Source of the DNA: Bacteroidaceae bacterium
Lineage (GTDB): Bacteria > Bacteroidota > Bacteroidia > Bacteroidales > Barnesiellaceae_A
Direction of reading: 5' to 3'
NCBI GenBank assembly: GCA_017532725.1
Contig: JAFXIZ010000046.1
Coordinates: forward strand, 1-46,046
Length of the DNA stretch: 46,046 bases
Shown: piece after piece, positions 1 through 46,046 of the stretch
How positions within the stretch are numbered: position 1 is the first letter of the stretch
Layout: every line of letters starts with the position of its first letter
Notes under the pieces: model-generated
Database searches by the model: none
What the model was told of the DNA's origin: nothing
The model's input: only the letters and a program-made list of their open reading frames with translations
Translations under genes and position numbers: made by a program

Positions 1-827
1 GCACCAAATAGGTCCTTAATGGGCTGTACAATACGTTCTATGCGTTCCACCTCGTTGGCACTCGACAGGATTGAGCCCATAACGAATGCACCCAAAGCCG
101 AAGAAAATCCGGCATAATTGGCTACTACAACCATTCCGAAGCATAATCCCATCGCTACGATAAGCAGTGTTTCGTTATTGAGGAAACGTCGTACGCTGCG
201 AATGAATGAGGGGATAATGAAGGTGCCTATAACAAACCATAGTACAAGGAAGAAAACCAATCGAGCCACGCTGTTGAGCAATTCGCCACCCTCTACACTG
301 CCGGCTGCAACGGACGAAAGTATAACCATAAGCACTACAGCAAGCAGGTCTTGCACGATGAGTACACCGAAAACGGTTTGTGTAAACTTCTGCTGTTGCA
401 AGCCTAAGTCGCTGAATGCCTTGATGATAATCATTGTCGATGACATCGACAACATTGCACCCAAGAAGATACTGTCGAAGGTGGTGAAGCCCATCAATTG
501 TCCTGCCATATAGCCTATGGCTATCATACCAATGGCTATGGTGAGGGCAGTGGTGAAAGCCGTGCCTCCTACGTTGAGCAGTTTCTTGAAGTTAAACTCC
601 AATCCCAACGAGAACAGTAGTACGATGATACCTATTTGCGCCCAAATATCGATACTCTCGGCATCGACAATCGAGGGGAGGTAATGGAAATTGGGGCTTG
701 CCAAGAAACCTGCCACGATGTAACCAAGCACAACCGGTTGGCGCAACTTCTTGAAAAGCAACGTTACGATACCTGCCAATATAAGAATGAGGGCGAGGTC
801 GATGATGAGGGGTTGCAGTCCTTCCAT
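1..827 (-). CDS. Kef-type cation/proton antiporter (CPA2), C-terminus cut by window edge
   Basis: The minus strand is open from an ATG at 827 to the left edge, giving about 275 codons of a very hydrophobic protein. I read repeated membrane helices with the family hallmarks of CPA2 exchangers: an N-terminal helix followed by LRQPVVLGYIVAG, then LLFSLGLEFNFKKL, then the SSTMIIIKAF segment of the unwound-helix region, and GFSSALGAFVMG near the edge. This class exchanges K+ or Na+ for H+ across the inner membrane. Any C-terminal TrkA-N/RCK domain would lie outside the window. The start lies only six bases after the end of the MgtC-family gene, so the two are probably co-transcribed, and a joint role in ion homeostasis is plausible. 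Family assignment is firm; the transported ion is not known. Confidence 0.85.
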   Translation of the reverse strand, partial: MEGLQPLIIDLALILILAGIVTLLFKKLRQPVVLGYIVAGFLASPNFHYLPSIVDAESIDIWAQIGIIVLLFSLGLEFNFKKLLNVGGTAFTTALTIAIGMIAIGYMAGQLMGFTTFDSIFLGAMLSMSSTMIIIKAFSDLGLQQQKFTQTVFGVLIVQDLLAVVLMVILSSVAAGSVEGGELLNSVARLVFFLVLWFVIGTFIIPSFIRSVRRFLNNETLLIVAMGLCFGMVVVANYAGFSSALGAFVMGSILSSANEVERIERIVQPIKDLFG

Positions 828-833
828 ATCGTT

Positions 834-1562
834 TTACATTTCGTTTTGCAGTGTAATACTGTCGGTGGGGTTAATCTTTTGCATATCGGCAAAGAGTCGC
901 AACACATCGGTGCGCTCACGCTTTTGTATGACAAAGTGTATGTTGGTCGATGGTGTACGATAGTCGAGGTCGATATACCATTCGTGTAGTTTTACCTTGT
1001 GTTTCTCAAATAGTTTGCGATACTCATCGACCGACTCTACAATCATAGGCAGTCGCACATTGATGATGTCGCTATTCCAATCGAGGTGAAACAAGTTCTC
1101 AATATTGTTTATTACAACCAATGTGATGAGAATGAGTATCATTGCAATGAAGGCAACAACATAAAGACCTATACCTACGGCAAGGCCCAATCCTGCCGAA
1201 ACCCAAATGCCGGCTGCTGTGGTAAGTCCACGCACCGATGCCTTGGTCTGTATAATAGCGCCGGCACCAAGAAAGCCTATACCACTTATCACTTGTGCCG
1301 CTATACGGGCAGGATCGCCTCCGTTGGGCAGATGTGTGAATAATTGAGGTATGGCATTCGACACCAGCATAGCCAATGCTGCACCCATCGAGATGAGTGC
1401 AAAAGTGCGTGAGCCGGCTATCTGACCCTTTTGCTTACGCTCAAATCCTATGGCACCACCCAACAGGGCACTCACTACAAGTTTGCATATAGCACTGCCG
1501 GTGGTAACATCGGTAGTGGTCATTGCTTGGTGAAACTGTTCTATGAGCGATTGCATATACAT
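834..1562 (-). CDS. MgtC/SapB family membrane protein
   Basis: A 242-residue protein with the MgtC signature blocks: GGAIGFERKQKGQIAGSRT at residues 35-53, GIGFLGAGAI at 94-103, and GLTTAAGIWVSAGLGLAVG at 112-130. These sit in four to five membrane helices, followed by a soluble C-terminal domain (about 165-242) of the ACT-like kind found in longer MgtC proteins. Family members affect Mg2+ homeostasis and F-type ATP synthase activity in pathogens; in Bacteroidota the role is not established. A second Met at codon 3 (1556) is an equally good start. It lies between DUF4293 and the antiporter in the same orientation with short gaps. Confidence 0.88.
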   Translation of the reverse strand: MYMQSLIEQFHQAMTTTDVTTGSAICKLVVSALLGGAIGFERKQKGQIAGSRTFALISMGAALAMLVSNAIPQLFTHLPNGGDPARIAAQVISGIGFLGAGAIIQTKASVRGLTTAAGIWVSAGLGLAVGIGLYVVAFIAMILILITLVVINNIENLFHLDWNSDIINVRLPMIVESVDEYRKLFEKHKVKLHEWYIDLDYRTPSTNIHFVIQKRERTDVLRLFADMQKINPTDSITLQNEM

Positions 1563-1586
1563 CGAGAATTATATGGGTAAATAAGA

Positions 1587-2075
1587 TTATCGGTTGCGAG
1601 TCCACATACGTTCGCTATCGCGCACCAATTGCTCATCTTTGTTTATGGCCGATATGGCCAACCAATTGGTTATAAGTGCGCATATGGGGAATACAACGTA
1701 TGTAGTAGTGGTGAAACTTGTACCTTGTAATGCCGAGTAGTTCATAAAGGCTGTGATACCCATAATGATGTACAGCGTAACGTAGAACAGAATGTTTATC
1801 TTGCAAACAAGTATTTGTTTCACACGATTCTTAAAAAGGAAAATAGCAATGATCGACAACAACATTATAAGCCCCGATATAATGAGGACTATATAATTTT
1901 GTGAAGAAACAACTGTAGCCGCATCGGCTTGAGCCGTTTCGACGGCTTTGATGCCACAACTTGTCAGTTGATAGGTTGCATCGTCGGTAACGATGTTGAA
2001 GTAAGGGGTAAATGCAAATATGGCCATAAAAATAATGGCACACAGCAAGTAGAGTGATTGAATACGTTGTATCAT
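1587..2075 (-). CDS. DUF4293 family membrane protein
   Basis: A 162-residue protein with four predicted membrane helices: about 6-26 (LYLLCAIIFMAIFAFTPYF), 63-85, 93-115 and 125-147, ending in a basic tail (SERMWTRNR). The N-terminal MIQRIQSLYLL is what I recognise as the start of DUF4293 proteins, which are almost confined to Bacteroidota. No function is known for the family and no catalytic motif is visible. The gene starts ten bases after the RluA stop codon and is followed 24 bases later by the MgtC gene, so it looks like the second gene of a four-gene unit. Confidence 0.8.
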   Translation of the reverse strand: MIQRIQSLYLLCAIIFMAIFAFTPYFNIVTDDATYQLTSCGIKAVETAQADAATVVSSQNYIVLIISGLIMLLSIIAIFLFKNRVKQILVCKINILFYVTLYIIMGITAFMNYSALQGTSFTTTTYVVFPICALITNWLAISAINKDEQLVRDSERMWTRNR

Positions 2076-2085
2076 TGTGGTAAAA

Positions 2086-3000
2086 TTATTTTTGTTTTAC
2101 GATATATTCAAATTTTTCGGGAGTCAACGACTCGAAATGCAGCATCTGTCCGGTAATGGGGTGCTTAAAACGGAGCGACTTGGCGTGAAGTGCCACACGC
2201 CCTATGGGGTTGCACGTCGAACCATACTTGCGATCGCCTATAATGGGGTGGCCCAAGTCGTGCATATGTACGCGTATCTGGTTTTTGCGTCCTGTTTCCA
2301 ATTGCACCTCAAGTAGCGAGAAACGACCGTTGGTGGCTACTGTATTGTAGCGAGTTATGGACAATTGTCCGTTTTGGCTGTCGTTGGTCGAATACACTTG
2401 CATAGCGGCATTCTCCTTTAGGTACGATTTTACCTCGCCTTGAGCCGGAGCAGGCTCGCCTGTTACGACAGCCATATATTTACGCTCGATAACAGCCTCA
2501 TTCCAGTTGCGTTGCAGCAACTCTTGTATGCGTTGATGCTTGGCAAAAATCATTACGCCCGATGTGTCGCGGTCGAGGCGATGCACAATGAAGATGTGTC
2601 CGTCGGGGTTGTTGCTCTTGACATAATCACTAACAATACGATAGGCTGTGTCGGCCTTTTCGTTCTTGGTAGCCATCGATAGCAGTCCGTAACCCTTATC
2701 GATAACGATAAGATATTCATCCTCAAAGATAATGCGCAAGCGACGGTGTGTAAACACCTTGTAACCGATAGTAAAGTTGATGGTAACTTGGTCGCCTTTG
2801 TGCAGAGGAGTGTTGAACTGTGATGTGGGCATACCGTTTACGGCTACTTGTCGGTGCGACAGATAAGACTTGACAGTAGTGCGCGACTTGTCCTTAAGAG
2901 TGGCTAACAGGAAGTCAATCAGCGTAGAGTCACTCTCTACACGATAAGTGTATTCTTTCGACGGTCGATTGAACTTATTGCGTTTTTGAAGTGGTTTCAT
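2086..3000 (-). CDS. RluA-family RNA pseudouridine synthase
   Basis: A 304-residue protein. Residues about 20-75 form an S4-like RNA-binding domain (LIDFLLATLKDKSRTTVKSYL, then QVAVNG). The catalytic domain follows, with the family motif HRLDRDTSG at 140-148; Asp143 is the predicted nucleophile that adds to the uracil ring. Downstream, GRKNQIRVHMHDLGHPIIGDRKYG and RVALHAKSLRFKHP are the usual RluA substrate-loop blocks. It converts specific uridines of rRNA or tRNA to pseudouridine; which site cannot be told, since RluA, RluC and RluD are hard to separate by motif. It is the first gene of the leftmost operon and has a good promoter at 3023-3053. Confidence 0.92.
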   Translation of the reverse strand: MKPLQKRNKFNRPSKEYTYRVESDSTLIDFLLATLKDKSRTTVKSYLSHRQVAVNGMPTSQFNTPLHKGDQVTINFTIGYKVFTHRRLRIIFEDEYLIVIDKGYGLLSMATKNEKADTAYRIVSDYVKSNNPDGHIFIVHRLDRDTSGVMIFAKHQRIQELLQRNWNEAVIERKYMAVVTGEPAPAQGEVKSYLKENAAMQVYSTNDSQNGQLSITRYNTVATNGRFSLLEVQLETGRKNQIRVHMHDLGHPIIGDRKYGSTCNPIGRVALHAKSLRFKHPITGQMLHFESLTPEKFEYIVKQK

Positions 3001-3022
3001 ATATACCTATTTGAAATATTTG

Positions 3023-3053
3023 CAAAGATAGCGATAAGCGAGGGGAGAACAAA
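3023..3053 (-). promoter_or_regulatory. Bacteroidota-type promoter for the rluA-DUF4293-mgtC unit
   Basis: On the minus strand a TTTG box (complement of 3050-3053) is followed after 19 bases by TATCTTTG (complement of 3023-3030), matching the Bacteroidota -33/-7 consensus. It lies 23 bases upstream of the RluA start codon. Confidence 0.7.
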
Positions 3054-3155
3054 ATAAATTTATTTATTTTTTATCCCGAGCGTGGCTATCTTGGACTCTA
3101 CAACTCGCATTTTTCTTATAATAAATATCGCTTTGTGTAAGATTTTACAAAAACT

Positions 3156-3187
3156 ATTGCTAATACTATAAATAATACCTACCTTTG
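3156..3187 (+). promoter_or_regulatory. Promoter of the [FeFe] hydrogenase operon
   Basis: ATTG at 3156-3159, 20 bases, then TACCTTTG at 3180-3187. The hydrogenase start codon follows 33 bases later. No obvious redox-regulator palindrome is seen between 3060 and 3220. Confidence 0.7.
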
Positions 3188-3220
3188 CACATTGAAAGAG
3201 AATAACCTAATCTTAAGTCA

Positions 3221-4660
3221 ATGGCTATCAAGAACAATGTAATGATTGTCAGACATAAATTGCTGACCAATCTTATCAAACTATGGAAAAACGGTGAATT
3301 GGTTGAGAAAATAGACCGATTACCTATCGAATTGAGTCCTCGTAATGCACAAGTGCGTGGTCGTTGTTGTATTCACAAAGAGCGTGCTGTGTGGAAGTAC
3401 AAATCGTTGCCTTTGTTGGGCTATGATATGACCGATGAAACCGACGAGTTGACTCCCCTGAGTGACTATGCGCGCCGTGCTATGGAGCGCGAAAAAATCA
3501 AAGACAATATAATGTGCGTTATCGATGAGGCTTGCTCATCTTGTGTGCGCACCAATTATGATATCACCAACTTGTGTCGTGGCTGTGTGGCTCGTGCTTG
3601 TTCTCACGCTTGTCCCAAGAATGCGATAGAGTTTGACCCCTATACCAGCCAAGGCCGCATCAATCACAACGACTGTATCAGTTGTGGTAAGTGCTTCGAG
3701 GCTTGCCCTTATCACGCAATTGTGTATATACCTGTTCCTTGCGAGGAGGCTTGCCCTGTACAGGCTATCAGCAAAGACCAATATGGTGTAGAGCATATCG
3801 ATGAAAGCAAGTGTATATATTGTGGTAAGTGCCTCAATAGTTGCCCCTTCGGTGCTATCTTCGAGATATCGCAAGTATTCGACGTGTTGCAAAGCATCCG
3901 TCGTGGCGAGAAGGTAGTGGCTATGGTCGCTCCTGCTATCTTGGCTCAATACAACTTGCCTGCCGAGCAAGTGTATGGCGCAATCAAGGCTATCGGTTTT
4001 ACCGATGTTATCGAGGTGGCACAAGGTGCCGAAGAAACAACCCGATTGGAGAGTGCCGAGTTGAAAGAGCGTCTTGAAGAGGGCGCACCCTTTATGACAA
4101 CTTCGTGCTGTCCCTCTTACATCGAGATGGCCGAGAAACACGCTCCCGACTTGAAGAAATACATCTCGAGCACTCGCTCGCCTATGTATTACACTGCCCT
4201 TATCGCTCGTGAGAAGTATCCCGATGCCAAACTCGTGTTTGTAGGTCCTTGTATTGCCAAGCGCAAAGAGGCTCGTCGCGACGACTTGGTAAATTATGTA
4301 ATGACTTTCGAGGAGATTCATTCGGTATTCGATGGCTTGGGCATAGAGTTGGGCGAACAACACGTCTTTGATATTCCTGTTTCATCAAGCAAGTTTGCTC
4401 ACGGTTTTGCACAAACCAACGGTGTGACTCAAGCCGTTCTCAATGAGATTAACGGTGAGTTTACATTCACGGCTACATTGGTGGCAAATCTTACCAAGAA
4501 AAATGTAGCCTTGTTGCGTGCTTATGGTAAGACCGGCAAAGCCCCCGTACAGTTTATTGAGGTGATGGCTTGCGAGGGTGGTTGTATATCGGGCCCTGCC
4601 AATCACGAATCATACGATAAGGCTCGTCAAACATACAACAAAGAACTGCAAAGAAGATAG
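3221..4660 (+). CDS. hydA: Monomeric [FeFe] hydrogenase, group B-like
   Basis: A 479-residue iron-sulfur enzyme that interconverts protons and H2. Residues 105-131 hold a cysteine cluster (CSSC, CRGC, CSHACP), then two classic 4Fe-4S motifs at 152-162 and 198-208. The H-cluster domain has L1 TSCCPSY (294-300; Cys296 is the likely proton-relay residue and Cys297 a cluster ligand), L2 GPCIAK (342-347; Cys344) and L3 VMACEGGC (448-455; Cys451 and Cys455). The L2 glycine in place of the usual methionine of MPC, the Tyr after TSCCPS and the shortened L3 are what I associate with group B rather than the well-studied group A. Roughly 100 N-terminal residues carry no motif I know. HydE, HydG and HydF follow directly, so the enzyme is almost certainly active. 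Physiological role of group B is inferred only: disposal or recycling of reducing power. Confidence 0.93.
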   Translation: MAIKNNVMIVRHKLLTNLIKLWKNGELVEKIDRLPIELSPRNAQVRGRCCIHKERAVWKYKSLPLLGYDMTDETDELTPLSDYARRAMEREKIKDNIMCVIDEACSSCVRTNYDITNLCRGCVARACSHACPKNAIEFDPYTSQGRINHNDCISCGKCFEACPYHAIVYIPVPCEEACPVQAISKDQYGVEHIDESKCIYCGKCLNSCPFGAIFEISQVFDVLQSIRRGEKVVAMVAPAILAQYNLPAEQVYGAIKAIGFTDVIEVAQGAEETTRLESAELKERLEEGAPFMTTSCCPSYIEMAEKHAPDLKKYISSTRSPMYYTALIAREKYPDAKLVFVGPCIAKRKEARRDDLVNYVMTFEEIHSVFDGLGIELGEQHVFDIPVSSSKFAHGFAQTNGVTQAVLNEINGEFTFTATLVANLTKKNVALLRAYGKTGKAPVQFIEVMACEGGCISGPANHESYDKARQTYNKELQRR

Positions 4661-4668
4661 TATTAACA

Positions 4669-5718
4669 ATGGATGCGTGGGGTGAACGGTTGGTAAACGA
4701 GCATAGGCTCGGTGCCGAGGGACTCCGTTCCCTCCTCACTGAGTGCGACCCTGATACGCTGACATTGTTACGCAATAATGCTGCCGAGGTGACCCATAGT
4801 CACTTCGGCAGACGTATATATATACGAGGGCTTATCGAGGTGTCGAATTATTGTCGCAATAACTGTTACTATTGTGGCATACGTCGCGACAATCGCAATG
4901 TAAGCCGTTATCGACTCACCGATGAGCAGATATTGGGCTGCTGTCAAGTCGGTTACGATTTGGGCTTTCGCACGTTTGTAATGCAAGGTGGTGAGGATGG
5001 CGCATTGACCGACGAGCGTCTTGTTCCGTTGGTGGCTCGCCTGCACAGTCGTTTCCCCGACTGTGCCATTACATTGTCGTTGGGCGAGCGTAGTGATGAT
5101 TCGTACCAAGCCTTGTATGATGCCGGTGCGCGACGCTATCTGTTGCGTCACGAAACAGCATCGCCCGAATTGTATGCCCAACTGCATCCTGCATCGATGT
5201 CGTGGCACAATAGAATAGCCTGCATTAAGAGGCTGAAGGATATAGGCTACCAAACCGGTATGGGGATGATGGTGGGTGTCCCCGGGCAGACTGTTGAACA
5301 CCTTGTGCAAGACTTGTTGTTGTTGCAAGAGGTACGCCCTCAAATGGTGGGTATAGGCCCGTTTATACCGCATTCGCAAACACCGTTGGGATGTCATCCG
5401 GCAGGCAGTGTCGATATGACTTTGCGCCTGTTGTCGATAGTGCGTTTGCTATTGCCTACAGCACTCATACCGGCTACAACAGCGTTGGCAAGCCTGTCGC
5501 CCGATGCGCAGATGCAAGGCATCCTGTCGGGGGCTAATGTGGTGATGCCCAACTTGTCGCCGGCCGATGTGCGTCGCAGTTACGAAATATACGAAGGTAA
5601 AGCCTCGTTTGGCTCTGAGGCTGCCGAAGGGCTGAAACTGCTGGCCGAGCAACTTTCAAAAATAGATTATCAGATAAATTACGATATAGGAAATTATATA
5701 GAGGAGGTATCGCTATGA
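4669..5718 (+). CDS. hydE: [FeFe] hydrogenase H-cluster maturase HydE (radical SAM)
   Basis: A 349-residue radical SAM enzyme. CRNNCYYC at residues 62-69 (Cys62, Cys66, Cys69) binds the catalytic 4Fe-4S cluster that cleaves S-adenosylmethionine. The following GIRRDN, the MQGGEDG block and GMMVGVPGQT are typical of HydE/BioB-like barrels. HydE works with HydG and HydF to build the diiron subcluster of the hydrogenase active site. It starts eight bases after the hydrogenase stop codon and its stop overlaps the HydG start (ATGA at 5715-5718), which fits translational coupling. Length is normal for the family. Confidence 0.95.
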   Translation: MDAWGERLVNEHRLGAEGLRSLLTECDPDTLTLLRNNAAEVTHSHFGRRIYIRGLIEVSNYCRNNCYYCGIRRDNRNVSRYRLTDEQILGCCQVGYDLGFRTFVMQGGEDGALTDERLVPLVARLHSRFPDCAITLSLGERSDDSYQALYDAGARRYLLRHETASPELYAQLHPASMSWHNRIACIKRLKDIGYQTGMGMMVGVPGQTVEHLVQDLLLLQEVRPQMVGIGPFIPHSQTPLGCHPAGSVDMTLRLLSIVRLLLPTALIPATTALASLSPDAQMQGILSGANVVMPNLSPADVRRSYEIYEGKASFGSEAAEGLKLLAEQLSKIDYQINYDIGNYIEEVSL

Positions 5719-7139
5719 TAGAATATAAAGTGCAATCGCCTCGTGCCGAAGAGTTTATTCACGATGGCGAAATAATGGCAACGCTCGAATATGCTGCTCA
5801 GCATCGCAATGACAAGGTGTTGGTGGATGAGATATTGGCGCGCGCTGCCGAGGGTAAGGGTTTGAATCATCGCGATGCAACGGTGTTGCTTGAGTGTGAT
5901 GACCCCGAAATAGTGGAGCGCATCTTTACGTTGGCTCGACAAATAAAACAACGCATCTATGGCAATCGCATTGTGATGTTTGCCCCCTTGTATCTCTCCA
6001 ATTATTGTATAAACGGCTGTGTATATTGCCCATATCACGCCAAGAATCGCACTATACCACGCCGCAAACTTACGCAAGATGAGATACGTCGTGAGGTTAT
6101 TGCCCTGCAGGATATGGGGCATAAACGCCTTGCATTGGAAACGGGCGAGCATCCTATCAAGAATCCTATCGAGTATGTGTTGGAATCGATCGATACCATC
6201 TACTCGATACATCATAAGAATGGTGCGATACGTCGTGTCAATGTAAATATTGCTGCCACAACGGTTGAGAATTATCGACTGTTGAAAGATGCCGGAATAG
6301 GTACATATATCCTCTTTGAGGAGACATACAACCGTAAGGTGTATGAGCAGTTGCACCCCACAGGCCCCAAGAGCGATTGGGCATACCATACCGAGGCTAT
6401 GGACAGAGCAATGGAGGGTGGTATCGATGATGTGGGTATTGGTGCATTGTTCGGGTTATGCAATTATCGTTACGACTTTGTGGGTATTCTTATGCACGCC
6501 GAGCATCTTGAGGCACGATTTGGAGTAGGGCCTCACACCATTAGTGTGCCTCGCATACGTCCTGCCGATGATATCGACCCTGCCGACTTCCCCGATGCTG
6601 TGACCGATGAGGTGTTCCGTCGCATAGTGGCTGTATTGCGCGTGGCTGTTCCCTATACCGGTATGATAGTTTCGACGCGCGAATCGCAACGCTCGCGCGA
6701 GTTGGTGCTTGATGTGGGTGTGTCGCAGTTGAGTGGAGGCTCGCGCACATCGGTAGGTGGTTATGCCGAGGGCGAGGAGAATGTCGAAGACTCGGCACAA
6801 TTCGATATCTCCGATAACCGTACACTCGATGAGATAGTGGCGTGGTTGCTTGAGTTGGGATACATTCCCAGTTTCTGTACGGCTTGTTATCGCGAAGGTC
6901 GTACAGGCGACCGCTTTATGTCGCTTGCCAAGCGTGGACTGATAGGTAACTGTTGCGCTCCCAACGCATTGTTTACCCTGCGTGAGTATCTCGACGACTA
7001 TGCATCGCCTCGTACACGAGCCTTGGCCGAAAAGATGATTGAGAAGGAGATTCCTCTCATTCCGTCGGATAAAGTGCGTGCCATAACAATAGAGAACCTT
7101 CGCAAAATAGCCGAAGGACAACGTGATTTCCGTTTTTAA
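5715..7139 (+). CDS. hydG: [FeFe] hydrogenase maturase HydG (tyrosine-cleaving radical SAM)
   Basis: A 474-residue protein. CINGCVYC at residues 98-105 gives the radical SAM CX3CX2C motif (Cys98, Cys102, Cys105). The C-terminal CX2CX22C motif specific to HydG is present (Cys388, Cys391, Cys414) and binds the auxiliary cluster where CO and cyanide made from tyrosine are loaded onto iron. The GGSRTSVGGY segment (341-350) and the C-terminal LREYLDDYASP block are also typical. It overlaps HydE by four bases and ends eleven bases before the HydF ATG, so the order hydA-E-G-F is a compact operon. Confidence 0.96.
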   Translation: MIEYKVQSPRAEEFIHDGEIMATLEYAAQHRNDKVLVDEILARAAEGKGLNHRDATVLLECDDPEIVERIFTLARQIKQRIYGNRIVMFAPLYLSNYCINGCVYCPYHAKNRTIPRRKLTQDEIRREVIALQDMGHKRLALETGEHPIKNPIEYVLESIDTIYSIHHKNGAIRRVNVNIAATTVENYRLLKDAGIGTYILFEETYNRKVYEQLHPTGPKSDWAYHTEAMDRAMEGGIDDVGIGALFGLCNYRYDFVGILMHAEHLEARFGVGPHTISVPRIRPADDIDPADFPDAVTDEVFRRIVAVLRVAVPYTGMIVSTRESQRSRELVLDVGVSQLSGGSRTSVGGYAEGEENVEDSAQFDISDNRTLDEIVAWLLELGYIPSFCTACYREGRTGDRFMSLAKRGLIGNCCAPNALFTLREYLDDYASPRTRALAEKMIEKEIPLIPSDKVRAITIENLRKIAEGQRDFRF

Positions 7140-7149
7140 CACACCTGCT

Positions 7150-8328
7150 ATGCAACAGACACCGGCTTCAGAACGCCTGCATATAGCCTTCTTCGGGCGA
7201 TGCAACAGTGGTAAATCATCGCTTATCAATGCCTTAACGGGGCAAGACGTCGTTGTGGTGAGTGATATAAAAGGCACAACTACCGACTCGGTGAGCAAGC
7301 CTATTGAGTTGCCCGGGTTGGGTGCTTGTGTGCTTATAGATACCCCGGGGTATGATGATGCTACATTGCTTGGAGCGCGGCGAGTGGCTCAAACCGTGAA
7401 GGCTGCCGATAAGGCCGACATTGCTGTAATGCTGTTTGCCGGCGAATGTGGCGAGGATGACCGTCGTTGGTTGGCCGAACTGCAAGCGCGTGAAATACCT
7501 GTTGTGCCTGTGGTGTCGCAAGCCGACCGATATGATGACTTGTTGCCCCTCTTGACCGATGTGGAGCATATAACAAAGTTGAAACCTATTGCTGTAAGTG
7601 CTACGACCGGAGTGGGATTGAGTGCCTTGTATGAGGCACTGAAGGCCCATAGTGTGCGAGAGGAACGCACCATATTGCAAGGCTTGGTCGATAGTGGCGA
7701 TACGGTGATGCTCGTTATGCCACAGGATAGCAGTGCGCCTAAAGGTCGCCTCATACAGCCTCAAGTGCAAACCATTCGCGAACTGCTCGACAGGAATTGT
7801 ACGGTGGTAAGTTGCACGACCGAGGGAATGCCGGCTGCGCTTGAGGCTATGGCTGCGCCTCCACAACTTATCATTACCGATTCGCAAGTGTTCGATGCTG
7901 TATATAAACTCAAGCCCGAGGCTTCGCGTTTGACATCCTTTTCGGTGTTGTTTGCTCGATACAAAGGCGATATCAATACCTTTGTAGAGGGGGCAAAACG
8001 CTTGAAAACGCTGGGTGCCGGCTCACGCGTGCTTATAGCAGAAGCCTGTTCGCACATTCCTCAAAACGAAGATATCGGGCGCGTGAAGTTGCCGGCGATG
8101 TTGCGCCGCAAAATCAGTGCCGACCTTGTTATAGATATTGTGGGAGGTAATGATTTCCCTCAAGACCTCACACCCTACGACCTTGTGATACATTGTGGCG
8201 CGTGTATGTTCAACAGCCGTCACGTTATCAATCGCATAGCACGCGCACGCCTGCAGGATGTGCCTATTACCAACTACGGTATAACCATTGCAGCCCTCAC
8301 AGGCATACTCGATCGTATTGAGTATTAG
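7150..8328 (+). CDS. hydF: [FeFe] hydrogenase maturation GTPase HydF
   Basis: A 392-residue scaffold that carries the diiron precursor to the hydrogenase. The GTPase domain has the P-loop GRCNSGKS and DTPGYDD. The C-terminal cluster-binding motif is ACSH then, 45 residues on, HCGAC, giving the CxH...HCxxC ligand set. I chose the ATG at 7150 (MQQTPASERLH) because it lies just past the HydG stop; a GTG at 7123 would extend it by nine residues into HydG. The usual guanine-specificity NKxD motif reads SQAD here, which is a departure worth noting. A bidirectional terminator follows at 8449. Confidence 0.94.
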   Translation: MQQTPASERLHIAFFGRCNSGKSSLINALTGQDVVVVSDIKGTTTDSVSKPIELPGLGACVLIDTPGYDDATLLGARRVAQTVKAADKADIAVMLFAGECGEDDRRWLAELQAREIPVVPVVSQADRYDDLLPLLTDVEHITKLKPIAVSATTGVGLSALYEALKAHSVREERTILQGLVDSGDTVMLVMPQDSSAPKGRLIQPQVQTIRELLDRNCTVVSCTTEGMPAALEAMAAPPQLIITDSQVFDAVYKLKPEASRLTSFSVLFARYKGDINTFVEGAKRLKTLGAGSRVLIAEACSHIPQNEDIGRVKLPAMLRRKISADLVIDIVGGNDFPQDLTPYDLVIHCGACMFNSRHVINRIARARLQDVPITNYGITIAALTGILDRIEY

Positions 8329-8351
8329 GGGATAAAGTGACCACTTTTGCT

Positions 8352-8450
8352 GGTAATGTGGCAGAAAGTAGTTGGTTTTAGACCTGCATAAATATATAAA
8401 GGGTAATGTGGACAAAATGGTTGGTTTTAGACCTGCATAATCATACAAAG
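8352..8450. repeat. Two tandem copies of a 50-bp direct repeat
   Basis: Copy 1 (8352-8401, 50 bases) and copy 2 (8402-8450, 49 bases) share GGTAATGTGG at the start and TTGGTTTTAGACCTGCATAA in the middle, with differences between. A degenerate fragment just upstream (8330-8351) includes AAAGTG/CACTTT in inverted orientation. The repeat lies between the hydF stop and the terminator, so it would be in the 3' end of the hyd transcript. Confidence 0.75.
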
Positions 8451-8491
8451 AGAGGTTTTCCCAAGGCGAGGAAAATCTCTCTTAAATTTTT
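8449..8491. terminator. Bidirectional intrinsic terminator between hydF and the ATPase gene
   Basis: A 13-base stem (8449-8461 with 8470-8482, one G-T wobble) with an 8-base loop is followed by an A/T-rich run with five T. It sits between convergent genes and can serve both strands. Confidence 0.75.
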
Positions 8492-8523
8492 ATTTCAGAT
8501 GTTTGGAGCGTGATGATTGTTTG

Positions 8524-10086
8524 TTACATCAATCCTACAACTTCGCGCAGGGCTTGGCGCATAGAGGCCGAGTCGGCACTGTTCTCGCGTAGGATAGAGA
8601 GTATAAACTTCAGGTATTTGTCCTTGTTGGCAAAGCCACACAGTTGTACCACACCACAGTTGGGCAGCATCGACTTTTGGTTATATACGCGCAGTATGCG
8701 ATTGTATCTTCTCTCTCGCGCATATTGGGCAAACTTACGGCACAGGTCGTTGTAGAGTTGTCGAGGATTGCAGTTGGCTGTAAGTGTGCTGATGTGCTCT
8801 TCGTAATCGTCGATGTTGTTGGAGCGACGGTCAATAGTGTATTCTATCTCGCGTTTGGTGCGATGGCGTGTGTGTAGTAGGGCTTGGGTTTCGACTTCTT
8901 CTTCAAACATCTTTGTGATATTACTGCGCACTGTACCAAATACATAGTCGGGGTTTTGTCCCATACGTTTTGCTACGATGCGTATTACCGGCTCGATGAG
9001 CAGGAGGTTTTCTACTTCGGCCACATCGGGAACGGCTATGTTGCGTTGTTGCAGTGATTCTATCTCGCGATTGGTGCGACGGTCGCGATCGACAATACCG
9101 TGCGATTCGATGTGATGAAAACTCTTCAGGTCGTTAAATGTTCGCGTCGTTTCGATAACCTTTGAGCAACCACCCAATGGCTTGACGGTATATTCGGGAT
9201 ATAATAAAGTGTAGAGTCGAACATCGATGCTGCGATTGTCGGTTCCTTCGATAAAGAGGATAGGCTTGCGACTGCCCAAAAGGTCGAGATATACATCTTC
9301 GGGTAGGTCGTTGGGGCTGTTCAGTATTTCGTAGTCCCATAGCACTCTCTCGGCATCGAACGATTTTACCCACACGCACACGCTGTCGTTGCGTGAGGCG
9401 GCAAACTCCAAGTCGTGAGTAAGATATATAAATGTGCAGTCGGGACGCAGTTGTTCTACGCTGTCCCACACCGATTTCATAATAGAGTGATGCAGGAACA
9501 CTTCGGGGTCTTCTACCATAATAATCGAATGGTTGTCGGCAAAGAGTACCGATGCCAATAGGTAGAATACAGTCTTCTCGCCGTCGCTGAGGCGTAGGGG
9601 CGAGTAGGGATGTGGGTTGTTGCCTCCCATAATACTCAAGTTGCCTGATGCTCGCAACATCTTATTCTCGGGGAAGATACTCTCCCAACGGCGTTGCACG
9701 CGATCGAGTTTGGTGCGTGGCAGGCTACCTTTGTTTGCTTCGCTGCTGTGCTTATACGACATTACGTTGATAAACTCCTCGTACATAAGCAAGTACATCA
9801 GTCGCTCAAACTCGGTATCAACAGCCTCTATTTTGTATGTTGTCTTGGTTTGCAACTCGTTGTATATGCGAGTGATGTTGTTGCCTATTCGTTTATCGTT
9901 GTCGGGAGATATAAATAGAGCCTTCAGAGCCGAAATGCAGAATACACTACTCTTTTGCAGACGTGCTGTTTCATCGCCGAAACGGCTCTTGCCGGCACCG
10001 TTTGCACCTATAATTGTCAGCGTGTGCAGGTCGGTGGTAAATCGGCTTTGTTGTGTGTTCTTGTGTTTGGGCAACTCTATTTTCAT
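8524..10086 (-). CDS. ABC-type AAA ATPase fused to a DUF4435/Toprim-like domain
   Basis: A 520-residue protein. The N-terminal half is an SMC/ABC-like ATPase: Walker A GANGAGKS (27-34), signature LSDGE (166-170), Walker B SIIMVEDPE (187-195) and switch histidine in THD (223-225). The C-terminal half begins with PILFIEGTDN (275-284), where Glu280 looks like the Toprim acidic residue, and has IVDRDRR (331-337) supplying an Asp-x-Asp pair, then AEVENLL (356-362); this is the DUF4435 pattern. The order resembles OLD nucleases and the PARIS defence proteins AriA (ATPase) and AriB (DUF4435), here in one compact chain. Function is unproven: it could be an anti-phage effector or a housekeeping nuclease. 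A -7 box TATATTTG lies at 10121-10128 (minus strand). It stands alone, converging on the hydrogenase operon. Confidence 0.85.
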   Translation of the reverse strand: MKIELPKHKNTQQSRFTTDLHTLTIIGANGAGKSRFGDETARLQKSSVFCISALKALFISPDNDKRIGNNITRIYNELQTKTTYKIEAVDTEFERLMYLLMYEEFINVMSYKHSSEANKGSLPRTKLDRVQRRWESIFPENKMLRASGNLSIMGGNNPHPYSPLRLSDGEKTVFYLLASVLFADNHSIIMVEDPEVFLHHSIMKSVWDSVEQLRPDCTFIYLTHDLEFAASRNDSVCVWVKSFDAERVLWDYEILNSPNDLPEDVYLDLLGSRKPILFIEGTDNRSIDVRLYTLLYPEYTVKPLGGCSKVIETTRTFNDLKSFHHIESHGIVDRDRRTNREIESLQQRNIAVPDVAEVENLLLIEPVIRIVAKRMGQNPDYVFGTVRSNITKMFEEEVETQALLHTRHRTKREIEYTIDRRSNNIDDYEEHISTLTANCNPRQLYNDLCRKFAQYARERRYNRILRVYNQKSMLPNCGVVQLCGFANKDKYLKFILSILRENSADSASMRQALREVVGLM

Positions 10087-10252
10087 CGTATAGGTCTTTG
10101 GAGGGTGATATTGAATTATACAAATATAGCAGTTTTATTTTTATAATTGTTATTTCGATGTTTAATTTAATATTTTATTACGAAATAAAGCACCTTGAAA
10201 GATTTTGCAGGAAAATAAATAAGGCTTGTAAAAATTTTGGTAATACTCCTCA

Positions 10253-10364
10253 GTCAGCCAAACTGACAGCTCCTCTAATTTAGAGGAGCAGAAGCCTACG
10301 GCTTTAAATCAGCGTCAAACGCTGATTTTCCTCCCTTAAATTAAGGGAGGTGTCGCATAGCGAC
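10253..10364. repeat. Composite palindromic element of six consecutive hairpins
   Basis: Six inverted repeats lie almost end to end: 10253-10267 (5-bp arms), 10269-10289 (10-bp arms around one base), 10292-10304 (5-bp), 10306-10328 (10-bp, CAA loop), 10330-10350 (10-bp around one base), and 10352-10364 (GTCGC/GCGAC, ATA loop). It is followed by GGAGGG, echoing the CCTCCC arm. Such clusters are known as dispersed repeats in Bacteroidota genomes. The rest of the 10087-10504 gap is AT-rich with no gene I can support; 10365-10504 holds nothing else recognisable. Confidence 0.75.
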
Positions 10365-10504
10365 GGAGGGATATTTCAACTTTTATACAGCCTTACAGTG
10401 AGTCGTGAGTGTAATTTGAACTTGTTTGATTATCAGTTAGATAAGTGGGTAATTCCGTTTTGTAAAGCACAGATTTAAGCCTGTATAGCCTTTCTATTTA
10501 TTTT

Positions 10505-11416
10505 TTATTCGTTGCTTTTAAAATTGTTGTAACTTATTACTACATATCCACCTCCGGATATATATACACTTATAAATCCTTTTGTGCCAATAGCGAATGT
10601 AGCCTGTAATTTTTGTTCAATGATATTTGTTTTATCTCCTATGTTTTTAATAGATTTTTTCTTTATTGGTTCTCCGTATTCTCGGCATAATAAATTATAG
10701 AAATATTCATATCTATTATATAGTGCAATAGATGTTCTGTTTGGACTTAATTCTACGGCTATTGATTTTATTATACTATCTTGACCTATTATGTTGACTT
10801 TGACGAGTGTTTTTTTCGATAGATAACCACTATATACATCATCACCTATATTGGTAAATCCTTTTTGCTCGAGCATTTTAATAAACTCATTTTTTGTGGT
10901 GTCTATTGGAATTTCTAATAAGGATATATGCTTGGATGTCGTATCGTTTGTATTTCTTTTTAACCATTTGTTATATTCCGATGTAGCCTTATCTATTTTA
11001 TATTTATAATCTGTTCTTCTATTTATTATATTAAAGGTATGTTTCCCTGAGAATAAATGGTCTTCTACTTCATCGTTGATAGGTATCGTTTTTTTAAGTA
11101 GGTAATTATAAACACTGTATTCTCCTTCAGATATAGCGAAAGCATTAACAAATTGCCAATCGAATAGGCTCATATAATTAATAGCATCTATCATAGAATT
11201 AAATTTCAGTGACTTGTTGCTTTCATCCTTTGCATCTTCTATCCCCCAAAAAAAATCTCTTTCTTGCCCATAATCTATTTTAATATGAACATTATTATCA
11301 TTTTTAAACCACGACCAACCCTTGATTAAGCAATATACTTCTTTTGTTTCTTCGGTAGGTTTTGCATATATATTTAATATATTGAGTGACAAAAGCAATA
11401 GTAATATCTTTCTCAT
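10505..11416 (-). CDS. Secreted hypothetical protein
   Basis: A 303-residue protein with a clear signal peptide (MRKILLLLLSLNILNIYAKP, cleavage after about residue 18). The rest is a mixed alpha/beta-looking soluble domain rich in Lys, Asn, Ile and Tyr, with no cysteine pattern, lipobox or catalytic motif that I recognise. The C-terminal part (about 175-298: LLEIPIDTTKNEF, KGFTNIGDDVYSG, then a run of beta-like strands ending GGGYVVISY) looks like a compact domain. The gene is markedly more AT-rich than the hydrogenase or Bat genes, as is the repressor next to it, which suggests a recently acquired segment. No function is proposed. Confidence 0.7.
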   Translation of the reverse strand: MRKILLLLLSLNILNIYAKPTEETKEVYCLIKGWSWFKNDNNVHIKIDYGQERDFFWGIEDAKDESNKSLKFNSMIDAINYMSLFDWQFVNAFAISEGEYSVYNYLLKKTIPINDEVEDHLFSGKHTFNIINRRTDYKYKIDKATSEYNKWLKRNTNDTTSKHISLLEIPIDTTKNEFIKMLEQKGFTNIGDDVYSGYLSKKTLVKVNIIGQDSIIKSIAVELSPNRTSIALYNRYEYFYNLLCREYGEPIKKKSIKNIGDKTNIIEQKLQATFAIGTKGFISVYISGGGYVVISYNNFKSNE

Positions 11417-11495
11417 AGCATTTTCTTATAATATTAAACTGACAATTTAAGAGTTGTTTTATTTGCTTATTATGTGTGTTACTATATGAATAGTA

Positions 11496-12221
11496 TTATA
11501 ATGTTATCCTTATTTGGCCTACGACCTTATAGATTCTTATTATATCATCTTGGTTGATGTAGTCATCGGCATACTCGGCATTTTTATATCGGGCAACATA
11601 GCCGTTTCCCTCCTTGATAAGCATACAAAGAACAAGACCATTTGAGTAGGTATCTACAACGTAGTATCGCTTGTTGAGTACAACTTCCTTTCCTTTGGGG
11701 TAGGGGTTGATCGCAATGAGGTCACCCGGCTCAAACTTGGGTAGCATACTATCGCCATACACTTCATACCACATAGAGAATTTGGGAAATTGATGCACAA
11801 GAGGAGAGGTGTTTACTACCGATGCGTTTTCTTGGATGTATTCTTTAACGTCAACTTCGGGCATTTGGTACACGTCAGTTGGTATTATAGGTATCTCCTC
11901 GACTGCTACTCCTTCTACATTTTCTTTGATTGCATTAGTCGGATATTTCTCGATGAGTTGTGCAACGTTCATATCGCCACCGATTGTGCCATTGTTGGTG
12001 GCAGATATATTCGGTGTTACCAACATTTCGCCCTCGCCTGTTAATAGCCATATTCTATTAAGGTTAGGATAAATGTCTAATATCTTGTTTATTTTGTCAT
12101 CTCCAAGCCTTTTAGTCTTGGCTACACTTCCATTTGAAAGCCCTATTTTCTTTTCAAACGCTTGGTTTGATAAATTTTGGCATTTTATAAAAAATAAAAG
12201 CCTTTCTCTAACATCTTGCAT
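11496..12221 (-). CDS. S24-family (LexA/CI-like) transcriptional repressor
   Basis: A 241-residue protein. Residues about 1-60 form a helix-turn-helix of the phage-repressor kind (NQAFEKKIGLSNGSVAKTK, then NKILDIYPNLNRIWLLTGEG, the usual end of these HTH domains in Bacteroidota). A variable linker (70-145) leads to an S24 peptidase-like domain with YGDSMLP at 155-161 (Ser158 as the expected nucleophile) and EPGDLIAINP. The partner lysine expected in the strand around 197-203 is not evident: that strand reads LVLCMLIK. It may therefore be a repressor without self-cleavage. Repeated GTAAAGT sites upstream (12266-12409) are good candidates for its own operator. Phage-derived or stand-alone stress repressor are both possible. 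Confidence 0.85.
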   Translation of the reverse strand: MQDVRERLLFFIKCQNLSNQAFEKKIGLSNGSVAKTKRLGDDKINKILDIYPNLNRIWLLTGEGEMLVTPNISATNNGTIGGDMNVAQLIEKYPTNAIKENVEGVAVEEIPIIPTDVYQMPEVDVKEYIQENASVVNTSPLVHQFPKFSMWYEVYGDSMLPKFEPGDLIAINPYPKGKEVVLNKRYYVVDTYSNGLVLCMLIKEGNGYVARYKNAEYADDYINQDDIIRIYKVVGQIRITL

Positions 12222-12265
12222 ATCAATAGTTTGTAAAAAATATTATCCAATTAGTATACGCCCTT

Positions 12266-12409
12266 GTAAAGTCTTTGCTGTTTTTTATGTCTATTTTTAC
12301 TCCGATTTTGTAATTTTCTGCGTTCATAACATATTGTATTTTAGTTGTTTAAATTGTTTAGACTTTACAGTAAAGTATGTATGTTGTTTTGTAAAGTCTG
12401 TTGTAAAGT
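12266..12409. promoter_or_regulatory. Cluster of five GTAAAGT operator-like sites upstream of the S24 repressor
   Basis: GTAAAGT occurs at 12266-12272, 12370-12376, 12391-12397 and 12403-12409, and inverted at 12362-12368. The two at 12362-12376 form a perfect 15-bp palindrome, ACTTTAC-A-GTAAAGT. The gap 12222-12574 (353 bases) between the repressor and tRNA-Thr holds no gene I can support. Dense repetition of one heptamer upstream of a repressor suggests autoregulatory binding sites (inference). Confidence 0.55.
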
Positions 12410-12574
12410 GTGTGTTACAGTATAGTGTAGAGGGGTATCGTTTTGTGCAAAATTGTGAATATTTGTGTGTTTTTCGGCATATTTTAAGTTAAAAATGCAA
12501 AATAGGCAAGTTTTTTTAATTCACCTGCCTATTTAACTGCTTGATTTTCAGTGTTTAAAACTGATTTTAATATG

Positions 12575-12647
12575 AGCCACGAGTGGGACTCGAACCCACG
12601 ACCTTTTCGTTACGAATGAAATGCTCTACCGACTGAGCTATTGTGGC
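12575..12647 (-). tRNA. tRNA-Thr (anticodon CGU)
   Basis: The minus strand folds as a 73-base cloverleaf: acceptor GCCACAA/TCGTGGC, D-arm GCTC/GAGC, anticodon loop TTCGTAA (CGT), T-arm GTGGG-TTCGAGT-CCCAC. CCA is not encoded. Two A-C mismatches are visible, one in the acceptor stem and one at the base of the anticodon stem. A -7 box TACCTTTG lies upstream (12677-12684, minus strand). Confidence 0.88.
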
Positions 12648-12740
12648 TTTTGTTACTATTTCGTATTTTGTAGTTGCAAAGGTAATACTTTCTCTGCTAT
12701 TCGGTTGCCCTGCTTGCGCTTTTTTTTATCCTTGAGGACG

Positions 12741-14147
12741 TTAGTTGGGGCTTTGTGTGGTGTAGGTAATCTTTATTTTAGCACCCGAGAGGTCCAATTT
12801 TACAATGGCAGGCGATGCGCAGTAGGGTGTTACACTTGTTACCGATGTGGTTGTTTCGTAATATCCATTCGAGGTTTCCGATGTAACGTGAATGGGTATA
12901 AGTGCTATCTCCTCGTCATCGGGTGTGACGGTGGGATCTTCACGATCCAATATGTCGCGTATGTAACTGCCTATGTTGCCAAAGTCATATACTTGTCGGC
13001 TCTTGTCGTAGGTGGCATATACGGTGCTGATGTCGTCGGGTACTTCCTTGTTCAAGAAGAAACTTTCGACCTGCGACTTGCGAATGAATAGCAAATGCTT
13101 GGGTGGCGACAGAGGGGCATTCTCGTCGATTACGGCCGGGATGGTGAATGATAGTGCGTTCAAGATATTTTGTATCTTCTCGGTACCATCCATCTTCTCG
13201 TGATATTTGTTTATGATATTCTGCGTGGGGAAGTGTATTACCGGCATATATCCGATGGGTGCTTGGGCATATACTATCTTGCCTTCGGCATTATCTTTCT
13301 CGATGTTTTGCAACAGTTGTGCATCGGGAGTGAGGTCGAAGTGGTTGATGCTGTATATCTCGGGGGTTACACCCATATAGGTGTATGCCAATGTGTCTAT
13401 CTTGCCGTTTTGTTTTACGGCTCTGTAGTACATTGTCATAAAGATACTCTTGATGTTTACTACACGACCGTTGCCGTAGGCTATATTCATATATATACCG
13501 GGGAAGATCTTGGCAAACTCCGATGGCATAGCAAATGATGAGGGGTCTTTCTTGTACTGATTGAATAACTCTTGCCCCAACGATATGGGCATATCTACCG
13601 ATATGCGTTTGTAGGTTACGGTTTCTTTGTCGGTACTGCTGTTTTCATCGACAAAACCCTCGGTAGAACTACCGAAAGTACATCTTGCCAACCAATCGTC
13701 GGGCGAATAGTACTCTTCGGGGTTAAGGTTGGTGTATAGAGGGGCTTTTATCGTTTTGTTAAGACGATAAATGTCGAGTATCATCGGTGCCAACGAGTCG
13801 CCTGTAAGGTCGCTGTTGTAGTAACTAAGGTAAAGCTTGAGCGAATCGAGCGTGTGAGACGTTACGTTGAGGGTATCGATGTTGAGCGAAGGCATAAATT
13901 GGGTAAGATAGCCTGTACGCAATGTGCCGTAATTGTTTACGGTAAGGTTGCCCAACAAGGGGTCGGTGGTGCGACCAATGATGCTGTCGGTAAAGACCGA
14001 CTGTCCGGTAAGTTTGACAAATGTTGAATCGACGACAACTTCGACCTTCGATGCTCCCAATGATGAGCCTATGGTCGATATTTCATCTTCGCACGACAAT
14101 AGCACAATGCAACAGCATAGTGCTGTCAGGTATTTCAAAAACTTCAT
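12741..14147 (-). CDS. DUF4270 family lipoprotein
   Basis: A 468-residue exported lipoprotein when started at the ATG at 14147, which gives a compact signal MKFLKYLTALCCCIVLLSC with the lipobox LLSC and Cys lipidation. An in-frame ATG at 14159 adds four residues. After the signal comes EDEISTIGSSLG and then a long beta-rich region typical of DUF4270 proteins of Bacteroidota, about 450 residues long as usual for the family. Function is unknown; the anchor suggests the outer membrane. It directly follows the glycogen-synthase-like gene (stop at 14162) in the same direction, a pairing I recall from other Bacteroidales. Confidence 0.85.
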   Translation of the reverse strand: MKFLKYLTALCCCIVLLSCEDEISTIGSSLGASKVEVVVDSTFVKLTGQSVFTDSIIGRTTDPLLGNLTVNNYGTLRTGYLTQFMPSLNIDTLNVTSHTLDSLKLYLSYYNSDLTGDSLAPMILDIYRLNKTIKAPLYTNLNPEEYYSPDDWLARCTFGSSTEGFVDENSSTDKETVTYKRISVDMPISLGQELFNQYKKDPSSFAMPSEFAKIFPGIYMNIAYGNGRVVNIKSIFMTMYYRAVKQNGKIDTLAYTYMGVTPEIYSINHFDLTPDAQLLQNIEKDNAEGKIVYAQAPIGYMPVIHFPTQNIINKYHEKMDGTEKIQNILNALSFTIPAVIDENAPLSPPKHLLFIRKSQVESFFLNKEVPDDISTVYATYDKSRQVYDFGNIGSYIRDILDREDPTVTPDDEEIALIPIHVTSETSNGYYETTTSVTSVTPYCASPAIVKLDLSGAKIKITYTTQSPN

Positions 14148-14161
14148 TTCGGCGTTCAATG

Positions 14162-14980
14162 TTAATTGTTATTGTTCCAAACTAATTCGTAGAATTGCTC
14201 GAAAGCCTCGGCGCGAGTCTCTTCGGGCTGGTAGGGGAGGAACAATTTGCCTTTTTCTTTGGCATATTTTATAAGTTCGGGGTCGATGTTCTCGCTACCC
14301 ATTGCTACGCCATCGGCATAGTCGATGGCAAACTTGCATAGGGTCTTGTAGTCGATTGTTTCGCCCGAGGCAAAGGGGATATCCGAAGGCTCGATGTTGC
14401 GGAAAAGTATCTTTTCGGCAAAGCGAGCATCAAACGGACGTGTGAAATCATTTTCGTAAAGCGATATGACAACTTTTGAGTTACGGAAGCAAGGATCATC
14501 GGTATATGACTTCTTGATGTATATGGGAGCGAGCGATGACAACCATCCGTGACAGTGTACTATCTCGGGTTCCCAACGGAAGTTCTTTACCGTTTCTATA
14601 ACACTGCGTACAAAGAAGATGCTGCGCTCGTCGTTGTCCTCGCGATTGGCCTCATCTTGCATTTCGCCGATGTGACCTTGAAAGTAATCGTCGTTGTCGG
14701 TAAAGTACACCTGCATACGAGCCGACTGTATCGATGCCACCTTAATGATAAGGGGGTGGTCGGTATCATCTATAATCAAATTCATACCCGAGAGGCGTTT
14801 TACCTCGTGCAGTTGATTGCGTCGCTCATTGATATTGCCGTATTTGGGCGTGAAAACGCGTATCTCGTGACCTCTTTCTTGGATGCCTTGGGGTAACTCG
14901 CGACAAGTTTTTGCAAGTTCGTTCTCGGGCATATAAGGTGTCATCTCTTGGGCGATAAATAAGACTTTAGTTTTACTCAT
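14162..14980 (-). CDS. Glycogen/starch synthase-like protein, N-terminal GT5 half only
   Basis: A 272-residue protein resembling only the N-terminal Rossmann domain of GT5 glycogen synthases: FIAQEMTPYMPENELAKTC, GHEIRVFTPKYGNINERR, and EPEIVHCHGWLSSLAPIYIKK (a conserved nucleotide-sugar synthase block). A full synthase is about 480 residues or more and has a second domain carrying the donor-binding site, absent here. The KTGGL motif that binds ADP-glucose is also replaced (ENELAKT). It is probably not a working glycogen synthase; a regulatory or other role is open. It is divergent from panC, with a -7 box TATCTTTG at 15037-15044 (minus strand), and is followed two bases later by the DUF4270 frame. 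Confidence 0.8.
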   Translation of the reverse strand: MSKTKVLFIAQEMTPYMPENELAKTCRELPQGIQERGHEIRVFTPKYGNINERRNQLHEVKRLSGMNLIIDDTDHPLIIKVASIQSARMQVYFTDNDDYFQGHIGEMQDEANREDNDERSIFFVRSVIETVKNFRWEPEIVHCHGWLSSLAPIYIKKSYTDDPCFRNSKVVISLYENDFTRPFDARFAEKILFRNIEPSDIPFASGETIDYKTLCKFAIDYADGVAMGSENIDPELIKYAKEKGKLFLPYQPEETRAEAFEQFYELVWNNNN

Positions 14981-15226
14981 AACTCTTTTCTTGATAAATT
15001 CTCGTTGTGGTTGTGCTTGTATATACTTTACCGATGCAAAGATAATAAAAAAAATCGCTTAATCATCCAAATTTTAGTGGTGTTAACATCGAAAAAAGTT
15101 GTTTTTTTTAATTTTATCGCTCTCTAACCTATTTTTCTGCTACAAAAATTAAATTTTGTTGCCGTTATGTTTCGTTGTTTGTGGTTTATTTATTTCCTTT
15201 GCATCGGTTTTAAACAATGTTGAGTT

Positions 15227-16075
15227 ATGGAAAGAATAACTACAGTTGCTGCGTTGCGCGAGGTTGTAGATGCTGCTCGTTGCAGTGGTAAAAGCGTGGG
15301 ACTTGTTCCTACTATGGGTGCTTTACATTCGGGACATATATCGCTTGTTGAGCGTTGTGTGGCCGAGAATGATGTTACGGTGGTGAGTGTATTTGTTAAT
15401 CCTACTCAATTCAATGACAAGCGCGACCTTGAGTTGTACCCTCGTACTCCCGAGGAGGATTGTGCAATGCTCGAGAAGGCCGGCTGTACATACGTCTTTA
15501 CGCCTTCGGTCGAGGAGGTTTACCCCGAGCCCGATACGCGTGTGTTTGAGTTGGGTACGGTTGCCGAGGTGATGGAGGGTCGCTTCCGTCCCGGACACTT
15601 CAATGGCGTGGCACAAATCGTGAGCAAACTTTTTGCTATGGTGTCGCCTCATCGTGCCTATTTCGGGGAGAAGGACTTTCAACAAATTGCCGTTATACGC
15701 ACTATGGCTGCACAATTGCAGTTCGATATCGATATTATTGCTTGCCCTATTGTGCGCGAAGCCGATGGCTTGGCATTGAGCAGTCGAAATACCCGACTTA
15801 CTCCCGAACAACGAAGAAATGCTCCTCGAATAGCCGAAACTTTATTTAAAAGTCGTACCTTTGCCGAGTCGCACACTGTCGAAGAGACTATTCGATATGT
15901 CGTTGATACAATCAATACAGTGCCCGAGATGCGTGTGGAGTACTACGAAATTGTTGATGGCAATACGCTGTTGCCCGTTGAGAATTGGCAAGATAGTTCA
16001 TACATCGTGGGCTGTATTACAGTGTACAATGGCGAGGTGCGATTGATTGATAATATAACATACTGTCGTCCCTGA
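15227..16075 (+). CDS. panC: Pantothenate synthetase (pantoate-beta-alanine ligase)
   Basis: A 282-residue cytoplasmic enzyme that joins pantoate and beta-alanine with ATP, the last step of vitamin B5 synthesis. The nucleotidyl-transferase HIGH-type block [10 protein letters not shown] is at residues 28-37; FVNPTQFN and [24 protein letters not shown] and [11 protein letters not shown] are the other family blocks. Length is normal. panD, which makes beta-alanine, follows after 30 bases, so the pair is an operon for the beta-alanine branch. A weak -7-like TTCCTTTG is at 15194-15201, without a convincing upstream box. Confidence 0.97.
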
Positions 16076-16105
16076 ACGATGGTGTAAAAATACACATATA
16101 ACGCA

Positions 16106-16456
16106 ATGTATATAGAAGTTTTAAAATCGAAGATACACAGGGTAACCGTAACGCAGGCCAACCTCGACTATATTGGCAGTATCACCATTGATGAAGACCT
16201 GATGGATGCTGCCGGCATTATAGCCAATGAGAAGGTTGCTATTGTTGACAATAATAATGGCTCTCGTTTTGAAACGTATGTTATTCGTGGTGAGCGAGGC
16301 TCGGGTGTTGTGTGCCTGAATGGTGCGGCCGCACGTCTGGTACAACCCGGCGATATCGTTATCATAATGGCTTATGCTTGGATGGATGCCGAGGAGGCTC
16401 GCACATTCACTCCTCGAGTTGTATTCCCCGATACGGCTACCAATAAACTAATATAA
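16106..16456 (+). CDS. panD: Aspartate 1-decarboxylase proenzyme
   Basis: A 116-residue pyruvoyl enzyme that turns aspartate into beta-alanine for PanC. The self-processing site Gly24-Ser25 sits in DYIGSIT (21-27), where cleavage makes the pyruvoyl group on Ser25. [10 protein letters not shown] (11-20) and [12 protein letters not shown] are further family blocks. Length and position of the cleavage site are standard. It sits directly after panC and is closed by a terminator at 16475. Confidence 0.97.
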
Positions 16457-16474
16457 TCTGTTCACATACAACGT

Positions 16475-16512
16475 GGCTCATCTCTTGCACTGTAAGAGTT
16501 GAGCCTGTTTTT
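16475..16512 (+). terminator. Intrinsic terminator after panD
   Basis: Outer arms GGCTCA (16475-16480) and TGAGCC (16500-16505), inner arms CTCTT (16482-16486) and AAGAG (16494-16498), then TGTTTTTG. It separates panCD from the MATE gene, whose start lies 12 bases downstream. Confidence 0.65.
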
Positions 16513-16523
16513 GTTTATTAATT

Positions 16524-17846
16524 ATGTATAAGTATAGCGACATTTGGCAAGTAGCCTATCCGATTCTTATCAGTCTTGTTATGCAGACACTTATCAATGT
16601 TACCGATACGGCCTATATGGGTCGTGTTGGTGAAATTGAGTTGGGTGCTACTGCATTGGTATCGGTGTATTACCTTACTATATATATGGCTGTTTTTGGG
16701 TTCAGCGTTGGCGCGCAGATTCTTATAGGGCGTCGCAATGGCGAGGGTAATTATAAGAAAATAGCCGAAATAGTGATACAAGGGTGTATATTCCTTATGT
16801 GTATAGCCGTAGCACTCATCTTGTTGTCGATGTGGCTGTCGCCTCGCTTGCTTGCATCTATCGTATCGTCGTCGCGCATCTACGATGCCTGTATCGACTA
16901 TCTCGATTGGCGTATCTGGGGACTGCTGTTCTCGGCTGTCAATGTGATGTGTCGTGCATTCTTTGTGGGTATAACGCGCACACAGGTGCTGGTGTGGAAC
17001 TCTATCATTCTCACACTTGCCAATGTGGTGCTCAACTATATCTTCGTATTTGGTGCTTTCGGTGCGCCGGCTATGGGTATATCGGGTGCAGCCATTGGCT
17101 CGGTTTTGGCCGAGGCATTGGCAATGCTGCATTTTGTAGTGTATGCGTGGCGTAAAGTCGATTTATCGCGTTACGGATTTGCCTCAAAGATCACATTCTC
17201 GCCTCATATAATAAAGGGTATCCTCGACCTGTCGGTGTGGACAATGATACAGAACTTCCTTACTCACGCTGTGTGGTTTGTCTTTTTCTTGGCGATAGAG
17301 CATCTGGGCGAGGAGCAACTCGCTATTACCAACATTGTGCGCAGTGGCTCATCGTTGATATTTATGCCTATCATTGCCTTTGCCTCGACGGCAGCCACAT
17401 TGGTGAGCAATGCAATGGGCGCATCGCGTATGAATGATGTTACACTTATATTGAAGCGAACAGTCAATATGGGATATGCCGTCATTGTGCCTATGGCCAT
17501 TCTTATAGCCTTTATGCCACAAACATTTATGCGTATATTTACCGACAATGAGGTACTGCTGTCGGGCTCTGTGGCATCGGTATATGTTATGTTGGGTTTC
17601 AACTTTGTGGCTATTCCGGCCTGTATTTTGTTTCACGCAGTATCGGGTACGGGCAATACACGCTTTGCATTGGGTATTGAGATTGTGGCAACAATATTCT
17701 ATGCAGCCGCCATATACATAATTATCTTCTATTTGCGAGCCGATGTTGCAGTATGCTGGTCGGTAGAGTATATCTATTGGGCCATAATATTGATATGTGC
17801 GATTCTATTCTTTAAGAAGGGCGAGTGGCGTCGTAGCAAAGTGTAA
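16524..17846 (+). CDS. MATE family efflux transporter
   Basis: A 440-residue inner-membrane protein with twelve predicted helices arranged as two similar halves. It has the family features: N-terminal PILISLVMQTLINVTDTAYMG, GFSVGAQILIGRRNGEG in the first half, and the equivalent FASTAATLVSNAMGASR in the second. MATE proteins export cationic drugs and metabolites using Na+ or H+ gradients; the substrate cannot be told. The C-terminus ends in the basic FFKKGEWRRSKV. No promoter was recognised in the short gap after the panD terminator, so read-through from panCD is possible. Confidence 0.92.
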   Translation: MYKYSDIWQVAYPILISLVMQTLINVTDTAYMGRVGEIELGATALVSVYYLTIYMAVFGFSVGAQILIGRRNGEGNYKKIAEIVIQGCIFLMCIAVALILLSMWLSPRLLASIVSSSRIYDACIDYLDWRIWGLLFSAVNVMCRAFFVGITRTQVLVWNSIILTLANVVLNYIFVFGAFGAPAMGISGAAIGSVLAEALAMLHFVVYAWRKVDLSRYGFASKITFSPHIIKGILDLSVWTMIQNFLTHAVWFVFFLAIEHLGEEQLAITNIVRSGSSLIFMPIIAFASTAATLVSNAMGASRMNDVTLILKRTVNMGYAVIVPMAILIAFMPQTFMRIFTDNEVLLSGSVASVYVMLGFNFVAIPACILFHAVSGTGNTRFALGIEIVATIFYAAAIYIIIFYLRADVAVCWSVEYIYWAIILICAILFFKKGEWRRSKV

Positions 17847-17939
17847 ATAATGCAAGAAAAAATAACGTCACAAGCGTTTTATAAACAGTGGGTTATGCTG
17901 GTGGTGGAAAAATATTCGCAATATTTTATCGAAAAAACC

Positions 17940-17969
17940 TTGCAGAGAACAAAAAAAGTAGTACCTTTG
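17940..17969 (+). promoter_or_regulatory. Promoter of the SRP RNA - tRNA-Thr unit
   Basis: TTG at 17940-17942, 19 bases, then TACCTTTG at 17962-17969. The stretch AAAAAAAGTAGTACCTTTGC closely matches the promoter at the right end of the window (45891-45910), and an A/T-rich region lies upstream as in strong stable-RNA promoters. Confidence 0.75.
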
Positions 17970-17970
17970 C

Positions 17971-18072
17971 GCTCGGGTAAGTCCTACACGACCAGCTCCC
18001 TGTGAATTCCCCCAGGACTTGACCGTAGCAAGGGTAGTAGGTCGTAGCGGTGCGATGTGGTAAGCTTACCCT
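17971..18072 (+). ncRNA. ffs: Signal recognition particle RNA (small bacterial type)
   Basis: About 100 bases that fold end to end, with GGGTAAG (17975-17981) pairing with CTTACCC (18065-18071). Inside, CCTGTGAATTCC, CCCAGG and AGCAAGGGTA match the conserved internal-loop strands (CAGG facing AGCA) that bind the Ffh M domain. The apical ten bases read ACTTGACCGT, so the common GGAA tetraloop is not present. The RNA joins Ffh to target membrane and secreted proteins. It is transcribed together with tRNA-Thr(UGU). Ends are estimated to within a few bases. Confidence 0.88.
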
Positions 18073-18075
18073 TAT

Positions 18076-18149
18076 GCCTCTTTAGCTCAGTTGGCCAGAG
18101 CACGTGATTTGTAATCTCGGGGTCGTTGGTTCGAATCCGACAAGAGGCT
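18076..18149 (+). tRNA. tRNA-Thr (anticodon UGU)
   Basis: A 74-base cloverleaf: acceptor GCCTCTT/AAGAGGC (perfect), D-arm GCTC/GAGC, anticodon loop TTTGTAA (TGT), T-arm GTTGG-TTCGAAT-CCGAC. The anticodon stem CGTGA/TCTCG contains one T-T mismatch. CCA is not encoded. It starts a few bases after the SRP RNA. Confidence 0.95.
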
Positions 18150-18150
18150 C

Positions 18151-18182
18151 AAAAAGCCCGACAGTAATGTCGGGCTTTTTTT
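18151..18182 (+). terminator. Strong intrinsic terminator of the SRP RNA - tRNA unit
   Basis: Arms AAAAAGCCCGACA (18151-18163) and TGTCGGGCTTTTT (18168-18180) with a GTAA loop, ending in a T run. Confidence 0.92.
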
Positions 18183-18302
18183 ATGCATTGAGGTCAAAAA
18201 TAGGGGCTTATTGACTTATTGGTCAAATTAGTACATAAAATAGGAGAGGTTTTTATTTATAGGTTATAAAGGCGAAAATTTTGACAATCTTATATAATTG
18301 TC

Positions 18303-18335
18303 GAGGGCGGCTTCTCATCGCGAGATGCCGCCCTC
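18303..18335. other. Long GC-rich hairpin in an intergenic region
   Basis: GAGGGCGGC (18303-18311) pairs perfectly with GCCGCCCTC (18327-18335); the loop has a further CTC/GAG pairing. No T run follows on either strand, so terminator function is uncertain. The gap 18183-18396 otherwise shows nothing. Confidence 0.5.
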
Positions 18336-18396
18336 TTGCTGAAAAAATACAAACAAACCAAACTAAATAGAATATCTATGTATGAGTGCGTAGTTA

Positions 18397-18789
18397 TTAT
18401 TTATAACTGCATATCCATATTTTGTGGGGATGTTCACCTAATACGTCGTGTGTTACATTGCATATCCATATACGGGTTATCTCTCCGTAAGGCTCATTCA
18501 ACTTGTATGTTGCTCCACAACTGTCGTGTTCGCACATAGTGAGTTCTATTAATGCCTCGTTGCATTGCTCGGTAGTGAGTGTCAGTGATATGCTTTTCTT
18601 GCCTTCGGACAATAGTTCCAACAAGTCATCGCTTCCTGCTACCATCTCGTTCTCTTCCAACGTGTGGTTGGGTACATCGGCATACCACCTGCCGTCTTGT
18701 TTGAAAAATCTTAAATTTATATCTGCTTGATTTATAGAATGATTATTATGGTGTTTTTTGTTGTTTCGTGGAAATAAGGTGGCTGCCAA
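18397..18789 (-). CDS. Small conserved hypothetical protein
   Basis: A 130-residue soluble protein with no signal or membrane segment. After an Asn/His-rich, probably disordered N-terminus (about 1-22) comes INLRFFKQDGRWYADVPNH and then LEENEMVAGSDDLLELLSEG, which have the look of a conserved small family of Bacteroidota, though I cannot name it with certainty. The C-terminal third contains several Cys (around residues 86, 91, 95 and 109) that could hold a metal, without a standard spacing. It ends 62 bases after the GC-rich hairpin and starts 75 bases before the hsp20 stop in the same direction; co-transcription with hsp20 is possible. Confidence 0.65.
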   Translation of the reverse strand: MAATLFPRNNKKHHNNHSINQADINLRFFKQDGRWYADVPNHTLEENEMVAGSDDLLELLSEGKKSISLTLTTEQCNEALIELTMCEHDSCGATYKLNEPYGEITRIWICNVTHDVLGEHPHKIWICSYK

Positions 18790-18863
18790 ATAGTGTGAGG
18801 AGGGAGGGCGTGTGTGAGTCGAGGTTTCTATCTCTCAACTCTCTACCCTCAACGCTCAACTCC

Positions 18864-19286
18864 TTATGCTATGCCTATGGTGCGTACTTCGGGTTTTACA
18901 ACCTCGGGTGCGAGTTTGGGTAACACGATGTATAGGATGCCGTTCTCGACGCGTGCGCTGATGCCTTCGCGATTGACGTCATCGGGTAGCACAATGCTTT
19001 GACGGAATGCCGATGCGCGAAATCCTTGGCGCAGATAACGTTTTTCGGGTGTCGATTTGGGGGCTTTCTCCATACTTACAACCAAGTTGTTCTCGGTATC
19101 GAGTTGTATTTTGAAGTCCTCTTTTGTCATACCCGGTACGGCAAATTCCATTTCGTATTGTGATTCGACCTCGGTAATATTGATTGCGGGAATGGCATTG
19201 CCATTTGAACGGTATGTCCAAGCGTCGTTGTCCAACATACTGTAAAGTGCATCAAATACGGTATTGAAATTTCTTGTTGTTTTCAT
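18864..19286 (-). CDS. Hsp20 / alpha-crystallin family small heat shock protein
   Basis: A 140-residue chaperone. The alpha-crystallin domain spans about 33-128: PAINITEVESQYEMEFAVPGM opens it and GISARVENGILYIVLPK closes it with the diagnostic G-x-L-x-x-x-LPK. The C-terminal extension holds VRTIGI, an I-x-I-type anchor for oligomer assembly. Such proteins hold unfolding proteins in the cytoplasm under heat or oxidative stress. The upstream region shared with the divergent metal exporter carries two direct repeats (19412-19447). Confidence 0.94.
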   Translation of the reverse strand: MKTTRNFNTVFDALYSMLDNDAWTYRSNGNAIPAINITEVESQYEMEFAVPGMTKEDFKIQLDTENNLVVSMEKAPKSTPEKRYLRQGFRASAFRQSIVLPDDVNREGISARVENGILYIVLPKLAPEVVKPEVRTIGIA

Positions 19287-19411
19287 CTTTTAATCTCCTT
19301 TTTTGTTTTAATAATTACTATTATCTTTGCGCATAAGCAATGCAGTGTTTGCTGTGCGCTTCACTGTAAATATTTCAATTTATGTGCCAATGGCAGAAAT
19401 TTGTAAAAATG

Positions 19412-19447
19412 CTGACAAAATTAACGCATCGAACTGTCAAAATTAAC
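19412..19447. promoter_or_regulatory. Paired direct repeats between hsp20 and the CDF exporter
   Basis: CTGACAAAATTAAC (19412-19425) and CTGTCAAAATTAAC (19434-19447) are 14-base near-identical direct repeats with a 22-base period, two DNA turns. Read on the minus strand each contains TAATTTTG, a -7-like box. They may be regulator sites or tandem promoter parts. Confidence 0.4.
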
Positions 19448-19513
19448 ATTATGGCTGTCTTTTTGGCATAAATTGTTAGTAAAAGCAATGAAATATAACA
19501 AAATCTAAACATT

Positions 19514-20416
19514 ATGTCGGAGCATCATCATCACCATCATCACCACTATGAAGTAGAGTCGGAGCAGTCGGGACAGATACTGATGGTGGGTATTGTCCTT
19601 AATTTGCTGTTTGTTGTGGTAGAGTTGGTAATGGGCTGGATGTATGGCTCATTGGGCTTGTTGGGTGATGCCGGTCATAATCTGGGCGACGTGTTCAGTC
19701 TTATAATGGCTTTCTTGGCTTATAGATTGGCTCGTATCCCTGCCACCAAACGCTACACCTACGGCTATCGAAAGAGTACAATTCTTGTTTCGTTGCTCAA
19801 TGCTATTATTCTATTGGTGGCTGTCGGTGCTATTGTGGTGGAGGCTGTGCGCAAGTTGCAAGCCCCTGCCGATGTTAATGGCGAGGCTGTGTCGTGGACT
19901 GCTGCATTGGGTATTGTGGTAAATGGTATTACGGCCTATATGCTTATGTCGAAGCGCAAGGGTGACTTGAATATGCGTGGCGCTTTCTTGCATATGGTAG
20001 CCGATACGTTGGTGTCGGTGGGCGTATTGCTATCGGGTGTGGTTATTATGGTGTGGGGTATAACTATAGTCGATCCTATTATAAGTCTTGTCATTGCTGT
20101 TGTGATATTGGTTTCTACTTGGCGATTGCTTGCCGACAGCCTGCGACTCTCGCTCGATGGTGTCCCCGAGGGTATTGATGTCGATAGTATTACGGGTGTG
20201 ATAACTTCAACACCCGGAGTCTTGGGTGTGCATCATCTGCACATTTGGGCAATGAGTACCACACAAAACGCACTTACAGCGCACATTGTCATAGATGAGA
20301 TGGCGCAAATGGAGGTGGTGAAGGAGGCTGTTAAAAGCCGTCTTGCCCAACACGCCATCACGCACGCCACGCTCGAGATAGAGGTGGGTGTGGCTTGTTG
20401 TGAGAATAAATGTTGA
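19514..20416 (+). CDS. Cation diffusion facilitator metal exporter with N-terminal His tract
   Basis: A 300-residue protein with six membrane helices (about 20-215) and a cytoplasmic ferredoxin-like C-terminal domain (about 220-295). The transport site is visible: Asp52, His55-x3-Asp59 in GDAGHNLGD (helix 2) and His160-x3-Asp164 in HMVAD (helix 5), the H/D pattern typical of Zn2+ exporters. Eight consecutive histidines at residues 4-11 probably bind metal at the cytoplasmic entrance. It resembles the CzcD/ZitB branch. It converges on the MurU-like gene. Confidence 0.93.
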   Translation: MSEHHHHHHHHYEVESEQSGQILMVGIVLNLLFVVVELVMGWMYGSLGLLGDAGHNLGDVFSLIMAFLAYRLARIPATKRYTYGYRKSTILVSLLNAIILLVAVGAIVVEAVRKLQAPADVNGEAVSWTAALGIVVNGITAYMLMSKRKGDLNMRGAFLHMVADTLVSVGVLLSGVVIMVWGITIVDPIISLVIAVVILVSTWRLLADSLRLSLDGVPEGIDVDSITGVITSTPGVLGVHHLHIWAMSTTQNALTAHIVIDEMAQMEVVKEAVKSRLAQHAITHATLEIEVGVACCENKC

Positions 20417-20475
20417 GGTGCTTGATGCTCAAATATCGCGACAATGCTCTGTTTCGCGACAGGTTGCTACTTTGC

Positions 20476-21198
20476 TCAAATGCCTTTTATAAAAGATTCG
20501 GCCACGGTCAGCGTGTCTATCTTGCCAACGTCGAGCATCGTAAAGTTGTCGGGGGTGTAACCGGCTATGCGATTGCTGCTCATTGCTTGCAGATAAAAAT
20601 CGATGATTGAAAACTTGTCGGGGTAGGCTTGCATCAACTCAAAGATGCGAGGCGACACAACGTGTATGCCGGCAAATGCCGCTCGGTGCAATGGGGTGGT
20701 GTCGAGTTCGTGAGGCTTTACTTCGCCTGTTTTGATGTTATTCCACCCTTGCAGGTTATTCTCGTTGTCAAACAGCAGGTATCGGCTTGTTTCTCGGTTG
20801 CTTACCACGACTGTAGCCAATCGGTCGGGGGTGTGCGAGGCCAGCAGTTTGCTGAAATCGATATTCGATAATATATCGACGTTGTGTATCAATACAGGCT
20901 CGTTGCCGGCGAGCAATGCAGCAGCCTTGCGCAGCCCTCCACCGGTGTCGAGTAGCATATCGCTTTCGTCGGAAATATCTATTTTCATCCCGTAATCGTG
21001 CGTGGCAATATACTCTTTTATTTGCTCGGCGTGGTGGTGTACATTGACAACAGCGTAGTTGCAACCCGATTGTTGCAACTTGACAAGCAGGTGATGTAAC
21101 AAAGGTTGTCCGGCAACGGGGACAAGGGCTTTGGGCATAGTATCGGTAAGAGGGCGCAGGCGAGTTCCCAATCCTGCCGCGAATATCATTGCTTTCAT
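20476..21198 (-). CDS. Sugar-1-phosphate nucleotidyltransferase, MurU-like
   Basis: A 240-residue nucleotidyltransferase. The N-terminal [15 protein letters not shown] with Lys23 in MPKALVPV is the NTP-binding loop; [11 protein letters not shown] supplies the metal-binding Asp. Its small size and position directly after an AmgK-like kinase gene (four bases between) fit MurU, which makes UDP-N-acetylmuramic acid from the 1-phosphate in the cell-wall recycling route that bypasses MurA. Family membership is firm; MurU activity is inferred from the neighbour. A short TCGCGA hairpin lies beyond the stop (20436-20459). Confidence 0.85.
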
Positions 21199-21202
21199 AT
21201 CG

Positions 21203-22633
21203 TTATTGTGGGGTGAAAAGTTGTGTGACGGCTCTTTCGCGATGAATGAGCAATACCTCTATATTATATTTCCGGTGCAGATGCTCGGCCATAGCCTGTG
21301 CCGAATATACCGAGCGATGTTGTCCTCCCGTACAGCCAAACGATACTTGCAGTGATGTAAAACCACGACGCAGATAACGCTCTACCGATGCATCTACCAA
21401 GGCGTATGCGTGGTCGAGGAAGGTGAGTATCTCGCCATCTTTCTCAAGGAATTCTATTACCGGAGTATCCATTCCCGTAAGGCTCTTGTATTCATCGTAG
21501 CGTCCCGGGTTGTGTACGGCTCGACAGTCGAAAACGAAGCCACCACCGTTGCCCGAATTATCCGATGGAATGGACTTTTTGTACGAAAAACTATATACAG
21601 TCACGCGCAGTGTTGTGCGTGGCTCGCTTGCCTTATAGCAAGGCATATTGCATATCGCTTGCAGTGTCGATTGCAAGTGAGGGTAAGGAGCAGCAACGCC
21701 GATGTCGAGCAGTTCTCGAAGGTTGTCAACTGCCTGATTAATGCTTTGTAAAAATATATCTTTACGCTCGAAATAGCCTCTAAATCCGTATGCGCCAAGT
21801 ACTTGTATGGTGCGAAATAGGATAAATAGGTTGAGTTCTTGTCGGAATTGTAGGTTGTCGATGCAAGGGTAATAGCAGCGCAAGGCATCAAGGTATTCGC
21901 CTATCAGTTTCTCGCGTAGCGAGGCCGGATATTGAGCGCGCGCCTGCCACAAAAACGATGCAACGTCATAATGAACAGCACCGTGTCGGCCTCCTTGAAA
22001 ATCGATGAAATGGGGCTTCCCGTCGGCTATCATAATGTTGCGACTCTGAAAATCGCGATACATAAATCCTGTAGGCTCGGCAGTCAATAAGTCGGCAGCC
22101 ATTCGCTCAAAGTCATCTTGCAGACGCTCCTCGTGAAAGGCTGTTCCGGTAGCCTTCAGGAAGCAGTATTTAAAGTAATTCAGGTCGTACATAATACTGC
22201 GTAGGTCGAAACTCGGTGTAGGGTAGCATACCGAATAGTCCAATCCACAATCTCCATCGACCTGTGTGCGAGCCAATGTGTGCATTGTGGCAGCCAATAG
22301 GTTGTAAGCCGACTCATCCCATACACCACTTTTGCGACACTGCGACAGTGTGTCGTATAGTGATAAGTCGCCCAAGTCGGTCTGTAGGTAACGCAACTCA
22401 TCATCACTCACAGCCACCACTCGTGGCACGGGAATGCCCGAGTCGGCCAGATGTCCCGATAGGGCAATAAAGGCTCTGTTTTCTTCGATTGATTCGCCAA
22501 TTACGCCCACCAGTGAGGTGCCTCCGGCTTGAATGCGATAGTAGCGTCGTGCCGAGCCTGCTTGAGTAAGGGGCTTTACCATAGTAGGCTGTACGCCGTA
22601 ATATTGGGTGTATAGTTTCTTGAGTTCTTCCAT
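21203..22633 (-). CDS. AmgK-like sugar kinase fused to a RapZ C-terminal domain
   Basis: A 476-residue two-domain protein. Residues about 1-330 are an aminoglycoside-phosphotransferase-fold kinase: substrate loop around [10 protein letters not shown] (26-35), catalytic loop YRDFQSRN (192-199, Asp194 and Asn199) and metal site IDFQGG (210-215), as in AmgK, which phosphorylates N-acetylmuramate/N-acetylglucosamine at the anomeric carbon. Residues about 343-476 match the C-terminal half of Rap[21 protein letters not shown] (365-376) and [11 protein letters not shown] (433-443). In Enterobacteria the RapZ C-terminal domain binds glucosamine-6-phosphate and controls GlmS synthesis; its P-loop half is missing here. 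The next gene is MurU-like, so the pair probably salvages peptidoglycan sugars, with the extra domain as a possible amino-sugar sensor (inference). Confidence 0.88.
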
Positions 22634-22699
22634 AGGTCGGTGTGTTTGAATAACAAAAGTAATGTTTTTTTGTGGCTTAAAAAAATTGTGACCGAAAAC

Positions 22700-22730
22700 T
22701 TTGTTATGCGCGTGCTAATAACTACCTTCG
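22700..22730 (+). promoter_or_regulatory. Promoter of the DUF4491 gene
   Basis: TTTG at 22700-22703, 19 bases, then TACCTTCG at 22723-22730 (one mismatch to TAnnTTTG). The DUF4491 ATG follows 35 bases later. Confidence 0.6.
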
Positions 22731-22765
22731 CAAGATGAATTTTGTACTCAATAAAACGTGTATAT

Positions 22766-23080
22766 ATGTTGGATTTTCTTGAAAGTCATAACCTGATGGG
22801 CTTGGTTATAGGAATATGTACGTTCCTTATCATCGGTATGTTTCATCCATTGGTAATCAAGGCGCATTATCATTGGGGAACAGGTTGCTGGTGGGTCTTC
22901 CTGTTGCTGGGCATCGGAGGCGTTGTAGCATCGCTGTTGGTCGATAGTATATTTTTCTCGACGTTGCTCGGTGTATTTTCGTTCTCCTCGTTCTGGACTA
23001 TCAAAGAGTTGTTCGAACAGCAAGAGAGAGTGCGTAAAGGATGGTTTCCTAAAAATCCCAAACGCAAATATCCTTTCTGA
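22766..23080 (+). CDS. DUF4491 family small membrane protein
   Basis: A 104-residue protein from the ATG at 22766 (MLDFLESHNLMG); an upstream in-frame start at 22742 lies only 12 bases after the promoter box and is less likely. Three helices are visible: LVIGICTFLIIGMF, WWVFLLLGIGGVVASLLV and TLLGVFSFSSFWTI, followed by a basic cytoplasmic tail KELFEQQERVRKGWFPKNPKRKYPF. This layout, including the HPLVIKAHYHWG loop, matches DUF4491, a Bacteroidota family without known function. Confidence 0.8.
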   Translation: MLDFLESHNLMGLVIGICTFLIIGMFHPLVIKAHYHWGTGCWWVFLLLGIGGVVASLLVDSIFFSTLLGVFSFSSFWTIKELFEQQERVRKGWFPKNPKRKYPF

Positions 23081-23148
23081 AAATCATTGCGTTACAGCAA
23101 AATATAATTGATAAAAAAGTTTTTAAACAATATTTGTCAATAAATTGT

Positions 23149-23177
23149 TTTGCGTACTCAAAAAAAATGTATCTTTG
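23149..23177 (+). promoter_or_regulatory. Probable promoter of ilvE
   Basis: TATCTTTG at 23170-23177 is a good -7 box. TTTG at 23149-23152 is 17 bases upstream, slightly short; ATTG at 23144-23147 gives 22. The start codon follows at 23202. Confidence 0.5.
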
Positions 23178-23201
23178 TAAACCTAAACTTAAAAAAATAT
23201 T

Positions 23202-24227
23202 ATGGAACTCGCAAATCTTGATTGGAATAGTCTTGGTTTCGGATATATCGACACCGACTATAACGTACGCTGTACTTACAAAGACGGTAAGTGGGGCGAA
23301 CTCACAGTGACAGACAAAAAAACTATTGACTTGCATATGGCGGCTACATGCCTCCACTACGGTCAAGAGTGTTTTGAAGGTATGAAAGCCTTCCGTGGTA
23401 AAGATGGTAAAATCCGTATCTTCCGTCTTCGTGCCGGAGCAGAGCGTATGCAAACATCTTGCCGTGGTGTTCTAATGCCCGAGATGCCTATCGAATTGTA
23501 TATGGATGCTGTTCGTTTGGCTGTTAAGAAAAATGAGCGTTTTGTGCCTCCCTATGAGAGCGATGCTTCTTTGTATATCCGTCCTCTTATCATCGGTTCT
23601 TCGGCACAAGTAGGTGTGAAACCTGCTCAAGAATATACACTCATCGTTTTTGTAACCCCCGTAGGCCCGTACTTCAAAGAGGGTATTAAGCCTACCAAGA
23701 TGCTCATCGTTCGTGAATATAACCGTGCGGCTCCCCTTGGTACAGGTCGTTACAAAGTAGGTGGTAACTACGCAGCGAGTCTTTCTTCTACTGTATTGGC
23801 TCACGAAAAAGGTTATTCAAATCCTATCTACCTCGATGCCAAAGAGAAAAAATACATTGACGAGTGTGGTGCTGCCAACTTCTTCGGTATTCGCGATAAT
23901 ACTTATATCACTCCTAAGAGCGATTCAATTCTTCCTTCTATCACCAACAAATGTTTGCAAGCACTTGCCGAGCACTTGGGTATGAAGGTCGAATGTCGTC
24001 CTATCCCCGAAGATGAGTTGTCAACATTCGAAGAGGCTGCTGCTTGTGGTACTGCTGCTGTTATCAGCCCCATCTCGCAAATCGACGACCCCGTTCGTGG
24101 CGTAAGTTATACTTATACTACCGACGGTTCGGTAGGTCCTTGCTGCCGTAAACTTTACGATCTCCTCTGCGCTATCCGTAAGGGTGAGACTGAAGATATA
24201 TTTGGCTGGAACGATATTCTCGAATAA
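23202..24227 (+). CDS. ilvE: Branched-chain amino acid aminotransferase
   Basis: A 341-residue fold-type IV PLP enzyme that interconverts Leu, Ile and Val with their 2-keto acids. Lys185 in RYKVGGNYA is the PLP-binding lysine; FEGMKAFRG (58-66), YIRPLIIG, and the closing blocks EECGAANFF-like DECGAANFF and EEAAACGTAAVISPI are the family landmarks. The length and the LHYGQECFEGMKAF start of the catalytic domain fit the longer BCAT2-type branch. A terminator follows at 24249. Codon usage is like that of highly expressed genes here. Confidence 0.96.
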   Translation: MELANLDWNSLGFGYIDTDYNVRCTYKDGKWGELTVTDKKTIDLHMAATCLHYGQECFEGMKAFRGKDGKIRIFRLRAGAERMQTSCRGVLMPEMPIELYMDAVRLAVKKNERFVPPYESDASLYIRPLIIGSSAQVGVKPAQEYTLIVFVTPVGPYFKEGIKPTKMLIVREYNRAAPLGTGRYKVGGNYAASLSSTVLAHEKGYSNPIYLDAKEKKYIDECGAANFFGIRDNTYITPKSDSILPSITNKCLQALAEHLGMKVECRPIPEDELSTFEEAAACGTAAVISPISQIDDPVRGVSYTYTTDGSVGPCCRKLYDLLCAIRKGETEDIFGWNDILE

Positions 24228-24248
24228 TATTGTCGAAACATAACCTAC

Positions 24249-24283
24249 GAGGGTGTGTCATAAACTGACGCACCCTCATTTTA
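24249..24283 (+). terminator. Intrinsic terminator after ilvE
   Basis: Twelve-base arms GAGGGTGTGTCA (24249-24260) and TGACGCACCCTC (24266-24277) with a TAAAC loop and one G-T pair, then ATTTTAT. Confidence 0.75.
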
Positions 24284-24292
24284 TCCTGTTTT

Positions 24293-24853
24293 ATGATTGA
24301 CATAGCAACAATATTTTATAAATATTACCGGCCCGATACTCCTCTCGCGCGCCTCGTGTGGCAGCACAGCAAGTGTGTGGCGCGTCGCGCTGTTGCCATA
24401 GCCGATGCTTGTCGCAACTTGGCTATCGACAAGCAATTTCTTTACGAAGCGGCTATGTTGCACGATATAGGTGTGTTTCGTACTCACGCTCCGTCGATAC
24501 TCTGTAATGGCGATGCTCACTACATTTGTCACGGTATTATTGGTGCCGATTTGTTGCGAGCCGAAGGGCTTGATACTCACGCCCTTGTGTGCGAGCGTCA
24601 CATAGGAGTGGGGCTTACGGTGGCCGATATCGAGGCTCAAAATCTGCCTCTCCCACGACGTGATATGTTGCCCCTGTCGCTCGAGGAGAAACTGATATGC
24701 TATGCCGATAACTTCTTCTCCAAGTCACGACCCGATGTGGTGCGTTCGTTTGAGCAAGTGCGAGCAGGTGTGGCGCGTTTCGGGGATGACAATTTGCGCC
24801 GTTTCGATGAATTGGCCGCTCTCTTTGGTGGTGCTGAGTTGTCATTGCCTTGA
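24293..24853 (+). CDS. HD-domain phosphohydrolase
   Basis: A 186-residue cytoplasmic protein with an HD metal-dependent hydrolase fold. The metal ligands are visible as His25 (WQHSKCVARRA), His57-Asp58 (AMLHDIG) and further His/Asp in DAHYICHGIIGADLL (about 74-88), then GVGLTVADIEAQNL. It belongs to the small HD proteins often noted as HDIG-domain proteins; substrate (a nucleotide or phosphate ester) is not known. The start lies about ten bases after the ilvE terminator. Confidence 0.85.
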   Translation: MIDIATIFYKYYRPDTPLARLVWQHSKCVARRAVAIADACRNLAIDKQFLYEAAMLHDIGVFRTHAPSILCNGDAHYICHGIIGADLLRAEGLDTHALVCERHIGVGLTVADIEAQNLPLPRRDMLPLSLEEKLICYADNFFSKSRPDVVRSFEQVRAGVARFGDDNLRRFDELAALFGGAELSLP

Positions 24854-24948
24854 CTTGTATAATCTCCGACTCTTATTTTGTGGCTTTCTCGTTGATTCCT
24901 AATTTATATTAAAGCCTCTTTAATCGCTGATATATCGCAGAAAAAGTG

Positions 24949-24956
24949 TAACTTTG
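24949..24956 (+). promoter_or_regulatory. -7 box upstream of lptD that fixes its start
   Basis: TAACTTTG matches the -7 consensus, with no good -33 box. A TTG start at 24954 would lie inside this box, so the ATG at 24984 is preferred. Confidence 0.5.
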
Positions 24957-24983
24957 CACCTTGTTGTATATATATCACGCGTA

Positions 24984-27878
24984 ATGACACCGAAAGGCCT
25001 GTATATATTCTTGGTTGCAATCATACTCTCGGTTGCCTCGCTTTGTAGCGTGGCGCATCCGTTGTATGGTAATAATCAAGGTGTGGCTATGGAGCAACCC
25101 AACGATACTGTTGCGCCTCTCTCGGGCAAGTCGCACCAAGCACGCTCGGTGTTGAGCGAGAGGAGCAAACACGTTGCCGACTCTGTGGGTGCTATGGCAA
25201 AAACTACGGTCGAATCGCTCTTGCAAGATTCCCTAAGCGATTCTACAACGGTGATATACAACGATTCGTTGCCCTCGGTTTCGGTCGATTCGCTGCTCAA
25301 TGATTCGGCACAAGTGGCGCAGGATAAAGCCAAGACAAAGTCGTCGCTCGATGCTGTGGTAGATTTCTCGGCAAAGGACTCTCTTGTGTTTGAAGCCGGC
25401 AATAAAGCCTACCTGTATGGTGCGAGTGTGGTGAATTACCAAGATATACAACTCGATGCCGATCAGATAGAACTTAACCTCGACAACAGTACGGTGTATG
25501 CCGTAGGTCGTCCTGATAGTGTGGGCGAGGTTGTGGGTAATCCTATCTATAAAGACAAAGACGGCGAATATGAGTCGGAGTCGATGAGTTATAACTTCAA
25601 GACCAAGCGAGGTTATATCACCAACGTTATAACCGAGCAAGGCGAGGGATATCTGACGGGTGGTCGCACCAAAAAGACTGAGGATGATATCCTCTATATG
25701 GAGAATGGCCGATATACCACTTGCGACAATCACGAGCATCCTCACTTCTATCTGCAACTGACAAAAGCCAAGGTGCGTCCTAAAAAGAATGTGGTGGCAG
25801 GCCCTGCATATATGGTGCTTGAAGATGTTCCACTGCCGTTGGCTGTGCCGTTTGGCTTCTTCCCCTTCTCCAAGAAGTACTCTTCGGGTATAATCTTCCC
25901 TACCTTTGGCGAGGAGATGAATCGAGGCTTTTACATTCGCGATGGTGGATACTATTTTGCCATCAACGATTATGTCGATTTGGCACTTACGGGAGAGATT
26001 TATACCAAAGGCTCGTGGGGTGTGAAGGCACGCTCGGCCTATGTCAAGCGTTACAAGTTCTCGGGTAGTATCGATATCAGTTTTATCAATACGGTAACCG
26101 GCGATAAGGGAATGCCCGACTATTCAAAGCAAAACAACTTTCGCGTGGCTTGGACTCATACACAAGACCCCAAGTCGAGTACCAATTCGACCTTCTCGGC
26201 AAGTGTTAACTTTGCCACAAGTGGTTATACGCGCAATAACGTAGGGTCGTACTACAACCCCAATCAGTTTACACAATCGACCTCAAGTTCTTCTATAAAC
26301 TATACTTATCGTGTACCTAATGCACCGTTGAGCATCTCGGCTACAGCCAACGTTACTCAGCGTACACAAGACTCTACGCTTAACGTTTCGTTGCCTTCAC
26401 TTACGATTTCGTTGAGTCAATTGCGACCCTTTAAGCGTAAGAATGCATCGGGGCCCGAACGATGGTATGAGAAGATACAATTGTCGTATAGTGGACGTTT
26501 CCAAAACTCTATTACGGCCAAGCAGGATGAGATTTTCAAGAAAAATCTGCTGAAAGACTGGCGCAACGGTATCAGCCACAATGTGCCTATATCGGCTACA
26601 TTCTCGCTGTTTAAGTACCTGAATATGACGGCATCGGTAAATCTTACCGACCGTATGTATTTCAGTAAAGTAATGCGCGATTGGGACCCTCAGGCCTCGG
26701 CTGTTGTTAATGATACGGTCAATGGTTTCTATAACGTCTTTGACTTCAATGTGGGTGTGACATTGCAAACCAAATTGTATGGTTTCTATACGCCTATGAA
26801 GTTCCTCGGCGATGCCGTTAAGCAGATACGTCACGTTCTTACTCCTTCGGTATCATTTACCTATGCACCCGACTTTAGCGACCCGATGTGGGGCGCGTAC
26901 GAAATGTTGCGTTACACCAATCAGCAAGGACAGTATGTCGAGCAAATATATTCGCCGTTCCAAAATGGTATATTCGGCACGTCGCCCAAGGGTGAGAGGG
27001 GCGTGATAAACCTCTCGTTTGCCAACAACCTTGAGATGAAGGTGAAGAGCAGTGCCGACTCGACCGGCGTAAAGAAAATATCACTTATCGAAAACTTAAC
27101 GGTAGGAACAAGTTATAACCTTGCTGCCGACTCGTTGCGTTGGAGTAATATCAATGTCAATGTGCTTATAAAACTTGCCAAGGGCTTGAACTTGAACTTG
27201 CGTACAACTTGGGACCCCTATTGCTATCAACTCAACTCGGCAGGTAATCCTGTGCGTGTCGATGTGTTGCGTTCGCAAGCCGGTAAGGGCTGGGCACGAC
27301 TGTCGAGTGCCGGAACATCGTTCTCATATACGCTCAATAACGATACATTCAAGAAAAAAGAGAAACGAGACAAGCCTGATGCCGAAGGCGAGGTGTCGGA
27401 CAGCGATGACCCGTTGGCCAACAGTGCCGCTGCCGATGAAGAGCGCACGCAACGCCGTCGCTCGGGTGGCGATAAGAATAATAATGATGAGTATGATAGC
27501 GACGGATATTATCGCTGGAAAGTGCCTTGGAGCCTTACAATCAATTACTCGGTAAGTTATGCATATGGTAAGTTCAATAAGCAGAAGATGGAGTATGATG
27601 GGCGATTTGTGCAAAACTTAAGTCTGTCCGGAAGTCTTAAATTTACAAAGGCTTGGTCGTTTAATTTCTCGGCAAGTTACGACTTTGATGCCAAGAAACT
27701 CGCTTATATGAACTGTACAATATCGCGCGACTTGCACTGCTTTACTATGTCGGCAAGTTTTGTGCCTGTAGGCCCTTACAAGTCGTACAACTTCCATATT
27801 GCTGTTAAATCGTCGCTCTTGAAAGACCTCAAGTACGATAAGCAAAGTCACGCCTACGATAATTTAGATTGGTATTAA
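24984..27878 (+). CDS. lptD: LptD-like outer-membrane LPS assembly protein
   Basis: A 964-residue outer-membrane protein. The signal segment is KGLYIFLVAIILSVASLCSVAHP. A low-complexity Ser/Asp region follows, then an OstA/LptA-like beta-jellyroll (about residues 115-230: KAYLYGASVVNYQDIQLDADQIELNLDN, VYAVGRPDSVGEVVGNP) and a long C-terminal beta-barrel with alternating aromatic strands. The insertion at about 795-835 is highly charged. In Gram-negatives LptD inserts lipopolysaccharide into the outer leaflet. The length and architecture match the long Bacteroidota form. It is followed four bases after the stop by rsmF. A few Cys residues only; the disulfide pattern of the E. coli protein is not evident. 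Confidence 0.88.
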   Translation: MTPKGLYIFLVAIILSVASLCSVAHPLYGNNQGVAMEQPNDTVAPLSGKSHQARSVLSERSKHVADSVGAMAKTTVESLLQDSLSDSTTVIYNDSLPSVSVDSLLNDSAQVAQDKAKTKSSLDAVVDFSAKDSLVFEAGNKAYLYGASVVNYQDIQLDADQIELNLDNSTVYAVGRPDSVGEVVGNPIYKDKDGEYESESMSYNFKTKRGYITNVITEQGEGYLTGGRTKKTEDDILYMENGRYTTCDNHEHPHFYLQLTKAKVRPKKNVVAGPAYMVLEDVPLPLAVPFGFFPFSKKYSSGIIFPTFGEEMNRGFYIRDGGYYFAINDYVDLALTGEIYTKGSWGVKARSAYVKRYKFSGSIDISFINTVTGDKGMPDYSKQNNFRVAWTHTQDPKSSTNSTFSASVNFATSGYTRNNVGSYYNPNQFTQSTSSSSINYTYRVPNAPLSISATANVTQRTQDSTLNVSLPSLTISLSQLRPFKRKNASGPERWYEKIQLSYSGRFQNSITAKQDEIFKKNLLKDWRNGISHNVPISATFSLFKYLNMTASVNLTDRMYFSKVMRDWDPQASAVVNDTVNGFYNVFDFNVGVTLQTKLYGFYTPMKFLGDAVKQIRHVLTPSVSFTYAPDFSDPMWGAYEMLRYTNQQGQYVEQIYSPFQNGIFGTSPKGERGVINLSFANNLEMKVKSSADSTGVKKISLIENLTVGTSYNLAADSLRWSNINVNVLIKLAKGLNLNLRTTWDPYCYQLNSAGNPVRVDVLRSQAGKGWARLSSAGTSFSYTLNNDTFKKKEKRDKPDAEGEVSDSDDPLANSAAADEERTQRRRSGGDKNNNDEYDSDGYYRWKVPWSLTINYSVSYAYGKFNKQKMEYDGRFVQNLSLSGSLKFTKAWSFNFSASYDFDAKKLAYMNCTISRDLHCFTMSASFVPVGPYKSYNFHIAVKSSLLKDLKYDKQSHAYDNLDWY

Positions 27879-27882
27879 TGCT

Positions 27883-29304
27883 ATGAATCTGCCACAGCCA
27901 TTTGTTGAACGGATGCAACAACTGTTGCAAGGTGATTATGAGGACTTTGCACAGGCTCTTATGTATGCCGAGCAGCCTGTCAGTATTCGCATCAACAATG
28001 CAAAAGGTGTACAGCCTCCCACCGATGCGCGACCTGTATTGTGGTCGGGTGGGGTAGGTTATTATCTCTCGCAACGTCCTACTTTTACATTCGATCCACT
28101 GTTTCACGCCGGAGCATATTATGTGCAAGAGGCTGCATCGATGTTTCTGGGTGCTGCGATAAAGCAGTATATCGATGCACCTGTACGTTACCTCGACCTG
28201 TGTGCAGCCCCGGGAGGAAAGTCAACACACGCCTTGTCGATGTTGCCGCAAGGCAGCCTTGTGGTTAGTAACGAGGTTGTGCGACAACGTGCGCAGATTT
28301 TGGCAGAGAATATAACAAAATGGGGCAGCCCCTATTCGGTTGTAACCAATAATACGCCTGCCGATTGGGGCCGATGGCACAACTATTTCGACGTAGTGGC
28401 TGCCGATGTACCTTGCTCGGGTGAGGGTATGTTCCGTAAGGATGAACAGGCTGTCGATGAGTGGTCGTTAAGTAATGTGTCGCACTGCGCCCGACGTCAG
28501 GAGTCGATACTCGATGATGTGTGGAGTGCCTTGCGTCCCGGGGGCTTGTTGATATACAGTACCTGTACCTATAATCTGGAAGAAAACGAAAATATGGTGC
28601 AGTACCTCGTCGATAACTATAATGCCGAGCCTTTGCGCGTAGAGATTGATGCCGATTGGGGTATAACAGGAGCGTTGTCGGGTGGCAGTGCTGTGTATCG
28701 TTTTATGCCACATCGCACACAAGGCGAAGGGTTGTTTATGGCACTTTTGCGTAAGCCCGGAGAGGCCGATGATAGTTGTGGCGTGGCTCCTACGGTGCGA
28801 GAGAAGAAAAAGAAAGGTAGCACGCAATCGCCCAAGATGAAAGTTAATCGTGATATAGAAGAATGGATAGCGCCAGATGCGCCTATGCAGTTGGTTGCCG
28901 GCGAAACCTCGGTTGTGGCTTATCCTCAGGAGTATATCGCCGATATGCAGGCCATTCAGCGCGATTTTGATGTATTGCACATAGCACTGCCTGTGGCATC
29001 GCTCAAGGGTCGCGATTTTATTCCTACCCACGCCTTGGCTATGTCAACGCAACTCAATACCACGCGTTTTCCCCTTTGCGAGGTGTCGCTCGATGTGGCT
29101 CTTGCATACTTGAGGCGTGAGGCCGTTGTGCTGCCTTCCGATGCACCACAAGGTTATGTCGTACTTGCATATAAGGGCTTTGCCATAGGTTGGGTGAAGA
29201 ATTTAGGCTCACGAGCCAATAACCTGTATCCCCAAGAGTGGCGCATCCGTAGCAGTCACGCTCCCGATGTGATTGTCGATGCCGGTGTGAGTAAGAGAAT
29301 ATAG
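27883..29304 (+). CDS. rsmF: RsmF/NOL1-family RNA m5C methyltransferase
   Basis: A 473-residue protein. The SAM-binding motif I is CAAPGGKST (107-115); the paired catalytic cysteines are Cys178 in PCSGEGMFRK and Cys228 in STCTY, the hallmark of RNA cytosine-5 methyltransferases. The C-terminal half (about 300-473) carries the RsmF-type extension with PTHALAMS and GYVVLAYKGFAIGWVKN, a PUA-like RNA-binding block. The PCSGEGMF form and the extension point to RsmF-type modification of 16S rRNA rather than RsmB, though the target site is inferred. It runs directly after lptD. Confidence 0.92.
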   Translation: MNLPQPFVERMQQLLQGDYEDFAQALMYAEQPVSIRINNAKGVQPPTDARPVLWSGGVGYYLSQRPTFTFDPLFHAGAYYVQEAASMFLGAAIKQYIDAPVRYLDLCAAPGGKSTHALSMLPQGSLVVSNEVVRQRAQILAENITKWGSPYSVVTNNTPADWGRWHNYFDVVAADVPCSGEGMFRKDEQAVDEWSLSNVSHCARRQESILDDVWSALRPGGLLIYSTCTYNLEENENMVQYLVDNYNAEPLRVEIDADWGITGALSGGSAVYRFMPHRTQGEGLFMALLRKPGEADDSCGVAPTVREKKKKGSTQSPKMKVNRDIEEWIAPDAPMQLVAGETSVVAYPQEYIADMQAIQRDFDVLHIALPVASLKGRDFIPTHALAMSTQLNTTRFPLCEVSLDVALAYLRREAVVLPSDAPQGYVVLAYKGFAIGWVKNLGSRANNLYPQEWRIRSSHAPDVIVDAGVSKRI

Positions 29305-29332
29305 ACCCCGATAAAGTTGACAGATATACACA

Positions 29333-29369
29333 AAAAAACTGCGCCTAAATAATTTAAGCGCAGTTTTTT
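29333..29369. terminator. Bidirectional terminator between rsmF and carboxynorspermidine dehydrogenase
   Basis: Arms AAAAAACTGCGC (29333-29344) and GCGCAGTTTTTT (29358-29369), with further TAAAT/ATTTA pairing in the loop. A and T runs on either side serve the two convergent genes. Confidence 0.88.
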
Positions 29370-29388
29370 GTATCGGGATATTTCGATT

Positions 29389-30585
29389 TTACAACTCGAG
29401 GTCGCCGTTGAAAACTTCGTGCCAAGGCAATCCTTGTTTGCTGAGTTGCTCCATAAAGGGATCGGGGTTGAACTCCTCAACATTGTAAACACCGGGCTTG
29501 CGCCATTCGCCTTTGAGGAACATCATAGCACCTATCATAGCAGGCACACCTGTAGTGTAACTTACGCCTTGTGCGCCCACTTCCTTGTAGGCAGCCTCGT
29601 GGCTACAGTTGTTATATATATAATATGTGAGAGGTTTGCCCTCCTTGTCTATACCACTGATGCGACAGCCGATAGATGTTTCGCCTGTGTAGTTTTCGCC
29701 AAGTTCACCCGGGTTAGGCAATACGGCTTTGAGGAATTGAATAGGAACAATCTCAACACCGTTATACATAATAGGCTCAATGCTTGCCATACCGATGTTT
29801 TGGATAACGCGCAAGTGAGTGAGGTACTCTTGACCAAAGGTCATCCAGAAACGAGCACGCTTGATAGTGGGATAGTTGATAACCAACGACTCCAACTCTT
29901 CGTGATAGATAAGGTATGACTCACGAGGGCCGATGTTGGGGTAGGTCAAGGGTTTGTGAATTTCGTGAGGCTCGGTCATTATCCATTCGCCGTTCTCATA
30001 GTATTTACCCTTTTGAGTCACCTCGCGAATATTGATTTCGGGGTTGAAGTTGGTAGCAAAAGCCTTGTGGTGATCGCCGGCATTGCAGTCAACGATGTCA
30101 AGGTAGTGCATTTCGCCAAAGTGGTGCTTGGCAGCGTATGCAGTGAATACGCCCGATACGCCCGGGTCAAAACCACAACCGAGTATGGCTGTAAGACCGG
30201 CCTCTTTGAAACGCTCGCGATATGCCCATTGCCATTTGTATTCATATTTAGCCTCATCCAAAGGCTCGTAGTTGGCTGTGTCAAGATAGTTTACGCCACA
30301 CTTCAAGCAAGCCTCCATAATAGTGAGGTCTTGATAGGGGAGAGCCACGTTAATAACGATGTCGGGACGATGAGTGTTAAACAAGCGTACCAAGTCGTCA
30401 ACATTGTCGGCATCTACACGATCGGTCTTAATTCGAGGATCACCTATAGCCTTGGCTATAGCATCGCATTTCGATTGAGTGCGGCTTGCCAATACTACTT
30501 CGGTAAACACGTCGGGATTTTGTGCAACTTTGTGAGCCACAACTGTACCCACACCACCGGCACCAATGATAAGAACTTTTCCCAT
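29389..30585 (-). CDS. Carboxynorspermidine dehydrogenase (saccharopine dehydrogenase family)
   Basis: A 398-residue NAD(P)H enzyme. The dinucleotide-binding loop is LIIGAGGVGTVVAHK (5-19); YLDTANYEP, ILGCGFDPGVSGVFTAYA and the late HEAAYKEVGAQGVSYTTGVPA are the typical blocks of carboxy(nor)spermidine dehydrogenases. These reductively condense aspartate semialdehyde with putrescine or diaminopropane in the alternative polyamine route used by Bacteroides; saccharopine dehydrogenase itself is less likely because of the length and these blocks. No decarboxylase partner is in the window. A -7 box TACCTTTG lies at 30718-30725 (minus), giving a leader of about 125 bases. Confidence 0.9.
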   Translation of the reverse strand: MGKVLIIGAGGVGTVVAHKVAQNPDVFTEVVLASRTQSKCDAIAKAIGDPRIKTDRVDADNVDDLVRLFNTHRPDIVINVALPYQDLTIMEACLKCGVNYLDTANYEPLDEAKYEYKWQWAYRERFKEAGLTAILGCGFDPGVSGVFTAYAAKHHFGEMHYLDIVDCNAGDHHKAFATNFNPEINIREVTQKGKYYENGEWIMTEPHEIHKPLTYPNIGPRESYLIYHEELESLVINYPTIKRARFWMTFGQEYLTHLRVIQNIGMASIEPIMYNGVEIVPIQFLKAVLPNPGELGENYTGETSIGCRISGIDKEGKPLTYYIYNNCSHEAAYKEVGAQGVSYTTGVPAMIGAMMFLKGEWRKPGVYNVEEFNPDPFMEQLSKQGLPWHEVFNGDLEL

Positions 30586-30641
30586 TTGCTTTTTTTAGTT
30601 TATCGGTTAATATTTTGTTTTATTATACATATATATAATGT

Positions 30642-30725
30642 GTGCCGAGGCACGGTTTTATTGGTTGTTTTGCAATGGCCGTTTAACTCATTCTCACAAT
30701 ATACCAATATACAAGGACAAAGGTA
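30642..30725 (-). promoter_or_regulatory. -7 box and 5' leader hairpin of carboxynorspermidine dehydrogenase
   Basis: On the minus strand TACCTTTG (30718-30725) is a good -7 box without a clear -33 partner. The leader holds a short perfect hairpin, GTGCC-GA-GGCAC (30642-30653). From 30726 to 30960 I see nothing else. Confidence 0.4.
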
Positions 30726-30964
30726 AAAAATAATTCCGATATAATATAATTTAGCGTGCGCTTACTTATTAATAATGTATATAAGGGTGTGATATAATGT
30801 TGTTCCGTTGTTGTCGATATTGTTGCTCATCTGCATATATTGGCGCACTTATTGCAAAATTGAAAGTGGTAGGTTATAATTTGTAATTCCTACTTGGTTA
30901 CTCGTGATAAAAATAAATCGATATTGTTAAATAAATTAAAAATGTCAAATATTGATGCGATTTT

Positions 30965-30996
30965 TTTGTGTTGTATAACATTTATTCGTAACTTTG
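30965..30996 (+). promoter_or_regulatory. Promoter of a candidate small RNA
   Basis: TTTG at 30965-30968, exactly 20 bases, then TAACTTTG at 30989-30996: a full consensus match. No open reading frame follows before the terminator at 31042-31071. Confidence 0.7.
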
Positions 30997-31001
30997 TCGA
31001 G

Positions 31002-31071
31002 TGTTTTTCATAGTATTAGATTAAGATTAAGGTTAACGAAGATTGGTTGTCGTGAGACAATCAATTTTTTT
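31002..31071 (+). ncRNA. Candidate intergenic small RNA of about 70 bases
   Basis: Defined by a consensus promoter (30965-30996) and an intrinsic terminator whose ten-base stem (31042-31051 with 31056-31065, one G-T pair) and GTGA loop run into seven T. Between lies an unstructured purine-rich stretch (ATTAAGATTAAGGTTAACG, 31019-31037 region) that could serve as a pairing seed. No coding potential is visible. The rpmE gene downstream has its own promoter at 31218, so this is unlikely to be merely its leader. The start is estimated from the -7 box. Confidence 0.6.
31042..31071 (+). terminator. Intrinsic terminator of the candidate small RNA
   Basis: ATTGGTTGTC / GACAATCAAT with a GTGA loop, followed by T31065-T31071. 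Confidence 0.8.
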
Positions 31072-31217
31072 ATACACTGATTCATAGTGCTTTATGCTCT
31101 TTGATTGAGAAATGATACACTTTTGCTTTAAATTCTTTCTATTGTTGCCGGTTGTTCCTATATCTCCTTGTTAAGTGCCTCCGTTTAAAAGATTTTTTGT
31201 TTTTAACCCTCAAAAAA

Positions 31218-31249
31218 TTTGCGTGGTTCGTAAAATGTTGCTACATTTG
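31218..31249 (+). promoter_or_regulatory. Promoter of rpmE (L31)
   Basis: TTTG at 31218-31221, 20 bases, then TACATTTG at 31242-31249. The start codon is 68 bases downstream. The stretch 31072-31217 shows nothing recognisable. Confidence 0.75.
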
Positions 31250-31316
31250 CAAGCCATTACAAAGTATCACGCTTTACCAACGTGGTTAAATGTATAACTA
31301 TTAATCAATTAGAACA

Positions 31317-31565
31317 ATGAAAAAAGGAATACATCCCGAAAATTATCGTCCCGTTGTCTTCAAAGATATGTCGAACGAGGAAATTTTCATCAGCCGTAGC
31401 ACAATCGCTACTAAAGAAACCATCGAGGTAAACGGTGAAACTTACCCATTGGTAAAACTTGAAATCACAAGTTCATCGCACCCCTTCTACACAGGTAAAC
31501 AAAAACTCGTGGATACTGCAGGTCGTGTTGATAAGTTTATGAGCCGTTACGGTAAGAAGAAATAA
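31317..31565 (+). CDS. rpmE2: 50S ribosomal protein L31, type B (zinc-free form)
   Basis: An 82-residue ribosomal protein. [17 protein letters not shown] at the start and [21 protein letters not shown] near the end are the L31 signatures. The Cys ligands of the zinc-binding form are absent, so this is the C-minus, type B paralogue which in other bacteria replaces the zinc form under zinc limitation. In many Bacteroidota it is the only L31 and is expressed constitutively. It is a single-gene unit with its own promoter and terminator. Confidence 0.96.
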
Positions 31566-31588
31566 TCGAACTGTCGATATTTATACAG

Positions 31589-31618
31589 CAGCCCGAAACG
31601 ATGTTTCGGGCTGTTCTG
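31589..31618 (+). terminator. Intrinsic terminator after rpmE2
   Basis: CAGCCCGAAAC (31589-31599) and GTTTCGGGCTG (31603-31613) with a GAT loop, then TTCTGT. Confidence 0.8.
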
Positions 31619-31687
31619 TATATTGACTTTTGTCTTAAGTCGTTTTTTGAACACTCTTTTCATTCTTTATAGCCGGATAGATAATAT

Positions 31688-32587
31688 ATGATGCAGAAAA
31701 TTCGCACATACGCATTGCCCATTGCAATGTTGCTGGGTGTTGTGGCTCACGATATAGCCGACAGTATAGGGTTTCTTACGCCTTATCTGTTGTTCCTGAT
31801 GCTGCTTGTTTCGTATAGTAAACTCGATTTTCGTGCTATGCGACTGTCGCCTATGTATGGTTGGATGCTTGCAGGGCAGATAGTGCTTGCGTGGGTTGTG
31901 TATGGCTTGGTGTGCCTGTGGAATCCTATAGTTGCCGAGGGGGCTTTTATTTGCTTGTTTTGCCCAACTGCCACTTCGGCACCGGTCGTTGCGGCTATGC
32001 TGGGAGGTAACTTGTCGTTGCTGGTGGGGTATAGTTTGCTGTGTAATATAGTTGTAGCCCTGCTTTCGCCCTTGTTCTTCTCGTTTATAGGTGTAAATAC
32101 CGAACTCGTTTTTGTCGATTCTTGTCTTATTATATGCCGTCAGGTATTACCCCTGTTGTTGTTGCCTTTGCTTATAGCAGCCATGGTGGGGCGTTTTGCC
32201 CCTCGTGTGCAAGAGTATGTTCGCAGTCATCAGAGTATCTCATTCTATCTGTGGGTGGTTGCGCTCTTTATTGTTGTGGGGCGTTCGGTTAATTTTGTTA
32301 TGCAGCAGCCAACCGACTATATTCCTAAGGAGATTGCTATGGCACTCTTGGCGTTGCTGTGTTGTGTTGCTCAATTCGTTTTGGGTCGCAAGATAGGAGC
32401 CAAATACGGCGATAAGGTGGCAGGAGCGCAAGGAATGGGACAGAAAAATACGGTGTTGGCTATATGGATGGCACTCACATATTTGCATCCCATCGCATCG
32501 GTTGCGCCTGCGTCGTATGTGATATGGCAGAATATCATCAACTCGACGCAACTTGCATTGAAAGTACGGAAGGATGGCGGAAAATAG
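31688..32587 (+). CDS. BASS-family (bile acid:sodium symporter-like) transporter
   Basis: A 299-residue protein with nine to ten membrane helices. CPTATSAPVVAAMLGGNLSL (about 97-116) and, near the C-terminus, GQKNTVLAIWMALTYL then PASYVIWQNIINS correspond to the two crossing, unwound-helix regions that bind Na+ and substrate in the BASS fold. Bacterial members carry pantoate, 2-keto acids or other organic anions, so bile salts should not be assumed. It stands alone between the rpmE terminator and the histone H1-like gene. A second Met at codon 2 gives an alternative start. Confidence 0.85.
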   Translation: MMQKIRTYALPIAMLLGVVAHDIADSIGFLTPYLLFLMLLVSYSKLDFRAMRLSPMYGWMLAGQIVLAWVVYGLVCLWNPIVAEGAFICLFCPTATSAPVVAAMLGGNLSLLVGYSLLCNIVVALLSPLFFSFIGVNTELVFVDSCLIICRQVLPLLLLPLLIAAMVGRFAPRVQEYVRSHQSISFYLWVVALFIVVGRSVNFVMQQPTDYIPKEIAMALLALLCCVAQFVLGRKIGAKYGDKVAGAQGMGQKNTVLAIWMALTYLHPIASVAPASYVIWQNIINSTQLALKVRKDGGK

Positions 32588-32804
32588 TCGTTGTAAGCGT
32601 GTGTGTTATAGCACTTTTCTGCTTTTGTTTGTTTTAAGTTGGGCTATTTGCAAATTTTAACACTAAATCGTAGTTTTGATGTATAATTTTTCAAGAAGTT
32701 GCTATTAAATTCGATTATTTATCTTAAATTTGCAGCAGTTTTGTGTCTGAAACGGATATAATAACAAAATAATCAATACTATTAACGATTTAAAAGAACT
32801 AATT

Positions 32805-32981
32805 ATGGAGACTTTAGTTGAGAAAATCAAAAAAGAGTGGGCAGTGTTTGAAACTAACGCAAACGCAGTTGTAGAAAAAGGTAACAAGGCTGCCGGTGTG
32901 CGCGCTCGTAAGGCTTCTTTGGAGTTGACAAAACTTTTCAAAGAGTTCCGTAGTGCTTCTATCGAAAACGCTAAGAAGTAA
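32805..32981 (+). CDS. Histone H1-like DNA-binding protein
   Basis: A 58-residue, lysine-rich protein: METLVEKIKKEWAVFE, then VEKGNKAAGVRARKASLELTKL in the middle and NAKK at the end. The central EKGNKAAGxRARKASLEL core is what I recognise in the small histone H1-like (Hc1-type) proteins of Bacteroidota. It is predicted to be almost wholly helical and would coat nucleoid DNA. A -7 box TAAATTTG is at 32725-32732 with no good -33 partner. A terminator follows at 33002. Codon choice suggests strong expression. Confidence 0.88.
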   Translation: METLVEKIKKEWAVFETNANAVVEKGNKAAGVRARKASLELTKLFKEFRSASIENAKK

Positions 32982-33001
32982 TTAACCTTTTTGGAAGAAA
33001 T

Positions 33002-33040
33002 AAAAGCCTTCAGCCATAAGTGGTTGTGAAGGCTTTTTTT
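33002..33040 (+). terminator. Intrinsic terminator after the histone H1-like gene
   Basis: AAAAGCCTTCA (33002-33012) pairs with TGAAGGCTTTT, the inner bases also pair around a TAAG loop, and seven or more T follow to 33040. The DUF695 start lies just downstream. Confidence 0.85.
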
Positions 33041-33052
33041 ATACCTTGTACT

Positions 33053-33517
33053 ATGAAATTGAGCGATGAATGGTTTACGGCTATTGCCGAGAGTGAAGTG
33101 GGTACTGATACAATCTTTGTGTCGGGACGTTGTGATATTGAGGAATTTCGCCTCTCGGGAAAGTTTAAAGAGAGAGCCGAAGTTACTTGGCGATATGACG
33201 CCGATGGTAAAGGAATGCCCGATGAAGCCACTGCTACACTGATGGAGGAGGTGATGGCTGTGTTGCGTCGTGCAATGGAGAAGAATAAATTGGCTATTCT
33301 TACCGGTGTATATACCGGCGTGGGCGAGCGCAATATGATTTTCTATACACGCAATATACCTGCTTTTGGTAATACCTTGAATGAAGCGCTGATGCCGTAT
33401 GAACTGTTGCCACTCACTATATATACCGAGAAAGACCCCGACTGGAACGAGTATGCCGAGATGTGTCTTTTGCGTAGTGATGATGTGGAAGAGTTGCCGG
33501 ATGAAGATGTGATGTAG
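33053..33517 (+). CDS. DUF695-like hypothetical protein
   Basis: A 154-residue soluble acidic protein from the ATG at 33053 (MKLSDEWFTAIAE); an earlier in-frame start at 33020 would lie in the preceding terminator. RAEVTWRYDADGKGMPDEATATLMEE and the NMIFYTRNI strand followed by YELLPLTIYTEKDPDWNEYAEM are consistent with DUF695, a family of unknown function. No signal, membrane segment or catalytic motif is visible. It sits between the histone H1-like gene and the HU pair, and no strong promoter was seen, so it may depend on read-through. Confidence 0.72.
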   Translation: MKLSDEWFTAIAESEVGTDTIFVSGRCDIEEFRLSGKFKERAEVTWRYDADGKGMPDEATATLMEEVMAVLRRAMEKNKLAILTGVYTGVGERNMIFYTRNIPAFGNTLNEALMPYELLPLTIYTEKDPDWNEYAEMCLLRSDDVEELPDEDVM

Positions 33518-33643
33518 TATCTTTTTGTGTGAAATATTATTTCGATATAAGCCGAACTGTACAACCTGCCGTTGTGTGGTTCGGCTATTTTTATGAGGGT
33601 TAAAGTTTTGGGGCTCTTTTTCGCCATTTCATCGAAAAAAATG

Positions 33644-33651
33644 TATATTTG
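33644..33651 (+). promoter_or_regulatory. -7 box upstream of the HU pair
   Basis: TATATTTG matches TAnnTTTG; the upstream T-rich stretch TTTTTCG near 33618-33624 is a poor -33 box. The HU start is 30 bases downstream. Confidence 0.5.
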
Positions 33652-33680
33652 TACTCTCAACAAATATTAAACTTTTAACT

Positions 33681-33965
33681 GTGGAACATAAAGATTTAGT
33701 GGCAAGGTTGCAACACCGATTGGGCTTCGGTCGCGATAGAGTGGAGGCTATGTTGGAGGGTTTCTCGCACATAGTCACCGAGCGTTGCTCGCAGATGGAC
33801 ACTATTATGATACAAGGGTTGGGAACATTCGAGGCGCGCAAGAAGATGGAGCGTGTGGCTGTCAATCCTACAACCGGCAAACGAATGCTTATCCCTCCCA
33901 AGGTGGTATTGGTGTTTAAGCCCAATAATGCTATAAAAAACCGACTGAAAGATAAGAAGCAATAA
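33681..33965 (+). CDS. HU-family DNA-binding protein (small)
   Basis: A 94-residue HU/IHF-fold protein with a GTG start (GTG GAA CAT AAA). The N-terminal helical half (DLVARLQHRLGFGRDRVEAMLEGF) leads to IQGLGTFEARKK (44-55), the conserved turn and first strand, and VNPTTGKRMLIPPK, which forms the DNA-intercalating arm (equivalent to RNPxTG of HU). The stop codon overlaps the start of the next gene (TAATG), so the two HU-fold proteins are translationally coupled and may form a heterodimer, as IHF subunits do (inference). Confidence 0.92.
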   Translation: MEHKDLVARLQHRLGFGRDRVEAMLEGFSHIVTERCSQMDTIMIQGLGTFEARKKMERVAVNPTTGKRMLIPPKVVLVFKPNNAIKNRLKDKKQ

Positions 33966-35248
33966 TGAATCAAAAGATAACTTTCCCCGAACTTATTGAG
34001 TTGTTGGCTCATAAACAGAGATGCTCGAAGCGTGAGGCTGAAAACTTCTTGCGTGAGTTGATGACAACGATGACCGATGTGGTGTCGTCGGGCGAGTCGT
34101 TGCGCATCAATACGCTCGGCACATTCAAGCCTGTGTGGGTCGAAGACCGTGTCAGTGTCAATGTACAGACGGGCGAGCCATACACCATTCCCGGGCATTA
34201 TAAACTTACGTTTACGCCCGTAAAGGCTGTCCGTGAGGCTGTAAATGAGCCTTTTGCGTGTTTTGTTGTAGAGACTCTACCCGATGATGCACCCTGTGTG
34301 GTTATGCCTCAAAACTCCGATGAAATCGAGGTCGATAGTGTGGATGATGACACCGAGGATGTGGTAGAAGTACCCGAAGTGCCTGCTACGGATGAGGATG
34401 CCGAGCCTACGGTTGTTGAGGAGGAAATACCTCAAACAGCCCCTGTTGTTGTCCCCGAAATATTCGATGAAACCGAACTTAAGCGTGACGCTGTTGTTGA
34501 AGAAGAAGACAATGAGTTGTCGGAAGAGTCGGTCGATGTGCCTCAACTTGAAGTCGTGGAAACAGCCGAGGTGGAGCAATCGGAGCAAGAAGTCGAGCAG
34601 CCCGAGGTAGAGCAGCCGGAACAGTTGCCGGAACAGTTGCCCGAGCAAGAGCCGGAGCAAGTAAGTGACGCCCCAATCGAGTGTGTTGATGAGGCTCGTG
34701 TGGAGGAAAAGGATGTCGATAATTTCGATGAATCCGTTAAAAAGGCCTATCGCAAAGGGTTGTTGATAGGCGTTGTTGTGGCTGTTGCTTTGGTAGGCTT
34801 ATTGGGTGTGGGTGTGTATCTCTACCATAAATTTGCCGTGCCTCACGTTGAAGTGCCGGTGGTGCATCACCCTATGGTAGCCGATTCATCGAATATATTG
34901 GTAGATACTGTGCCGACCATTGTTGTTGAAGATAGCGTCGATACAGTCCTTTATAACGGTGATGTCGATGTGGTTGATGTTGCCGTTGCACCTGTCGTTA
35001 CCGATACAGTGAAACGTGGTGTTTTCCTAACCAATATATCGCTGAGGCATTATGGTCATAAGGCGTTCTGGGTGTATATTTATGAGGAGAATAAAAATAT
35101 CATTTCCAACCCCGATAATGTGGCAGCCGGAACAGTAGTGGTGATACCTCCTGCACACAAATATGGTATTGATGCCACCGATACGATGGCTGTAAATATG
35201 GCTCTCGATATAGCCGATAAAATAAAAAGAGATAAGGCAAAGAGGTAG
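33965..35248 (+). CDS. HU-domain protein with acidic linker, one membrane helix and LysM-like C-terminus
   Basis: A 427-residue protein in four parts. Residues 1-92 are an HU fold (FPELIELLAHKQRCSKREAENF, INTLGTFKP, FTPVKAVREAVN). Residues about 105-255 are a long acidic, Pro/Glu/Gln/Val-rich linker with PEQ repeats at 213-231. KKAYRKG (259-265) then a membrane helix at about 265-287; the positive-inside rule puts the HU side in the cytoplasm. A second spacer leads to a LysM-like domain at about 354-396 (LTNISLRHYGHKAFWVYIY, NPDNVAAGTVVVIPP) on the outer side. The protein could connect nucleoid DNA to the peptidoglycan or act as a membrane-bound DNA organiser (inference). Coupled to the small HU gene. 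Confidence 0.88.
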   Translation: MNQKITFPELIELLAHKQRCSKREAENFLRELMTTMTDVVSSGESLRINTLGTFKPVWVEDRVSVNVQTGEPYTIPGHYKLTFTPVKAVREAVNEPFACFVVETLPDDAPCVVMPQNSDEIEVDSVDDDTEDVVEVPEVPATDEDAEPTVVEEEIPQTAPVVVPEIFDETELKRDAVVEEEDNELSEESVDVPQLEVVETAEVEQSEQEVEQPEVEQPEQLPEQLPEQEPEQVSDAPIECVDEARVEEKDVDNFDESVKKAYRKGLLIGVVVAVALVGLLGVGVYLYHKFAVPHVEVPVVHHPMVADSSNILVDTVPTIVVEDSVDTVLYNGDVDVVDVAVAPVVTDTVKRGVFLTNISLRHYGHKAFWVYIYEENKNIISNPDNVAAGTVVVIPPAHKYGIDATDTMAVNMALDIADKIKRDKAKR

Positions 35249-35340
35249 ATGTGGTAAGATGAATTATACACTTAACGTTTTTTAATTAACAATTGTCGCT
35301 TTTTTAACACAAGAGTGTGAAAAGCCACTTGATATATAAC

Positions 35341-35348
35341 TACCTTTG
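35341..35348 (+). promoter_or_regulatory. -7 box of the Bat operon
   Basis: TACCTTTG; the nearest -33-like TGTG is at 35316-35319. The box lies within a longer upstream frame, so MoxR translation should start at 35392 instead. Confidence 0.6.
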
Positions 35349-35391
35349 CACAACCTTAAAACTGCAAATAATAACAATAAAACAAATAGAT

Positions 35392-36387
35392 ATGAGTGAT
35401 ACAATCGATATCAGAGAACTCAATGAGCGCATAGCCTCAAAAAGTACCTTTGTCAATACCATAACTATGGGTATGGATCGCACAATCGTGGGACAAAAAC
35501 ACTTGATAGATTCGTTGTTGATAGGTCTGCTTTCAAATGGTCATATATTGCTTGAAGGTGTACCCGGTCTTGCCAAAACGCTTGCTATCAAAACGCTTGC
35601 TTCGTTGATTGATGCCAAGTACAATCGCATACAGTTTACCCCCGACTTGCTCCCTGCCGACGTTGTGGGTACAATGGTATATAGCCAAGCCAAAGAGCAA
35701 TTCCAAATCAAGCGAGGCCCAGTTTTTGCCAACTTCGTCTTGGCCGATGAGATAAACCGTGCGCCTGCCAAGGTGCAAAGTGCGTTGCTCGAGGCGATGC
35801 AAGAACGTCAGGTGACCATTGGCGAAAAAACATTTAAACTCGACGATCCCTTCCTCGTGATGGCTACACAAAACCCCATCGAGCAAGAGGGTACATATCC
35901 ATTGCCCGAGGCGCAGGTTGACCGTTTTATGCTCAAGGTGGTTATAGGTTATCCCAAGAAAGAGGAGGAGAAGGAGATTATCCGTCGCAACATCGACAAC
36001 CTCTTTGAGGAGGTGCGCCCTGTGCTTACTCCTGCCGATATTATTGATGCTCGAAATGTAGTGCGTCAGGTATATATCGATGAGAAAATAGAACGCTACA
36101 TTGTTGATATAGTATTCGCTACACGTTTCCCCGAGGAGTACAATATGCGTGAGTTGAAGAATATGATTTCATTCGGTGCTTCACCTCGTGCCTCTATCAA
36201 CCTTGCGTTGGCAGCCCGTGCATACGCTTTCTTGAAGATGCGTGGTTATGTTATTCCCGAGGATGTGCGCGCCGTTTGTCACGATGTGCTGCGTCACCGT
36301 ATCGGCTTGAGTTATGAGGCCGAAGCCAACAATATGACTGCCGAAGAGATAATCAGTGAAATACTTAATAGAGTAGAAGTACCCTAA
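35392..36387 (+). CDS. MoxR-family AAA ATPase, first gene of the Bat operon
   Basis: A 331-residue AAA+ ATPase from the ATG at 35392 (MSDTIDIRELNERI). Walker A is GVPGLAKT in HILLEGVPGLAKT; Walker B is VLADEINRAP; the MoxR block AKVQSALLEAMQERQVT follows, then the sensor PFLVMATQNPIEQEGTYPLPEAQVDRF. MoxR proteins act with von Willebrand A-domain partners as metal-insertion or folding chaperones. Here it heads a co-directional run of DUF58, a membrane protein and BatA to BatE, the classic Bacteroides aerotolerance arrangement. Confidence 0.95.
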   Translation: MSDTIDIRELNERIASKSTFVNTITMGMDRTIVGQKHLIDSLLIGLLSNGHILLEGVPGLAKTLAIKTLASLIDAKYNRIQFTPDLLPADVVGTMVYSQAKEQFQIKRGPVFANFVLADEINRAPAKVQSALLEAMQERQVTIGEKTFKLDDPFLVMATQNPIEQEGTYPLPEAQVDRFMLKVVIGYPKKEEEKEIIRRNIDNLFEEVRPVLTPADIIDARNVVRQVYIDEKIERYIVDIVFATRFPEEYNMRELKNMISFGASPRASINLALAARAYAFLKMRGYVIPEDVRAVCHDVLRHRIGLSYEAEANNMTAEEIISEILNRVEVP

Positions 36388-36422
36388 TCATTAGGTCGTT
36401 CATACCCATAATCTTATAGCGT

Positions 36423-37292
36423 ATGGATAACAGCGAATTGCTCAAAAAAGTACGTCATATAGAGATAAAAACGCGCGGCTTGTCGCGTAACATCTTTGCC
36501 GGACAGTATCACTCGGCTTTCAAGGGTCGGGGTATGGCATTCTCGGAGGTGCGAGAATACCAATACGGTGATGATGTGCGCGATATAGATTGGAACGTCA
36601 CTGCCCGACACAACAAACCCTATATCAAGGTGTTTGAGGAGGAGCGCGAGTTGACCGTTATGCTGCTTGTCGATATGTCGGCAAGTCGTAATTTTGGTGC
36701 TGTGGGTAGTATGAAGCGCGATATGATGGTCGAGATAGCCGCTACGTTGGCATTCTCGGCTATTCAGAATAACGATAAGATTGGTGTGTTGTTCTTTACC
36801 GACCGTATCGAGAAGTTTATCCCTCCCAAGAAGGGTAAAAAGCATATCTTGTACATCATTCGTGAACTTATCAGTTTTGAGCCGCAGGGTACAGGAACAA
36901 ATCTCGGTTTGGCTCTCGAGTATGCCACCAATGTAATAAAACGTCGTTGTACAGCCTTCCTGATATCCGATTTCATTGCTGCACCCAATTACTCCGATGC
37001 GTTGCTTATAGCCAACCGTCGTCACGACATTGTGGCGTTGCAGGTATATGACAAGCGCGAAACGGAATTGCCCGATGTGGGATTTATGAAGATGCGCGAT
37101 GTGGAGCGTAATACCGAGCAATGGGTCGATACCTCATCGGCTGCCGTAAGGGCTGCTTATGCCGAGTGGTGGAAGAAAAGACAAGCCGTTGCATTGGAAA
37201 CCTGCCGTAAAAATGGTGTCGATATTACATCGGTTGCAACCGACCAAGACTATGTCGTGGCGTTGATGAATCTTTTCAAACAGCGTGGTTGA
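36423..37292 (+). CDS. DUF58 domain protein of the Bat operon
   Basis: A 289-residue cytoplasmic protein. The DUF58 signature GDDVRDIDWNVTARHNKPYIKVFEEERE lies at about 49-76 (written here as the block from GDDV to EERE), followed by a vWA-like fold with LLVDMSASRNFG, a degenerate metal-site motif (DMSAS). DUF58 proteins usually pair with MoxR ATPases, as here. It follows moxR after 35 bases and precedes the membrane protein by 13. Confidence 0.93.
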   Translation: MDNSELLKKVRHIEIKTRGLSRNIFAGQYHSAFKGRGMAFSEVREYQYGDDVRDIDWNVTARHNKPYIKVFEEERELTVMLLVDMSASRNFGAVGSMKRDMMVEIAATLAFSAIQNNDKIGVLFFTDRIEKFIPPKKGKKHILYIIRELISFEPQGTGTNLGLALEYATNVIKRRCTAFLISDFIAAPNYSDALLIANRRHDIVALQVYDKRETELPDVGFMKMRDVERNTEQWVDTSSAAVRAAYAEWWKKRQAVALETCRKNGVDITSVATDQDYVVALMNLFKQRG

Positions 37293-37305
37293 AAAATAGG
37301 AGTAT

Positions 37306-38295
37306 ATGAGAAAAAGAGTAATATTAATATGGGGTATCATTCTTGCATCGGTGTTGCCGATGTTGGCGCAGCAACAACTTGTTGTTGAAGCGAAGATGGA
37401 CTCGAGTGTCTTGTGGATGGGCGAGCAGACCCTTATACATCTGTCGCTTACGCAAGATGCCGACCAACAAGTAATCTTCCCCGAAATTGTGGCTCCCGGT
37501 GAGTTGACCAAAGGCGTTGAGGTATTGGAGATATCGCAACCCGATACCACAGAATTGAAGAACGACCGATTGCAGATTAAGCAAGATGTCCTCGTAACAT
37601 CGTTCGACTCGGGCTTTTATTACATCCCTCCGTTTAAGTATGTGTTGGGCGAGGATACGTTCAGTACCGAGTCTTTGGGGCTGAAGATAGTGCCTGTCGA
37701 TGTTGCGCCCGAGGCTACAGCGGCCGACGTTAAGGATATCAAAACGGTGGTAAATCCCCCCTTCGTGTTGTGGGACTTTATGCCTACTTGGGCGTGGGTG
37801 CTTATTCTTGTAGTTGTTGCCGTTATCGTGGCAATTATATTGATACGCAAGTTCTATAAGCCCAAGCACAATGCCGAGGTAGAGCGTGTGGAGGAACAAA
37901 TACCTCCTTACGAGTTGGCTATACAAGAGTTGCAGGAGTTGCGTGACTCGAAGTTGTGGCAACAAGGGCAAGAGAAGCAATATTACACTCGCTTGGTTGA
38001 TATCCTGCGTGAGTATATCGATAGCCGATTCGGCATCAATGCAATGGAGATGACTTCGGCCGAGATTATTCGCGCACTCAAGAGTAACCAAGATATGCGC
38101 GAGGTGAATAATTACCTCAACGATATCTTGTCGATGGCCGATTTTGTAAAGTTTGCCAAGATGCGTCCTATGCCCGACGACAACGAGCGAGTGATGCGTC
38201 GTGCTTTCGACTTTGTTGAGTTGACACGACCTCAGCCCACGGCCGAATCGGACACAGACACTGCTGAAGAGAAAAACGAAAACAATAATAAATAA
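37306..38295 (+). CDS. Bat operon membrane protein
   Basis: A 329-residue protein with a signal peptide (RVILIWGIILASVLPMLAQ), an extracytoplasmic beta-rich domain (about 25-150) and one membrane helix at about 161-181 (TWAWVLILVVVAVIVAIILIRKFY), then a cytoplasmic helical domain with YYTRLVDILREYIDSRFGINAMEMTSAEII (about 225-255). The cytoplasmic part resembles the tail of DUF4381/BatD-like proteins. In Bacteroides operons this position is filled by an uncharacterised conserved protein; a role in assembling the vWA proteins is inferred from position only. Confidence 0.8.
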   Translation: MRKRVILIWGIILASVLPMLAQQQLVVEAKMDSSVLWMGEQTLIHLSLTQDADQQVIFPEIVAPGELTKGVEVLEISQPDTTELKNDRLQIKQDVLVTSFDSGFYYIPPFKYVLGEDTFSTESLGLKIVPVDVAPEATAADVKDIKTVVNPPFVLWDFMPTWAWVLILVVVAVIVAIILIRKFYKPKHNAEVERVEEQIPPYELAIQELQELRDSKLWQQGQEKQYYTRLVDILREYIDSRFGINAMEMTSAEIIRALKSNQDMREVNNYLNDILSMADFVKFAKMRPMPDDNERVMRRAFDFVELTRPQPTAESDTDTAEEKNENNNK

Positions 38296-38333
38296 CAAGA
38301 GTAGCACCTCTTGCGATAAAAAGAAGAAAAGAA

Positions 38334-39317
38334 ATGGTATTTGATAATCCTTGGTGTTTGTTACTGCTGCTATTGCTCATTCCGGCCATAGTGTGGTATA
38401 TACTCAAGCATAAAACAGCGCAAGCCTCGATGAATGTTTCATCGACCGAGGCTTTCGACAAAATGCCTCAATCATACAAAGTATATCTGCGTCACGTTGC
38501 CTTTGCAATGCGTATGCTTGCTATAGCGGCGATTATTGTGGTGCTGGCTCGACCAATGTCAACCGATAGTTGGCAGAAGTCATCGACCGAAGGTGTCGAT
38601 GTAATGGTGGCACTCGATATATCGGGTAGTATGCTATCGCGAGATTTTTCGCCCAATCGTCTTGAGGCGGCCAAGGCTGTGGCTGCGCAATTTATAGCAG
38701 GACGAGAATACGATAATATAGGCCTTGTGGTATTTGCCGGAGAGGGCTTTACAATGTGTCCGATGACTACCGACCATACCGTACTGCTCAACTTGATGAA
38801 GGATGTAGATTGTGGTATGTTGGTAGATGGTACTGCTGTGGGCGATGGATTGGCTACGGCTGTCAATCGTATAAAGGATGGGCCTGCCAAGTCTAAAACC
38901 ATCATTCTGCTTACCGACGGAACAAACAATGCCGGTATTGTCGATCCTATTACGGCTGCCGAGATTGCTCGCAGTTATGGTATTCGCATTTACACCATTG
39001 GTGTGGGAACTAAAGGTATGGCTCCTTCGCCTGTTATGACTCCTTATGGCATCCGTTACCAAAATATGCCTGTAGAGATTGATGAAGATAAATTGCGTCA
39101 GATTGCATCGATAGGCGACGGTCAATATTTCCGTGCAACGGATGAGAATGTGCTTAAGAGTGTGTTTGCCGAGATTGACCAGATGGAGAAAACAAAACTC
39201 TCGGTACAACAATTTTCGCGTCGCGAGGAGGCTTATATGCCTTGGGCTATACTCGCTATGTTGTTGCTGGGTATAGAGATAATATTGCGATATACACTCT
39301 TGCGTAATGTGCCGTAG
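38334..39317 (+). CDS. batA: BatA, von Willebrand A-domain membrane protein
   Basis: A 327-residue inner-membrane protein. Helices at about 7-24 and 58-73 precede the vWA domain, and a last helix is near the C-terminus (MPWAILAMLLLGIEIILRY). The metal site DISGSM (Asp95, Ser97, Ser99) is intact, with IILLTDGTNNAG supplying the later Asp. BatA is predicted to form a periplasmic or membrane complex with BatB to BatE that supports growth under oxidative stress in Bacteroides. It precedes batB by 31 bases. Confidence 0.95.
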   Translation: MVFDNPWCLLLLLLLIPAIVWYILKHKTAQASMNVSSTEAFDKMPQSYKVYLRHVAFAMRMLAIAAIIVVLARPMSTDSWQKSSTEGVDVMVALDISGSMLSRDFSPNRLEAAKAVAAQFIAGREYDNIGLVVFAGEGFTMCPMTTDHTVLLNLMKDVDCGMLVDGTAVGDGLATAVNRIKDGPAKSKTIILLTDGTNNAGIVDPITAAEIARSYGIRIYTIGVGTKGMAPSPVMTPYGIRYQNMPVEIDEDKLRQIASIGDGQYFRATDENVLKSVFAEIDQMEKTKLSVQQFSRREEAYMPWAILAMLLLGIEIILRYTLLRNVP

Positions 39318-39348
39318 TAAAAACTGTTATTGAGAAAGGAAAAACAAT

Positions 39349-40377
39349 ATGTTTCGTTTTGCACAACCTCTATTCCTCTATTTGCTTATATTAGTCCCTG
39401 TTATGTGGGGGCTGTTTCTATATGCGCGACATCGCCGTCGTCGCAATCTTGCCGCATTTGGTAATGTGGCATTTCTGGGCGAGTTGGCTCCCGATGTGTC
39501 GCGCTGGCGACCTTGGGTAAAGATGACACTACAGTCGCTGGCCTTTATGGTTATAGTTTTTATACTTGCCCGACCACAATTCGGCACAAAACTCGAAACG
39601 GTAAAGACCGAAGGTGTTGAGATTATGGTGGCTCTCGACGTCTCCAATTCGATGCTGGCGCGCGACATCAACCCTTCGCGCCTCGATAAGGCCAAGATGA
39701 TGCTCTCGAAGTTGGTCGATGACCTTGAAAACGATAAGGTGGGTTTGGTGGTTTTTGCCGGCGATGCCTATACGCAATTGCCTATTACCACCGACTATGT
39801 ATCGGCCAAAATGTTCCTCAATAGTATCAATACCGAGATGGTGCCTACACAAGGTACTGCTATAGGTCGAGCCATCAAGACGGCTATGAACTCGTTTTCG
39901 CCCGAAAGTTCGGCCGAACAGGCTATTATAGTGATTACCGATGGTGAGAACCACGAAGATGATGCCGTAGAGGCTGCTCGGGCTGCTGTGCAGAAAGGTG
40001 TAAAAGTCAGTGTTGTGGGTGTAGGCTCTACCAAGGGTGCACCTATCCCTGTTAAGGGAAGTACCAACAACTTTATAAAAGACAACGAAGGTAAGATAGT
40101 AATAACCAAACTCAATGAGGCAATGGCACAAGAGGTTGCCAAGGCCGGTGAGGGCGTATATGTGCGTGCCGACAATACCAATGGAGCATTGCAAGCCCTT
40201 ACCAATGAGGTACGTACTATGAAGTCGGCCGAGTTTGAGCGTAAAACTTACTCGGAATACAACGAGCAATTCCCCGGGTTGGCTTGGATAGCACTTGTCC
40301 TTCTGTTGATAGATGTTTGTCTGCTCGACCGTAAGTATGGTTGGCTCAGCAGTATTAATTTTTTCACCAAGCGATAA
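39349..40377 (+). CDS. batB: BatB, von Willebrand A-domain membrane protein
   Basis: A 342-residue paralogue of BatA with the same plan: helices near 9-26 and 59-75, vWA domain, final helix (LAWIALVLLLIDVCLL). The metal site reads DVSNSM (Asp97, Ser99, Ser101), and VITDGENHEDDA holds the later acidic residue. An extra segment after GVGSTKGAPIPVKGS (about 225-250) differs from BatA. It is followed by batC after 11 bases. Confidence 0.95.
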   Translation: MFRFAQPLFLYLLILVPVMWGLFLYARHRRRRNLAAFGNVAFLGELAPDVSRWRPWVKMTLQSLAFMVIVFILARPQFGTKLETVKTEGVEIMVALDVSNSMLARDINPSRLDKAKMMLSKLVDDLENDKVGLVVFAGDAYTQLPITTDYVSAKMFLNSINTEMVPTQGTAIGRAIKTAMNSFSPESSAEQAIIVITDGENHEDDAVEAARAAVQKGVKVSVVGVGSTKGAPIPVKGSTNNFIKDNEGKIVITKLNEAMAQEVAKAGEGVYVRADNTNGALQALTNEVRTMKSAEFERKTYSEYNEQFPGLAWIALVLLLIDVCLLDRKYGWLSSINFFTKR

Positions 40378-40388
40378 GGTATAACGGT

Positions 40389-41000
40389 ATGAAAGTTATG
40401 AAACAAGTCGGATATATAGCACTCATTATAACAATGCTCTCTTGCGTGCCTGTGTGGGCGCAAGATAAGCAGTCGCTTGCCGAGCATCACAAGCAACAAG
40501 CGCAAACTATGGCGCAGGAGCAAAGTGAGCAGGAGGCGGCTGAAGATGCCAAGCCTCACAAGGTTAGTCCTAAAAAGGAACGTAACAGCGTGCGTAGTGG
40601 AAATAAACTATATGATAAGGAGAAGTTTGTAGATAGTGAGGTGGAGTATCGCCGTGCTGTCGATGCCAATCCCGAGTCGGCTATAGCAACCTATAACCTC
40701 GGCAACTCGCTGTATCGTCAAGAGAAATATGAGGAGGCCGGTAAGTCGTTTGAGCAAGCGTTGCATATGACCGATGATAAGGAGTTGCAAGCCAAGGCGT
40801 TACATAATATGGGTAATGTGATGATGCAGCAGCAACAATATGCGCAAGCCATAGAGGCTTATAAGAACTCGTTGCGACTCAATTCTGCCGATAATGATAC
40901 GCGCTACAACTTGCGATTGGCGCAAAAGTTGTTGCAAGAACAACAACAGCAACAACAAGAGCAACAACAGGATAAGCAAGAACAGCAGGAGGAGCAATAA
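40389..41000 (+). CDS. batC: BatC TPR protein, truncated by an in-frame ochre codon
   Basis: A 203-residue product. It has a signal peptide (MKQVGYIALIITMLSCVPVWAQ) and two to three TPR units (about 71-180: GNKLYDKEKFVDSEVEYRRA, TYNLGNSLYRQEKYEEAGK, ALHNMGNVMMQQQQYAQAIEAY), then a Gln-rich tract. The tract is cut by TAA at 40998-41000, but the same frame continues for 69 codons to a second TAA at 41210, with the conserved BatC C-terminus (see next entry). The likely original codon is CAA, so a single C-to-T change would explain it. BatC TPRs are thought to bind partners in the Bat complex. Confidence 0.85.
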   Translation: MKVMKQVGYIALIITMLSCVPVWAQDKQSLAEHHKQQAQTMAQEQSEQEAAEDAKPHKVSPKKERNSVRSGNKLYDKEKFVDSEVEYRRAVDANPESAIATYNLGNSLYRQEKYEEAGKSFEQALHMTDDKELQAKALHNMGNVMMQQQQYAQAIEAYKNSLRLNSADNDTRYNLRLAQKLLQEQQQQQQEQQQDKQEQQEEQ

Positions 41001-41210
41001 CAAGAACAGCAGCAACAGCAACAACAGCAAGAGCAAAAAGAACAAGATAAGCAGGAGCAGCAGCAACAACAACCACAAAGTGGTATGAATAAGGAGAATG
41101 CGCAGCAAATCCTTGATGCACTGCAACAGAATGAGCGTGATGCACAAGAACGTGTACAGGAACACTTGATGCAACAACAACAACGCCGTAAGGTCGAGAA
41201 GGAGTGGTAA
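41001..41210 (+). pseudogene. batC: In-frame 3' remainder of batC beyond the ochre codon
   Basis: Codons 41001-41207 continue the batC frame: more Gln/Glu-rich sequence, then GMNKENAQQILDALQQNERD and finally RRKVEKEW before TAA at 41208-41210. NAQQILDALQQNE and the KVEKEW end look like the usual BatC tail. An ATG at 41088 could in principle restart translation. The piece is normal in codon use and shows no other damage. Confidence 0.8.
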
Positions 41211-41253
41211 TTCTTGTATATTGCTCAACAATGCTAAATAACTTATACTGAAG

Positions 41254-43074
41254 ATGAAACGTCTATTATTGATATGTATGCTCCTTTCGTTTACTGCCGT
41301 GGCTATGGCAGACGAAGTGTCGTTTGAATGGAAAGGACGCAATAAGGTGGTGCAAGGACAGCAATTCCGATTGGAGTATGTTGTTACCGGAACGGATAAG
41401 GGCGAAATGTCGCTTCCTCAATTTAAGGGGTGTACCGAACTGTTTCGTGGTTCTTCGCGTGGTACAAGTGTGAATATAATCAATGGAAATGTGTCGCGCA
41501 CCATTACCAATTCTATTGTAGTGACCCTGCGAGCCGATGAGGTGGGAACACACAATATTGAGCCTGCTACTCTTGTGGTCGATGGAAAGACTTACAAGAC
41601 AAAGCCTTTGACACTCACGGTGCTGGAAGGCGATGCCACTGATGAATCGGCTGCTGCTGAGCGTGGTGGCAATCGTGGTGCTGCAGTTGCATCGGGTAAC
41701 AGTAGCGAAACATTTACTCGATTGGTGCTGTCGCGTACCAATGTATATGAGCAAGAGGCTATATTGGCAACACTTAAGGTATATACATTGGCTCCACAAC
41801 TCAACTTTACCAAGGTGACATTGCCATCTTTTGAGGGGTTTGCGGCGCAGGAGTTGGACGTACCAGAGTCTAACCAATGGGATATAGAACGATACAAAGA
41901 CCGTAACTATAAAACTGCCACATTGCGTCGTGTGTTGTTGTTCCCTCAACGTACGGGCGATATAACAATCAATGGTGGTAGTTGCGAGATAGAGGTTTAT
42001 GAGGTGCAAGGTATCAACTTCTTTGGTCAGCCTCTATATGATGTGGTGAGTAAAAATGTCATAACTCCCTCGGTAAAAGTAAATGTAAAATCTTTGCCGG
42101 CCGACAAGCCTGCGACATTTACCGGTGGAGTGGGCGATTTCAAACTCACAAGCGAGTTGTCATCTAACACCATTAAGGCCAATGAAGCGCTGACCCTTAC
42201 TGTTACCGTGCAGGGTAAGGGTAACTTGCAGTTGATGCAAAATCCTGTCGTAGAGTTCCCCTCGGAGTTTGAGGCGTATGATCCACAAGTAAATCTCGAT
42301 ATTCGCTCGAGTGCAGGAGGTGTTTCGGGTAAGCGTGTCATTGAATATACCATTATACCTCGTTATGCCGGAACATTTACAATTCCTCCCATCGAAATAT
42401 CGTATTTCGATATCAACTCCAAGAGTTACAAGACTTTGGCATCCTCGGAGTACGTTGTAGAGGTGTCAAAGGGCGATGATGCCGGTGGTACTGCTGTAAG
42501 TAGTTTCCATAGTAAAGATGATGTGCGGCTGCTCAATGCCGATATACGCCATATCAAGACCGATTCGGGTAATCTGGCCAAACATCACGTTGCGTATGTT
42601 GCATCGTGGGCATATTGGTTGTGGTATATTATACCTGTCGTATTGCTTATTGTCGTAGCCATCGCGTTGCGCAAATATGCGGCTGCCAATGCCGACATTG
42701 CCCTCAACCGTCATCGCAAGGCCAATAAGGTGGCACTTCGCAGGTTGAAACAGGCCGGTATTTACCTCAAGGCGCGCGATGAGGCGCATTTCTACGAAGA
42801 GGTATTGCGTGCCGTATGGGGCTATTTGTGCGATAAACTTACTATGCCTCTGTCGGAGTTGTCGCGCGACAATGTGCAGAGTGAGTTGTTGCGTTATGGT
42901 GTAGCCGATAGTTTGGTGGCACGTTTTACTGCCGTTCTCGACCGTTGCGAATTTGCACGTTATGCACCCTCGCAATCGGATGATGCGATGGATCAACTCT
43001 ATCAAGAAACACTCGATGCAATAGGCGAAATGGAAAATATTATTAAAACAAAGAAAAATAATTCTGCTATATGA
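41254..43074 (+). CDS. batD: BatD family membrane protein
   Basis: A 606-residue protein with a signal peptide (LLLICMLLSFTAVAMA), several Ig-like beta domains (FRLEYVVTGTDKGEM, ANEALTLTVTVQGKGNLQLM, YTIIPRYAGTFTIPPIEISYFD are typical of BatD), one membrane helix at about 452-470 (WYIIPVVLLIVVAIAL) and a cytoplasmic helical tail (about 490-595). The domain order is that of BatD/oxygen-tolerance proteins and the length is normal. It overlaps batE by four bases (ATGA). Confidence 0.95.
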   Translation: MKRLLLICMLLSFTAVAMADEVSFEWKGRNKVVQGQQFRLEYVVTGTDKGEMSLPQFKGCTELFRGSSRGTSVNIINGNVSRTITNSIVVTLRADEVGTHNIEPATLVVDGKTYKTKPLTLTVLEGDATDESAAAERGGNRGAAVASGNSSETFTRLVLSRTNVYEQEAILATLKVYTLAPQLNFTKVTLPSFEGFAAQELDVPESNQWDIERYKDRNYKTATLRRVLLFPQRTGDITINGGSCEIEVYEVQGINFFGQPLYDVVSKNVITPSVKVNVKSLPADKPATFTGGVGDFKLTSELSSNTIKANEALTLTVTVQGKGNLQLMQNPVVEFPSEFEAYDPQVNLDIRSSAGGVSGKRVIEYTIIPRYAGTFTIPPIEISYFDINSKSYKTLASSEYVVEVSKGDDAGGTAVSSFHSKDDVRLLNADIRHIKTDSGNLAKHHVAYVASWAYWLWYIIPVVLLIVVAIALRKYAAANADIALNRHRKANKVALRRLKQAGIYLKARDEAHFYEEVLRAVWGYLCDKLTMPLSELSRDNVQSELLRYGVADSLVARFTAVLDRCEFARYAPSQSDDAMDQLYQETLDAIGEMENIIKTKKNNSAI

Positions 43075-43826
43075 AAGCCCGAATATTCTCATTTATATTT
43101 GCCCTTTTTATGATTACTGCCGCCGGGGCTCAAACCTCCTTCGAGCGTGCAGGGGCTGCCTATAATGCACAACGATATGCCGATGCTGTTGCTATGTACG
43201 ACAGCATAGAGGTTGCCGAGGGTGTGTCGGCGCAACTCTACTATAATCGCGGCAATGCTTATTACAAGATGGGTAAGTATGCACCAGCCATACTTAACTA
43301 TGAGCGCGCGCTGTTGCTTGCGCCCGGCAATCCCGATATTCGTTATAACCTTACCTTGGCCAATACAAAGATAACCGATAAGATAGAGGTTACTGGTACA
43401 TTCTTTATCAATGTATGGGCACAGTCGGTGCGCGATTGGTTTGGCTCAAACACTTGGGCTGTAATAGGCATCGTTTCGTTTATGTTGTTTATGATAGGCC
43501 TGATTTTGTACATATTTACCGATAGCGACCGAATAAAACTGAAGAAAACAGGCTTCTTTATTGCGTTGCCTATGATAGTAGTGTCGGTTATAGCCAATGT
43601 GTGTGCCGTTGCGCAAAATAATCGCAGCAATAATCACAATGAGGCTATCGTTTTTGCCGAGGAGGTATCGGTTAAGAGTGCGCCTGCCGAGAGTGGTACG
43701 GAACTTTTTATCCTGCACGAAGGCACCAAAGTGAAAATGCTTGAAACGGTGGGAGAGTGGGTCGAGGTGCAAATCTCCGACGGTAATCAAGGTTGGATGC
43801 CATTACGCAGTGTCGAGGTTATCTGA
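43071..43826 (+). CDS. batE: BatE, TPR and SH3-domain membrane protein
   Basis: A 251-residue protein: signal peptide (FSFIFALFMITAAGAQ), TPR units about 24-100 (AAYNAQRYADAVAMYDSI, LYYNRGNAYYKMGKYAPAI, YERALLLAPGNPDIRYN), two membrane helices (about 133-156 and 164-182), and a C-terminal bacterial SH3 domain (about 195-250: SVKSAPAESGTELFILHEGT, WVEVQISDGNQGWMPL). The ATGA overlap with batD indicates coupling. It closes the Bat operon. Confidence 0.95.
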   Translation: MKARIFSFIFALFMITAAGAQTSFERAGAAYNAQRYADAVAMYDSIEVAEGVSAQLYYNRGNAYYKMGKYAPAILNYERALLLAPGNPDIRYNLTLANTKITDKIEVTGTFFINVWAQSVRDWFGSNTWAVIGIVSFMLFMIGLILYIFTDSDRIKLKKTGFFIALPMIVVSVIANVCAVAQNNRSNNHNEAIVFAEEVSVKSAPAESGTELFILHEGTKVKMLETVGEWVEVQISDGNQGWMPLRSVEVI

Positions 43827-43890
43827 TGCGCTCGATACGGCGACGGCCTCTTAATTACTCTATTCATCACATTATTTGTTTTATCACATT

Positions 43891-44586
43891 ATGCTGCAAT
43901 CTATCATTGAACTCGATGAGCAACTCTTGTTATTGTGCAACGGAGTACATACGCCGTGGCTCGATAATTTCTTTTGGATAGTCACATCGCGTTCACTCAA
44001 TATCTTTGTGGCATTGCCTCTCTTGCTTATCTTGGGGTGGTATATTCATAATAATCCTCATAAGAAAAAAGCCCTGTTCGATGCAATGTTGGTTGTGGTA
44101 TCACTTGCTGTGGCTGTGCTTATTGCCGACCAAGTGGCATCATCTGTTTTTAAGCCACTGTTTCAACGCTTGCGCCCCTCGCGCGACCCCGATTTATCGG
44201 TAATCTTGGTCAATGGCTATCGAGGTGGGCGTTATGGCTTTGTGTCGAGTCACGCTGCCAATACCTTTGCTGCGGCACTATTCCTTATTAATATATTCCG
44301 AAATAGGTTTTTTACTCTTGCCATAATATTGTGGGCTGTTTTGGTAAGTTACTCCCGTATATATCTGGGTGTTCACTTTCCGGGCGATATCCTTTGTGGA
44401 GCCTTGTTGGGGATACTTGTTGGAATATTGGTCTATCGCCTCTACGAGAGGGTGAGAGGGGCAATGTATCGCAGGTTGCAACCCACATCTGTTCCCGACT
44501 CTATCTGTATGAGAGGTAGTTACGCTTGCTATTATGCGCTGTATATTGTACTGATGTTTGTGGTGGTGGCTGTGGTTGCTTTGTAA
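43891..44586 (+). CDS. PAP2-family membrane phosphatase
   Basis: A 231-residue protein from the ATG at 43891, with about six membrane helices. The three-part phosphatase site is intact: KPLFQRLRP (88-96), SSHAAN (119-124, with His121) and SRIYLGVHFPGD (155-166, with Arg156, His162 and Asp166). Such enzymes remove phosphate from undecaprenyl diphosphate, phosphatidylglycerol phosphate or lipid A; the substrate is not decidable. It lies 64 bases after batE in the same direction, possibly at the end of the operon. Confidence 0.92.
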   Translation: MLQSIIELDEQLLLLCNGVHTPWLDNFFWIVTSRSLNIFVALPLLLILGWYIHNNPHKKKALFDAMLVVVSLAVAVLIADQVASSVFKPLFQRLRPSRDPDLSVILVNGYRGGRYGFVSSHAANTFAAALFLINIFRNRFFTLAIILWAVLVSYSRIYLGVHFPGDILCGALLGILVGILVYRLYERVRGAMYRRLQPTSVPDSICMRGSYACYYALYIVLMFVVVAVVAL

Positions 44587-44704
44587 CAAACGTTTGCCAA
44601 ATATAGATTTTTTCAAAAAAACTATCTCAAAATTTGTTTTTATCGCAAACAAGTTGTAAATTTATTGCGAAATTAAGAATCACAATTAAAAATCAGTAGA
44701 TACT

Positions 44705-44962
44705 ATGACCAAGACTATTTCTTTTAATGAGCTTCGCCGTATCAAAGCAAGCCTGCCCGAGGGCTCGATTCATCGCATTGCCGACGAGTTGAATGTGACT
44801 GTACAAACTGTTCGTAACTATTTCGGTGGTACCAATTATGCCTTTGGTAAAAACAGTGGTATTCACATTGAGCCGGGTCCTGATGGTGGAATCGTAGTCC
44901 TCGATGATACTACAATCTATGATATGGCTATCAAAATTCTTGAAGAAACTAATCAAGAATAA
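44705..44962 (+). CDS. Small DNA-binding protein with a helix-turn-helix
   Basis: An 85-residue soluble protein. Residues about 6-42 (SFNELRRIKASLPEGS, then IHRIADELNVTVQTVRNYFG) look like a helix-turn-helix that reads a short repeat, followed by GGTNYAFGKNSGIHIEPGPDGGIVVLDDTTIYDMAIKILEETN, beginning with a loop and ending in an amphipathic helix. I recognise similar short DNA-binding proteins in Bacteroidales but no studied homologue. It has a terminator at 44984. Codon use suggests high expression. Confidence 0.75.
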   Translation: MTKTISFNELRRIKASLPEGSIHRIADELNVTVQTVRNYFGGTNYAFGKNSGIHIEPGPDGGIVVLDDTTIYDMAIKILEETNQE

Positions 44963-44983
44963 GTAAAACTGAAAAAGGTATTC

Positions 44984-45020
44984 GGCACGTTCCGGCTTTG
45001 GCTGTGGAGCGTGCCTTTTT
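44984..45020 (+). terminator. Intrinsic terminator after the small DNA-binding gene
   Basis: GGCACGTTCC (44984-44993) with GGAGCGTGCC (45006-45015, one G-T pair), then five T. Confidence 0.88.
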
Positions 45021-45146
45021 ATTGCCTCGCAACAATTAACCTTGTTAATGCCGAACCATTTAATGTGCGCAGTCGTTATTTATATGAAGCGCAACTGATG
45101 ATTGGTTATATTTAGGTGATTGTGTAGTTCTGTGCGAACAGAGCAG

Positions 45147-45197
45147 CGAGGTGCAGATAATGAGGAAAGAAACCTCATATTTTGTACCTCGTTTTTT
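45147..45197 (+). terminator. Terminator-like nested hairpin with no gene upstream
   Basis: Outer arms CGAGGT (45147-45152) and ACCTCG (45186-45191), inner arms ATGAGG (45160-45165) and CCTCAT (45173-45178), then six T (45192-45197). The gap 44963-45263 holds no gene I can support. A further short palindrome ATTAAC-CTT-GTTAAT is at 45035-45049. No clear promoter was found for a transcript ending here. Confidence 0.45.
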
Positions 45198-45206
45198 GTG
45201 TGGTAA

Positions 45207-45238
45207 ATTGTGACTTTCACGATTATTTATTACTTTTG
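45207..45238 (+). promoter_or_regulatory. Promoter of the DUF3127 gene
   Basis: ATTG at 45207-45210, 20 bases, then TACTTTTG at 45231-45238. It supports the ATG at 45264 over an upstream in-frame start at 45210, which would overlap the promoter. Confidence 0.65.
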
Positions 45239-45263
45239 TGCCACAATAATTATACAAGAATAT

Positions 45264-45629
45264 ATGGAAATAAAAGGAAAAATCATACACATTCTTCCAT
45301 TGCAAGAAGGAGTGTCGAAAGCGGGTAACCCGTGGAAAAAACAAGAATATGTGTTGGAAACACTTGACCAATATCCCAAGAAAGTATGTTTCGATCTTTT
45401 TGGTGACAAGGCCGACCAATATCGTGCCGAGATAGGTGATGATGTAACTCTTAGTTTCGACATCGAGAGTCGTGAGTATAACGGACGTTGGTTTACAAGT
45501 ATTCGTGGTTGGAAACTCGAAAAGACTTTGCCCGAGGCTGCTCCTGTTGTAGCCGATGTGCCCCCTATGGCAATGGATATGCCTCCATTCCCTGCAGCCG
45601 CCGATAATAATGACGATTTGCCTTTCTAA
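45264..45629 (+). CDS. DUF3127 protein with SSB-like acidic tip
   Basis: A 121-residue protein. Residues 1-88 form a beta-rich OB-like domain (MEIKGKIIHILPLQEG, then WKKQEYVLET, PKKVCFDLFGDKADQY, VTLSFDIESREYNGRWFT), matching DUF3127 of Bacteroidota. Residues 89-114 are a Pro/Ala/Met-rich linker, and the C-terminal end reads NNDDLPF, very close to the DDDIPF tip through which single-stranded-DNA-binding proteins recruit partners. A single-stranded DNA role is likely but inferred. It has its own promoter and terminator. Confidence 0.88.
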   Translation: MEIKGKIIHILPLQEGVSKAGNPWKKQEYVLETLDQYPKKVCFDLFGDKADQYRAEIGDDVTLSFDIESREYNGRWFTSIRGWKLEKTLPEAAPVVADVPPMAMDMPPFPAAADNNDDLPF

Positions 45630-45656
45630 CAATCTCCCACTATATATATAATGTGT

Positions 45657-45690
45657 AATCGCCTGCGAGTTATCGTAGGCGATTCTTTTG
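45657..45690 (+). terminator. Intrinsic terminator after the DUF3127 gene
   Basis: AATCGCCTGCGA (45657-45668) with TCGTAGGCGATT (45673-45684, one G-T pair), GTTA loop, then CTTTTG. Confidence 0.78.
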
Positions 45691-45878
45691 TTATAGGGGG
45701 GGTAGGGTAGGAGATGTCATTACCCCGGTCGGCCACTATTTAGGGTTTAATCTCGGCGTTTGGGCGTAGTTGAACAAAAGGTGCGAAAAAAGTTCAAAAA
45801 AATATGTTTTATAACATCTTTGAAATGAGCGACATATCCTGAGGTAAGAAAAATAATTGAAAAAAAGAGCCGAAAAAG

Positions 45879-45909
45879 TTTGGCAGGAAAGAAAAAAGCA
45901 GTACCTTTG
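45879..45909 (+). promoter_or_regulatory. Strong promoter, probably of an rRNA operon
   Basis: TTTG at 45879-45882, 19 bases, then TACCTTTG at 45902-45909. The context AAAAAAGCAGTACCTTTGCA is nearly identical to the SRP RNA promoter, and an A/T-rich region lies upstream. Bacteroidota rrn promoters have this form. Confidence 0.68.
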
Positions 45910-45915
45910 CATCCG

Positions 45916-46046
45916 CAAACGGGAAAACACCCGGGCGCAACAAAACGAAAGAGATCATTCACAGAATAAGAAAGACAAAGTAGTACGTAACGGGATATAG
46001 GAGACTATATTAAAAAACGTAAGTACGAGTCACGTCAAGCCCGAGC
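45916..46046 (+). other. Probable rRNA leader (no gene); runs off the window edge
   Basis: About 130 bases with no coding frame, beginning with a CGGG/CCCG hairpin (45919-45934 area) and containing ACGAAAGAGATCATTCACA, similar to leader sequence that precedes 16S rRNA in Bacteroidales. No part of 16S rRNA itself is visible before the edge. The stretch 45691-45878 also shows no gene. Confidence 0.5.

Follow-up and report, generated by a model that had tools for sequence, protein, structure and literature searches.

A linked pair of HU-type genes in Bacteroidota, one encoding a membrane-anchored subunit with a LysM-fold end: a candidate link between chromosome and cell wall

The nearest precedent for the membrane-spanning HU protein described here is the HU-CCDC81 protein with a SPOR domain, for which a role in chromosome partition has been predicted; novel HU clades were reportedly surveyed by Burroughs and colleagues in 2017. 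Like the protein analyzed here, it combines HU-type domains inside with a hydrophobic stretch and a peptidoglycan-binding-type end. A functional analogy is provided by HubP/FimV, in that the LysM domain of FimV binds peptidoglycan (sacculi), while HubP exerts its effect on the chromosome origin via ParA1 (PMC12918733, PMC8789113). The fold and HMM family of our proteins are those of HU and IHF, of which IHF is heterodimeric and has been solved as a single chain (2iie). Ordinary HU and IHF are small and soluble, however, whereas in the present system one subunit is anchored in the membrane and has lost arm features. In the literature searched, which was covered in part, we found no description of a protein with the order HU, transmembrane helix (TM) and LysM.

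The window, that is, the whole 46,046-nucleotide stretch of DNA analyzed (contig C17 of a 2.1 Mb draft genome from the order Bacteroidales), contains two HU-type genes at positions 33681-35248. The first (33681..33965, + strand) starts with GTG and encodes a small HU subunit of 94 aa (PF00216, 2.2e-20), while the second (33965..35248, + strand) encodes a membrane HU subunit of 427 aa with the order HU, acidic linker, TM, linker and LysM. In an HMM search, both exceeded the PF00216 gathering cut-off of 22.4 bits, with 73.1 bits for the small and 69.8 bits for the membrane protein. The TAA stop of the first gene and the ATG of the second share one base in the sequence TAATG (33963..33967, + strand), an overlap that the preliminary description of the locus had pointed out. 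Apart from these two, the genome has a single PF00216 gene, which encodes the housekeeping HU (contig C70).

The same genome also encodes HU-CCDC81_bac_1 and HU-CCDC81_bac_2 domains together with SPOR (PF18174, PF18175 and PF05036) in a 361-aa ORF on contig C54. This protein (L182; G000:C54 8579-8944) has a hydrophobic stretch, ends in the SPOR domain and belongs to another HU clade. Its tandem HU domains resemble the fused HU-LysM forms described below. It differs from the window proteins in its HU clade, in having SPOR for LysM, and in carrying its tandem in one gene as opposed to a two-gene asymmetric pair; conversely, PF18174 and PF18175 were not among the Pfam matches of the window proteins, and SPOR was absent from the C-terminus of the membrane HU protein, which has LysM there. 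The HU-TM-LysM system is thus distinct from HU-CCDC81-SPOR by its HU clade, its LysM end, its two-gene asymmetric organization and its natural fusions. Of 295 Bacteroidales genomes, 248 have a PF18174 match over the cut-off and about 50 match the LysM end strongly, and we ruled out that HU-LysM substitutes for HU-CCDC81-SPOR, since most genomes with HU-LysM carry both. The preliminary statement that a protein bridging nucleoid and cell wall is not standard in the HU family holds for PF00216, but HU-CCDC81-SPOR, encoded in the very same genome, is a precedent for membrane HU proteins that end in a wall-binding domain.

The structure of the membrane HU protein was predicted with AlphaFold2 from an input alignment of 40 rows. 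The HU domain (residues 1-99; 33965..34261, + strand) was modeled as a confident fold with both arm strands present (pLDDT mostly >90); its arm tip reads VNVQTG, with Val in place of Pro, and the family signature REAVNEPF follows. HU/IHF chains, HU-DNA complexes included, were the best Foldseek matches of the whole model, with TMt values of up to 0.88 (0.86 for the HU-DNA structure 1p71). Next comes a predicted disordered, acidic cytoplasmic linker (residues 100-253; 34262..34723, + strand; pLDDT mostly <60), whose composition across the family is 27% D/E and 5% K/R. The positively charged juxtamembrane motif KKAYRKG (residues 259-265; 34739..34759, + strand), assigned from the sequence and the positive-inside count, precedes the core of a single transmembrane helix (residues 266-284; 34760..34816, + strand; Kyte-Doolittle 2.89), which the model places within a helix over residues 254-290. 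A predicted disordered periplasmic linker (residues 291-343; 34835..34993, + strand; pLDDT mostly <60) leads to a Kbp-type LysM domain (residues 344-400; 34994..35164, + strand) with the core YGHKAFWVYIYEENK, assigned by profile, structure and AlphaFold2, and a C-terminal helix is predicted after it (residues 407-426; 35183..35242, + strand). Exactly one membrane helix was predicted in 101 of 102 distinct relatives, which indicates that the domain order is not due to chance. The number of K and R residues was higher in the 15 residues before the helix than after it in 84 relatives and lower in 5, and no signal peptide precedes the HU domain, which forms the extreme N-terminus. These features point to an N-inside orientation, with a cytoplasmic HU domain and a periplasmic LysM domain. 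The HU fold, acidic linker, KKAYRKG motif, single membrane helix and N-inside topology, all proposed in the preliminary description, were thus recovered.

The C-terminal domain, earlier described as LysM-like, was examined by profile and structure comparison. The NCBIfam Kbp/LysM model NF008399 matches residues 344-400 with an E-value of 4.9e-7, under the model's own cut-off, and the best PDB match of the family profile is E. coli Kbp (E 2.9e-9). The same residues were predicted by AlphaFold2 as a beta-alpha-alpha-beta unit with pLDDT 87-97 (87 for the domain folded alone), and a VIA structure match to Kbp gave a Z-score of 8.5 over 64 residues with an rmsd of 2.4, the next matches being other LysM domains. 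Profile search and predicted structure confirm the LysM fold of the domain, and its FWVYIY core is nearly invariant across the family. The Pfam LysM model PF01476 had no match in the window protein and matched one of 31 relatives (E 3.9e-4). The GD[ST]L loop, which is usual in sugar-binding LysM domains, was missing from the alignment, the corresponding residues being RGVFLT in the window protein and mostly G-x-x-LT across the family. The closest solved LysM domain, Kbp (YgaU), is named a potassium-binding protein and has neither the TM nor the HU domain of the membrane HU protein. Both the missing loop and the identity of this closest solved domain count against the tether proposed below. The same Kbp-type LysM end also occurs in two long proteins with no HU match, L180 (G048:C27 7575-9251), which looks OmpA-like, and L189 (6753-8438), suggesting that this LysM variant is used by other envelope proteins. 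A further protein of 628 aa, L190 (G199:C121 4653-6539), has the same LysM end, a TM at 517-535 and an HU-looking N-terminus, VIPGLGYLELKP; it gave zero Pfam matches and is possibly a third design.

We assessed the distribution of the system in a genome scan seeded with a profile of the LysM end alone. Strong matches (E below 1e-14 in a long frame) were obtained in about 50 of the 295 sampled Bacteroidales genomes, from 19 family groups, and a search of the phylum added f142, a family from the second class of the phylum. The scan of named species genomes yielded 397 loci, and the loci kept came from records titled, for example, Barnesiella, Coprobacter, Dysgonomonas, Muribaculum and Duncaniella. 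Many of the Bacteroidales that live in the gut carry the pair. Two Muribaculaceae-like HU-LysM and bat loci were found in records titled Paenibacillus sp. (L159) and Alistipes timonensis (L128), titles that look wrong. A small HU gene lies directly upstream in 98 of the first 102 distinct loci, with stop-to-start gaps of -35 to +30 nt in these 98 relatives, most commonly -4. When divergent loci were added, the 126 loci with upstream sequence comprised 118 adjacent pairs, 7 fusions and 1 locus without a small HU, although these loci are mutually related and the counts are not independent observations. The fusions (L161, L162, L165, L166, L167, L168 and L170) encode a small-type HU, a membrane-type HU, TM and LysM in the gene order of the pairs, and a separate small HU gene was absent from the fetched locus of all seven. 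Apparent counter-examples were dismissed, as L118 and L137 end at a contig edge and L161 is a fusion; in L171 a six-frame translation revealed a small HU match directly upstream, leaving L125 as the only locus truly without a small HU. In L188 (G238:C141 6690-8003) a frameshift, either real or derived from assembly, divides the membrane HU gene between two frames that overlap, one for the HU part and one for the TM-LysM part.

A tree of 101 HU domains placed the small and membrane types on opposite sides of a branch with 99/100 support. The f142 copies obey the same division, so that the second class of the phylum is present on both sides, and the first and second HU domains of the fused proteins each fall on the matching side, some of these fused rows being long branches. 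The pair is therefore old and its two members have been passed down together, or it was transferred whole. The four-part order was found to recur, together with a small HU, in Bacteroidales and in f142, and the anatomy and pairing of the two proteins are well supported. The preliminary description had suggested a heterodimer from the TAATG overlap; the adjacent pairs, the tandem fusions and the two-clade tree are the strongest evidence for it and go well beyond the overlap.

The two subunits are markedly asymmetric. In the window, the small HU has a 28-aa beta-arm with an NPTTG tip that includes Pro, an IPPK motif and a net charge of +8, whereas the membrane HU keeps a 28-residue arm with a Pro-less NVQTG tip and has an HU charge of 0, giving a summed HU net charge of +8 for the pair. 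Across the family, small subunits retain an arm of 27-28 aa in 107 of 107 cases and the tip Pro in 90 of 105, with a mean HU charge of about +6; of 111 membrane subunits, 28 have lost the arm, the tip residue is Val or Ile in 74 of 83 arms, and the mean HU charge is about -0.6. This asymmetry suggests a division of labor between a soluble partner for DNA contact and a membrane partner for anchoring.

The domain order, fold, pairing, fusion, asymmetry and topology bias are thus supported by computation, and from them we infer, with a probability of roughly 0.5, an obligate HU heterodimer that would bind DNA and peptidoglycan in the cell and so tie the nucleoid to the cell wall. According to this proposal, the HU fold of the membrane subunit would dimerize with the small HU, and the small basic subunit with its intact arm would make most of the DNA contact. 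The acidic flexible linker would keep the HU dimer away from the inner membrane, a single helix would span the membrane, leaving the N-terminus in the cytoplasm, and the Kbp-type LysM domain on its periplasmic linker would grip peptidoglycan. The complex would then tether the nucleoid to the wall, comparable to HubP, which links the Vibrio origin to the pole via a LysM-TM-acidic chain.

The asymmetry also bears on a different explanation, in which the heterodimer is an HU-fold scaffold that does not bind DNA and serves as a protein-binding module organizing an envelope complex; a repurposed HU fold has been proposed for eukaryotic CCDC81. The missing arms and the replacement of the tip Pro by Val or Ile would fit such a scaffold, as would the summed HU charge: where the membrane subunit has no arm, it does not exceed zero in 20 of 26 pairs. 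In those pairs DNA binding may be lost, which counts against a tether there, and a DNA-free role is possible in the many arm-less lineages whose pair is acidic. The full arm of the small subunit is, however, kept everywhere, and this subunit is basic in most lineages, the window included. The loss of the tip Pro was ruled out as proof of lost DNA binding, because the housekeeping HU of the genome (C70), with the tip ARNISQKT, lacks it as well. Independent arm losses were likewise rejected: the best tree built without the arm columns implies 8 changes, of which well-supported branches force only 1. We consider the scaffold less probable than the tether.

Less probable still is a landmark of the HubP/FimV type at the pole or division site, with DNA as one of several clients of the acidic linker. 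The likeness consists of a periplasmic LysM domain, one TM and a long acidic cytoplasmic region, all three of them predicted in the HU protein. HubP/FimV, however, has its N-terminus outside and its C-terminus inside, the reverse domain order, and a TPR/FimV domain with protein clients instead of HU. Neither a C-terminal TPR/FimV domain nor an N-terminal signal was found in the window proteins, whose N-terminus is HU. The two systems are not homologous overall, and HU-TM-LysM may be said to work like HubP/FimV with no membership implied.

The genomic neighborhood was examined in the same loci. Predicted TANNTTTG boxes, a Bacteroides-type -7 element, lie before the HU pair (33644-33651) and before moxR (35341-35348); they suggest separate transcription of the two, although such boxes are little above chance in the window (48 found vs 37.3 expected). 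Elsewhere, the window (3221-4660) encodes an iron-only hydrogenase large-subunit protein (PF02906) that contains several 4Fe-4S domains. A MoxR gene is found no more than 1.2 kb downstream of the pair in the window and in 50 of the 88 loci where this could be tested, usually with a Bat operon; in other lineages the pair is flanked instead by ftsY-rimO, by a T9SS plug protein with mscL, by a peptidase, or by aconitase and CHAD genes. Because the neighbors vary while the HU pair persists, the link to the Bat operon was ruled out as a functional unit; the unit is the HU pair, not its neighborhood. The frequent MoxR neighbor would suit a membrane-bound, wall-sensing regulator of genes in its vicinity (MoxR/Bat operon), but this is the least probable reading given this turnover and the mostly low sequence specificity with which HU folds, IHF excepted, bind DNA.

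Returning to the tether between nucleoid and wall, we tentatively suggest, with somewhat less than even confidence, that it is a dedicated two-subunit system whose members were paired before the two examined classes split. One HU subunit would have been converted into a membrane anchor and its partner would have retained the DNA-binding arm, and in some lineages the two would have become a single gene. As far as we are aware, little is understood of how the nucleoid of Bacteroidota is attached to the envelope. This conserved and genetically linked HU pair, of which one member is anchored in the membrane and ends in a domain of the wall-binding type, is a concrete candidate for physically connecting the chromosome to the wall. 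Deletion and localization of the pair are amenable to testing in cultured Barnesiella, Dysgonomonas or Muribaculaceae, and the natural fusions are single-chain constructs ready to use.
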